From an uncultured Eubacteriales bacterium (lineage in GTDB: Bacteria; Bacillota; Clostridia; Christensenellales; CAG-138): DNA of 38,850 nucleotides. Below, in pieces: positions 1-38,850 of the stretch. Both the position numbers and the translations under genes were made by a program. Position 1 is the stretch's first letter, and the number at the start of each line of letters is the position of its first letter. Under the pieces are notes generated by a model. That model ran no database searches, was not told where the DNA came from, and worked only from the letters and a program-made list of their open reading frames with translations. The DNA is taken from NCBI GenBank assembly GCA_902802575.1, contig CADCMN010000045.1, positions 1 through 38,850 on the forward strand. Reading direction: 5' to 3'.

Positions 1-16
1 ACGGAGTGAATGGACC

Positions 17-703
17 ATGGAATACAGGCATGAGATAAAATATCTGATCAGCCTGGGGGAGGCGGAGTTTCTGGCCACCCGGCTTCGGCTCACCCTGTCT
101 CAGGATCCGCACGCGGTAAAGAACGGCGGGACCTACTTCATCCGCAGCCTCTACTTCGACACGCCCTTTGAGCGAGCGGTGGGGGAGAAGGCCGACGGCG
201 TGGAGTTTCGGGACAAGTACCGCATCCGCATCTACGATATGTCCGACAAGGTCATCAAGTTCGAGCGCAAGCACAAGAACGGTCAGTTCATCGGCAAGCA
301 GAGCCTGCTCCTCACCCGGCAGCAGTGCGACGCCATCCTGGCCGGGGAATACGGCTTTTTGCTCCACCGCCAGGAGGACTTCGCCGCGGAGCTCTATGCG
401 GCCCTTCGGACCGAGGGCTGGCGGCCCCGGGTCCTGGTGGATTATGATCGGGAGCCCTTCGTCTTCCCCCTGGAGGACGTTCGAATCACCATCGATCGGA
501 ACATCCGCACGGGTATGCGGTGCACGGAGCTGTTCGATCCCCACACGCCCACCTTCCCGGCCACGGACTTTGCCAACGGCTGTATCCTGGAGGTCAAGTT
601 CAACAGGTACCTGCCCAGCTACGTCCGCTCCCTCATCCAGGTGAATGCGGCCTCCCACACGGCGGCCAGCAAATACCTCTACTGTCGTCAGTTTGACTTT
701 TGA
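17..703 (+). CDS. VTC-domain (polyphosphate polymerase-like) protein
   Basis: 228-residue soluble protein with the tunnel-fold signature of the VTC/CYTH superfamily. Visible motifs are YRHEIKYLI at residues 3-11, RIRIYD near 70, FERKHK near 80, DYDREPF near 140, IDRNIRTG near 155 and ILEVKF near 193; these alternating basic and acidic strands line the nucleotide/polyphosphate tunnel in characterised VTC proteins. It lacks the SPX domain of yeast Vtc4. The ATG at 17 starts the conserved fold directly. The DUF4956 membrane protein follows 29 bp downstream, a pairing common in Bacillota and often accompanied by a CotH-type kinase gene, which would lie left of the window. Family assignment is confident; polyphosphate synthesis is inferred from the family and has not been shown for short bacterial versions. 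Confidence 0.88.
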   Translation: MEYRHEIKYLISLGEAEFLATRLRLTLSQDPHAVKNGGTYFIRSLYFDTPFERAVGEKADGVEFRDKYRIRIYDMSDKVIKFERKHKNGQFIGKQSLLLTRQQCDAILAGEYGFLLHRQEDFAAELYAALRTEGWRPRVLVDYDREPFVFPLEDVRITIDRNIRTGMRCTELFDPHTPTFPATDFANGCILEVKFNRYLPSYVRSLIQVNAASHTAASKYLYCRQFDF

Positions 704-732
704 TAGAATCATTCGCTAAAAAGGAGAAGACA

Positions 733-1389
733 ATGGATAACGTATTTCAGTACATCTTGCAGCTGCAGAACTATCAGCCCATGCTCACCATCCTCACGGT
801 GCTGGCAGCCTTCCTGGTGGGCCTCTATGTGTTCTTCATCTACCGGATCACCTTCGCCGGCGTCATCTATTCGAGGACCTTCAACCTGAGCCTGGTGATG
901 CTCTGCATGGTCACAGCCACGGTCATCATGTTCATGGCCAACAACGTGAAGCTCAGCTTGGGCATGGTGGGCGCCCTCTCCATCGTCCGTTTCCGCACGG
1001 CCATCAAGGACCCCATCGACACGGTCTTCATGTTCTGGGCCATCGCCGAGGGCATCGCTCTGGGTGCGGGGTACTTCATCGCGGGCATCATTGCGGCGGT
1101 GTTCATCGGCCTGTGCATGATCCTGATCTCCGTTATCAAGGGTCGGGCGTCGCTCCCCTATTTGCTGATCCTCCACTATGACGAGAGCGCATCCAAGCAG
1201 ATCAAGCAGATGGTGGCGCAGCTTCCCCAGGGCCGGATCAAGTCCAAGACCGTCCAGCGCGAGGGCATCGAGATGACCGTGGAGCTGCGGGTCCGTCAGA
1301 GCGAGACCGGCTTCGTGGACAAGTTCATGCGGGTGGAGGGCGTCTACGACGCTACTCTGATCGCACACCAGGGCGACATGATCTCCTAA
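733..1389 (+). CDS. DUF4956 membrane protein
   Basis: 218-residue protein with hydrophobic stretches near residues 17-40, 50-70 and 95-130, followed by a cytoplasmic tail of about 80 residues. The segment NNVKLSLGMVGALSIVRFRT with the following AIKDP is typical of DUF4956. The ATG at 733 is chosen over an in-frame start at 700 because AAGGAG lies 6 bp upstream. It follows the VTC-domain gene and probably shares its transcript; the pair recurs together, so this is likely the membrane partner of the VTC protein. No biochemical role is established for the family. Confidence 0.85.
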   Translation: MDNVFQYILQLQNYQPMLTILTVLAAFLVGLYVFFIYRITFAGVIYSRTFNLSLVMLCMVTATVIMFMANNVKLSLGMVGALSIVRFRTAIKDPIDTVFMFWAIAEGIALGAGYFIAGIIAAVFIGLCMILISVIKGRASLPYLLILHYDESASKQIKQMVAQLPQGRIKSKTVQREGIEMTVELRVRQSETGFVDKFMRVEGVYDATLIAHQGDMIS

Positions 1390-1401
1390 GGCGCTTCGCT
1401 T

Positions 1402-1542
1402 TCGCTCGTATGGACCCATGGCCCATACGAGCGAGTATCGCCTGCGGGCGGGTTTTCCAGCACAGCCTGAAATGCAAGCATTTCGCGAGCGGCTGTGCTG
1501 CAAGTGTGTCGATAAGAACGCATTGCGTTCTTATATCCACAC
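1402..1542. repeat. Three consecutive large hairpins in a gene-free gap
   Basis: The 347-bp gap 1390-1736 has no convincing gene. It holds three palindromes in a row. 1402-1413 pairs with 1423-1434 (12 bp perfect, 9-nt loop containing CCATGG). 1458-1467 pairs with 1491-1500 (10 bp), enclosing a 7-bp inner stem 1469-1475/1478-1484. 1512-1521 pairs with 1525-1534 (10 bp, ATT loop), with a flanking GTGTG/CACAC stem at 1504-1508/1538-1542. None has a T-tract, so they are not plain terminators. They may be mobile palindromic repeats or a structured RNA. Confidence 0.6.
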
Positions 1543-1676
1543 GCACATGTCGCTGGATTTGACGGGATTTAAGCCGTCCGTTCTTCCTGCCGTGTCCGTT
1601 GCCGCGATACTGCGGCTTGTGGGAACTGAGTCGGGCGCGGCGAAACCAATTTATCCCATTTGGCTTTTCTTTTTCG

Positions 1677-1704
1677 GTTCCTTTTTCTGAAGAGAAAAAG
1701 GAAC
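1677..1704. repeat. Palindromic element B, copy 1
   Basis: Perfect 12-bp stem GTTCCTTTTTCT (1677-1688) and AGAAAAAGGAAC (1693-1704) with a GAAG loop. It belongs to the A/T-rich-core hairpin family found in other intergenic gaps here. It may also terminate transcription from the DUF4956 gene. Confidence 0.65.
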
Positions 1705-1736
1705 AAAGCATCCGTTCTTTGTGAGGTGGTTTTTTC

Positions 1737-2829
1737 GTGGACGCAGATCCCAGTAGCATTCCCATACGGTTGCTGCTGAACGAGTCCGTTCCCCAGGCCG
1801 CGGGGCAGAGCCCTTCCGGCCTTATCCTGTTCTTCCTGGTGCTGCTCCTGTGCAGCGCTTTCTTTGCCGGCAGCGAGACCGCCCTCTCCACCGTGAACCG
1901 GATCCGCATGATGAGCTATGCGGACGACGGGGATCGGCGGGCCCGGCGGGTGCTCTATATCCTGGACCACTTCGAGGAAGCCCTGCCTGTCGGCCATACT
2001 CATCGGCAACAATATCATGCACATCGGCAGTGCCGCTTTGGCGACCCTGACGGCCACCCGCCTGTGGGGCGAGGGGGCAGTGGCTATCACCACGGTGGTG
2101 ACGGCCCTTTTGGTGTTCCTGGCGGCGGAGATGATCCCCAAGTCCTTCGCCAAGGCCTGCTCGGAGAAGTTCGCCCTGTTCTGCGCCACGCCGCTGCTGC
2201 TGCTCATGCGGGTGCTCAAGCCCTTCATCCACCTGTTCACGGGCCTGAGCCGCTTCCTTAAGAAAGCGGCCCGGGTCCCCGAGGACGAGGACCCCACCGT
2301 CACCGAGGATGAATTGCATGACATCATCGACTCCATCATCCCCGACGAGGAGAACGGCGTGGACGAGGACACGGCCGAGCTGGTCCAGAGCGCCCTGGAG
2401 TTCACCGAGACCCCGGTCAGGGATGTGTTCACCCCCTGGGACCAGGTGACGGTCCTTCGCCGGGACATGTCCCCCAAGACCATCGTGGGGCTCATCGAGG
2501 ACACCAACCATTCCCGCCTGCCCGTGGTGGATCGGGACGGCAGCGTGGTGGGCATGCTCCAGATCCGTAAATACCTGAAGTCCTATATCCAGCGTCAGGG
2601 CCATGTGTCCTTGAGCCGGGTCATGGACAAACCCACCTTCGTCACCGCCGGCGCGCCTATCGACGAGCTGCTGGACACCCTGTCGAGCCAGCGGGTCCAC
2701 GCCGCCATCGTCCGGGACCAGGACGAAAAGCCCCTGGGCATCATCACTGTGGAGGACATCCTGGAGGAGCTGGTGGGCGAGATCTACGACGAGGACGACA
2801 AGGCCCCCGCGGGAGGTGAAGAGCTATGA
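1737..2829 (+). pseudogene. CNNM/CBS (CorC-type) membrane protein, frameshifted
   Basis: The gene reads from a GTG at 1737 (GAGGTGG upstream) through an N-terminal membrane segment and the CNNM motif FFAGSETALSTVNRIRMMSY to FEEAL, then loses frame. The continuation SAILIGNNIMHIGSAALATL is in the +1 frame up to 2829, covering the rest of the CNNM domain and a CBS pair ending VEDILEELVGEIYDED. The break is a tandem CCTG-CCTG at 1982-1989; removing one copy restores EEALSAILIGNN. The restored protein of about 360 residues ends after the CBS pair and lacks the C-terminal CorC_HlyC domain of its neighbour. The stop overlaps the next start (ATGA at 2826-2829), so the pair is translationally coupled. 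The family is linked to Mg2+ or Co2+ export. The lesion may be real or a sequence error. Confidence 0.85.
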
Positions 2830-4112
2830 TCGTGAACCTCCTGCTGATCCTGATCTGCATCGTCCTCTCCGCTTTCTTCTCCGGCTCCGAGATCGCCTAT
2901 TCCGCGGCCCAGGAGCTGCGGCTGGAGCACGCCGCCGAGACCAAGGGCGGGGCATACCCCCTGGCCCTGCGGGTGAAGAAGCGGTTCGAGAAGGCGCTCA
3001 TCTCCATTCTGGTGGGGAACAACCTGGTGAATATCGGCGCCTCCTCCCTGGCCACGGTCATCGCCGTGGGGCTCATGGGCGAGAAGGGCGCCTGGGCGGC
3101 CACCGCCATCATGACCGTGCTCATCATCACCTTCGGGGAGATCAGCCCCAAGATCATCGCCAGCGCCCAGCCCGAGCGGTTCAGCGCGGTGGCGGCGGTG
3201 CCCATGCGGCTGTGGATGGGGCTCACCTGGCCCTTGACCTGGGCCCTCCAAAAGCTCCTGCACTTCATCTCCCGGCTCTGGGAGCGGGGGCAGGACGCCG
3301 GCCCGGCGGTCACCGAGGACGACCTGGAGACCATCATCGAGACCGTGGAGGACGAGGGCGTGGTGGATGAGGACACGGCGGACCTGCTGCAATCGGCCTT
3401 GGATTTCGGGGACGTGCTGGCCTACGAGGTCATCACGCCGCGGGTGGACCTGGTGGCCATCGACCTGGACGACTCCCGGGAGGAGATGCTCAAGGTGGCC
3501 TTTGCCTCGCCCTACACCCGGATCCCCGTGTATCAGGAGACCATGGACAACATCGTGGGCATTCTGCACCTCAACCACCTCTACAAAGCCCTGGTGAAGG
3601 ACCGGTCCGCGGATATCGAAAAGCTTCTGCTGCCGCCCATCTTCGTGCACAAGACCATGCCTCTCGACGACGTGTTCAACACCATGCGCAGGAAGAAAGG
3701 GCATATGGTGGTGGTCACCGACGAGTACGGCGGCACCATGGGCGTGCTCACCATGGAGGACGTGCTGGAGCAGCTGGTGGGGGACATCTGGGACGAGTCC
3801 GACGAGATCGAGGAGGAGTTCGTGGAGGTGAAGCCCCATACCTACGAGGTGGACGGGGACATGCGCCTGGACGACTTCTTCGCCGAGTTCGACAAGGACG
3901 AGGAGGAGATCGACGACGACAACGCCACCGTGGGCGGCTGGGCCGTGGAGATGCTGGGAGGCTATCCGAAGCTCCGGGAAAGCTTCACCTTCGAGGATTT
4001 GACCGTCACCATCCTCAAGCGCAACAACCTCCGGGTCCTCCGGCTCCTGGTCGAGCAAGACCCCGCCTGGGTGGACGAGGACGAACCCGAGGACGAGCTC
4101 ATAGACGAATAA
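2826..4112 (+). CDS. CNNM/CBS/CorC_HlyC membrane protein
   Basis: 428-residue complete member of the HlyC/CorC family. Order of parts: CNNM (DUF21) membrane domain from residue 1 to about 170 with FFSGSEIAYSAAQELRLEHA and SILVGNNLVNIGASSLATVI; two CBS repeats at roughly 190-335, with EVITPRVDLVAIDLDD and VVVTDEYGGTMGVLTMEDVL; and a C-terminal CorC_HlyC domain at about 345-420 with ATVGGWAVEMLGGYPKL. The CBS pair normally binds adenine nucleotides and gates metal transport. The ATG overlaps the stop of the preceding CNNM gene, which suggests co-translation and possibly a heteromer. The old name hemolysin is misleading; Mg2+/Co2+ export or resistance is the better-supported family role. Confidence 0.9.
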   Translation: MIVNLLLILICIVLSAFFSGSEIAYSAAQELRLEHAAETKGGAYPLALRVKKRFEKALISILVGNNLVNIGASSLATVIAVGLMGEKGAWAATAIMTVLIITFGEISPKIIASAQPERFSAVAAVPMRLWMGLTWPLTWALQKLLHFISRLWERGQDAGPAVTEDDLETIIETVEDEGVVDEDTADLLQSALDFGDVLAYEVITPRVDLVAIDLDDSREEMLKVAFASPYTRIPVYQETMDNIVGILHLNHLYKALVKDRSADIEKLLLPPIFVHKTMPLDDVFNTMRRKKGHMVVVTDEYGGTMGVLTMEDVLEQLVGDIWDESDEIEEEFVEVKPHTYEVDGDMRLDDFFAEFDKDEEEIDDDNATVGGWAVEMLGGYPKLRESFTFEDLTVTILKRNNLRVLRLLVEQDPAWVDEDEPEDELIDE

Positions 4113-4125
4113 ACCTTTTTCTTCT

Positions 4126-4160
4126 GCGACTTTTTCTTTTCGGTGAAAAGAAAAAGTCGC
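4126..4160. repeat. Palindromic element B, copy 2; likely terminator
   Basis: 16-bp perfect stem GCGACTTTTTCTTTTC (4126-4141) and its complement (4145-4160) around a GGT loop, 13 bp after the CNNM stop codon. It is the first of a tandem pair of B elements. Between the pair lies another imperfect inverted repeat, about 4171-4210 (ATGGGAGTATGC against GCGCATAGTCCCAT). Confidence 0.7.
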
Positions 4161-4220
4161 CCAAAAAGAAAAGCTTAGGAATGGGAGTATGCCGTTGCGC
4201 ATAGTCCCATTTTCTTCTCA

Positions 4221-4271
4221 AGTTTCTCTTTTTCCGCCGCTTTTTCTCCTTTGTATAAAGAGAAAAAGCGG
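4221..4271. repeat. Palindromic element B, copy 3, with conserved 5' flank
   Basis: The flank AGTTTCTCTTTTTC at 4221-4234 is identical at 28507 and 32221. It is followed by CCGCTTTTTCTCCTTT (4237-4252) pairing with AAAGAGAAAAAGCGG (4257-4271) with one bulged C. Confidence 0.7.
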
Positions 4272-4283
4272 TAAAAGAAAAAC

Positions 4284-4342
4284 CATCTTAATCACATCTT
4301 AAACTTTCCCCCATTGTTTCTTAATCTCGATTCCGGTATGAT
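4284..4342 (+). promoter_or_regulatory. Promoter with 11-bp-period direct repeat, response-regulator type
   Basis: TTGTTT at 4314-4319 and TATGAT at 4337-4342 are 17 bp apart and fit a sigma-A promoter for the downstream two-component genes. Upstream lie two copies of CATCTTAA, at 4284-4291 and 4295-4302, exactly 11 bp apart. OmpR-family regulators bind such same-face direct repeats, so autoregulation is a reasonable inference. Confidence 0.55.
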
Positions 4343-4372
4343 GGCCGTGGAAAGAGGGAAGGAGAAACAGCT

Positions 4373-5068
4373 ATGTATCGCATCCTGGTCTGTGACAACG
4401 AACGGGACATCGTGAACGCCCTGAAGATCTATCTGGAGGCGGAAGGGCACCAGGTGGTCACCGCCCATACGGGGGCAGAGGCCCTGGCGGCTTTGGAACG
4501 GGAGGAGGTCCATCTCGTCCTCCTGGACATCATGATGCCGGATATGGACGGCATCGCCGCCATGACCCGCATCCGGGAGCGGAGCAACGTGCCCGTGATC
4601 CTGCTGACGGCCAAGTCCGAGGACACGGACAAGGTCCTGGGCCTGAACCTGGGCGCGGACGACTACGTCACCAAGCCCTTCAATCCCGTGGAGCTGCTGG
4701 CCCGGGTCCGGTCCCAGCTTCGGCGGTACATGCAGCTGGGCGGCGGCGAGCCGAAGCCCTCCCTGCTCACCATCGGCGGCGTTAGCCTGGACGATGCGTC
4801 GAAGGCCGTCACCCTGGACGGAGAGCCGGTGAGCCTGACGCCCCGGGAGTACGACATCCTAAAGCTTCTCATGAGCCACCCGGGCCAGGTCTTCTCCCCC
4901 AAGGACATCTATCGGCAAGTCTGGGGCGAAGCGCCCTACGGCGCCGAGAACGCGGTGGCGGTCCACATCCGGCACCTCAGAGAAAAGCTGGAATTCGACC
5001 CCGCCGAGCCCCGGTACATCAAGGTCATCTGGGGCCAAGGCTATCGTTTCGAGAGAGGTAATGCATAA
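4373..5068 (+). CDS. OmpR-family response regulator
   Basis: 231 residues. The receiver domain (1-120) has acidic pocket residues D8 and E10, phospho-acceptor D52 in LLDIMMPDMDG, and the switch lysine in DDYVTKPFNP. The C-terminal winged-helix domain (about 135-230) has LTPREYDILKLLMSHPGQVF and the final HLREKLEFD...IKVIWGQGYRFE. The start ATG at 4373 follows GGGAAGGAG with good spacing. The stop (5066-5068) overlaps the histidine kinase ATG at 5068 by one base, so the two are coupled. The direct repeats upstream are candidate own-binding sites. No target genes can be named; the flanking CNNM and DUF11 genes do not identify the stimulus. Confidence 0.95.
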   Translation: MYRILVCDNERDIVNALKIYLEAEGHQVVTAHTGAEALAALEREEVHLVLLDIMMPDMDGIAAMTRIRERSNVPVILLTAKSEDTDKVLGLNLGADDYVTKPFNPVELLARVRSQLRRYMQLGGGEPKPSLLTIGGVSLDDASKAVTLDGEPVSLTPREYDILKLLMSHPGQVFSPKDIYRQVWGEAPYGAENAVAVHIRHLREKLEFDPAEPRYIKVIWGQGYRFERGNA

Positions 5069-7089
5069 TGAGGAATTGGAATCTTACCTTGGCCGCCCGG
5101 ATCGTGGCGGGCGTGCTGTTCATGATCTTTGCCATGGGGACCCTCCTGGGTGCCGGCGCCTGTGTGGCCCTGTTCCAATACAACGCCTTCAACGACGGCG
5201 GCGCAGAGCTGTTCGACGCCGCGGCGGACTATCTTATGGACCGGGAGACAGCGGAAATCAGAAATCTGCTCAGTAGCAACTGGAACGGGTGGACAGACGG
5301 AATGGAGCATAAGGACGACAGACCTTATTGCCAAATCGCGCCGAATAATGGTCTCCAGCCCACTCGCACCAATTTCCGGTACAGGATCTATAATGAGGCG
5401 TGAGAGCTTCTTTTCACCAACGGTGATCCACAACAGAAGATTGCCTTCAGGCAAAAGGAATGGATTATCTGTTTGCGCTTGCAGCAGTTTGTACGCATGG
5501 AAGGGACCTATCCTTCCGCAGAGGAAGCGTATGCCGCCGTGAGAGAGAGACGAGAGGCATTAAACGCCTGGTCCCATGATGCGGATGTCAGCCGAATCAC
5601 GGAAGGGGAGTATCATCTGTCCGCGCAATTCCTGCCGGGAGAGTTTCATACTGTCACTGCAGAATACTGTATCGATGGCTCGTTCCCCGTGGTTGACCGA
5701 TATTATATCCTGCTGCCTCTGGTCAATACCCTCATTGTCTGCCGGAACTGGGCCATCCCTCTAATGGCCCTGTGCCTGGTTCTGGCCGTGGTCGCCTTCA
5801 TCTTTCTGCTGGTCAGCGCGGACCATCGGACGGGGACGGCGGAGGTCGCCCGGAACTGGTTCGACAGGATCCCCCTGGAGCTGGTGCTGCTGGGCATGGC
5901 CCTTTTGGTGGGCTTCGGGGGCAGGGCGCTCACCGACAGGACCCTGACGGTCCTGGGCCTGTTCCTGCCCATGCTCCTTGCCCTGGGACTGCTGTTCTCC
6001 ATGACCTTCGCCGTCCGCTGCAAGACGAGAACGCTGGTAAAGGGGACGCTGCTCTACTGGGTCTGCCGCGGGGCCTGGGCCGGGGCGAAGGGGCTGTGGT
6101 ACATGCTCAAAAACCTGCCCCTGGTCTGGAAGACGGCCCTGGTCTGGGGCGGCGTCAGTTTCGTGGAGCTGGTGGCCTGCCTCTCGGAACGGGCGGAGGC
6201 CTGTTTGGCGGTGTGGTTCCTGGAAAAGCTGGTTTTGACGCCGGTGATCCTGCTGTTCGCCATCGGGTGGAAGAAGCTCCAGGATGGGGCCCGGCGCATG
6301 GCCGCCGGGGACATGGCCCCGGTGCCGGAGAAGTTCCTGTTCCCGGACGAGAGGAAGCACGCCCAGAGCCTGAACAGCATCGGCCAGGGGGCCCGGCTGG
6401 CGGCGGAAAAGCAGCTCAGGAGCGAGCGGCTGAAGACGGAGCTCATTACCAACGTGAGCCACGATCTCAAAACGCCCCTTACGTCCATCATCTCCTATGT
6501 GGACCTGCTGAAGAAGGAGGGGCTGACTTCCGAGCACGCGCCGGAGTATGTGGAGGTGCTGGATCGGCAAAGCCAGCGGCTCAAAAAGCTGACGGAGGAC
6601 CTGGTGGAGGCCAGCAAGGCGTCCACGGGGAACATCCAGACCCACCCGGAGGACGTGGACGTGAATTTGCTCCTCTCCCAGGCGGCGGGGGAGTACGCGG
6701 AGCGGCTGACCGCGGCGGGGCTCACCCTGGTCACCACCTTGGACCCCGGGGAGCCCCATATCCGGGCCGACGGGCGGCTGCTGTGGCGGGTGTTCGACAA
6801 CCTGCTCTCCAATGTCTGCAAGTACGCCCTGGCCGGTACCCGGGTGTATCTCACCACCGAGGCGAAGAACGAGGAGGTGCGGATCGCTTTTCGGAACGTG
6901 AGCCGGGAGCCCCTGAACATCTCCGCCGAGGAGCTCATGGAGCGGTTCGTTCGCGGCGACGCCTCCCGGAACACCGAGGGCAGCGGCCTGGGCCTGTCCA
7001 TCGCCAGGAGCCTGACGGAGCTGAACCGCGGCGCCCTGGAGCTGACCGTGGACGGGGACCTGTTCAAGGCGACATTGGTTTTTCAATGA
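5068..7089 (+). pseudogene. Sensor histidine kinase interrupted by in-frame TGA
   Basis: One continuous frame apart from a TGA at 5401-5403 (codon 112), in YNEA-stop-ELLFTNG; a glycine GGA there would restore it, giving 673 residues. The N-terminal part has one membrane segment (about 8-32) and the beginning of an extracellular sensor region. After the stop come the rest of the sensor, several membrane segments (codons about 230-415), a short linker, a HisKA domain with ITNVSHDLKTPLTSIISYVD, an N box with NLLSNVCKYA, and a G box with GSGLGLSIARSL. A TTG at 5473 could start a 538-residue remnant with most membrane segments and the catalytic core but a truncated sensor. It may be a real nonsense mutation or a sequence error. 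No selenocysteine insertion element is evident. Confidence 0.85.
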
Positions 7090-7104
7090 AAGGATTGAAA
7101 GTAC

Positions 7105-7150
7105 GCACCCTTTCTTGAAAGAAAGGGTGCAAACCCAAAGAACTGTAAGA
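7105..7150. repeat. Palindromic element A, copy 1
   Basis: GCACCCTTTCTT (7105-7116) pairs perfectly with AAGAAAGGGTGC (7119-7130) and is followed by a conserved tail, CCCAAAGAACTGTAAGAAG. A near-identical hairpin plus tail lies at 28420-28468. In both places a B element follows in the same gap. Confidence 0.75.
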
Positions 7151-7204
7151 AGGGATCAGGCTTTTGTGTAAAAACCATGATTCCTTCTTTGCTTTTCTTT
7201 TTGT

Positions 7205-7239
7205 GCCGCTTTTTCTTTTCTCATAAAAGAAAAAGCGGC
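7205..7239. repeat. Palindromic element B, copy 4; likely bidirectional terminator
   Basis: 15-bp perfect stem GCCGCTTTTTCTTTT (7205-7219) and AAAAGAAAAAGCGGC (7225-7239). It sits between the convergent ends of the kinase (+) and the DUF11 gene (-) and could end both transcripts. Confidence 0.7.
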
Positions 7240-7249
7240 AAAAGAAAAC

Positions 7250-8113
7250 TCAATTGGTCTGTATGGTTCCCGTGACCACCAGCACCGCTTCGCCGGGCTC
7301 TGCGGACCAGACGCCGGTGGCCGGGTCCTGGGTGTAGGCGGCGGCGGGGACGGTGATGGCCACGGGCACGGTGGCGAAGGCGCCGGTGCCCTCGTCATAG
7401 GTGTAGCCGCCGGGCTGGGAGAGGGGCGCCCCGTCCAACGTGACGGTGAGGTTGGTCAGCGCCGGGTCGAAGGTGTCGGTGACGGTCACCTCATCCTCGG
7501 GGCTGGTGGCTGCGTTGCCCTCGTTCTCGATGGTGAAGGTGTAGGTCACCTGCCGATCCGCACCCACGGTCTCCGGGACCAGGGACTTGGTGATGGCCAG
7601 CTCCGGTCCGGCCGCGGCGGTGATGGTGGCGGAGGCGGTGACAGGGGCGGTGAGCCCGCCGCCGGAGGCGGAGACGGTGTTGGTGATGCTGCCGTCCTCC
7701 GCGGGGGAGGCGTACTCGGTCACCGCCGCCTCGTAGACGATCAGCGCGTTGCCGACGGCGGGCACGGTGATCCCGGAGACGACCAGCGGCGCGCCGGGGG
7801 TCACGGCGGGGGCGGGCTGGGCCGCGCCGTTCACGTAGTAGTGCAGGGACCCCGCCTTGTAGCTCAGGGGGTAGACGGTGGTCTCGTCGAAGGCGTAGCC
7901 CCCCAGATCGTCCGTCAAGGTCAGGTCCGCGATGGGCGCGGCGCCGTTGTTGTCCAGGCGCACCACGTAGGTCACGTTCTCCTCTGGGCCGTAGGTGCCG
8001 GTCAGGGCCTCCTTGGCGACGGTGAGGGCGTCGGCGATCTGGCCCGTGGTAAGATTGGAATAGCGCACCCGGTTCCGGTAGGACAGGGCGGCCTGGTTGG
8101 TGAAAGTCAGCAT
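7250..8113 (-). CDS. DUF11-repeat protein without signal peptide
   Basis: 287 residues, starting MLTFTNQAALSYRNRVRYSN. It carries immunoglobulin-like DUF11 modules: the first around residues 35-165 (NVTYVVRLDNNGAAPIADLTLTDDLGG), the second around 170-285 (QVTYTFTIENEGNAATSPED, then VTVTDTFDPALTNLTV). Such modules are usually found on cell surfaces, but this protein starts with no signal peptide and ends without a sorting signal or membrane anchor. The ATG at 8113 is preceded by TAAGGAGG at ideal spacing, so a missing signal is not a start-site error. Similar short unexported DUF11 proteins occur in other Clostridia, from memory. Function unknown; a structural role, possibly in spores, is only a guess. 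Confidence 0.85.
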   Translation of the reverse strand: MLTFTNQAALSYRNRVRYSNLTTGQIADALTVAKEALTGTYGPEENVTYVVRLDNNGAAPIADLTLTDDLGGYAFDETTVYPLSYKAGSLHYYVNGAAQPAPAVTPGAPLVVSGITVPAVGNALIVYEAAVTEYASPAEDGSITNTVSASGGGLTAPVTASATITAAAGPELAITKSLVPETVGADRQVTYTFTIENEGNAATSPEDEVTVTDTFDPALTNLTVTLDGAPLSQPGGYTYDEGTGAFATVPVAITVPAAAYTQDPATGVWSAEPGEAVLVVTGTIQTN

Positions 8114-8207
8114 GGCATATCCTCCTTATAGAGTGTAGGTGGTATATACTATGCGGTTTCAGGGGAGAAAGGTTCCGGGAGTTTTGCCGCCGTGGCTGGC
8201 AAAACCA

Positions 8208-8236
8208 TTGTCAGCGGCCCAAAGCCGTGCTACAAT
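8208..8236 (+). promoter_or_regulatory. Sigma-A promoter of the NCS2 permease
   Basis: TTGTCA (8208-8213), 17 bp, TACAAT (8231-8236). An 8-bp inverted repeat GTTTTGCC/GGCAAAAC (8181-8188/8198-8205) ends two bases upstream of the -35 box and is a possible operator. The leader is only about 45 nt, too short for a purine riboswitch. Confidence 0.65.
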
Positions 8237-8287
8237 ATATATGCGTCAGGCCACTTTTCTCCCGAAGCATGTGAAAGGAGCGCGCAT

Positions 8288-9709
8288 ATGGAAAAACTGT
8301 TCCAACTGAAGGAAAACGGCACCACGGTCCGCACCGAGATCCTGGCGGGCCTCACCACCTTCATGACCATGGCGTACATCATCGCCCTGAACCCCAACCT
8401 TTTGACCAACTTCGCCGTGGGGACGCCCCTTTGGAACGGCGTCTTCTTGGCCACCTGCATCGCCTCCGCCGTGGGCACCGCGGCCATGGCGTTCCTGGCC
8501 AACAAGCCCTTCGTCATGGCCCCGGGCATGGGTCTCAACAGCTTCTTCGCCGTCATCGCGGGCAACATCGCCGCCATGCTGAACACCAACTATGAGAGCG
8601 CCTTCCAGGCCGCCCTGGTCATCATCCTGGTGGAGGGCATCGTGTTCATCCTGCTCTCTGTCTTCAACATCCGGGACAAGATCGTCCACGCCATCCCCCT
8701 GGGGGTCCGGCTGGGCATTGGTCCCTCCATCGGCCTCATGCTCCTGAACATCGGCCTCGGCTCCAACGCGGGCGTCTATTCTGAAGCGGGCGCGCCCTTC
8801 TACGCCATGCGGGACTTCTTCGGCGCCATGACCCCCAGCGTGCTCCAGGGGCAGATCGGCGCAGGCTACGCCAAGATGGTGCTGACGGTGGTGACCATGT
8901 TCATCGGCCTGTTCGTCATCGTGATTCTGTCGAAGAAGGGCGTGAAGGCCGCGGTGCTGCTGGGCATGCTGGCCTCCTCCATCATCTACTGGGCGGGCCA
9001 GGCCCTCTTCCTGGGGGAGAACCCCTTCGCGTCATTGACCGCCGCCTCCTGGCTGCCGCCCTTCAGGGACATGGCCGAAACCACCCTCTTCAAATTCGAC
9101 TTCAGGGACTTCTTCAGGATCGGCTGGTTCACGGCCATCACCCTCATCATCACATTCTGCATGATCGACATGTTCGACACCATCGGCACCTTGGTGGGCA
9201 CCGCCTCCCGGGCGGGCATGACCGACAAGGACGGCAACATGCCCAAGCTGAAGGAAGCGCTGCTGGCTGACGCCATCGGTACGGTCTCCGGCTCCCTCAT
9301 GGGCACCTCCACGGTGACCACCTTCGTGGAGTCCGCTTCCGGCGTGGAGGCGGGGGGCCGCACGGGCCTCACGGCCCTGACGGCGGCGGGCATGTTCCTT
9401 GCCTGCATGTTCCTGGCGCCCATCGCGGCCATCATCCCCCCGGCAGCCACCAGCTCCGCGTTGATCTTCGTGGGCATATTGATGCTCCAGGGCCTGCAGA
9501 ACATCGACTTCAACGACATCGACCAGATCGTGCCCGTGTTCATCATGCTGCTCGCCATGCCCATCTCCGGCTCCATCGGCCACGGCATCGGCCTTGCCAT
9601 GATCTGCTACACCGTCATCAAGGTCTTCTCCGGCAAGGCCAAAGAGGTCTCCGTCCTGACCTACATCATCTCGCTCCTGTTCATCGTGAAGTTCTTCGTG
9701 GTGGTGTAA
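8288..9709 (+). CDS. NCS2-family purine permease (AzgA/PbuG-like)
   Basis: 473 residues, polytopic throughout, with the hallmark segments of the AzgA-like NCS2 branch: an N-terminal LAGLTTFMTMAYIIALNP, then FVMAPGMGLNSFFAV, FCMIDMFDTIGTLVGTASRA and MGTSTVTTFVESASGVEAGG. Members import hypoxanthine, guanine or adenine with protons. The start ATG at 8288 follows AAAGGAG with good spacing; an upstream in-frame start at 8192 lies before the promoter and is rejected. It is monocistronic, with its own promoter upstream and a hairpin terminator downstream. Which purine it carries cannot be read from the sequence. Confidence 0.93.
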   Translation: MEKLFQLKENGTTVRTEILAGLTTFMTMAYIIALNPNLLTNFAVGTPLWNGVFLATCIASAVGTAAMAFLANKPFVMAPGMGLNSFFAVIAGNIAAMLNTNYESAFQAALVIILVEGIVFILLSVFNIRDKIVHAIPLGVRLGIGPSIGLMLLNIGLGSNAGVYSEAGAPFYAMRDFFGAMTPSVLQGQIGAGYAKMVLTVVTMFIGLFVIVILSKKGVKAAVLLGMLASSIIYWAGQALFLGENPFASLTAASWLPPFRDMAETTLFKFDFRDFFRIGWFTAITLIITFCMIDMFDTIGTLVGTASRAGMTDKDGNMPKLKEALLADAIGTVSGSLMGTSTVTTFVESASGVEAGGRTGLTALTAAGMFLACMFLAPIAAIIPPAATSSALIFVGILMLQGLQNIDFNDIDQIVPVFIMLLAMPISGSIGHGIGLAMICYTVIKVFSGKAKEVSVLTYIISLLFIVKFFVVV

Positions 9710-9729
9710 ACGATTTTTACACAGCAAAA

Positions 9730-9756
9730 GGGCCGTCCGCCGGACGGTCCTTTTTT
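9730..9756 (+). terminator. Rho-independent terminator after the NCS2 permease
   Basis: GGGCCGTCC-GCC-GGACGGTCC hairpin followed by six T residues, 20 bp after the permease stop codon. Confidence 0.85.
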
Positions 9757-9809
9757 GCGGGAGGGGCAAGCCACTCTCCTACAACGAAAAAAACGGTTCT
9801 TTCCCGCAG

Positions 9810-9829
9810 GGGACGGGCCTGCCCGTCCC
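9810..9829 (-). terminator. GC hairpin downstream of the esterase
   Basis: 9-bp perfect stem GGGACGGGC/GCCCGTCCC with a 2-nt loop, 8 bp beyond the minus-strand esterase stop. It has no T-tract in the minus direction, so it is a weak or factor-assisted terminator at best. Confidence 0.4.
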
Positions 9830-9836
9830 GTTTGTG

Positions 9837-10490
9837 CTACAGAAGGGCTAAGACCGCCCGCTTCTGCCGCGGGAGAACGTCTTGGAAATGGCCGCCTTGA
9901 TTCAGCTCGAAGGCGCAGGGGACGCCCTGCCCGGCTATGATCTGCGCGGCTTCCTCCGTGGCGGCACGGACGGTTTGCATCCGGGGATTCTTGGCCTTTT
10001 CCTCCCGGTCCCCCAGGGACAGGTACACCCGTTCCGGCCGGCCCAGCAGGGGATGGGCGGTGAGATAGTCTGCGAACCCGTCGAACCACAACGAGCCGGA
10101 CACGCTGGCGCAGCGTTGGAAGGCGTCGGTTTTCGTCATGGCCCAAAGGCTGAAGAGACCCGCCAAGGAGTAGCCGAAGACGGCCCGCCAGGCGGGGGAG
10201 AGGCCCGTCTCTGCAGCGGGAAGCAGCTCGGTCAACAGACTGTGCAAAAAGGCGCCCGCCTCGCCGGAAAAATCCTCTCCGCCCCGAAAGACCTTCTTGG
10301 CGGGCCAGGGGGACAGGTCCCTATCCCAATCCACGCCCCCGATGCAGACCAGGGTGGGCCGGGGCGCGGGCAGGGACGTGAAGAGGGCCCGGGCGTCGTC
10401 CGCCTCGGACACGGTATAGAGCACCGGGGCGGCGGGGTCGTCCCGGAGGATGGTCAGAGTATAGCGTGCGACGGCAGCGGTCCGTTCCAT
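9837..10490 (-). CDS. Alpha/beta-hydrolase, putative esterase (esterase D/Fes type)
   Basis: 217 residues. The nucleophile elbow GYSLAG at about residue 108-113 provides the serine, LGDREEK a candidate acid, and GGHFQD near the C terminus the histidine, which matches the order of the esterase D-like (PF00756) fold. There is no signal peptide. Length is shorter than the 250-300 residues common in this family, but all three triad positions are present. The start lies one base from the stop of the SpoU methyltransferase upstream with no strong ribosome binding site, which points to translational coupling. Substrate unknown. Confidence 0.8.
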   Translation of the reverse strand: MERTAAVARYTLTILRDDPAAPVLYTVSEADDARALFTSLPAPRPTLVCIGGVDWDRDLSPWPAKKVFRGGEDFSGEAGAFLHSLLTELLPAAETGLSPAWRAVFGYSLAGLFSLWAMTKTDAFQRCASVSGSLWFDGFADYLTAHPLLGRPERVYLSLGDREEKAKNPRMQTVRAATEEAAQIIAGQGVPCAFELNQGGHFQDVLPRQKRAVLALL

Positions 10491-10491
10491 A

Positions 10492-11292
10492 TCATCTCTT
10501 TCGCAGGGCCCAGAAGGCCACGGCGGCGGCGTTCCCCACGTTCAGGGAGTCCACCCCGTGGGCCATGGGGATCATGACGGTGCAATCGCAGCCCTCGATG
10601 GTCTCCTTCGTGAGCCCGTCCCCCTCGGTGCCCAGGACCACGGCCAGCTTGTCGAAGGTCTGCAATCGGGGATCGTCCAAGGACAGAGCGTCGCTCTTGA
10701 GGGCCATGGCCAACGTCACGAAGCCCGCCTGTTTCAGAGCATCCAGACCGTCCAGCCGGGCCCAGGGGACCTGGAACACGGTGCCCATGCTGACCCGCAC
10801 CGCCCGCCGTAAGAGCGGGTCGCAGCAGGCGGGGGAGAGGAGCACGGCGTCCATACCGAGCGCTGCGGCAGAGCGGAAGATGGCCCCCAGGTTGGTGGAG
10901 TCCACGATGTTCTCCAGCACCGCCACCCGGTGGGCGCCCTCCAAAACCGCTGCGGCGGTCCGTTCCGCCGGCCGGCGCATGGCGCAGAGCACGCCCCTTG
11001 TGAGGTCGTAGCCCGTGAGCTTCGACAGCAGCCCGTCGTCCGCGGTGTAGACGGGGACATCCCCCAGCCGGTCCAAAAGAGCCGCGGCTTGGCCCTGGAT
11101 ATGCCGCCGTTCTGTCAGCAGCGACACGGGCACCAGCCCCGCGTCCAAGGCCGTGCCGATGACCTTGGGGCTCTCGGCGATGAACAGCCCCTCCTCGGGG
11201 TGCAGCCGGTTCTTCAACTGGTTCTCCGTGAGCCGGGCGTACACGTCCAGAGCCGGGTCGGAAAAATCCGTGATCTCAACGATATTGGCCAT
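10492..11292 (-). CDS. SpoU/TrmH-family RNA 2'-O-methyltransferase
   Basis: 266 residues. An N-terminal substrate-binding region (NRLHPEEGLFIAESPKVIGT) is followed by the knotted SPOUT domain with motif 1 IVDSTNLGAIFRSAAALGMD, motif 2 VVLGTEGDGL and motif 3 MIPMAHGVDSLNVGNAAAV. These residues bind S-adenosylmethionine and build the trefoil knot. The protein methylates a 2'-hydroxyl in rRNA or tRNA; the exact nucleotide cannot be deduced. The ATG at 11292 follows GAGGTG. The esterase gene follows immediately. Confidence 0.93.
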   Translation of the reverse strand: MANIVEITDFSDPALDVYARLTENQLKNRLHPEEGLFIAESPKVIGTALDAGLVPVSLLTERRHIQGQAAALLDRLGDVPVYTADDGLLSKLTGYDLTRGVLCAMRRPAERTAAAVLEGAHRVAVLENIVDSTNLGAIFRSAAALGMDAVLLSPACCDPLLRRAVRVSMGTVFQVPWARLDGLDALKQAGFVTLAMALKSDALSLDDPRLQTFDKLAVVLGTEGDGLTKETIEGCDCTVMIPMAHGVDSLNVGNAAAVAFWALRKR

Positions 11293-11316
11293 TTCTTCAC
11301 CTCAACGAACCCGGAT

Positions 11317-11703
11317 TCAACATTCGACCTTTGGGTTGAGCAATTGGTTCACTCTTTCTATAGGAAACCGATCCTCGATCTCCACAACCTTATACAGGGC
11401 CTTTGGCAGGGCCGTTTCCCCGATCAGCGACAGATAGGCGTCCACGGCGCGGCTGTCTATCTGGATGCATCCCTTTCCGGCCCAATGTCGGTTGCTTTCC
11501 CGCTTTTTTACGCCCGAGATCCAGTATTCTTCCCCGGTCTCTATGTCGATATAATTGGCGTTGACGCCGTTGTGTTTTTGGAAGGCGTGATCGTTAAAAT
11601 ATACGGTCCGCTTTGTTTTGGAAGTCTTGACATACCCGATCCACGCAGGCCCGTCGTCGGAATACCCTGACTTCTTTTCAATGTACATCAATTCTTTCAT
11701 CAC
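11317..11703 (-). CDS. Conserved protein of unknown function, 128 aa
   Basis: Small soluble protein with YIEKKSGYSDDGPAWIGYVK at the N terminus, then KRTVYFNDHAFQK, YIDIETGEEYWISGVKK and RHWAGKGCIQIDSRAVDAYL. I recall this as a widespread small family in bacteria, sometimes mislabelled as deoxyxylulose-phosphate synthase because of a bad database transfer; it has none of that enzyme's domains. The GTG at 11703 has GGAG eight bases upstream; an ATG one codon on (11700) is an alternative. It sits between the SpoU methyltransferase and a GNAT gene on the same strand. No catalytic motif is recognisable. Confidence 0.75.
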   Translation of the reverse strand: MMKELMYIEKKSGYSDDGPAWIGYVKTSKTKRTVYFNDHAFQKHNGVNANYIDIETGEEYWISGVKKRESNRHWAGKGCIQIDSRAVDAYLSLIGETALPKALYKVVEIEDRFPIERVNQLLNPKVEC

Positions 11704-11825
11704 AGCTCACTCTCCATCATAATCGAAAGCATATTGAGATGCTCGCTGCCCGCGTGCACGGATACAGCGGCGTCCTCCTGTGTCGGTCACGGAAAGGGCC
11801 CGGCAGGCGGAGCCCGGTATCCCCC

Positions 11826-12315
11826 TCAGTAATCGAATACGGCGTCCCCCACGGGGATGGCGGCGGTGAGCCGTTCGCCTTTGTAGGGCTTGCGGATCTC
11901 GATCATGTTCAGGACCGTGTATCCTTTGGCCCGCAAAAAAACCGATCACATCCAGATTGTTGGGGTGGACGAAGTTATAGACCGTGTCCTCGCCCATGGC
12001 CCGGGTCAGCTCCTCCGCCTTTTCAAAGAGCAGGGTCCCTACGCCCCTTCGCCGGTATTCGTCCCGCACAAAGAGGTGCTCCACCCACAAACAGGGCTCG
12101 TCGATCCGGCAGACCATGTACCCGATAAGCTCGCCTCCGTCCTCCGCCGCGAAGACGGGGAAACCGGCGTTCAAGAACTCCATGATCTCCTCCCGGGCGG
12201 CCTCCACCCTGGGCTGGGACACAATGCCCCGATACCCGTCCAGCGCCACCCGAAAATCGGCCGTCAGAGGGGCCAGCCGTTCTGCGTTTTCTGTATCAAT
12301 CAGGATCAGTTTCAT
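11826..12315 (-). pseudogene. GNAT acetyltransferase with +1 frameshift in an A7 run
   Basis: Starts at an ATG behind GAGGTG and reads as a GNAT N-acetyltransferase: FRVALDGYRGIVSQP, then VEHLFVRDEYRRRGVGTLLF, the acetyl-CoA loop, then TVYNFVHPNNLDVIGFF. Frame is then lost at seven consecutive A residues (plus strand 11935-11941). With six, the protein would continue as LRAKGYTVLNMIEIRKPYKG and end GDAVFDY at a TGA at 11826-11828, a normal GNAT C terminus of about 162 residues. As written, the frame runs on to 11707 as unrelated Arg-rich sequence. Homopolymer length error, slippage or true mutation are all possible. Acetyl acceptor unknown. Confidence 0.82.
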
Positions 12316-12377
12316 GCTGTTTCACCTCGATGCGCGTTCATGATCCGCAGGATATCCCTTCCGGGACGCGGCTGTGC

Positions 12378-12902
12378 TTACAGCTCGATCCAATACCGCT
12401 GCTTGATTCGGCCGTCCCCGTTGACGAATTCGTTTTCCAGGACGCCGCCGTTTTTGATAATGGATTTGGCGGAGCCGATATTATCCTTTTCACAGGTCAT
12501 CAGCACCCGTTGGATGCCCAGCTTTCGACACTCCTGCAGGGCCAGCCGCACCAACTCCGTCGCATAGCCCTTTCTCCGCTCGCTGGGCCGGATGCCGTCC
12601 CCGATATGCCCGCCCTCCTTCAACAGGGCGTCGTTCAGATAGTGGCGGATGTTCACCGCGCCCAGGAGCCGGTCTCTCTGCGCATCCAGCAGGAAGAAGA
12701 CCGAATCGGGCACCTTGCCCTCCGAAGCGGTTTTCAGCTCCAGATTTTTAAGATAGCGATCGAAATCGTGATAGTCGTTTTTGAAGATCGCCCAGGGAGA
12801 GCAGTTCGTATGGTTGATCTGCTGATCCGCCTTCCATTCGTCGATCATCTCTCCCAGCTGGGCTTCGTATTTTTTTGTCAGCTTGATCAGTTTCAGGTCC
12901 AT
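12378..12902 (-). CDS. GNAT-family N-acetyltransferase
   Basis: 174 residues. The sequence MDLKLIKLTKKYEAQLGEMI is typical of the YjaB/YhhY-like GNAT group with an N-terminal helix. DSVFFLLDAQRDRLLGAVNI forms the central strands, IGDGIRPSERRKGYATELVR is the acetyl-CoA pyrophosphate loop (motif A), and MTCEKDNIGSAKSIIKNGG is motif B. The start at 12902 is set by GGAGG seven bases upstream. It lies on the same strand as the broken GNAT gene and the S51 peptidase (26-bp gap). Substrate cannot be predicted. Confidence 0.9.
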   Translation of the reverse strand: MDLKLIKLTKKYEAQLGEMIDEWKADQQINHTNCSPWAIFKNDYHDFDRYLKNLELKTASEGKVPDSVFFLLDAQRDRLLGAVNIRHYLNDALLKEGGHIGDGIRPSERRKGYATELVRLALQECRKLGIQRVLMTCEKDNIGSAKSIIKNGGVLENEFVNGDGRIKQRYWIEL

Positions 12903-12928
12903 ATATACCTCCGTAAATCTAGGCCTGG

Positions 12929-13690
12929 TCAAAGCCGGACCGCTTCATCCTGCCGGGAGATCTGCCGGATGCGACCGTCCTGTATGCGCCAGGCTTCGCC
13001 CCGCAGCTCCTCCTGGCCGTCCCTGATGAACAGGTAGCTGCCGTCGGGGATGGCGTAGAAGGTCCGGCCCATGCTGTCCTCACAAGTGATGTCCTCGAAG
13101 AGACGCAGCCCGTCCAGAATATCGTCTTTGACACGCTGATAGTGGGGGAGCAGATTCACCTTCGTGAGACCCAGCCCCGGCAGGAACTTCCGATAGTTGG
13201 GGTCGACGCCTTCGCCTTCCTCCTCGGGCTGGGCGTATACCACGTCGGCGGCGTTCATGCTCCCGGCGCTGATGCCGACGACGACTCCGCTGAAGCCATG
13301 CAGGAGCTCCCGCAGGCCGATCCGCTGAAAGAAGCGGTTTTGGGTGGGCACGTGGCCGCCGCTAAGAATGAGCAGATTCGAGCTGCGCACCAGCTCCTCC
13401 GCCTGTGCCTCGTTCCGGCTGTCCAGGACCCGGAACGTCTCGAACCGGAACCCGGCGTCCTCGAAGTAGCCTCGGGTGACCCCGGCGTAGAAGTCCGTGA
13501 TCTCCCAGCTGTCAGGATGGGAGCAGACGTTCAGGCCGCGGATGGGGTCGGGCAGACAGCGCCGAAGTTCGTCGATAAAGCCGTTGGCGCCGTTCAGTTC
13601 CCCCGCATCCTCCGGGTTCACCTGGCTGGTCAGAAAACAGATCATTCGTCCCTCCGTGATGCCGATTAATTCTCTCAGGCGGCATTTCAT
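12929..13690 (-). CDS. Type 1 glutamine amidotransferase-like / S51 peptidase-like protein
   Basis: 253 residues from the ATG at 13690. The nucleophile region LILSGGHVPTQN followed by VVVGISAGSMNAADVVYAQP matches the peptidase S51 family (dipeptidase E, cyanophycinase), with the serine in GISAGS as nucleophile. A histidine in NLLPHYQ is a candidate general base. The C-terminal SYLFIRDGQEELRGEAWRIQ is the usual end of this family. There is no signal peptide, so it acts in the cytoplasm, probably on Asp-containing dipeptides. An AGGAG lies 11 bases before the ATG. The promoter overlaps the divergent flavodiiron promoter. Confidence 0.85.
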   Translation of the reverse strand: MKCRLRELIGITEGRMICFLTSQVNPEDAGELNGANGFIDELRRCLPDPIRGLNVCSHPDSWEITDFYAGVTRGYFEDAGFRFETFRVLDSRNEAQAEELVRSSNLLILSGGHVPTQNRFFQRIGLRELLHGFSGVVVGISAGSMNAADVVYAQPEEEGEGVDPNYRKFLPGLGLTKVNLLPHYQRVKDDILDGLRLFEDITCEDSMGRTFYAIPDGSYLFIRDGQEELRGEAWRIQDGRIRQISRQDEAVRL

Positions 13691-13692
13691 GG

Positions 13693-13722
13693 TTGCCTTT
13701 TCTCCTGTGAGTATAGTATAAT
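13693..13722 (+). promoter_or_regulatory. Promoter of the oxygen-defence operon
   Basis: TTGCCT (13693-13698), 18 bp, TATAAT (13717-13722), about 30 bp before the flavodiiron start codon. It overlaps the oppositely directed promoter of the S51 peptidase, so the two may compete. Confidence 0.65.
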
Positions 13723-13738
13723 AGTTTCGACAAATCAA
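13710..13738 (-). promoter_or_regulatory. Promoter of the S51-peptidase gene
   Basis: On the minus strand TTGATT (13733-13738), 17 bp, TATACT (13710-13715). A second TATACT at 13715-13720 lacks a good -35. The predicted transcript would begin close to the ribosome binding site. Confidence 0.45.
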
Positions 13739-13752
13739 GAAGGGGCGTGACT

Positions 13753-15505
13753 ATGAAGATTACAAACGATATCCTGTACGTCGGCGTGAACGATCACAAG
13801 GTGGACCTGTTCGAGGGCCAGTACAAGGTCCCCAACGGCATGTGCTACAACTCCTACCTCATTTTGGACGAGAAGGTGGCCGTCATGGACACCGTGGACC
13901 AGCACTTCACCCACGAATGGCTGGACAACCTGGAGAACGCTCTCGACGGCCGCAAGCCCGACTATCTCATCGTTCAGCACATGGAGCCGGACCATTCCGC
14001 CAATATCGACAGCTTTTTGAAGACTTACCCCGCTGCCACCGTGGTGGCCACCGCCAAGGCCTTCGCCATGATGGACAACTTCTTCGGGCCCGATCTCGTG
14101 AAGAACCGTCAGGTGGCGGAGAACGGCGGCACCCTCACCCTGGGCCGCCACACCCTCACCTTCGTCTTCGCGCCCATGGTCCATTGGCCCGAGGTCATGG
14201 TGACCTACGACAGCGCCGATAAGGTCCTCTTCTCCGCGGACGCCTTCGGCAAGTTCGGAGCCCTGGACCGTTCCGAGCCCTGGGACGACGAGGCCCGCCG
14301 GTACTACATCGGCATCGTGGGCAAGTACGGCGCCCAGGCCATGAACCTTTTGAAGAAGGCGGCGGGCCTGGACATCGCCGTCATCTGCCCCCTCCACGGC
14401 CCCGTCCTCGACAAGGATCTCGGGCACTACATCAAGCTCTACCAGACCTGGGCCTCCTACTCGGTGGAGAGCGAGGGCATCGTCGTCGCCTACACCTCCG
14501 TCTACGGCCACACCCGCAAGGCCGTGGAGCTGCTGGCGGACAAGCTCCGCCAGGGCGGCTGCCCCAAGGTGGTGGTCCACGACCTGGCCAGGACCGACAT
14601 GTCCCTGGCCGTCTCCGACGCCTTCCGCTACGGGAAGCTGGTCCTCGCCACCACCACCTACAACGCGGACATCTACCCCTTCATGCGGGAGTTCATCGAC
14701 CACCTCACCGAGCGGAACTTCCAGAACCGCACCGTGGCTTTCATCGAGAACGGTTCCTGGGCGCCCATGGCCTATAAGGTCATGAAGGAGAAGCTCTCCG
14801 GCTGCAAGAATCTGACCTTCGCCGACACGGCGGTCCACATCAAGTCCGCCATGAACGCGGCCAACAAGGAGGAGATCGACGCCCTGGCCGCCGAGCTCTG
14901 CAAGAACTACCAGGCCCTGTCCTCCGAGACCGCCAACAAGAACGACATGACCGCCCTCTTCAAGATCGGATACGGCCTCTATGTGGTCACCTCCAACGAC
15001 GGGAAGAAGGACAACGGCCTCATCGTCAACACCGTGGCCCAGGTCACCAGCCAGCCCAACCGGATCGCCGTCACCATCAACCATCATGAACCTCAACATC
15101 CTTTCCGAGGAGGCCCCCTTCTCCGTCTTCGAGAACTTCGGCTTCCGGTCCGGCCGGACCGCGGACAAGTTCGCCGGCGAGGAGCTGACCCGGACGGACA
15201 ACGGCCTTGTAATGCTGAGAAAATACGTGAACGCCGTCATGTCCCTGAAGGTGATCCAGTACATCGACCTCGGCACCCACGGCATGTTCATCTGCGACGT
15301 GACCGAGGCCCGGGTCATCAGCAACGCCCCCTCCATGACCTACGCCTTCTACCACGCCCATGTGAAGCCCAAACCCGCCACCGAAGGGAAGAAGGGCTTC
15401 GTGTGCAAGATCTGCGGCTACGTCTACGAGGGCGAGACCCTGCCCGACGATTTTGTCTGCCCGCTGTGCAAGCATGGCGCGGCGGATTTTGAACCCATCG
15501 AGTGA
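13753..15505 (+). pseudogene. Flavodiiron protein with flavin-reductase and rubredoxin domains, internal deletion
   Basis: Parts in order: a metallo-beta-lactamase-like diiron domain (1-250) with iron ligands in QHMEPDHSAN; flavodoxin (about 255-395) with VVAYTSVYGHTRKAVELLAD; a flavin-reductase-like domain (from about 405) with TALFKIGYGLYVVTSNDGKK; and rubredoxin at the C terminus with FVCKICGYVYEG and FVCPLCKHGA. The enzyme reduces O2 to water (or NO to N2O); fused rubredoxin and flavin reductase bring electrons in. Frame is lost at about 15080-15086: VTIN is followed in another frame directly by IMNLNILSEEAPFSVFENFG, and roughly 14 residues normally between these are missing, implying a deletion of 3n+2 bases. 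The ATG at 13753 is set by AAGGGG. It heads the rubrerythrin, superoxide reductase, rubredoxin run. Confidence 0.88.
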
Positions 15506-15534
15506 ATCAACAGCAAACAGGAAAAGGAGACGCT

Positions 15535-16071
15535 ATGAACAAGTACGCCGGAACCCAAACCGAAAAGAATTTGCAGGCCGCCTTTGCGGGCGAATCCCAA
15601 GCCAGGAACAAGTATACCTACTTTGCCTCCAAGGCCAAGAAGGAAGGGTATGAGCAGATCGCTGCCCTGTTCCTCATGACCGCCGACAATGAGAAGGAAC
15701 ACGCCAAGATGTGGTTCAAGGAGCTGGAGGGCATCGGCTCCACCGCCGAGAACCTGCTGGCCGCCGCCGAAGGCGAGAACTACGAGTGGACCGACATGTA
15801 CGAGGGCTTCGCCAAGACCGCCGAGGCGGAAGGCTTCAGCGAGCTCGCCGAGAAATTCCGCAACGTGGGCGCCATCGAGAAGCATCATGAGGAGCGGTAT
15901 CGGGCCCTCCTGAAGAACGTGGAGACCAAGGCCGTCTTCGAGAAGGCCGAGGTGAAGGTGTGGGAGTGCCGCAACTGCGGCCACATCGTGGTGGGCACCA
16001 AGGCCCCCGAGATCTGCCCCACCTGCGCCCATCCCCAGAGCTACTTTGAAGTATCTGCCACCAACTATTGA
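15535..16071 (+). CDS. rbr: Rubrerythrin
   Basis: 178 residues. The ferritin-like four-helix domain (1-135) holds the diiron glutamates in [42 protein letters not shown] and [14 protein letters not shown]. The C-terminal rubredoxin-like domain has [12 protein letters not shown] and [15 protein letters not shown] with four cysteines. Rubrerythrin reduces hydrogen peroxide to water with electrons from rubredoxin, which is encoded in the same operon. The ATG at 15535 follows AAAAGGAG; an upstream in-frame ATG at 15502 has no ribosome binding site. Confidence 0.95.
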
Positions 16072-16080
16072 GGAGGAACT

Positions 16081-16455
16081 ATGGAACAGAGGTTTTTCGT
16101 TTGTGAAGTCTGCGGCAACATCATCGCCATGGTGAAGCCCTCCGGCGTACCCGTCATGTGCTGCGGCCGGAAGATGAAGGAGATCGTGCCGAACACCACC
16201 GACGCCTCCCAGGAGAAGCATGTCCCCGTCTACACCGTGGAGGGGAACCTGGTCAAGGTGCAGGTGGGCTCCGCCCCCCATCCCATGCTGGCGGCCCATC
16301 ACATCGAGTGGGTGAGCCTGCAGACCAAGGCCGGCAACCAGCGCAAGGCCCTGGCGGTGGACGGCGCTCCCGAGGTGACCTTCGCCCTCACCGACGGCGA
16401 CGAGGTGGAGGCGGTCTACGCCTACTGCAATCTCCACGGGCTGTGGAAAGCGTAA
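16081..16455 (+). CDS. dfx: Desulfoferrodoxin (superoxide reductase)
   Basis: 124 residues. The N-terminal desulforedoxin centre has C8, C11, C27 and C28 (FVCEVCGN, MCCGRKM). The C-terminal catalytic Fe(His4)Cys centre has histidines in EKHVPVY and PHPMLAAHHIEWV and Cys/His in YCNLHGLWKA. It reduces superoxide to peroxide without making O2, after which rubrerythrin removes the peroxide. The start lies 9 bp after the rubrerythrin stop with GAGGAGG in the gap. Gene and family are clear. Confidence 0.96.
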   Translation: MEQRFFVCEVCGNIIAMVKPSGVPVMCCGRKMKEIVPNTTDASQEKHVPVYTVEGNLVKVQVGSAPHPMLAAHHIEWVSLQTKAGNQRKALAVDGAPEVTFALTDGDEVEAVYAYCNLHGLWKA

Positions 16456-16491
16456 ACAACAAACAGCAATAGAACGAAAGGAGAAACAGCT

Positions 16492-16665
16492 ATGAAGTAC
16501 GTCTGCCCCTGCGGTTATGTCTACGATCCCGAGGTCGGCGATCCCGACAACGGCATCGCCCCCGGCACCCCCTGGGAGGAGGTCCCCGCCGATTGGACCT
16601 GCCCCATCTGCGGTCTGGACTGCCCCATCTGCGGTCTGGACAAGGACTCCTTCGTCGAGGAGTAA
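16492..16665 (+). CDS. Rubredoxin with duplicated C-terminal knuckle
   Basis: 57 residues. The body [20 protein letters not shown] followed by [20 protein letters not shown] is a standard rubredoxin and carries one electron from reductases to rubrerythrin, superoxide reductase and flavodiiron protein. Two oddities: the first knuckle reads C-P-C-G (one residue shorter than the usual C-x2-C-G), and the second knuckle is present twice in a row, [14 protein letters not shown], from an exact in-frame 21-bp duplication. A normal protein would be 50 residues with four iron ligands; this one has six cysteines. GAAAGGAG precedes the ATG by eight bases. Confidence 0.92.
16600..16641 (+). repeat. 21-bp perfect tandem duplication in rubredoxin
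   Basis: Two adjacent identical 21-base units, 16600-16620 and 16621-16641, each encoding CPICGLD. The unit keeps the frame. Confidence 0.97.
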
Positions 16666-16687
16666 GGAAGAAACCTATGTACGGATG

Positions 16688-16712
16688 CGGAGCAGTTCGT
16701 AGAGCTGCTCCG
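16688..16712 (+). terminator. Hairpin after rubredoxin
   Basis: CGGAGCAG (16688-16695) pairs with CTGCTCCG (16705-16712). Only a short T run follows, so it is at most a weak terminator at the end of the oxygen-defence operon, or an attenuating element before the M13 peptidase. Confidence 0.45.
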
Positions 16713-16748
16713 TTTCCATAGAGCTATCAAAAAGGGAAAGGAAGAACA

Positions 16749-18656
16749 ATGAGCGAAACGAAAGTCAGGATCCAGGACGATCTGTATAGGGCGGTCAACG
16801 GGGCGTGGCTCGAAACGGCGGTGATCCCGGCGGATCGGCCCACCGCCGGCGGCTTCTCCGACCTCGATGAGGCGGTGGAGAAGACCATGATGGCGGACTT
16901 CGCCGCTTTTGCGGCGGGGGAGAAGACCAGCGACATCCCGGAGATGAAGTACGCCGTCGCTCTCTATAAAAAGGTGCTGGACGTGGATCGGCGGAACAGG
17001 GAGGGGATCGCGCCCGTCCTGCCGCTGCTCGAAAAGCTTCGGAAGATCGAGACCGTGGAGCAGCTCAACGCCCAGGCGGCGGAGCTCCTCCTGCAGGGCG
17101 TGGAACTGCCGATCCAAATGGACGTGACCGAGGACATGGCGGACGCCACCCGGCACGCCTTCATCGTGCTGGGACCCGGGCTCATCCTGCCGGACACCAC
17201 CTACTATGCCCAGGACAACCCGGCGGGCAAGCAGCTTTTGGCCGTTTGGACGGACATGGCCGCCAAGGCGCTGGCGTTCACGCCCCTCACGGCTGAGGAG
17301 CAGAAGCAGTATCTGGACGATGCCCTGGCCTTCGACGCCCTGGCGGCGCAGAAGGTGAAAAGCCAGCTGGAATGGTCCGAGTACTATAAGTGCCACAATC
17401 CCCAGGATGTGGACGAGGTGGCCGCCCAGGTGGCGCCCTTCGACATCCGCAGGCTCCTGAACGACCTCTACGGCGAGGACGCGCCCAAGACCCTGGTGGT
17501 CTACGATCCCAAGGCCATCCGGGAGATGAACGGGTACTTCTCGGCGGAGACCTTCGATCTCTACCGCCACTGGACCTACGTGCGGACGCTGCTCAGGAGC
17601 ACGGCCTTCCTTTCGGAGGAGCTCTACGCCCTGGGACGGACCTACCGGCGGGCGCTGACCGGCGTGGCCGCCGATCCGGCTCTGGAAAAGCAGGCGTACC
17701 AGACCGCTTCCATGGCCTATTCCGAGCCCGTGGGCGTTTACTACGGCCGGACCTATTTCGGCGAGGCGGCCAAGGCGGACGTTGTGGCCATGGTCAAAAA
17801 GATCATCGAGACCTACAAGCTCCGCATGCACAAGAACACCTTCCTGGCCGAGGAGACCAAGGCGAAGGCCATCCAAAAGCTCTCCGCCATCGAGATCAAG
17901 ATGGGCTACCCGGACGAGATCAAGGAGATCTGGTCCAAGCTGATCTTCGACGAGGACTCCTCCTATTTTGAGGCCATGCAGACCATCTTCGCCATCCGCG
18001 GCCGGGACAAGCTGGACAGGGCCCTGAAGAGGGTGGATCGGACGGAGTGGCTCATGCCCGGCCATATGGTCAACGCCTGCTACAACCCCAGCGCTAACGA
18101 CATCACCTTCCCGGCGGCAATCCTGCAGAGGCCCTTCTACGCCTTGAGTCAGAGCGCCAGCGAGAACCTGGGCGGCATCGGCGCGGTCATCGGCCACGAG
18201 ATCAGCCACGCCTTCGACAACAACGGCGCCAACTTCGATGAGAACGGGAATCTGAAGAACTGGTGGAAGGAGGAGGACTTCGCCGCCTTCAAGGAACTGA
18301 CCCGCGGCATGGTCGAGCAGTTCGACGGTATCGAATTCCACGGCGGCAAGGTCAGCGGCGAGCTGACGGTCTCCGAGAACATCGCCGACAACGGCGGCAT
18401 GGGCGTGACGCTGGAGATCATGCACACCCTGCCCGATCCGGACTATCCGGCGTACTTCAAAAACTGGGCCCGGGTCTGGTGCCAGAAGGCCAAGGAGGAG
18501 TATATCCAGCTCCTGCTGGCCAACGACGTCCATTCCCCCACCGAGCTTAGGGCCAACATGATGCCGCGGAACTTCCCCGAGTGGTACGAGGCCTTCGGCG
18601 TCACAGAGAGCGACGGGATGTACATCGCTCCCGAGAAGCGCATCAGCATCTGGTAA
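16749..18656 (+). CDS. M13-family zinc metallopeptidase (neprilysin/PepO type)
   Basis: 635 residues. The zinc-binding HExxH is H483-E-I-S-H487 in GHEISHAFDNNGANFD; the third ligand is E543 in SENIADNGG. The N-terminal half (1-400) is the usual helical M13_N cap, beginning QDDLYRAVNGAWLE; the substrate-binding NACYNPSANDITFPAAIL is just before the catalytic site. No signal peptide or membrane segment, so it is a cytoplasmic PepO-like oligopeptidase. The C terminus APEKRISIW is close to the family end CxxW but lacks the cysteine of animal homologues, as bacterial ones often do. ATG follows AAAGGAAG. A terminator follows. Confidence 0.95.
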   Translation: MSETKVRIQDDLYRAVNGAWLETAVIPADRPTAGGFSDLDEAVEKTMMADFAAFAAGEKTSDIPEMKYAVALYKKVLDVDRRNREGIAPVLPLLEKLRKIETVEQLNAQAAELLLQGVELPIQMDVTEDMADATRHAFIVLGPGLILPDTTYYAQDNPAGKQLLAVWTDMAAKALAFTPLTAEEQKQYLDDALAFDALAAQKVKSQLEWSEYYKCHNPQDVDEVAAQVAPFDIRRLLNDLYGEDAPKTLVVYDPKAIREMNGYFSAETFDLYRHWTYVRTLLRSTAFLSEELYALGRTYRRALTGVAADPALEKQAYQTASMAYSEPVGVYYGRTYFGEAAKADVVAMVKKIIETYKLRMHKNTFLAEETKAKAIQKLSAIEIKMGYPDEIKEIWSKLIFDEDSSYFEAMQTIFAIRGRDKLDRALKRVDRTEWLMPGHMVNACYNPSANDITFPAAILQRPFYALSQSASENLGGIGAVIGHEISHAFDNNGANFDENGNLKNWWKEEDFAAFKELTRGMVEQFDGIEFHGGKVSGELTVSENIADNGGMGVTLEIMHTLPDPDYPAYFKNWARVWCQKAKEEYIQLLLANDVHSPTELRANMMPRNFPEWYEAFGVTESDGMYIAPEKRISIW

Positions 18657-18672
18657 ACCATCCCATACAGGA

Positions 18673-18707
18673 AGTCGGAGGAAGAGGGATCTTTCTCCGG
18701 CTTTTTT
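18673..18707 (+). terminator. Rho-independent terminator after the M13 peptidase
   Basis: AGTCGGAG (18673-18680) pairs with CTCCGGCT (18695-18702) with one G-T pair, followed by a T6 run. Confidence 0.8.
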
Positions 18708-18710
18708 GGG

Positions 18711-18739
18711 TTGCGTATTTTGGCTAAATGGCGTAAAAT
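18711..18739 (+). promoter_or_regulatory. Promoter abutting the NAGPA lipoprotein start
   Basis: TTGCGT (18711-18716), 17 bp, TAAAAT (18734-18739). The -10 box ends 7 bp before the best start codon (18747), so the transcript may be leaderless. Confidence 0.5.
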
Positions 18740-18746
18740 GAGCAAC

Positions 18747-19832
18747 ATGAAGAAGAATGCGCTTTGGATGATGCTCATATGCTGCGCCCTGCTGCTGCCA
18801 GGGTGCGTTGAAACGGCTCCGGCCCAGGGGGCCGCTGCGGCCGCGGAGGCCCAGGAGACGGCAGCGCCGACGAACGTACCAACGCCCACCGCCACGGCGG
18901 AGTTGGTTAAGGTTGCGTTGGACTCCCCTGCTCCCGTGGTGCCTACCGACACCCCTGAGCCCACGAACACGCCGACGCCTACGGACACACCGGTACCCAC
19001 GGACACGCCGGTGCCCACGGCCACGCCCACGCCGGACTGCCTCCATGGGGGCGATCATCCGGATGTGTTTTGCACCGGGGAGCCGGTGAAGACGGAGACG
19101 AGCTATGTGAGCGAGAACGTCAGCATCACGATCCGGCGGATCGAGAACCCGGAGGGCTTCCCAAAGCCCATGGTCTGCTTCGTGGCGGACATCTACATCG
19201 AGGACATCACCAGCATCCGCTCCGCCTGGTCCAGAGACACCCTTCGCAGCAGCGTCAACGCCCCTGGGGACGTGCTGGACCTGATGGCCCGGGAGAAAGC
19301 TCTTTTGATGATAAACGGGGATTACGTGGGCAAGTGGAAATTTGGCTGCGTGGTCAAGAACGGGCAGCCCGTCCGTCAGGTGGACAACCCCCGATACGAC
19401 GCCTGCGTGCTCCTGCGGGACGGGACGCTGCTCACGCTGGACGGGACCAAGACCAGCAGCGAGCAGATCATGGCCATGGATCCCTGGCAGGCCTGGTGCT
19501 TCGGTCCGGCCTTGCTGGACGAGGCGGGGCACGCCAAGACGAGCTTCAACTCCAGCCTGACCGGCCCCAATCCCCGGACGGTGCTGGGGTACTATGCTCC
19601 GGGCCACTACTGCTTCGTGGTGGTGGAGGGCCGCCGGGACAGGTACTCCAAGGGTATGAACCTTCTGCAGCTGTCCAAATTCATGGAATCCCTGGGTTGT
19701 GCCGCAGCCTATAACATGGACGGGGGCGACAGCTCCGTTATGGCCTTCGATGCCAAGCGGGTGAATCGGCCCAGCGGGATCCGCAAGATCCCGGATGTGA
19801 TCTATATCTGCGAACCAAGAAAGGAGAACTAA
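18747..19832 (+). CDS. Lipoprotein with phosphodiester glycosidase (NAGPA) domain
   Basis: 361 residues. The signal peptide MKKNALWMMLICCALLLPGC ends in the lipobox LLPGC with C20 as lipid anchor. A Thr/Pro stalk (about 40-95) of PTDTPEP/TDTPVP repeats follows. The C-terminal domain (about 120-355) has LMINGDYVGKW, ALLDEAGHAKT, TVLGYYAPGHYCFVVVEGR and YNMDGGDSSVM, the signature of PF09992, which cleaves GlcNAc-1-phosphodiester or similar bonds; a cell-wall glycopolymer substrate is an inference. ATGs at 18738 and 18711 (TTG) would lie inside the promoter. No ribosome binding site precedes 18747, unlike almost all neighbours. The SPFH gene follows after 4 bp. Confidence 0.88.
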   Translation: MKKNALWMMLICCALLLPGCVETAPAQGAAAAAEAQETAAPTNVPTPTATAELVKVALDSPAPVVPTDTPEPTNTPTPTDTPVPTDTPVPTATPTPDCLHGGDHPDVFCTGEPVKTETSYVSENVSITIRRIENPEGFPKPMVCFVADIYIEDITSIRSAWSRDTLRSSVNAPGDVLDLMAREKALLMINGDYVGKWKFGCVVKNGQPVRQVDNPRYDACVLLRDGTLLTLDGTKTSSEQIMAMDPWQAWCFGPALLDEAGHAKTSFNSSLTGPNPRTVLGYYAPGHYCFVVVEGRRDRYSKGMNLLQLSKFMESLGCAAAYNMDGGDSSVMAFDAKRVNRPSGIRKIPDVIYICEPRKEN

Positions 19833-19836
19833 AACA

Positions 19837-20706
19837 ATGTTCAAAGACAAGGCAGGCAACTTTTCTCCGTTGAAGCTGATCGGCGTGATCTTTCTGGCCA
19901 TCTTCGCCGTCATCCTCGTAAGCTCCAGCTTCGTGGTGATCCCTGCGGGCCACACGGGCGTGGCGCTGACCTTCGGCAAGGTGGAGGACGTGGTCCTTCA
20001 GGAGGGGCTCCATTTCAAGGTGCCCTTCGTGCAGAAGATCGTGGTGGTGGACAATCGGATCGTGAAGCTGGACGTGAACACCGAGGCCTTCAGCAAGGAT
20101 CTGCAGACCATCACCACCGTGGTGGCCGTCAACTACCATGTGGGCAAGGAGAACAGCCAGACCCTCTATAAGAACGTGGGCATGGCCTTTGAGGAGGTGC
20201 TCATCACCCCTGCCGTCAATGAAGTGTTGAAGGCGGTCACCGCCAAGTACACCGCCGTGGAGCTGGTCAGCAGCCGGGCGGAGGTGAGCATGCTCCTGGA
20301 CGATGGGCTCAACGAGAAGCTGAACAGCTACGGCATCTTCATCAACGAGCTCAATATCATCAACTGGGACTTCTCCACCGAGTACATCAACGCCGTGGAG
20401 GCCAAGCAGGTGGCGGAGCAAAACCTCATCAAGACCCGCACCGAGCAGGAGCAGGCCCTGGTCATCGCCAACACCGAGGCCCAGAAGCGGGTCATCGCCG
20501 CCGAGGCGGAGGCCAAGGAGATCAAGACCCTGGCGGAAGCCAACGCGGAGTCCAACCGGATCATCACCGAATCCATCTCGGATCTGCTCATCAAGTATCA
20601 GTCGGTGGCCAAGTGGGACGGCAAGCTTCCTGCGGTCATGGGCGGGTCCGACAATCTGCTCATCGACATCCCCCTGCTCAACGGCACGGCCCAGCCCGCG
20701 GACTAA
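19837..20706 (+). CDS. SPFH/prohibitin-family membrane protein
   Basis: 289 residues with an N-terminal membrane anchor (about 12-34, LKLIGVIFLAIFAVILVSSS), then the SPFH domain with VVIPAGHTGVALTFGKVED and LQEGLHFKVPFVQKIVVVDN (35-210), and a long charged helix rich in Ala and Glu (about 200-255, AEQNLIKTRTEQEQALVIAN) that forms coiled coils. Such proteins oligomerise into membrane microdomain scaffolds and often modulate FtsH-type proteases. AAAGGAG precedes the ATG. It is tightly packed between the NAGPA lipoprotein and the HD gene, which suggests one transcript. Confidence 0.93.
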   Translation: MFKDKAGNFSPLKLIGVIFLAIFAVILVSSSFVVIPAGHTGVALTFGKVEDVVLQEGLHFKVPFVQKIVVVDNRIVKLDVNTEAFSKDLQTITTVVAVNYHVGKENSQTLYKNVGMAFEEVLITPAVNEVLKAVTAKYTAVELVSSRAEVSMLLDDGLNEKLNSYGIFINELNIINWDFSTEYINAVEAKQVAEQNLIKTRTEQEQALVIANTEAQKRVIAAEAEAKEIKTLAEANAESNRIITESISDLLIKYQSVAKWDGKLPAVMGGSDNLLIDIPLLNGTAQPAD

Positions 20707-20709
20707 GAA

Positions 20710-21180
20710 ATGGTCTATACGGAGCTGATGAACCGGGCCCTGCGCCTGGCCTATCAAGCCCATCAAGGCCAGGTGGACAAGTCCGGCGTGCCCTATATCT
20801 TTCACCCCGCCCACCTGGCCGAGCAGATGGAGGACGAAATCAGCTGCTGCGCAGCCCTGCTCCACGATATGGTGGAGGATACCTCCGTGACGCTGGCGGA
20901 CCTGGAAGCGGCGTTCCCGCCGGAGGTCACGGAAGCGGTGCGGCTGCTGACCCACCGGGAGGGGACGCCCTATGAGGACTACGTGCGGGCCATCGCGCAG
21001 AATCCCGTGGCACGCCGGGTGAAGCTGGCGGACATCGCCCACAACAGCGACCAGAGCCGCATGGCGGGCGGCGGGCATATTTCTTCGGAGCAGCGTCAGC
21101 GCCTCAAAACCAAATACGAGCGGGCATTGCGCATCCTGCTGGAAGGATCGGAAGGAAGGGAAGATGGACAAGCGCACTGA
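20710..21180 (+). CDS. HD-domain hydrolase, small (p)ppGpp hydrolase-like
   Basis: 156 residues corresponding to the hydrolase half of RelA/SpoT: AYQAHQGQVDKSGVPYIFHP, then AALLHDMVEDTSVTLADLEA with the HD pair, and VKLADIAHNSDQSRM. Metal ligands are the histidine in FHP, the HD pair and the aspartate in AHNSD. There is no synthetase or regulatory domain, so it resembles the stand-alone hydrolases (Mesh1/SAH type). Whether it really acts on ppGpp is inferred. Its start is 3 bp after the SPFH stop with a weak ribosome binding site, and its end overlaps the methyltransferase by 17 bp. Confidence 0.85.
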   Translation: MVYTELMNRALRLAYQAHQGQVDKSGVPYIFHPAHLAEQMEDEISCCAALLHDMVEDTSVTLADLEAAFPPEVTEAVRLLTHREGTPYEDYVRAIAQNPVARRVKLADIAHNSDQSRMAGGGHISSEQRQRLKTKYERALRILLEGSEGREDGQAH

Positions 21181-21961
21181 CATGGTAGAGGGCTTCTACG
21201 GCGACGGCCGGGAGGAGGATCGCCTCATGCGGACCCGCCACGGGCAGATGGAGTATCTCACCACCATGAGCTGCATCGACCGGTATGCCCTGCGGCCCTG
21301 CCGGGTGCTGGAGCTGGGGGCGGGGACCGGGACCTATTCCCTGGCCCTGGCCCGGGAGGGCTACGAGGTGACGGCCCTGGAGCTGGTGAGCAAAAACGTG
21401 GAGATCCTCCGCCAAAAGGCCAAGGGCCGGCCCCGGTTGCAGGTGGTTCAAGGGGACGCCCTGGACCTCTCCCGCTTTACGGACGACAGCTTCAATCTCA
21501 CGCTGTGCCTGGGTCCCCTGTACCACCTCTATGACCGGGCGGACATGGATCGGGTCTTGGACGAAGCGCTGCGGGTCACCCGGCCCGGGGGCGTGCTCAT
21601 GGCGGCCTTCCTGTCCGTCCACGCCATCCTGTACGCCAACTATCTGCAGGCGCCGCCTTATAATTTTCGGGCGGGCCTGGCGGAGAACTTCGACGAAGGG
21701 ATGGAGCCCCGTCACTTCCCCGAGCAGGTCTTCACCGGCTTTACCCTTCGGGAGATGGAGGACCTGTTCGCCGAAAAAGCCATAGAGCCCGTGGCCCTCG
21801 TCTCCACCGACGGCGGGTTGGAGATCGCGGAGGGCAGGGCGGATTTCTGCCTCTCGGACGAGGACTTTCGGGCCTTCGCCGCCTATCATCTGCACCACTG
21901 TCAGGATCGGGAGCTGCTGGGCCTTTCCAATCATCTCCTGTATATCTGCCGCAAACGGTGA
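21164..21961 (+). CDS. Class I SAM-dependent methyltransferase
   Basis: 265 residues. Motif I is VLELGAGTGTYSLALAREGY, the acidic residue binding the ribose is in VTALELVSKNVE, motif II is VVQGDALDLSRF, and motif IV is LCLGPLYHLYDRADMD. The remainder is a variable substrate cap. The acceptor cannot be told from the sequence. A GGAAGGGAAG ribosome binding site lies within the end of the overlapping HD gene, so the two are coupled. Confidence 0.9.
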   Translation: MDKRTDMVEGFYGDGREEDRLMRTRHGQMEYLTTMSCIDRYALRPCRVLELGAGTGTYSLALAREGYEVTALELVSKNVEILRQKAKGRPRLQVVQGDALDLSRFTDDSFNLTLCLGPLYHLYDRADMDRVLDEALRVTRPGGVLMAAFLSVHAILYANYLQAPPYNFRAGLAENFDEGMEPRHFPEQVFTGFTLREMEDLFAEKAIEPVALVSTDGGLEIAEGRADFCLSDEDFRAFAAYHLHHCQDRELLGLSNHLLYICRKR

Positions 21962-21999
21962 CCCATATCCCCGCTGGGGAGGGGGAAAGGAACGAAACC

Positions 22000-22725
22000 A
22001 TGGAACCAAGGCTTATATCGGAGAAAGCGCGGGTGCTGAACGGCAGCGTCCTCAAGCTCCTGGCGGTGATCCTCATGCTGATCGACCACACGGGGGCGGT
22101 GATCGTGAGCCGCTGTCCCCAGGTGGCGCTGCTCACCTTTTTGGGTAAGACGCTGACCCTCTATCGGCTCATGCGCTTCCTGGGCCGCATGGCCTTCCCA
22201 CTGTTCTGCTTCCTGCTGGTAGAGGGCTTTTCGCATACCCATGATCGGCGGCGGTATGCTCTGCGTCTGGGGGCCTTCGCCATGCTGTCGGAGGTGCCCT
22301 TCGATCTGGCGATCCTTGGAAAGACCCTGGAATGGACCCATCAAAACGTGTTCATCACCCTGTGCCTGGGCGTGCTGGGTCTGTGGGCCCTGGAATCGTT
22401 CCGGGGGCAGGGGGGAAAGCTCCTGCTGTCCCTGGCAGGGCTGTTCCTGGTCGCCCTGCTTTCCCGCTGCGACTACGGCGTCAAGGGCTTCGGCTTCGTG
22501 CTGCTGTTGTATCTGCTGCGGGAACGGCCCATCTCCCGAGCCGTCATCGGCGCGGGGTATCTGAGCTCCACCTGGCAGGCGGGGCTGGCCTTCGTGCCCA
22601 TGGCCTTCTACAACGGCCGGCGGGGCTTTATCCGAGGGAAGGGCCTCCAGCTTGCCTTCTATCTCTTCTATCCCCTCCACCTGCTGCTCCTGTTTCTCCT
22701 CAAGGGGCTTCTGTTCGGCTTTTGA
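22000..22725 (+). CDS. TraX-family membrane protein
   Basis: 241 residues with about eight hydrophobic segments. LKLLAVILMLIDHTGAVIV, then MRFLGRMAFPLFCFLLVEGF and SEVPFDLAILG define the TraX family, named after the F-pilin acetylase but widespread in Bacillota chromosomes without conjugation genes; none are seen here. An upstream GTG (21958) overlaps the methyltransferase stop, but the ATG at 22000 has GGGGGAAAGGA at better spacing and starts the conserved part. A role in acylating a surface polymer is possible but unproven. Confidence 0.88.
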   Translation: MEPRLISEKARVLNGSVLKLLAVILMLIDHTGAVIVSRCPQVALLTFLGKTLTLYRLMRFLGRMAFPLFCFLLVEGFSHTHDRRRYALRLGAFAMLSEVPFDLAILGKTLEWTHQNVFITLCLGVLGLWALESFRGQGGKLLLSLAGLFLVALLSRCDYGVKGFGFVLLLYLLRERPISRAVIGAGYLSSTWQAGLAFVPMAFYNGRRGFIRGKGLQLAFYLFYPLHLLLLFLLKGLLFGF

Positions 22726-22733
22726 TCCATACC

Positions 22734-22762
22734 AAAAAAGCGCCGCCCTTTCGGGCGGCGCC
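22734..22762 (-). terminator. Terminator between traX-like gene and hsp20
   Basis: GCGCCGCCC (22740-22748) pairs with GGGCGGCGC (22753-22761) around TTTC. On the minus strand it is followed by six T residues, so it fits termination of hsp20; it may also slow the converging transcript. Confidence 0.85.
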
Positions 22763-22781
22763 GCTGCGTTTTGGTGTTGCT

Positions 22782-23207
22782 TTAGTCAATGGCGATGGAG
22801 CGCTTCTCCTCCAGCTTCCGCTGGTCCTCCTTGGGGAATTCCAGGGTCAACACGCCCGCGTCGTACTTGCCCTTCACGTCCTCGGCCTTCACGTCGCCGA
22901 TGTAGAAGGTACGGCTGCAGGAACCGCTGTAGCGCTCCTGGCGCAGGATCTTCTTGCCCTTGTGCTCTTCCTTATCCAAGCTCTTCTGAGCGGTGACGGT
23001 GAGGTAGCCGTCCTTCAGATCCACCTTGATATCTTCCTTCTGGAAGCCGGGCAGCTCGATGGCCATCTCATAGCCGTTCTCGCTCTCCCGCACATCGGTC
23101 TTCATCAGATTCTTGGCATGCTTGCCGTACAACTCCCGATCCATATTGAGCATATCGGTCCGCCAAAGATCATCCAACAGGCTTTCTCCGAAAATACTGG
23201 GCAACAT
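22782..23207 (-). CDS. Hsp20/alpha-crystallin small heat-shock protein
   Basis: 141 residues. The N terminus MLPSIFGESLLDDLW is typical; the alpha-crystallin domain (about 37-130) has NGYEMAIELPGFQKEDIKVD, LTVTAQKSLDKEE, YSGSCSRTFYIG and KYDAGVLTLEFPKED. The C-terminal tail lacks a clear I-x-I motif (it ends KRSIAID). It binds unfolding proteins without ATP. The ATG at 23207 is chosen over an upstream one (23228) because it begins the conserved sequence and follows AAAGGAAG. It is controlled by a CIRCE operator on its promoter. Confidence 0.95.
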   Translation of the reverse strand: MLPSIFGESLLDDLWRTDMLNMDRELYGKHAKNLMKTDVRESENGYEMAIELPGFQKEDIKVDLKDGYLTVTAQKSLDKEEHKGKKILRQERYSGSCSRTFYIGDVKAEDVKGKYDAGVLTLEFPKEDQRKLEEKRSIAID

Positions 23208-23288
23208 AGCTAACACTTCCTTTCTCATTTCCTATGCTCCCTGGGGCTTTCTCCTTTAGGATGCCCCGTTCGTTTCCTTACAATGCAC

Positions 23289-23330
23289 AGTATACTCACC
23301 TTTTTAGCACTGTCAATAGGAGAGTGCTAA
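23289..23330 (-). promoter_or_regulatory. hsp20 promoter with CIRCE (HrcA) operator
   Basis: On the minus strand TTGACA (23311-23316), 16 bp, TATACT (23289-23294). The inverted repeat TTAGCACTG-N9-GAGTGCTAA at 23304-23330 matches the CIRCE consensus with one mismatch (G for C at the ninth base) and covers the -35 box. HrcA repression is therefore expected; hrcA itself is not in this window. Confidence 0.9.
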
Positions 23331-23406
23331 TCGTCAAAATTGAATCACGATCGCCATATTTCTGTCAAAATCCGGGGCCCCGGGCACAGACCAGCGTAAA
23401 AAAGGG

Positions 23407-23435
23407 TAGCCAAAGGGGAGGGAAGGTGATATAAT
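23407..23435 (+). promoter_or_regulatory. Probable mscL promoter
   Basis: TATAAT at 23430-23435 with TAGCCA 17 bp upstream (23407-23412, a weak -35), ending 32 bp before the mscL start codon. Confidence 0.5.
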
Positions 23436-23467
23436 GAGCCATATTCCAAGGCAAGGAGATGAAAAAC

Positions 23468-23893
23468 ATGGAAAAGAAAAAAGGGATCGCAGCTGAATTC
23501 AAGGAGTTCATCACCCGCGGGAACGTGATGGATATGGCCGTGGGCATCATCATGGGCAGCGCCTTCACCGCCATCATCAAATCTCTGGTGGACGACGTGC
23601 TCATGCCCGTCATCGGCATCCTCTTCGGCGGCGTGGACTTCACCACGCTGAAGGTCGTCCTGCGGGCTGCGGACGAGGCCGCCGGCATTGAGGAAGCCGC
23701 CCTTCGGTACGGCAACTTCATCCAGAACATCGTCAGCTTCCTGCTCATCGCCGTGGTGATCTTCCTGATGGTCAAGGGCATGAACAAGCTCCGCCGCAAG
23801 AAGGAAGAGCCCGCGCCGGCCCCCGCCCCCGCGCCCGAGCCCTCTGAGGAAGTGAAGCTCCTCACCGAGATCCGGGACGCTCTGAAGAAATAA
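23468..23893 (+). CDS. mscL: Large-conductance mechanosensitive channel MscL
   Basis: 141 residues. The N-terminal amphipathic helix and TM1 read FKEFITRGNVMDMAVGIIMG, with the gating residues of the glycine/alanine face; the periplasmic loop is about 50-80; TM2 is NIVSFLLIAVVIFLMVKGMN; the C-terminal helix ends EVKLLTEIRDALKK. An Ala/Pro run (PAPAPAPAPEP) lengthens the link between TM2 and the C-terminal bundle. It releases solutes on hypo-osmotic shock. The ATG at 23468 has AAGGAG nine bases upstream; the ATG at 23459 directly abuts that site and is rejected. Confidence 0.97.
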   Translation: MEKKKGIAAEFKEFITRGNVMDMAVGIIMGSAFTAIIKSLVDDVLMPVIGILFGGVDFTTLKVVLRAADEAAGIEEAALRYGNFIQNIVSFLLIAVVIFLMVKGMNKLRRKKEEPAPAPAPAPEPSEEVKLLTEIRDALKK

Positions 23894-23905
23894 GACGGCA
23901 CACCC

Positions 23906-23933
23906 AAAAAGCCCCGCTGCTGCGGGGCTTTTT
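23906..23933. terminator. Bidirectional terminator between mscL and the PIG-L gene
   Basis: AAAAAGCCCCGC-TGCT-GCGGGGCTTTTT, symmetrical, between the convergent ends of mscL and the PIG-L gene. Confidence 0.9.
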
Positions 23934-23944
23934 CATATACATTC

Positions 23945-25438
23945 TTATCGCTTCCGACGGATGAGCACCGCCGCCAGGGCGGCGATGAGCCCCAGGGCCA
24001 GGAGGCCGCAAAGGGCCAGGAGGACGGCGACAAAGGGGCTCGAGGTTTCTGCGTCGGCGGGGACGGCTGTGGGGGCAGGCACGGCCGTGGCTTCCGCCGT
24101 GGGATCGGGCTCGGGGGCCATGGTCGGCTCGACCGTGGGGCCGGCGGTGGGTTCCGGCGTGGGTTCGGCCGTGGGCTCCGGCGTGTCGGTGGGCTCCGGC
24201 GTGGGGGTGATCTCCGGCGTGGGGGTAGGCTCCGGCGTGGGGGTGGGCTCCGGGGCCACGTAGTTGGACAGGCATTCGGGAGGGATGTTTTCCAGGAAGT
24301 CGTTCTTCTCCACGTCCTCGCCCACGGTGGTGAAGTAAAGGCCGTATTTGCGGCAGTTATACCGGTTGGACTGGAGCTGTTTTAGCCAATCCTTGCGCTG
24401 GGACTTGTGGAAGCCGTAGGCCGCCTGCGCGTTCTCAAAGGCCGTCTGTCCGCCGAAAGCGGAGAGGGGCGTGTCGAAGTCCATGACGATCTGGTTCTTT
24501 TTATACAGGTGGATATAGACCTTTTTCACCTGCCAGACGCCGTATTCCGCGGCGGAATCGGGGAACTTCTTTTCCTTGGCCGCATCCCCCACCGCCGCCC
24601 GGCAGTTGCGGCTCACCAGCTTGTGGCCCGGGTTTCCGTATTCGCCGTCGATGTCGTGGGTGATGACCACCTCGGGCTTAAAGCGCCGGATCTCCCGGGT
24701 GAGCTTCTCCTCGAAGCGATAGTTGTGCTTCTCGTCGTCCGCCCGGCTGATGTAGAAGAAGACGGGCAGGGTGCGCTGGCCGCTGTACCACAGGCCGTTG
24801 AGGGCCTCAGCGTGGCGATATTCCTCGGGCACGTAGCAGTAGATCACCTGGACCCGCAGGCCCCGCTCCCCCGCATAGGTGGGCACGATCCCGCCCATCA
24901 TGACCAACTCGTCGTCCGAATGGGCGGACACCAGCATGATATCGCATTTCTCGGGGGCTATCTCCCACAGATGGATGTCCTCCGGCACGTTGGCGGCGTC
25001 ATAGACATGCCACTCCGTCAGCCGGCATTTGCCGCCGTCATGGCCCTTGAGCACTTCCAGGGTGATGCCATAGGCTCCTTCGGGCACTTCGAGATACCCT
25101 CTGTCCCCCTCCCGATAGCGGATGCTGGCGGTCAGGGGCTGTCTATCCTTGTCGTAAAAGGTGTAGCGGCACTCGTCGGGGGGGATGATCCACTCCCAGT
25201 AGATGAGGCCCGCGGGAACCTCCTCCGTCCAGTAAATGCCCCCCCTGCTGCCGCTTTTCAGATCCGCTCCGGTCTTGTAGCTGTTGTCCGACAGGCGGCT
25301 GGGCTGATTGCAGAAGTTCTTCCACTCCAGGGTGCACTGGCTGTTGAGCAGGGCGCTCTTGCCCGCCGCCTGGGCGGTCCGGACCGACGGCGTGAGCATC
25401 AAAAACAATAACAGAAGACAAATAACTCGTTTGCGCAT
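23945..25438 (-). CDS. Exported PIG-L deacetylase with Pro/Thr stalk and C-terminal anchor
   Basis: 497 residues. Signal peptide (1-24), an N-terminal beta-rich region (25-160) resembling a discoidin-like module, then a PIG-L/LmbE domain (about 165-330) with zinc motif SAHSDDELVMMGG (H173, D176; the usual proline is serine) and HDIDGEYGNPGH (H261, H272). A stalk of TP/EP repeats (about 393-450) and a C-terminal membrane helix ending AVLIRRKR follow. Family members deacetylate N-acetylglucosamine conjugates, here outside the membrane. GAGG lies upstream of the ATG. It is transcribed away from an NlpC/P60-like gene with the same stalk and anchor, suggesting both act on the envelope. Confidence 0.9.
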   Translation of the reverse strand: MRKRVICLLLLFLMLTPSVRTAQAAGKSALLNSQCTLEWKNFCNQPSRLSDNSYKTGADLKSGSRGGIYWTEEVPAGLIYWEWIIPPDECRYTFYDKDRQPLTASIRYREGDRGYLEVPEGAYGITLEVLKGHDGGKCRLTEWHVYDAANVPEDIHLWEIAPEKCDIMLVSAHSDDELVMMGGIVPTYAGERGLRVQVIYCYVPEEYRHAEALNGLWYSGQRTLPVFFYISRADDEKHNYRFEEKLTREIRRFKPEVVITHDIDGEYGNPGHKLVSRNCRAAVGDAAKEKKFPDSAAEYGVWQVKKVYIHLYKKNQIVMDFDTPLSAFGGQTAFENAQAAYGFHKSQRKDWLKQLQSNRYNCRKYGLYFTTVGEDVEKNDFLENIPPECLSNYVAPEPTPTPEPTPTPEITPTPEPTDTPEPTAEPTPEPTAGPTVEPTMAPEPDPTAEATAVPAPTAVPADAETSSPFVAVLLALCGLLALGLIAALAAVLIRRKR

Positions 25439-25461
25439 GGCTTGGTATCCTCAAAACTCCT

Positions 25462-25498
25462 TGCTATGTACCATAGCATGATTTGTTCCTCCCGTCAA
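25462..25498 (-). promoter_or_regulatory. PIG-L gene promoter with palindrome over the -10
   Basis: Minus strand TTGACG (25493-25498), 17 bp, TATGGT (25470-25475). A perfect palindrome TGCTATG-TAC-CATAGCA (25462-25478) covers the -10 box and is a candidate repressor site. Confidence 0.6.
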
Positions 25499-25515
25499 GA
25501 ATCGGCGCGGAGCGG

Positions 25516-25544
25516 TTGCCAAGGGGTGAAGAGTATGGTATACT
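25516..25544 (+). promoter_or_regulatory. Promoter of the NlpC/P60-like gene
   Basis: TTGCCA (25516-25521), 17 bp, TATACT (25539-25544), back to back with the PIG-L promoter. It excludes starts upstream of about 25550. Confidence 0.65.
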
Positions 25545-25573
25545 ATACGCCACAGTATTCAGGAGAAATGATT

Positions 25574-27238
25574 GTGAAACGTTGGTGTACCTATATACTC
25601 ATTCTGTTGCTGCTGGCCGTACCGGCGGCGGGCTGGGCGGAGGCTGCCCCCGACCCGGGGTTCTGGCGTCAGGAGGAGCCGCTGCTGGAGGTGGTGGACG
25701 TGTCCATCGAACAGGGCGTCATCATCAACATCGAGCTTCGCGCCAGGAACTGCCGCATGGCCGGGTACTACTTTGGCGTCATCGACAAGGAGCCGGCCGC
25801 GGACAACTATGATTGGGTGCCGACGTCCGACCTGGTCCTGCGCATGACCAAATGGCCCGATACCTACTATTTCTGGGTCCGGGACACGGAGGGGCGGAAT
25901 TATGGCCCGACCAAGATTGAGCTGCCGCAGGACTACTACCATACCTACCTTCTTCGGCAGAACACGAAATGGCCCAAGAAAAAGCTGAGCGAATGGCTGC
26001 CGGAGCATAACAGCTCCGTAGAGGAGGTCAATACCATCATCGCCGAAAGCATGGCCAAGGCGGGCGCCTTCACGCGGGAAGGCGTGGTGGTGGCCGTCAT
26101 GACCCAGATCTCCTATTTCCAGGATCTGGGGATGCAGATCCCTTTCTTCGACTACGGCTATTATCCCTTCCGTGAGAACAGCTGGTATCTGAATCCGGAT
26201 TGGGGCTACGTATACAAGAACAACAAGCACGATCAGGATATCGTCTGGGGACGGACCAAAGCGGACGTGGAGGGGGGCACCAACTGCTCCGGCTTTGTGC
26301 ACTACGCCTTCCGCCTGGCGGGGATCAACTCGGTCTACACCAACAAGCAGGGGGACGCGGGCGGTATATTGGGAAAGTCAAGCAAGCGCGCCAGCTCCTA
26401 TTCCGGCCTGGCCGGAGACGTGCTGACCTCCCGGACCCACCATGAGATGCTGCTCGTCGACAAGTATGACGATAACCGGGACGGCCTCAGCGACGGCTAC
26501 ATCGTGGCGGAATCCGCCAAGGACACGGGCGGCATCGGCTACAAGAAGCATGATTTCAAGACCTATTCCCGGTATTGCGACGTGTGGAATATGGACGGGG
26601 CGTTCTATAACACCGCCGAGCCCAACAAGTACATGAAATTCTGGAACAGCTACCATGCGCCCAGGTCCAGCTGGCCGGATTTCTTTGCCCAGGCGGTGGA
26701 GACCTACACCCGCTATCAGGTGGTGTTTGTGGACGCCTACGGCGTGAACCAGAAGCTGTATGTGGCGCTGGATGGCGTGGTGGAGCCGCCGGCGGTCCGC
26801 AACAATATGGACGCCAAGAAAGGCCATTGGAGCGTGGATCTCACCGGCGTGCCCATCTGCCGGAACTACGTCATCGATGCCGTCTACACGGAGGAGGACG
26901 GAGGCGAATCCTGGCTGGAAGAGATCTCCCGGACGCCCACGCCCATGCCCACGGCCACCCCGGAACCCACGCCCACGCCGGAACCCACCCCCACGCCCAC
27001 GCCCACGCCCACCCCCACGGCTTTGCTGCCGGTGGTGGAGCGGATCTCCCCGAACGTCTCCACAGCCACAGCGGCCCCTGCGGCGGAGGAACACCGGCTC
27101 ACGGAGCCCACGGCGGCACCGGAACCCGTGAGCGCCGAAGGCAACGGCCTGACCGTCGTTCTGATCGTCGGCGCTGCTCTGGCGGCGGGCATCGTTTTGG
27201 CTCTGGCGGTGATCCTGGTGCGCCGCAGAGGACAATAG
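25574..27238 (+). CDS. Exported NlpC/P60-like cysteine hydrolase with Pro/Thr stalk and C-terminal anchor
   Basis: 554 residues from a GTG with AGGAG eight bases upstream; the ATG at 25568 lies only two bases from that site. Signal peptide CTYILILLLLAVPAAGWAEA, an N-terminal beta domain (30-130), then a central hydrolase region with EGGTNCSGFVHYAFRLAGIN (Cys near 238) and SRTHHEMLLVDKYDDNRDG (candidate His), the NCSG...H arrangement of NlpC/P60 peptidoglycan hydrolases. Another beta domain, a stalk of TP/EP repeats (about 455-480) and a C-terminal membrane helix ending LVRRRGQ follow. It probably cuts peptidoglycan peptides. The stalk and anchor match the divergent PIG-L protein. Family call is by motif only. 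Confidence 0.82.
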   Translation: MKRWCTYILILLLLAVPAAGWAEAAPDPGFWRQEEPLLEVVDVSIEQGVIINIELRARNCRMAGYYFGVIDKEPAADNYDWVPTSDLVLRMTKWPDTYYFWVRDTEGRNYGPTKIELPQDYYHTYLLRQNTKWPKKKLSEWLPEHNSSVEEVNTIIAESMAKAGAFTREGVVVAVMTQISYFQDLGMQIPFFDYGYYPFRENSWYLNPDWGYVYKNNKHDQDIVWGRTKADVEGGTNCSGFVHYAFRLAGINSVYTNKQGDAGGILGKSSKRASSYSGLAGDVLTSRTHHEMLLVDKYDDNRDGLSDGYIVAESAKDTGGIGYKKHDFKTYSRYCDVWNMDGAFYNTAEPNKYMKFWNSYHAPRSSWPDFFAQAVETYTRYQVVFVDAYGVNQKLYVALDGVVEPPAVRNNMDAKKGHWSVDLTGVPICRNYVIDAVYTEEDGGESWLEEISRTPTPMPTATPEPTPTPEPTPTPTPTPTPTALLPVVERISPNVSTATAAPAAEEHRLTEPTAAPEPVSAEGNGLTVVLIVGAALAAGIVLALAVILVRRRGQ

Positions 27239-27258
27239 GTCGGAAAGAAAACATGGAA

Positions 27259-27284
27259 AGCTCGCCTTGCGGCGGGCTTTTTTT
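27259..27284 (+). terminator. Terminator after the NlpC/P60-like gene
   Basis: AGCTCGCC-TTGC-GGCGGGCT hairpin followed by T7. Confidence 0.85.
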
Positions 27285-27296
27285 GCAAAAAAGGGG

Positions 27297-27369
27297 TTGA
27301 CAAATATATCGGATGGCGATATACTCTAAGCACGATATAACGACAGCCGATATAACGGCGACCGATAAA
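27297..27369 (+). promoter_or_regulatory. padR-operon promoter with iterated CGATATA operator
   Basis: TTGACA (27297-27302), 17 bp, TATACT (27320-27325). TATATCG (27305-27311) and CGATATA (27317-27323) form an inverted repeat within the spacer and -10. Further copies CGATATA at 27333-27339 and 27348-27354 and CGATAAA at 27363-27369 follow at 15-16 bp steps up to the ribosome binding site. The array is probably bound by the PadR protein. Confidence 0.7.
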
Positions 27370-27381
27370 GGAGGGGAGGAC

Positions 27382-27699
27382 ATGAACGCACAGGCGGCCC
27401 TGACGGAGGCGGTGTACTACATCCTGCTGTCGTTGGTCACGCCCCGCCATGGCTACGGCATCATGCAGGAAACGGAGCGCATGAGCCAAGGCCGGGTGAA
27501 GCTGGCGGCGGGGACCCTCTATGGGGCCATCAACGGACTGTTGGACAAGGGCTGGATACGGGCGGTGCCGGGGGAATCGGACAGCCGCCGCAAGGAATAC
27601 GCCCTGACGGACCGGGGCCGGGCGGCCCTGGAACAGGAACTGGACCGGCTCAAAGAGCTGGTGGAGAACGGCGAAAGCGTGCTGGGAGGCGAAGCTTGA
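27382..27699 (+). CDS. PadR-family transcriptional regulator
   Basis: 105 residues. The winged-helix PadR domain shows LTEAVYYILLSLVTPRHGYG, LAAGTLYGAINGLLDKGWI and RRKEYALTDRGRAALEQELD; the C-terminal helix is the dimerisation helix of the short PadR class. PadR proteins usually repress their own operon. GGAGGGGAGG precedes the ATG. The repeat array in the leader is the obvious target. The stop overlaps the next ATG (27699), so the genes are coupled. PadR next to DUF2812 is a very common pair in Bacillota. Confidence 0.95.
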   Translation: MNAQAALTEAVYYILLSLVTPRHGYGIMQETERMSQGRVKLAAGTLYGAINGLLDKGWIRAVPGESDSRRKEYALTDRGRAALEQELDRLKELVENGESVLGGEA

Positions 27700-27956
27700 T
27701 GGAAGATGAGAGGAAGGATACGCTGCGGGAGCAGCCCGAACAGGCGGAGCAGCTCGAGACCAAAAAGAAGGAAGCCGATTCAGGCATGATCCTGGGCATG
27801 TGCATCGGCCTGGCCATCGGCGCCGGCATCGGCGCGGCTACCGGGAACCTGGGGCTGTGGATACCCATCGGCATGTGCATGGGCATGTGCGTGGGCATGT
27901 CGTTCGACAGCCAGAGGAAAAAGAAGGACGATGGGGATTCCGACCCGCAAGCATAA
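27699..27956 (+). CDS. Small Gly/Met/Cys-rich membrane protein
   Basis: 85 residues. A charged N-terminal region (1-30) with many Glu and Lys, then two hydrophobic segments with glycine-zipper spacing, MILGMCIGLAIGAGIGAATG and IPIGMCMGMCVGM, then a basic tail SQRKKKDD. The segments carry five methionines and three cysteines, which is unusual for a glycine-zipper protein. It is coupled to padR through an ATGA overlap and lies 15 bp before the DUF2812 gene. Function unknown; a membrane partner of the DUF2812 protein is an inference from position. Confidence 0.75.
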   Translation: MEDERKDTLREQPEQAEQLETKKKEADSGMILGMCIGLAIGAGIGAATGNLGLWIPIGMCMGMCVGMSFDSQRKKKDDGDSDPQA

Positions 27957-27971
27957 AGGGAGGATAGAGCT

Positions 27972-28402
27972 ATGGAAACGAAGAAAGTCACCAAATGGTT
28001 CTGGGTCTGGGACTACGAAAAGGAGGAGCTCTGGCTCAACTCCATGGCAGCGGAGGGCTGGACCCTCTGTCGGGTGGGCTTTTGCACCTTCTATTTTGAA
28101 AGGACCGAGCCGGGCGCGTACATCGTCCGGGAGGAGTTCCGCAAGCGGGACGCGGCCTATGAGTCCTTCCTGCAGGAGATGGGCGCGGAGTATATCGGCC
28201 GGATGGCCATGTGGGTCTACTTTCGCCGTAACGGATGCTGCTGGCGGTCATGCTCATGAACCTGGGCATCGGACTATCCAACCTGAGGTATTCAAGCCTG
28301 GGCGTCATCAACCTTCTGTGCGCCGGGTTCCTGGCCTATTGCTACGGACGCATCCAGGGCAAGAAGGACGAGCTTATGCGGGAGCGCCAGCTCCACGAAT
28401 AA
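27972..28402 (+). pseudogene. DUF2812 membrane protein with internal deletion
   Basis: The first part, METKKVTKWFWVWDYEKEEL then GAEYIGRMAMWVYFRR, is the conserved soluble DUF2812 domain. At about 28228-28238 the frame changes and the sequence continues in another frame with LLAVMLMNLGIGLSNLRYSS, a membrane segment CAGFLAYCYGRIQGKKDEL and the end RERQLHE (stop 28400-28402). The usual region between, which carries the second part of DUF2812 and a linker, is missing, so a deletion of 3n+1 bases is inferred; its length is uncertain (a few tens of bases). As written the first frame ends at 28259. Third gene of the padR operon; ribosome binding site AGGGAGG. Confidence 0.78.
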
Positions 28403-28419
28403 GGATATTTTGAAAGCTC

Positions 28420-28468
28420 GCACCCTTTCTTGTAAGAAAGGGTGCAGGCCCAAAGAACTTTTAAGAAG
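28420..28468. repeat. Palindromic element A, copy 2
   Basis: GCACCCTTTCTT (28420-28431) and AAGAAAGGGTGC (28434-28445) with tail CCCAAAGAACTTTTAAGAAG, matching the copy at 7105. It lies 17 bp after the DUF2812 stop codon and may terminate the padR operon. Confidence 0.75.
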
Positions 28469-28506
28469 ATAAGCAGGTTTCGGCAACTTTGTAATACCGT
28501 TTCTTA

Positions 28507-28695
28507 AGTTTCTCTTTTTCTCCCGCTTTTTCCACCCATGGGCAAAACATAGTCGAAACCTGCGCAAAGCTTGGTTTCTCGTTGTTTTGCCCGTGCTCCG
28601 CTTCGCTGCATCTGCCACGGGCAGCGCTCAGCTTCGCACCCTTGTAGAAAGAGAAAAAGCGGCAAAAAGCAGAAAGAGAAAAAGCGGCAAAAACG
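28507..28695. repeat. Palindromic element B, copy 5, split by a nested palindrome
   Basis: Left part: AGTTTCTCTTTTTC (28507-28520) and CCGCTTTTT (28523-28531). Right part: AAAAAGCGG at 28654-28662. The two arms, normally 3-5 bases apart, are separated by about 120 bp holding another palindrome: GGGCAAAACA (28540-28549) with TGTTTTGCCC (28583-28592), inner GAAACC/GGTTTC (28555-28560/28573-28578), and an alternative pairing TGCCCGTG/CACGGGCA (28588-28595/28616-28623). The right arm is duplicated with a 25-bp period (28646-28667 and 28671-28692). The gap 28403-28699 contains no gene. Confidence 0.65.
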
Positions 28696-28699
28696 TCTC

Positions 28700-28728
28700 T
28701 TTACAAATCGTCCCCCTCCATGTATAAT
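28700..28728 (+). promoter_or_regulatory. Promoter of the ileS T-box transcript
   Basis: TTTACA (28700-28705), 17 bp, TATAAT (28723-28728). Confidence 0.75.
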
Positions 28729-28734
28729 ACTGCC

Positions 28735-28976
28735 AAACGTGGATCGGGACAGGTAGCGGATGCCTTCCCCTTCAAGCGAGCCGCGGACGGTGCGAGGCGG
28801 CAAGGGGTCCATGCGTGAGATCACCCGGGAGCGGGGACGTGAACGAGAAGTAGCGGCCTCCGGCGGCCCTCCGTTACAGGGGCGCATGAGCGGCGCAGTC
28901 TATCGGCTGCGCAAGGCGGGTGGTACCGCGGAAGATCAGGTCTTTCGCCCCGTATTGGGGCGGAAGACCTTTTATT
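28735..28976 (+). promoter_or_regulatory. T-box riboswitch (isoleucine tRNA-sensing) upstream of ileS
   Basis: The T-box sequence GGGTGGTACCGCGG at 28918-28931 contains the TGGTACC that pairs with the uncharged tRNA acceptor end. It is followed by a strong terminator, AGGTCTTTCGCCCC (28938-28951) with GGGGCGGAAGACCT (28957-28970), then TTTTATTTT. The preceding 180 nt form the GC-rich stem I; an ATC at 28820-28822 in GTGAGATCACC is the likely Ile specifier codon. Uncharged tRNA-Ile should stabilise the antiterminator and allow ileS transcription. Location and downstream gene agree; the specifier assignment is inference. Confidence 0.92.
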
Positions 28977-29000
28977 TTCAATAAACAGTTGGAGGAAACC

Positions 29001-32000
29001 ATGTACGACAAAGTATCGACGGATCTGAAGTTTGTGGACCGGGAGAAGGCGGTCCTGGCCTTCTGGAAGGAAAACCATGTATTTGAGAAGAGCGTGGAGC
29101 TCCGCAAGGGCGCGCCCGCCTACACCGTCTTCGACGGGCCGCCCACGGCCAACGGCAAGCCCCACATCGGCCATGTGCTGACCCGGAGCATCAAGGACAT
29201 CATCCCCCGGTATCGGACCATGAAGGGCTACGACGTGCTGCGCAAAGCCGGCTGGGACACCCACGGACTGCCCGTGGAGCTGGAGGTGGAAAAGCAGCTG
29301 GGCCTGGACGGCAAGGAGCAGATCGAGCAGTACGGCGTGGAGCCCTTCATCGAGGGCTGCAAGAAGTCCGTGTGGAAATATTCCGCCGAGTGGGCGGACA
29401 TGTCTGACCGGGTGGGCTATTGGATGGACATGGACGACCCCTACGTCACCTATCACGACAGCTACATCGAGTCCGAGTGGTGGGCGCTGAAGACCATCTA
29501 CGACAAGGGGCTCCTCTATAAGGGCTACAAGATCGTGCCCTACTGCCCCCGCTGCGGCACGGCCCTCTCTTCCCACGAGGTGGCCCAGGGCTACAAGGAC
29601 GTGAAGGAGACCTCCGCCATCGCGAAGTTTTATTTGAAGGACGGCAGCGGCACCTGCATCCTGGCATGGACCACCACCCCCTGGACGCTGCCCAGCAACG
29701 TGGCCCTGTGCGTCAACGCCCGGGAGACCTACGTGAAGGCCCGCCGGGAGGACGGCGTGTTCATCCTGGCCGAAGGGCTGGTGAAGAACGTCCTGGGCGA
29801 GGATGTCCAGATCATGGAGACCTTCTCCGGCGCCGATCTCGTGGGCACGGAGTACGAGCCCCTCTTCGACATGAGCGCCAACTTCAACGGCAAGAAGGGC
29901 TATCGCGTGGTGGCGGATAGCTACGTCACTCTGGACGAGGGCACAGGCGTGGTCCACATCGCCCCGGCCTTCGGCGAGGACGACAACCGGGTGGGCAAGA
30001 TCTACGATCTCCCGTTTTTGCAGCTCGTGAACACCTCCGGCCATATGTGCGGCGGCACGCCCTTCGACGGCCTGTTCGTGAAGGACGCGGACAAGCCCGT
30101 CCTTGAAGACCTGAAGCGGCAGGAGAAGCTCTTCTCCGCGCCTCAGTTCGAGCACAGCTACCCCTTCTGCTGGCGCTGCGACACGCCGCTCATCTACTAT
30201 GCCCGGGAGGAGTGGTTCATCCGCATGACCGCGGTGAAGGACAAGCTGGTCCGGTTCACCAAGAGCATCAACTGGATCCCCGAGACCATCCGGGACGGCC
30301 GCATGGGCAACTTTGTGGAGAACGTCATCGACTGGGCCGTGACGAGGGAGCGGTACTGGGGCACGCCCTTCCCCGTGTGGGTCTGCCCGGACTGCGGCAA
30401 GGTCCACGTGATCGGCAGCAAGGCGGAGCTCAAAGCCATGTCCCCCGACTGCCCCGAGAACATCGAGCTTCACAAGCCCTACATCGACCAGGTCACCGTC
30501 AAGTGCCCTGCCTGCGGCGGCAGCATGAAGCGGGAGAGCGTGGTCATGGACTGCTGGTTCGACTCCGGCTCCATGCCCTTCGCCCAGTGGCACTATCCCT
30601 TTGAGAACAAGGAGAAGTTCGTTCATCTCCGAAGCTATCGACCAGACCCGGGGCTGGTTCTATACCCTGCTCGCCATCGCCACCCTCCTCTTCGACGAAG
30701 CGCCCTTCAAAAACTGCGTGGTCCTGGGCCTCGTCTGCGACAAGGACGGCAAGAAGATGAGCAAGCATCTCGGAAACGTGGTCAACCCCTTCGACGTGCT
30801 GGACGCCCAGGGCGCTGACGCCGTCCGCTGGTACTTCTACACCGGCTCCAGCCCCTGGCTGCCCTCCCGGTTCTCCGGCGACGCGGTATCCGAGTATCAG
30901 CGCAAGTTCATGGGCACCTTCTGGAACACCTACGCCTTCTATGTGCTCTACGCGGACATCGACAACTTCGATCCCACGAAGCATGAGCTAAAGCGGGAGA
31001 ACCTTTCCTTCATGGACCGCTGGGTCCTCAGCCGGATGCAGACCCTGGTGAAGACCGTGGATCAGGATCTGGCTGCCCTGCATATCACCGAGGCGGGAAG
31101 GGAGCTCCAGGCCTTCGTGGACGAGCTCTCCAACTGGTACGTGCGCCGCTGCCGGAACCGGTACTGGGGGAGCGAAATGACCGCCGACAAGGAAGCGGCC
31201 TACATGACCCTCTACACGGTGTTGAAGGAGCTGACCCTCATCAGCGCCCCCTTCGTGCCGTTCATGAGCGAGAGCATCTATCAGAACATCGTGCGCCGGG
31301 TGGAGAAGGACGCGCCCCTTTCCGTGCACCTCTGCGACTTCCCCGCGGCGGATGAAAGCCTCATCGACGCCGACCTCGAGAAGAATATGGAGGAGGTTTT
31401 GGACATCGTGACATTGGGTCGCGCCGCCCGGAACAACGCCGCCATGAAGATCCGCCAGCCCCTCGCCGCCATGTACGTCCAGGGCGAGCCCCTCTCTGAG
31501 GGTTACTGCACCATCATCGCCGAGGAGCTGAATGTGAAGGATGTCTCCTTCGTTTCCGACGCTTCCGGGTTCATCTCCTACGCCGTGAAGCCCCAGCTTC
31601 GCACCCTGGGCCCCAAGTACGGCAAGCTCCTGGGAGCCATCCGCAACAGGATGGCCGAGCCCGGGGCGGGGGACGAGATCGTCAACGCCATCAAGGCCGA
31701 CGGCAAATACGTCTTTGAGTCCAACGGCCAGGCCATCGAGCTCACCGAGGCGGACGTGCTGGTCACGGCCGTGAAGAAGGAGGGATTGGTCTCCGAGACC
31801 GACGGCCAGGTGACCGTGGTCCTCGATACCAACCTGACCCCCGAGCTCATCGAGCTGGGCTTCGTGCGCGAGCTTACCAGCAAGCTCCAGACCATGCGCA
31901 AGGAGGCGGGCTTCGAGGTGGCGGACCACATTCGGATCGGTTACGCCGGCAGCGACAAGGTCAAGGCCGTGTTCGCCAAGTACGCCCAGGATATCGCCGC

Positions 32001-32100
32001 CGACACCCTGGCCGACGCCGTCACGGGCGAGCTCTCCGGCTACGAGAAGAATTGGGACGTGAACGGCGAAGCCGTCCGGCTGTCCGTGGAGCGGGTGTAA
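29001..32100 (+). pseudogene. ileS: Isoleucyl-tRNA synthetase (type 2), frameshifted by a short deletion
   Basis: About 1,035 residues when joined. The class I signature is GPPTANGKPHIGHVLTRSIK near 45-65, WDTHGLPVELEVEKQLGLDG follows, then the editing domain with LAWTTTPWTLPSNVAL near 225; the second signature is DGKKMSKHLGNVVNPFD and the tail is the anticodon-binding region. KMSKH and GLPVELEVEK mark the eukaryote-like IleRS2 class. Frame is lost at 30620-30622: FENKEKF is followed, in another frame, by FISEAIDQTRGWFYTLLAIA; about six residues (17 or so bases) expected between are absent. As written one frame ends at 30818 and the other begins at about 30601. Because the enzyme is essential, a consensus error or a second ileS elsewhere is likely. 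ATG at 29001 follows GGAGG; T-box controlled. Confidence 0.92.
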
Positions 32101-32121
32101 AGGCGGGTGTTTCTCTTCTGT

Positions 32122-32159
32122 GTTCCTTTTTTCTCTTCATGAGAAGAGAAAAAAGGAAC
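32122..32159. repeat. Palindromic element B, copy 6; likely ileS terminator
   Basis: 17-bp perfect stem GTTCCTTTTTTCTCTTC (32122-32138) and its complement (32143-32159) around ATGA, 21 bp after the ileS stop codon. Confidence 0.72.
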
Positions 32160-32220
32160 CGAAAAAAGAGAAGCATAGAAGATAAATTGGACGAAGCAGA
32201 ACAGGTACACTGTTTCTTAA

Positions 32221-32271
32221 AGTTTCTCTTTTTCCGTCGCTTTTTCTCTTTGCCTAAAGAGAAAGAGCGGC
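32221..32271. repeat. Palindromic element B, copy 7, with conserved 5' flank
   Basis: AGTTTCTCTTTTTC (32221-32234) as at 4221 and 28507, then GCTTTTTCTCTTT (32239-32251) pairing with AAAGAGAAAGAGC (32256-32268) with one G-T pair. It forms a tandem pair with the copy at 32122, mirroring the pair at 4126 and 4221. Confidence 0.7.
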
Positions 32272-32296
32272 AAAATAAAAGGTAAAGGTTCTCCCC

Positions 32297-32980
32297 ATGA
32301 AAGGTTTGGGCACTCTGGTCAACGCCGCCGCCATCCTCATAGGCGGCGGCTCGGGTTTATTGTTTCACAAGGGCATCTCCCAAAAGCTGCAGGAGCGGGT
32401 CATGGAGGCCCTGGCCTTCGGCGTGATCCTCATCGGCCTCTCCGGCGCCCTGAAGGGGGAAAAGACCCTGGTCATGATCCTGTCGTTGGCCGTGGGCGCG
32501 GCCATCGGCGCGCTCCTCTCCATCGACGACGGTTTCCACCGCCTGGCGGATAAGCTGAGCGGCAAGCTGGTGGGCCCGGACAAACAGGCGGGCTTTGCCG
32601 CCGGGTTCGTCAGCGCATCGCTCCTCTTCTGCACCGGGGCCATGGCGGTGACCGGGGCCCTCCAGGACGGCTTTTCGGCGGACCATTCGGTCCTCTTTGC
32701 CAAGGCCCTCATCGACGGCATCTCGGCCATGCTCCTTGCCTCCGCCTTGGGCGGCGGCGTGCTGCTCTCTGCGGCGGCGGTGTTCCTCTACCAGGGCCTG
32801 TTCACGGTCCTGGGCATCTTCAGCGCCTCCTTCTTCGCGGCCTCCGCGGTGGAGATGGGGGCCGTAGGCTCCCTCCTCCTGGTGCCCATCGGTCTCAACA
32901 TGCTGAAGATCACCCGCATCAAGGTCATGGACCTGCTGCCCGCCATCTTTCTGCCAATAGTTTTCTGCCTGTTCCTCTAA
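32297..32980 (+). CDS. DUF554 membrane protein
   Basis: 227 residues, six or seven hydrophobic segments, with the family pattern GTLVNAAAILIGGGSGLLF at the N terminus, VILIGLSGALKGEKTLVMIL, FVSASLLFCTGAMAVTGALQ in the middle and LLLVPIGLNMLKITRIKVMD near the end. DUF554 (YdfK-like) proteins are predicted inner-membrane transporters of unknown substrate. The ATG at 32297 follows AAAGG at acceptable spacing. It stands between a B element and the second two-component system, and may share a transcript with the latter (62-bp gap). Confidence 0.92.
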   Translation: MKGLGTLVNAAAILIGGGSGLLFHKGISQKLQERVMEALAFGVILIGLSGALKGEKTLVMILSLAVGAAIGALLSIDDGFHRLADKLSGKLVGPDKQAGFAAGFVSASLLFCTGAMAVTGALQDGFSADHSVLFAKALIDGISAMLLASALGGGVLLSAAAVFLYQGLFTVLGIFSASFFAASAVEMGAVGSLLLVPIGLNMLKITRIKVMDLLPAIFLPIVFCLFL

Positions 32981-32983
32981 AGG

Positions 32984-33000
32984 TTCAGCCTTTTTTCAGC
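32984..33000 (+). promoter_or_regulatory. 11-bp-period direct repeat upstream of the second two-component system
   Basis: TTCAGC at 32984-32989 and again at 32995-33000, 11 bp apart. TATAGA at 33015-33020 is a possible -10, with no clear -35. This is the placement used by activator-type OmpR-family sites. Confidence 0.4.
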
Positions 33001-33042
33001 TTCGGGGCGTAGAGTATAGAAAAACGTGAGGGGGAAAGTTTC

Positions 33043-33720
33043 ATGCGCGCATTGATCGTGGAGGACGACAAGGCTTTGGCCCGGACCTTGGGCGAGATGC
33101 TCAAGAGCGTCCATTTTGAAAGCGATATCTGTTACGACGGGGAGTCGGGCCTGGACAACGGCTTGTCCGACGCCTACGACCTCATCGTCCTCGATATCAT
33201 GCTGCCCAGGAAGGACGGCTTCTCCATCGCCAAGGAGCTGAGAAAAGAGAAGATCGACACGCCCATCCTCATGCTCACCGCCCGGACGGAGATCGACGAT
33301 CGGGTGAAGGGGCTGGACAGCGGCGCGGACTATTACCTGACCAAGCCCTTCGAGATGTCGGAGCTTTTGGCCTGCGTGCGGGCCCTGACCCGGCGGCAGG
33401 GGGAGGTGGTCATGGACGAGCTCAGCTTCGGCGGCTTGAAGCTGAACCTGTCCACCTGCGATTTGAGCTACGCCGACAAGAAGGTGCGCCTGGGCAAGAA
33501 GGAGTTCTCCATCATGCGCATCTTCATGGCCAACGGCGCGGCCGTGGTCAGCAAGGAGTCCCTGATAAACAAGGTGTGGGGCTTTGAAAGCGACGCGGAG
33601 GACAACAACGTGGAGGTCTACATCTCCTTCCTGCGCAAGAAGCTGGCCTTCTTGAAGGCGCCCGTGCAGATCGCCACCCTGCGCAAGTTCGGCTATCGAC
33701 TGGAGGCGTTGGAGAAATGA
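33043..33720 (+). CDS. OmpR-family response regulator
   Basis: 225 residues. Receiver with acidic pocket E7, D8, D9, phospho-acceptor D51 in IVLDIMLPRKDGFSIAKELR and switch lysine in DYYLTKPFEMSE. The winged-helix effector domain (about 125-222) has LGKKEFSIMRIFMANGAAVV and ends LRKFGYRLEAL. The ATG at 33043 follows GAGGGGGAAAG. The stop overlaps the kinase start (ATGA at 33717-33720). The domain sequence resembles regulators paired with simple two-membrane-segment kinases; the signal is unknown. Confidence 0.95.
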   Translation: MRALIVEDDKALARTLGEMLKSVHFESDICYDGESGLDNGLSDAYDLIVLDIMLPRKDGFSIAKELRKEKIDTPILMLTARTEIDDRVKGLDSGADYYLTKPFEMSELLACVRALTRRQGEVVMDELSFGGLKLNLSTCDLSYADKKVRLGKKEFSIMRIFMANGAAVVSKESLINKVWGFESDAEDNNVEVYISFLRKKLAFLKAPVQIATLRKFGYRLEALEK

Positions 33721-34916
33721 TCAAAAAGCTGAAACGGCGGTTTATCCTCACCAGCATGGTGGTTGTCACGCTGGTGCTGCTGCTGGTCCTGGGGGTCCTG
33801 TTCGTGGGCGCCCGGAAGGTGGTCTACTCCGACGCGGATCAGATGCTCAAGCGCTCGCTGATGATCTCCCTGGGGGAGAAGGGCGGCGGCGAGGGCCGCG
33901 GCGGACGGAACGAGCGGGCGGTGGTGCTCTCCATCGACCCGGAGACCGGCGAGATCGAAAAGAAGAGCAGCGGTACGCTCATCAACTTTTCGGATCAGGA
34001 GCAGCAGGAGCTGGCCCAGGAAGCCGCCCAGAGCAAGGCGCTCAAGCATCGGGGCGTGCGCACCTCCGTGGAAAAACACAACGGCAAGACCTATGTGGCG
34101 GTGGTGGACACCACGCTGGAGGATCGGCTGTTGACCGCCGCCATGAAGGCGCTGGCGCTCTTTGCCGTGGGAGTGTGGCTGGCGCTGCTGCTGCTGGTGT
34201 ATCTGCTGTCCGGCTGGGCCGTGCGGCCCATGGCCAAGGCCTGGGATATGCAGCGGCAGTTCGTGGCGGACGCCTCCCATGATCTGAAAACGCCCTTGAC
34301 CGTCATCCTGAGCAACAGCGAGCTGCTGAAGCAGCAGAACGAGGGGCGGGAGGCCCCGGAGGTAGACCGGATCGAGACCGCCGGCAAACGGATGAAGGAA
34401 CTGGTCCAAAAGATGCTGACCCTGGCCCGCATGGAGGACGATCCCAACCCCAACGCCTACGAGACCATGAACCTTTCCGATATGGTCATGGAGAGCGCCC
34501 TGGCCTTCGAGGCCACGGCCTTTGAGAAGGGATTGGTCATTGACGAAACCGTGGAAAGCGATCTGATGGTGAAGGGCAACCGGGCCCAGGTCCAGAGCGT
34601 CCTCGAGTGTTTGCTGGACAACGCCTGCAAATATGCCGCCCCCGGCAGCCGGGTGACCGTGTCGCTGGAGAAGGCGGGGAAGAAGGCGAGGCTCACCGTC
34701 CACAACACTGGCTCCTATATCCCCCCCGAGGACCTGGCTCATGTGTTTGAACGCTTCTACCGGGCGGACAAGAGCCGCACCGCTTCCGACAGCTCCGGGC
34801 TGGGCCTGGCCATCGTCCAGAGCGTGGTGGAGCGCATGAAGGGCGCCGTCACCGCCGAGAGCAGCCAGGAGAGCGGCACGGCCTTCACGGTGCTGCTCCC
34901 CCGGGAGAACGGCTGA
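33717..34916 (+). CDS. Sensor histidine kinase
   Basis: 399 residues. TM1 about 14-34, a short external loop of about 110 residues rich in Gly, Arg and Glu near its start, TM2 about 140-165 (LFAVGVWLALLLLVYLLSGW), then directly a HisKA domain with QFVADASHDLKTPLTVILSN (His near 190), an N box LLDNACKYAAPGSRV, and a G box SSGLGLAIVQSVVERMKGAV. Only a short linker lies between TM2 and HisKA, with no obvious HAMP. It is coupled to the response regulator by a 4-bp overlap and followed by a terminator, so the operon ends here. Confidence 0.94.
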   Translation: MIKKLKRRFILTSMVVVTLVLLLVLGVLFVGARKVVYSDADQMLKRSLMISLGEKGGGEGRGGRNERAVVLSIDPETGEIEKKSSGTLINFSDQEQQELAQEAAQSKALKHRGVRTSVEKHNGKTYVAVVDTTLEDRLLTAAMKALALFAVGVWLALLLLVYLLSGWAVRPMAKAWDMQRQFVADASHDLKTPLTVILSNSELLKQQNEGREAPEVDRIETAGKRMKELVQKMLTLARMEDDPNPNAYETMNLSDMVMESALAFEATAFEKGLVIDETVESDLMVKGNRAQVQSVLECLLDNACKYAAPGSRVTVSLEKAGKKARLTVHNTGSYIPPEDLAHVFERFYRADKSRTASDSSGLGLAIVQSVVERMKGAVTAESSQESGTAFTVLLPRENG

Positions 34917-34936
34917 TCGCACACGGTCCAAATCAG

Positions 34937-34971
34937 AAAAAGCCCTCGTCCTTTTCAGGTCGGGGGCTTTT
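34937..34971 (+). terminator. Terminator after the second two-component system
   Basis: AAAAAGCCCTCG (34937-34948) pairs with CGGGGGCTTTT (34961-34971) with one G-T pair. It could also serve the converging TAXI gene that ends at 35016. Confidence 0.75.
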
Positions 34972-35015
34972 GCATACGATATGGTCTGAGCTGTTTCGTT
35001 TGGACAGTGGCCCGG

Positions 35016-36938
35016 TTAAGGCGTTTTTACGGGAACGTCACCCTCCGGCTCGATGAATTGAGCGGACAAATATCCCTTCCATTCAGTGCCGGCTACCAGC
35101 ACATAGTAGTACTCGTCCTCCTGATAAAAGATGTAGACCTTCTTTCCTTCGACGACCATTCCGAGGGACGGGCTGGTAGCGGAGGGGCCCTCTCGCAGGG
35201 ACAGAGTGGAGGCGGTGACGGTGCCGAGCACTGTGCCCTCCGGCTGGTCGTTGTCGGCGGAGGTATCTCCCAGGGCGGTGAGGAGCTTGATGAACTGCTT
35301 GGAGATGTAGCCGTATTTTTTCGTATCATTCATAAGCACGAAATAGAAGTCGCCGTCCTCGGCGTATACGGTGACCCTGGTGCCGCTCTTCAAACCGGTG
35401 GCAATGATGGTGGTGTTCGTGCTGGGCCCTTGACGCATGCGGACGCCGCTCTTGATGATCTTCCCTTCCGCGGCCCCGGCGATCATATCGGCCGTAGGCG
35501 CCGTGAGGGCGTTGGGGTCATCGGTAAGGGGGACGGAGGCGCCGGTGGTCGCTTGCACATCCGTGGGCGTGAGCCGCGTCATGGGCAGGCCCTTCATTTG
35601 GTAGAACTTTTCTGCGGCGGGATGGTAGGGCACGCCGTCGAAGGACGCGGCGAAGGCAAGATCCAGCTCGCTGCCCTTGGCATGGGCGGCGGTAACGTCA
35701 GGGATGTGGTCGAAGACACCGGAGAGGAAGTTGTACACGTCGGTATCGGACACGTCGTTGCGGGCGAGGACCACGGCCATGACCGCCACGGTGGTCACGT
35801 CCTCGGGGGTGTTGTACACGCTTCTCGGGATGACGCCCTTTGTATAGTAGGGACAGCGGTCCATGAGCTTGCGGATGTGCTCATCATCAAAATTCAGCAG
35901 GTAAAGCTGACGTTCGACAGCCAGACTGTACACCGAAGCGGTGGGGGCGCCGGCAACCACGAAGGCGGCGTCGATCCTGCCGCTGTTAAGATCCTCCGCA
36001 CTTTCCATGAAGTTTTGATAGGTGGGGTTGATGTCCTCGTCGGCGTCGATGCCGTAGGCGCCCAGCACGTCGATGGCGGTGAAGTACACGCCGGATCCAT
36101 AGACGCCGATGGCGACGCGCTTGCCCTTCAGATCGGCCACGGTCTTGGTGTTGGGGTCCAGGGTGACGATCTGGACATGCTCCCTGTACAGGGCCGCCAC
36201 GGCGGAGAAGGAGGTGTTTGCCAGATCGAAAGAGCGGGTGCCCGTATAGGCGTAGGCTGCCACATCGGACTGCACGATCCCCAGTTGGGCATCGTTTTGG
36301 ATCAGAGCCTCGATGTTGGATTTGGAGCCATAGGAGGTGACGGCCGTCACCCAAGTATCGGTCGTGCTGCTGACCTGATTTGCCAGCACGCTGCCGAAGC
36401 TATAGTAGGTGCCCATCTCGCCGCCGGTGGTCAGCGTGAGGCTCCCGCCCCGGTTGCCGAAAATGTTCAAGGAGAAATCGTCGTCAGGAGCGCCTTCCTT
36501 TGGCTGGGGCGTTTTCTCCGCAGCGGATGCGGAATCGTCCATAGGATCGCCTTCCTTCGGTTGGGACGTTTTCTCCGCAATGGACGCTTGTTCGTCCGCC
36601 TCGGCCTTCCGCTCCTTCAGCAGGGGGATCAGCACCACCGTGAGCACCACTGTCAGCGCCAGCAACAGGGCGCAGACGCCGATGAGGATGGGCACAAGAC
36701 GGTTTTTCTTCTTCCCGATCGGCTGTTGCCGGGCGGATATGCTCTGCCGTTCGGCCGTCGGCTTCCGGGGATAGTTCTTCCCTGAATCGGTCTGCTGGGT
36801 TTTCTGCTCGGCCTCAAACTTTTGGGGATAGTTTTTCCCGCTGTTGGAGCCGACTTTGGCGTCAGCCTCCGTGTCAAACCCACACTTCCCGCAGAATCTT
36901 CCCTTCAGTTGGCCGCCGCAGCGAGGACACTGTTTCAT
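35016..36938 (-). CDS. Zinc-ribbon, membrane-anchored TAXI-type binding protein with two SH3 domains
   Basis: 640 residues. Order: zinc ribbon CPRCGGQLKGRFCGKCG (C4, C7, C16, C19); a linker with two SGKNYP repeats; a membrane helix (about 81-105); an acidic linker with two near-repeats of AEKTxQPKEGxPxDD; a TAXI-type TRAP solute-binding domain (about 155-460) with TTGGEMGTYYSFGSVLANQV, YGSKSNIEALIQNDAQLGIV and GKRVAIGVYGSGVYFTAIDV; then two bacterial SH3 domains (about 490-555 with GVRMRQGPSTNTTI, and 565-632 with TLSLREGPSATSPS). TAXI proteins normally have a signal peptide and work with a TRAP permease; neither is present. AAGGAG precedes the ATG. The binding domain presumably faces out and the ribbon in. 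Function unknown. Confidence 0.88.
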   Translation of the reverse strand: MKQCPRCGGQLKGRFCGKCGFDTEADAKVGSNSGKNYPQKFEAEQKTQQTDSGKNYPRKPTAERQSISARQQPIGKKKNRLVPILIGVCALLLALTVVLTVVLIPLLKERKAEADEQASIAEKTSQPKEGDPMDDSASAAEKTPQPKEGAPDDDFSLNIFGNRGGSLTLTTGGEMGTYYSFGSVLANQVSSTTDTWVTAVTSYGSKSNIEALIQNDAQLGIVQSDVAAYAYTGTRSFDLANTSFSAVAALYREHVQIVTLDPNTKTVADLKGKRVAIGVYGSGVYFTAIDVLGAYGIDADEDINPTYQNFMESAEDLNSGRIDAAFVVAGAPTASVYSLAVERQLYLLNFDDEHIRKLMDRCPYYTKGVIPRSVYNTPEDVTTVAVMAVVLARNDVSDTDVYNFLSGVFDHIPDVTAAHAKGSELDLAFAASFDGVPYHPAAEKFYQMKGLPMTRLTPTDVQATTGASVPLTDDPNALTAPTADMIAGAAEGKIIKSGVRMRQGPSTNTTIIATGLKSGTRVTVYAEDGDFYFVLMNDTKKYGYISKQFIKLLTALGDTSADNDQPEGTVLGTVTASTLSLREGPSATSPSLGMVVEGKKVYIFYQEDEYYYVLVAGTEWKGYLSAQFIEPEGDVPVKTP

Positions 36939-37041
36939 ACGATCTCTCCTTGTGGTGTGATACTGTTAAAAAGCTTGTTCCGATCAAATTATTATTTCAA
37001 AAACATCCCTGCAGCGCAAGAACAGAGCGGCGCATGAATAA

Positions 37042-37062
37042 GACCCGGCGGGGGGCCGGGTC
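37042..37062 (-). terminator. Hairpin terminator after the Pro/Glu-repeat zinc-ribbon gene
   Basis: GACCCGGC (37042-37049) pairs perfectly with GCCGGGTC (37055-37062) around five G residues. On the minus strand it is followed by a T-rich but broken tract. Confidence 0.6.
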
Positions 37063-37078
37063 CCGGGTTCGTTCACGC

Positions 37079-38335
37079 TTACGGCAGGTCTACGGCTTCC
37101 AGCCGCAAAGTCACTTCCGGCAGCTCCACTGTGGTGCCGGAGGTCCCGCCGAAGCTGGGCTGCTTGAACACGAACTTCAAGCGGACGTGGGCGTTGTCCT
37201 CGTCGTCGAAGGTCAGCTCATAGAGATGGCACTCGCCCAGGGAGAGATCGGCGGTGACGCCGGGGAAGGTCACCTCGTTGGTGTTCTCCGTGCTGATGGT
37301 CACCTTGGAGAGGGTGCTGGACTTGGACTTGACGTTGGTGGCGCATATCCTCAGATGGTGGATGGTCTTGCGATCCGCCGAAAGGATGAACCGGACGGTC
37401 ACCTCATCGGCGCCCTGGCAGGAGGCGGACCCCCAGAACACGATCTCCCCGGCCTTCAGGGCGGGCATCTTCTCTGTGTCGGGCAGGACCTTGCGGCCCG
37501 GGACCGGCGCCTCCACGGGCTGTTCCGTGGCGGCGGGCTTCGCCGGCTCGGCGGTGGGCGTATCCTCCTTGACGGCGGGCTTCTTGGTGCTTTCCACCAC
37601 GGGGGCGTCATCTTCGACCGCCCGATCGTCGGCCTTCTTCAGCCGGGGCACCAGCAGCAAAGCGACGGCCACCAGCAGCGCCAGGGCGATGGCGCAGATG
37701 ACGATGAGCAGGGCGATGAGGCCGCCGTTTTTCTTCTTCTTTTTGACTACGGGGCGCTGGGAAGGGCTCGCGGAATACGTGGGCCGGGAGGCGCTGTGGA
37801 CCGGCGCGGACACGGGCGCGGCGGCCGGCTCCGGCTCAAAATCTGGCAAGGAATCGGGATCGAACTCCGGTTCCGGCTCCGGCTCCGGTTCCGGCGCGGG
37901 CTCAGGCTCCGGCTCGGGCATAGGCTCCGGCTCGGGCGCAGGCTCCGGCTCGGATTCCGGCTCCGGCTCGGGCGCAGGCTCAGGCTCGGGCGCGGGCTCC
38001 GGCTCCGGCGCGGGCTCCGGCTCGGGCATAGGTTCCGGCTCGGGTTCCTGCTCCAGCTCGGGCGCGGACTCCGGCTCCGGACCAAGATCCAGTTCCACAG
38101 GGGCCACATAGATGGACTTCGGCGCAGGCGCGGGCGTCGGGATTTCTTCAACGGAGGCAGGCTTTGAAACGGGCTTCGGCGCAGGCGCGGGCTCCGGCAC
38201 GGGCGTCGGCTTTGCAGCGACGGGCTGGGGCTTGGGCGCGGACGGCGCGGCGGTGAGGGTGAGGGCGGGTTTGCCGCAATAGACGCAGAATCTGGCGTCC
38301 TTGCGCATGGGTTTGCCGCAGTTGTAACAGAACAT
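37079..38335 (-). CDS. Zinc-ribbon membrane protein with Pro/Glu repeat
   Basis: 418 residues from the ATG at 38335 (GGAG eight bases upstream). Zinc ribbon [20 protein letters not shown] (C3, C6, C17, C20), a Pro/Ala/Lys linker (25-80), a run of EP/PEPA dipeptides (about 85-160), a KKKKK patch, a membrane helix (about 194-219, [20 protein letters not shown]), a second low-complexity linker, and a C-terminal beta-rich domain (about 290-418) with two cysteines and no family I recognise. A single membrane helix after a basic patch suggests the ribbon stays inside and the last domain is outside. It lies upstream of the TAXI-domain gene on the same strand with the same ribbon-helix plan. Confidence 0.82.
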
Positions 38336-38396
38336 ACAGAGCGCTCCTTTCTGCCGGATCAAGGCGGACGAGCCACAGGGACACGCCACCAAATAT

Positions 38397-38425
38397 ATTA
38401 TATAGGCGCAGGCGGTCAAAAGCAA
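38397..38425 (-). promoter_or_regulatory. Promoter of the Pro/Glu-repeat zinc-ribbon gene
   Basis: Minus strand TTGCTT (38420-38425), 17 bp, TATAAT (38397-38402). Confidence 0.6.
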
Positions 38426-38500
38426 GGGGCGGGCGGAAGAATGTTGCCCGGCGTGGACCTTGCGCCGCGGAAATGGCGGCGTAAAACCCTTTCGGCGCTC

Positions 38501-38529
38501 TTGCGAAGACGCCGCGAAGGGTGTATAAT
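38501..38529 (+). promoter_or_regulatory. glnS promoter
   Basis: TTGCGA (38501-38506), 17 bp, TATAAT (38524-38529), about 70 bp before the glnS start. The leader is too short for a T-box. Confidence 0.7.
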
Positions 38530-38602
38530 ACCGTATTCAATGGGGAAGAAGGGACGATCGACCCCATCTGGTTTCAAGAAACATACGCAAGGAGCAACGA
38601 CA

Positions 38603-38850
38603 ATGGAAGAAGCACCGAAGATCAAAAACTTCATCGAGGAAGCCATTGAGGAGGACCTGGAGAAATTCCGGGCCCTGTACCCGGACAAGGAGCCCCGGGT
38701 CAAGACCCGGTTCCCGCCGGAGCCCAACGGATATCTGCACATCGGCCACGCCAAGGCCCTGACCATCGACTTCTCCATGGCGGAGAAGTACGGCGGCACC
38801 TGCAACCTCCGCTACGACGACACCAACCCCACCAAGGAGGGGACGGAGTA
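38603..38850 (+). CDS. glnS: Glutaminyl-tRNA synthetase, 5' part (runs off the window)
   Basis: The first 82 codons are present with the frame open at the window edge. The sequence begins [40 protein letters not shown] is the class I HIGH signature with the [11 protein letters not shown] form characteristic of glutaminyl-tRNA synthetases, followed by [11 protein letters not shown], the Rossmann-fold segment shared by GlnRS and distinguishing it from discriminating GluRS. It charges tRNA-Gln directly with glutamine. GCAAGGAG precedes the ATG, and a good promoter lies at 38501-38529. Confidence 0.93.

What the first reader, a model, noticed from the sequence alone, without database searches (positions are those of the whole stretch)
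35016..36938. Unusual fusion: cytoplasmic zinc ribbon, membrane helix, TAXI binding domain and two SH3 domains
TAXI-type domains are normally secreted or lipidated partners of TRAP permeases. Here the domain hangs from a type II membrane protein with an N-terminal zinc ribbon and ends in two bacterial SH3 domains, and no TRAP permease gene is adjacent. This suggests a ligand-sensing or wall-associated receptor rather than a transporter part: the ligand binds outside and the state could pass through one helix to the zinc ribbon inside. Motifs are read directly; the role is inference.
Basis: partly seen in the sequence, partly recalled or inferred. Interest (0 to 1): 0.75.

Follow-up and report, generated by a model that had tools for sequence, protein, structure and literature searches.

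The report
Membrane-tethered solute-binding protein, recently assembled
One bacterial genome carries a protein in which a nutrient-binding domain, normally a separate partner of a transporter, has been joined to a membrane anchor with a probable zinc-binding tip inside the cell and two likely wall-binding domains outside; its binding pocket looks intact, it has no transporter gene beside it, and what it does is still a guess.

Summary
Window 35016-36938 (minus strand) encodes 640 aa: CxxC-x8-CxxC motif, basic stretch, one TM helix, ~55-residue acidic linker, full TAXI domain, two SH3_3 domains. The fusion was found in 1 of 103 family genomes searched and in no other listed TAXI row of the order and class searches; the only other long frame there is a TAXI-GltS fusion. 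It is a mosaic. The TAXI part groups with TRAP-linked proteins of two other genera, not with the genus's own. The SH3 tail is 75% identical to a TM-SH3-SH3 protein of the same genome. The TM region resembles that of the neighbouring ribbon protein. It sits in a young islet between a histidine kinase gene and glnS. Residues Y45, S75, Q93 and E125 of the VcGluP glutamate pocket are kept. All 21 stand-alone relatives checked have a permease gene close by; the window has none.

Best reading: a membrane-tethered, wall-reaching binding protein for a glutamate-like solute, acting as capture protein or receptor, not a dedicated TRAP subunit. Relay through the helix is unsupported, since the linker is long and looks flexible. 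Serving the resident TRAP permease in trans remains open. Structure prediction was uninformative.

The parts
35016..36938 (-). whole gene, 640 aa, ribbon-TM-linker-TAXI-SH3-SH3
36882..36929 (-). zinc ribbon motif CxxC-x8-CxxC, residues 4-19
   Evidence: sequence; weak DZR match E 0.013, below cut-off
36615..36698 (-). single TM helix with KKKNR before it, about residues 81-108
   Evidence: hydropathy peak 84-102; model helix 81-121, block pLDDT 54-75
36450..36614 (-). acidic low-complexity linker, residues 109-163, with two near-repeats (AEKTSQPKEGDP / AEKTPQPKEGAP)
   Evidence: sequence
35580..36449 (-). TAXI solute-binding domain, residues 164-453, pocket residues Y178, S205, Q223, E253 kept
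35019..35561 (-). linker plus SH3 pair, residues 460-640, homologous to the TM-SH3-SH3 protein on contig C3 of the same genome
35286..35450 (-). first SH3_3 domain, residues 497-551
35052..35243 (-). second SH3_3 domain, approximate residues 566-629
   Evidence: two SH3_3 stretches counted; an SH3-bearing NCBIfam model, far below its cut-off, spans 497-629; edges estimated
36946..36951 (-). AAGGAG Shine-Dalgarno-like site
37079..38335 (-). neighbour P0002: ribbon, Pro/Glu-rich linker, KKKKK-TM, unclassified domain; TM region homologous to that of the fusion
33717..34916 (+). histidine kinase, left edge of the islet, found in 11 of 12 genus genomes

Best explanation
A recently assembled membrane protein. 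Shown by sequence: a TAXI solute-binding domain with a preserved glutamate-type pocket is joined to a ribbon-TM N-terminus through a long linker and ends in an SH3 pair homologous to a conserved membrane SH3 protein of the genus. Inferred: the TAXI and SH3 parts are outside; the SH3 pair holds the protein in or against the wall; the TAXI domain closes on an acidic amino acid (glutamate-like) near the membrane; and the protein works as a capture protein or receptor by occupancy or clustering with a partner, not as the dedicated subunit of a TRAP transporter. The ribbon inside is more likely a docking or anchoring tip than a relay moved through the helix.
For: Domain calls are strong. No permease homologue in the window, against 21 of 21 stand-alone TAXI relatives with one in the fetched stretch. 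The genome shows 2 DctM hits, each near one of its 2 other TAXI genes, and no gltS match. VcGluP residues Y45, S75, Q93 and E125 are kept, while the C68 TAXI of the same genome has T, M and N at S75, Q93 and E125, so the match is not a mere family feature (residues from passages of PMC11574862). dN/dS about 0.26 for TAXI against its nearest relative and 0.25 for the SH3 part against its paralogue, so neither part looks decayed. Faster change than the nearest TRAP-linked sister: 45 against 24 unique changes, chi-square 6.4, with G016 as outgroup. The fusion changes 4 of 30 positions otherwise invariant in 20 TRAP-linked relatives; 7 of those tested the same way change 0 to 3 of 30-33. Ribbon-one-TM proteins with other outer domains occur in the genome, one also ending in two SH3 domains.
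Against: No function was tested. The genome is 76.8% complete, so a third permease or a gltS could be missing. 88 of 105 positions invariant in 13 close TRAP-linked relatives are kept, which also fits continued transport service. With C8 as outgroup the rate difference is weaker (35 against 22, chi-square 3.0), and against 11 same-genus proteins the fusion changes 93 of 207 invariant positions where the TRAP-linked G034 changes 83 of 207 and G016 80 of 206: a small excess. A fusion seen in one genome may be young and of little consequence.
Confidence: 0.45

Rival explanations
1. An alternative, TM-tethered binding protein that feeds the resident C8-type TAXI-TRAP permease in trans; the anchor replaces the usual lipid anchor.
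For: The permeases of the two nearest TAXI relatives are 51-53% identical to the C8 permease, so the docking surface may be shared; 88 of 105 invariant positions are kept; pocket kept; a long linker would allow docking. SBPs of Gram-positive bacteria are normally tethered to the membrane (PMC9602780, passage).
Against: The C8 permease has its own TAXI next to it; the fusion evolves somewhat faster and loses positions otherwise fixed in TRAP-linked members; the SH3 tail and ribbon have no role in this model.
Confidence: 0.3
2. Ligand-controlled receptor in the first reader's sense: TAXI closure is passed through the single helix to the cytoplasmic ribbon, which regulates a partner.
For: Topology; pocket kept; no permease adjacent; SBP-type domains do serve as sensor domains in other proteins (PMC9602780, passages); another ribbon protein of the genome has sigma-factor regions before its TM (TM).
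Against: About 55 low-complexity residues between helix and TAXI; ribbon-TM anchors also carry other ectodomains; the adjacent kinase and regulator genes are on the other strand and are also found in relatives without the islet.
Confidence: 0.12
3. A young chimera with no settled function, or with the TAXI fold used only as a spacer or adhesin-like scaffold.
For: Seen in one genome only; islet absent in the 4 relatives where kinase and glnS are neighbours.
Against: Open over 640 codons, low dN/dS on both parts, pocket kept.
Confidence: 0.1
4. Assembly or binning artefact joining three genes.
For: Fragmented assembly of 140 contigs, 3.36% contamination; no reads available.
Against: Both junctions are in frame; the parts are not copies of the genome's other genes (DNA 80% identical to the C3 SH3 gene, 65-79% in pieces to the C8 TAXI gene); G005 has a ribbon protein in the same spot and orientation; G+C 0.57-0.68 along the gene, window 0.61.
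Confidence: 0.03

Closest known systems
TAXI solute-binding proteins of TRAP transporters (VcGluP, TtGluBP; PF16868, TIGR02122)
   Same: Whole domain; the paper's two key pocket residues Y45 and Q93 kept
   Different: TM anchor behind an 80-residue N-terminal part with ribbon, SH3 tail, no permease gene in the window
BP0403-type elongated TAXI and TAXI-GltS fusions (PMC12344293; abstract, passages and one section seen)
   Same: TAXI domain with extra parts and no TRAP permease; shows that TAXI domains do leave TRAP systems
   Different: BP0403 is a lipoprotein whose extra domain resembles PilO, next to gltS; here TM anchor, ribbon and SH3, and no gltS match in the genome
Ribbon-TM-ectodomain proteins such as S. 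aureus TcaA (PMC10328498, one passage: predicted single membrane span, zinc finger inside, most of the protein outside)
   Same: Same topology and ribbon position; the genome has several such proteins
   Different: Ectodomain unrelated; no TcaA family among the Pfam or NCBIfam hits
TM-SH3-SH3 protein of the same genus (C3 gene, 286 aa)
   Same: Homologue of the SH3 half, 75% identity
   Different: No ribbon and no TAXI family in its Pfam hits

Membership tests
TAXI solute-binding domain | scores over curated PF16868 / TIGR02122 cut-offs over the full domain | tested here: met
   205 vs 27 bits and 237 vs 84 bits
TAXI solute-binding domain | predicted TAXI fold | tested here: inconclusive
   AlphaFold2 with a two-row alignment, mean pLDDT 35.8; no fold search was run on it
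TAXI solute-binding domain | glutamate pocket of VcGluP | tested here: met
   7 of 13 residues named in the paper's passage kept, among them Y45, S75, Q93, E125; of the six mutated in the paper Y200 and M201 differ, as they do in the two TRAP-linked sisters
TRAP transporter subunit | secreted or lipidated protein of 300-350 aa | tested here: not met
   640 aa, first hydrophobic stretch at about 81-108; no signal-peptide program was run
TRAP transporter subunit | permease gene adjacent | tested here: not met
   no permease homologue in the window, 21 of 21 relatives have one; genome's two DctM hits on other contigs
TAXI-GltS system | gltS adjacent or fused | tested here: not met
   0 PF03616 matches in the genome; genome 76.8% complete
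ribbon-TM-ectodomain proteins (TcaA-like topology) | N-terminal ribbon, one TM, large ectodomain | tested here: met
   motif, hydropathy; ribbon below Pfam cut-off; zinc binding and sidedness not tested
TcaA | TcaA ectodomain homology | tested here: not met
   no such family among Pfam or NCBIfam hits up to E 1
bacterial SH3 wall-binding proteins | SH3_3 domains | tested here: met
   two stretches, 60 bits vs cut-off 27
bacterial SH3 wall-binding proteins | binding to cell wall | not testable with these tools
   none

The most novel reading that the evidence does not exclude
A TRAP binding domain recruited into a single-pass surface receptor: a class of ribbon-TM proteins whose outer domains differ, one of them carrying sigma-factor regions before its TM, has captured an SBP, giving a wall-embedded amino-acid sensor independent of any transporter.
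Probability: 0.25. Interest if true: 0.65.

Novelty: new variant of a known kind. Interest (0 to 1): 0.42.

Why it matters
It is a recent case of a transporter's binding domain moved onto a membrane anchor, with relatives of the TAXI and SH3 parts identifiable in other genera and in the same genome. It adds to recent evidence (TAXI-GltS) that TAXI domains are not tied to TRAP permeases, and it points to a class of ribbon-TM surface proteins with differing outer domains whose role is open.

Tried and rejected
AlphaFold2 on the full protein with one distant relative gave mean pLDDT 35.8; only ribbon and TM had moderate confidence, so I ran no fold search and used sequence homology instead. Two scans of viral contigs with TAXI queries found no relative. 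The genome-contig scan gave one distant TAXI, which has a permease homologue nearby. tblastn against plasmids gave 358 records, none covering 80% of the query; the 8 rows listed match the TAXI part only. A linked two-component function was considered because kinase and regulator genes lie next to the islet; rejected as the main idea, since they are on the other strand and occur in relatives without the islet. A gltS partnership was considered and not supported. In one search the row G003:C58 shows an 820-aa open frame; read as an ORF it is a 363-aa TAXI (the family search gives 382). Literature searches were made; no listed title concerned a ribbon-TAXI-SH3 protein, but the lists were cut and most subscription papers are not held. 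Seen of papers: abstract, passages and one section of PMC12344293; passages of PMC11574862, PMC10328498 and PMC9602780; search listings of the rest.

Full report
What is there. The minus-strand ORF 35016-36938 encodes 640 aa. From the N-terminus: CPRCGGQLKGRFCGKCG, a hydrophilic stretch, KKKNR, one TM helix (peak 84-102), an acidic linker with two near-repeats, a complete TAXI domain (170-450, Pfam 205 bits, NCBIfam 237 bits) and two SH3_3 domains. Solved TAXI proteins match across the domain (best E 2e-32). The ribbon is a clean tetracysteine motif but below Pfam's cut-off (DZR E 0.013). A Shine-Dalgarno-like AAGGAG precedes the ATG.

Is it unique? In 61 relatives, 12 of them in the genus, only the window's genome gave a full-length match among the rows listed, best first (list cut). 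A search of 103 genomes of the family gave 52 rows, 39 over the cut-off; apart from this one (649-aa frame) the longest open frame over the cut-off is 427. In 396 genomes of the order, 42 rows: the only other long frame is G208 with 798. It reads as a 773-aa protein with TAXI (PF16868, 82-365) and Glt_symporter (PF03616, 382-742) domains, like the TAXI-GltS fusions of PMC12344293. In 391 genomes of the class every other listed row is at most 441. In 398 of the phylum the listed rows reach at most 496, and the list was cut. Order, class and phylum sets are samples, and genomes overlap between searches. Several genus genomes are only 68-77% complete, so absence there is weak.

Where the parts come from. 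The tree of 22 TAXI domains (the fusion and 21 others; the fragment G005:C58 was left out) puts the fusion with G034:C32 (support 98/92) and then G016:C14 (100/99), apart from the 11 C8-type proteins of the genus. The tool flags the fusion as a long branch, so its exact place is less sure. Both sisters have a DctM permease gene beside them. A homologue of the C8 permease was found in the fetched stretch around all 21 stand-alone TAXI genes used, and none in the window. Identity is 60% and 55% to the sisters, 48% to the genome's own C8 protein. Thus the domain came either from outside the genus or from a copy lost elsewhere in it. The SH3 half is 75% identical to the C3 gene of the same genome (DNA 80% over 512 bases). 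C3-like matches occur in 12 of 12 genus genomes; I read 8, and all 8 have a TM by hydropathy and align with the SH3 pair, 268-316 aa; Pfam was run on one. The TM region matches the neighbour P0002 (34% over 114 aa, E 7e-13 in a two-sequence comparison with filters off; DNA 70% over 128 bases).

The place. The kinase was found in 11 of 12 genus genomes; I read the locus in 10 besides the window. In 4 (G001, G006, G008, G009) glnS follows the kinase gene after 113-365 bases. Two of these gaps hold no ORF of 40 aa and two hold only short ORFs of up to 90 aa. In G005, the nearest relative by kinase identity (84%; G003 has 83%), two minus-strand genes lie between: a 412-aa protein with DUF6273 and a 1108-aa ribbon protein with three copies of the P0002 domain. 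In 4 (G003, G004, G010, G011) no glnS was found in the fetched stretch and other genes follow the kinase; in G007 the contig ends. So the islet looks young and holds ribbon proteins in two species.

Ribbon-TM proteins as a class. A Zn_Ribbon_1 scan of the own genome gave 36 matches at E up to 1. I looked at 30 loci; several are the same protein, and 2 gave no ribbon ORF. Those with an N-terminal ribbon, one TM by hydropathy and a long part behind it are L109, L110, L111, L112 (P0002), L116, L118, L124 and L125; several of these ORFs were cut by the fetched stretch. One further protein read (L093 4414-6276) has a ribbon-like motif, TM, unclassified middle and two SH3 domains. L110 has two ribbons and sigma-70 regions 2 and 4 ahead of its TM. 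S. aureus TcaA is predicted to have the same topology (PMC10328498, one passage).

Function. In the own genome the 2 DctM hits lie near the 2 other TAXI genes, and there is no gltS match, with 76.8% completeness as a caveat. Pocket: after adding the VcGluP chain to the alignment, all 13 residues named in the paper's passage fall on the right letters. The fusion keeps Y45, Y46, S75, Q93, E125, G156 and G203, but not S40, V44, H123, D157, Y200 and M201; at these six the sisters G034 and G016 also differ from VcGluP. The paper found Y45 and Q93 to be the key determinants. dN/dS is about 0.26 and 0.25 (NG86; dS above 1 in the TAXI pair, so rough). Relative-rate counts are 45 against 24 with G016 as outgroup (chi-square 6.4) but 35 against 22 (3.0) with C8 as outgroup, so the acceleration is moderate. 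Against the 11 same-genus proteins the fusion changes 93 of 207 invariant positions, the TRAP-linked G034 83 of 207 and G016 80 of 206: a small excess. The data fit a protein under selection for ligand binding, with somewhat relaxed other constraints; they do not prove release from a permease.

Mechanism. I favour a tethered, wall-reaching binding protein for a glutamate-like solute, used as capture protein or receptor. The linker argues against a rigid relay through the helix. Feeding the C8 permease in trans is the main rival. Expression, zinc binding, sidedness, wall binding and ligand are all untested. Promoter-like and terminator-like matches lie around the gene but are consensus matches only.

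Noticed in passing
37079-38335, and L091 5069-8395: P0002 carries a ~140-aa unclassified outer domain (query residues 281-417) that in the 12 genus genomes was matched only in G000 and G005, where it occurs three times in one protein and again on contig C25.
   Followed up: partly
L134 938-3259 (G208): 773-aa protein with TAXI and Glt_symporter domains, in another family of the same order: a further case of the published TAXI-GltS fusion.
   Followed up: yes
L110 1498 onward, L093 8-3220: Protein with two N-terminal zinc ribbons, sigma-70 regions 2 and 4, one TM and a long outer part: looks like a membrane-tethered sigma factor.
   Followed up: partly
L002 1261-2376 (G000 contig C68): The C68 TAXI, near its own permease, has T, M and N at the S75, Q93 and E125 positions of VcGluP, so it probably binds something other than glutamate.
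   Followed up: partly
L093 4414-6276: Another protein of the same genome with ribbon-like motif and TM ends in two SH3 domains with an unclassified middle part.
   Followed up: partly
L136 (G040 contig C20): TAXI match in two overlapping profile pieces within one 424-aa frame, perhaps an internal duplication.
   Followed up: no
37500-38200: Long Pro/Glu repeat linker of P0002 between ribbon and TM, with long antisense ORFs opposite.
   Followed up: no
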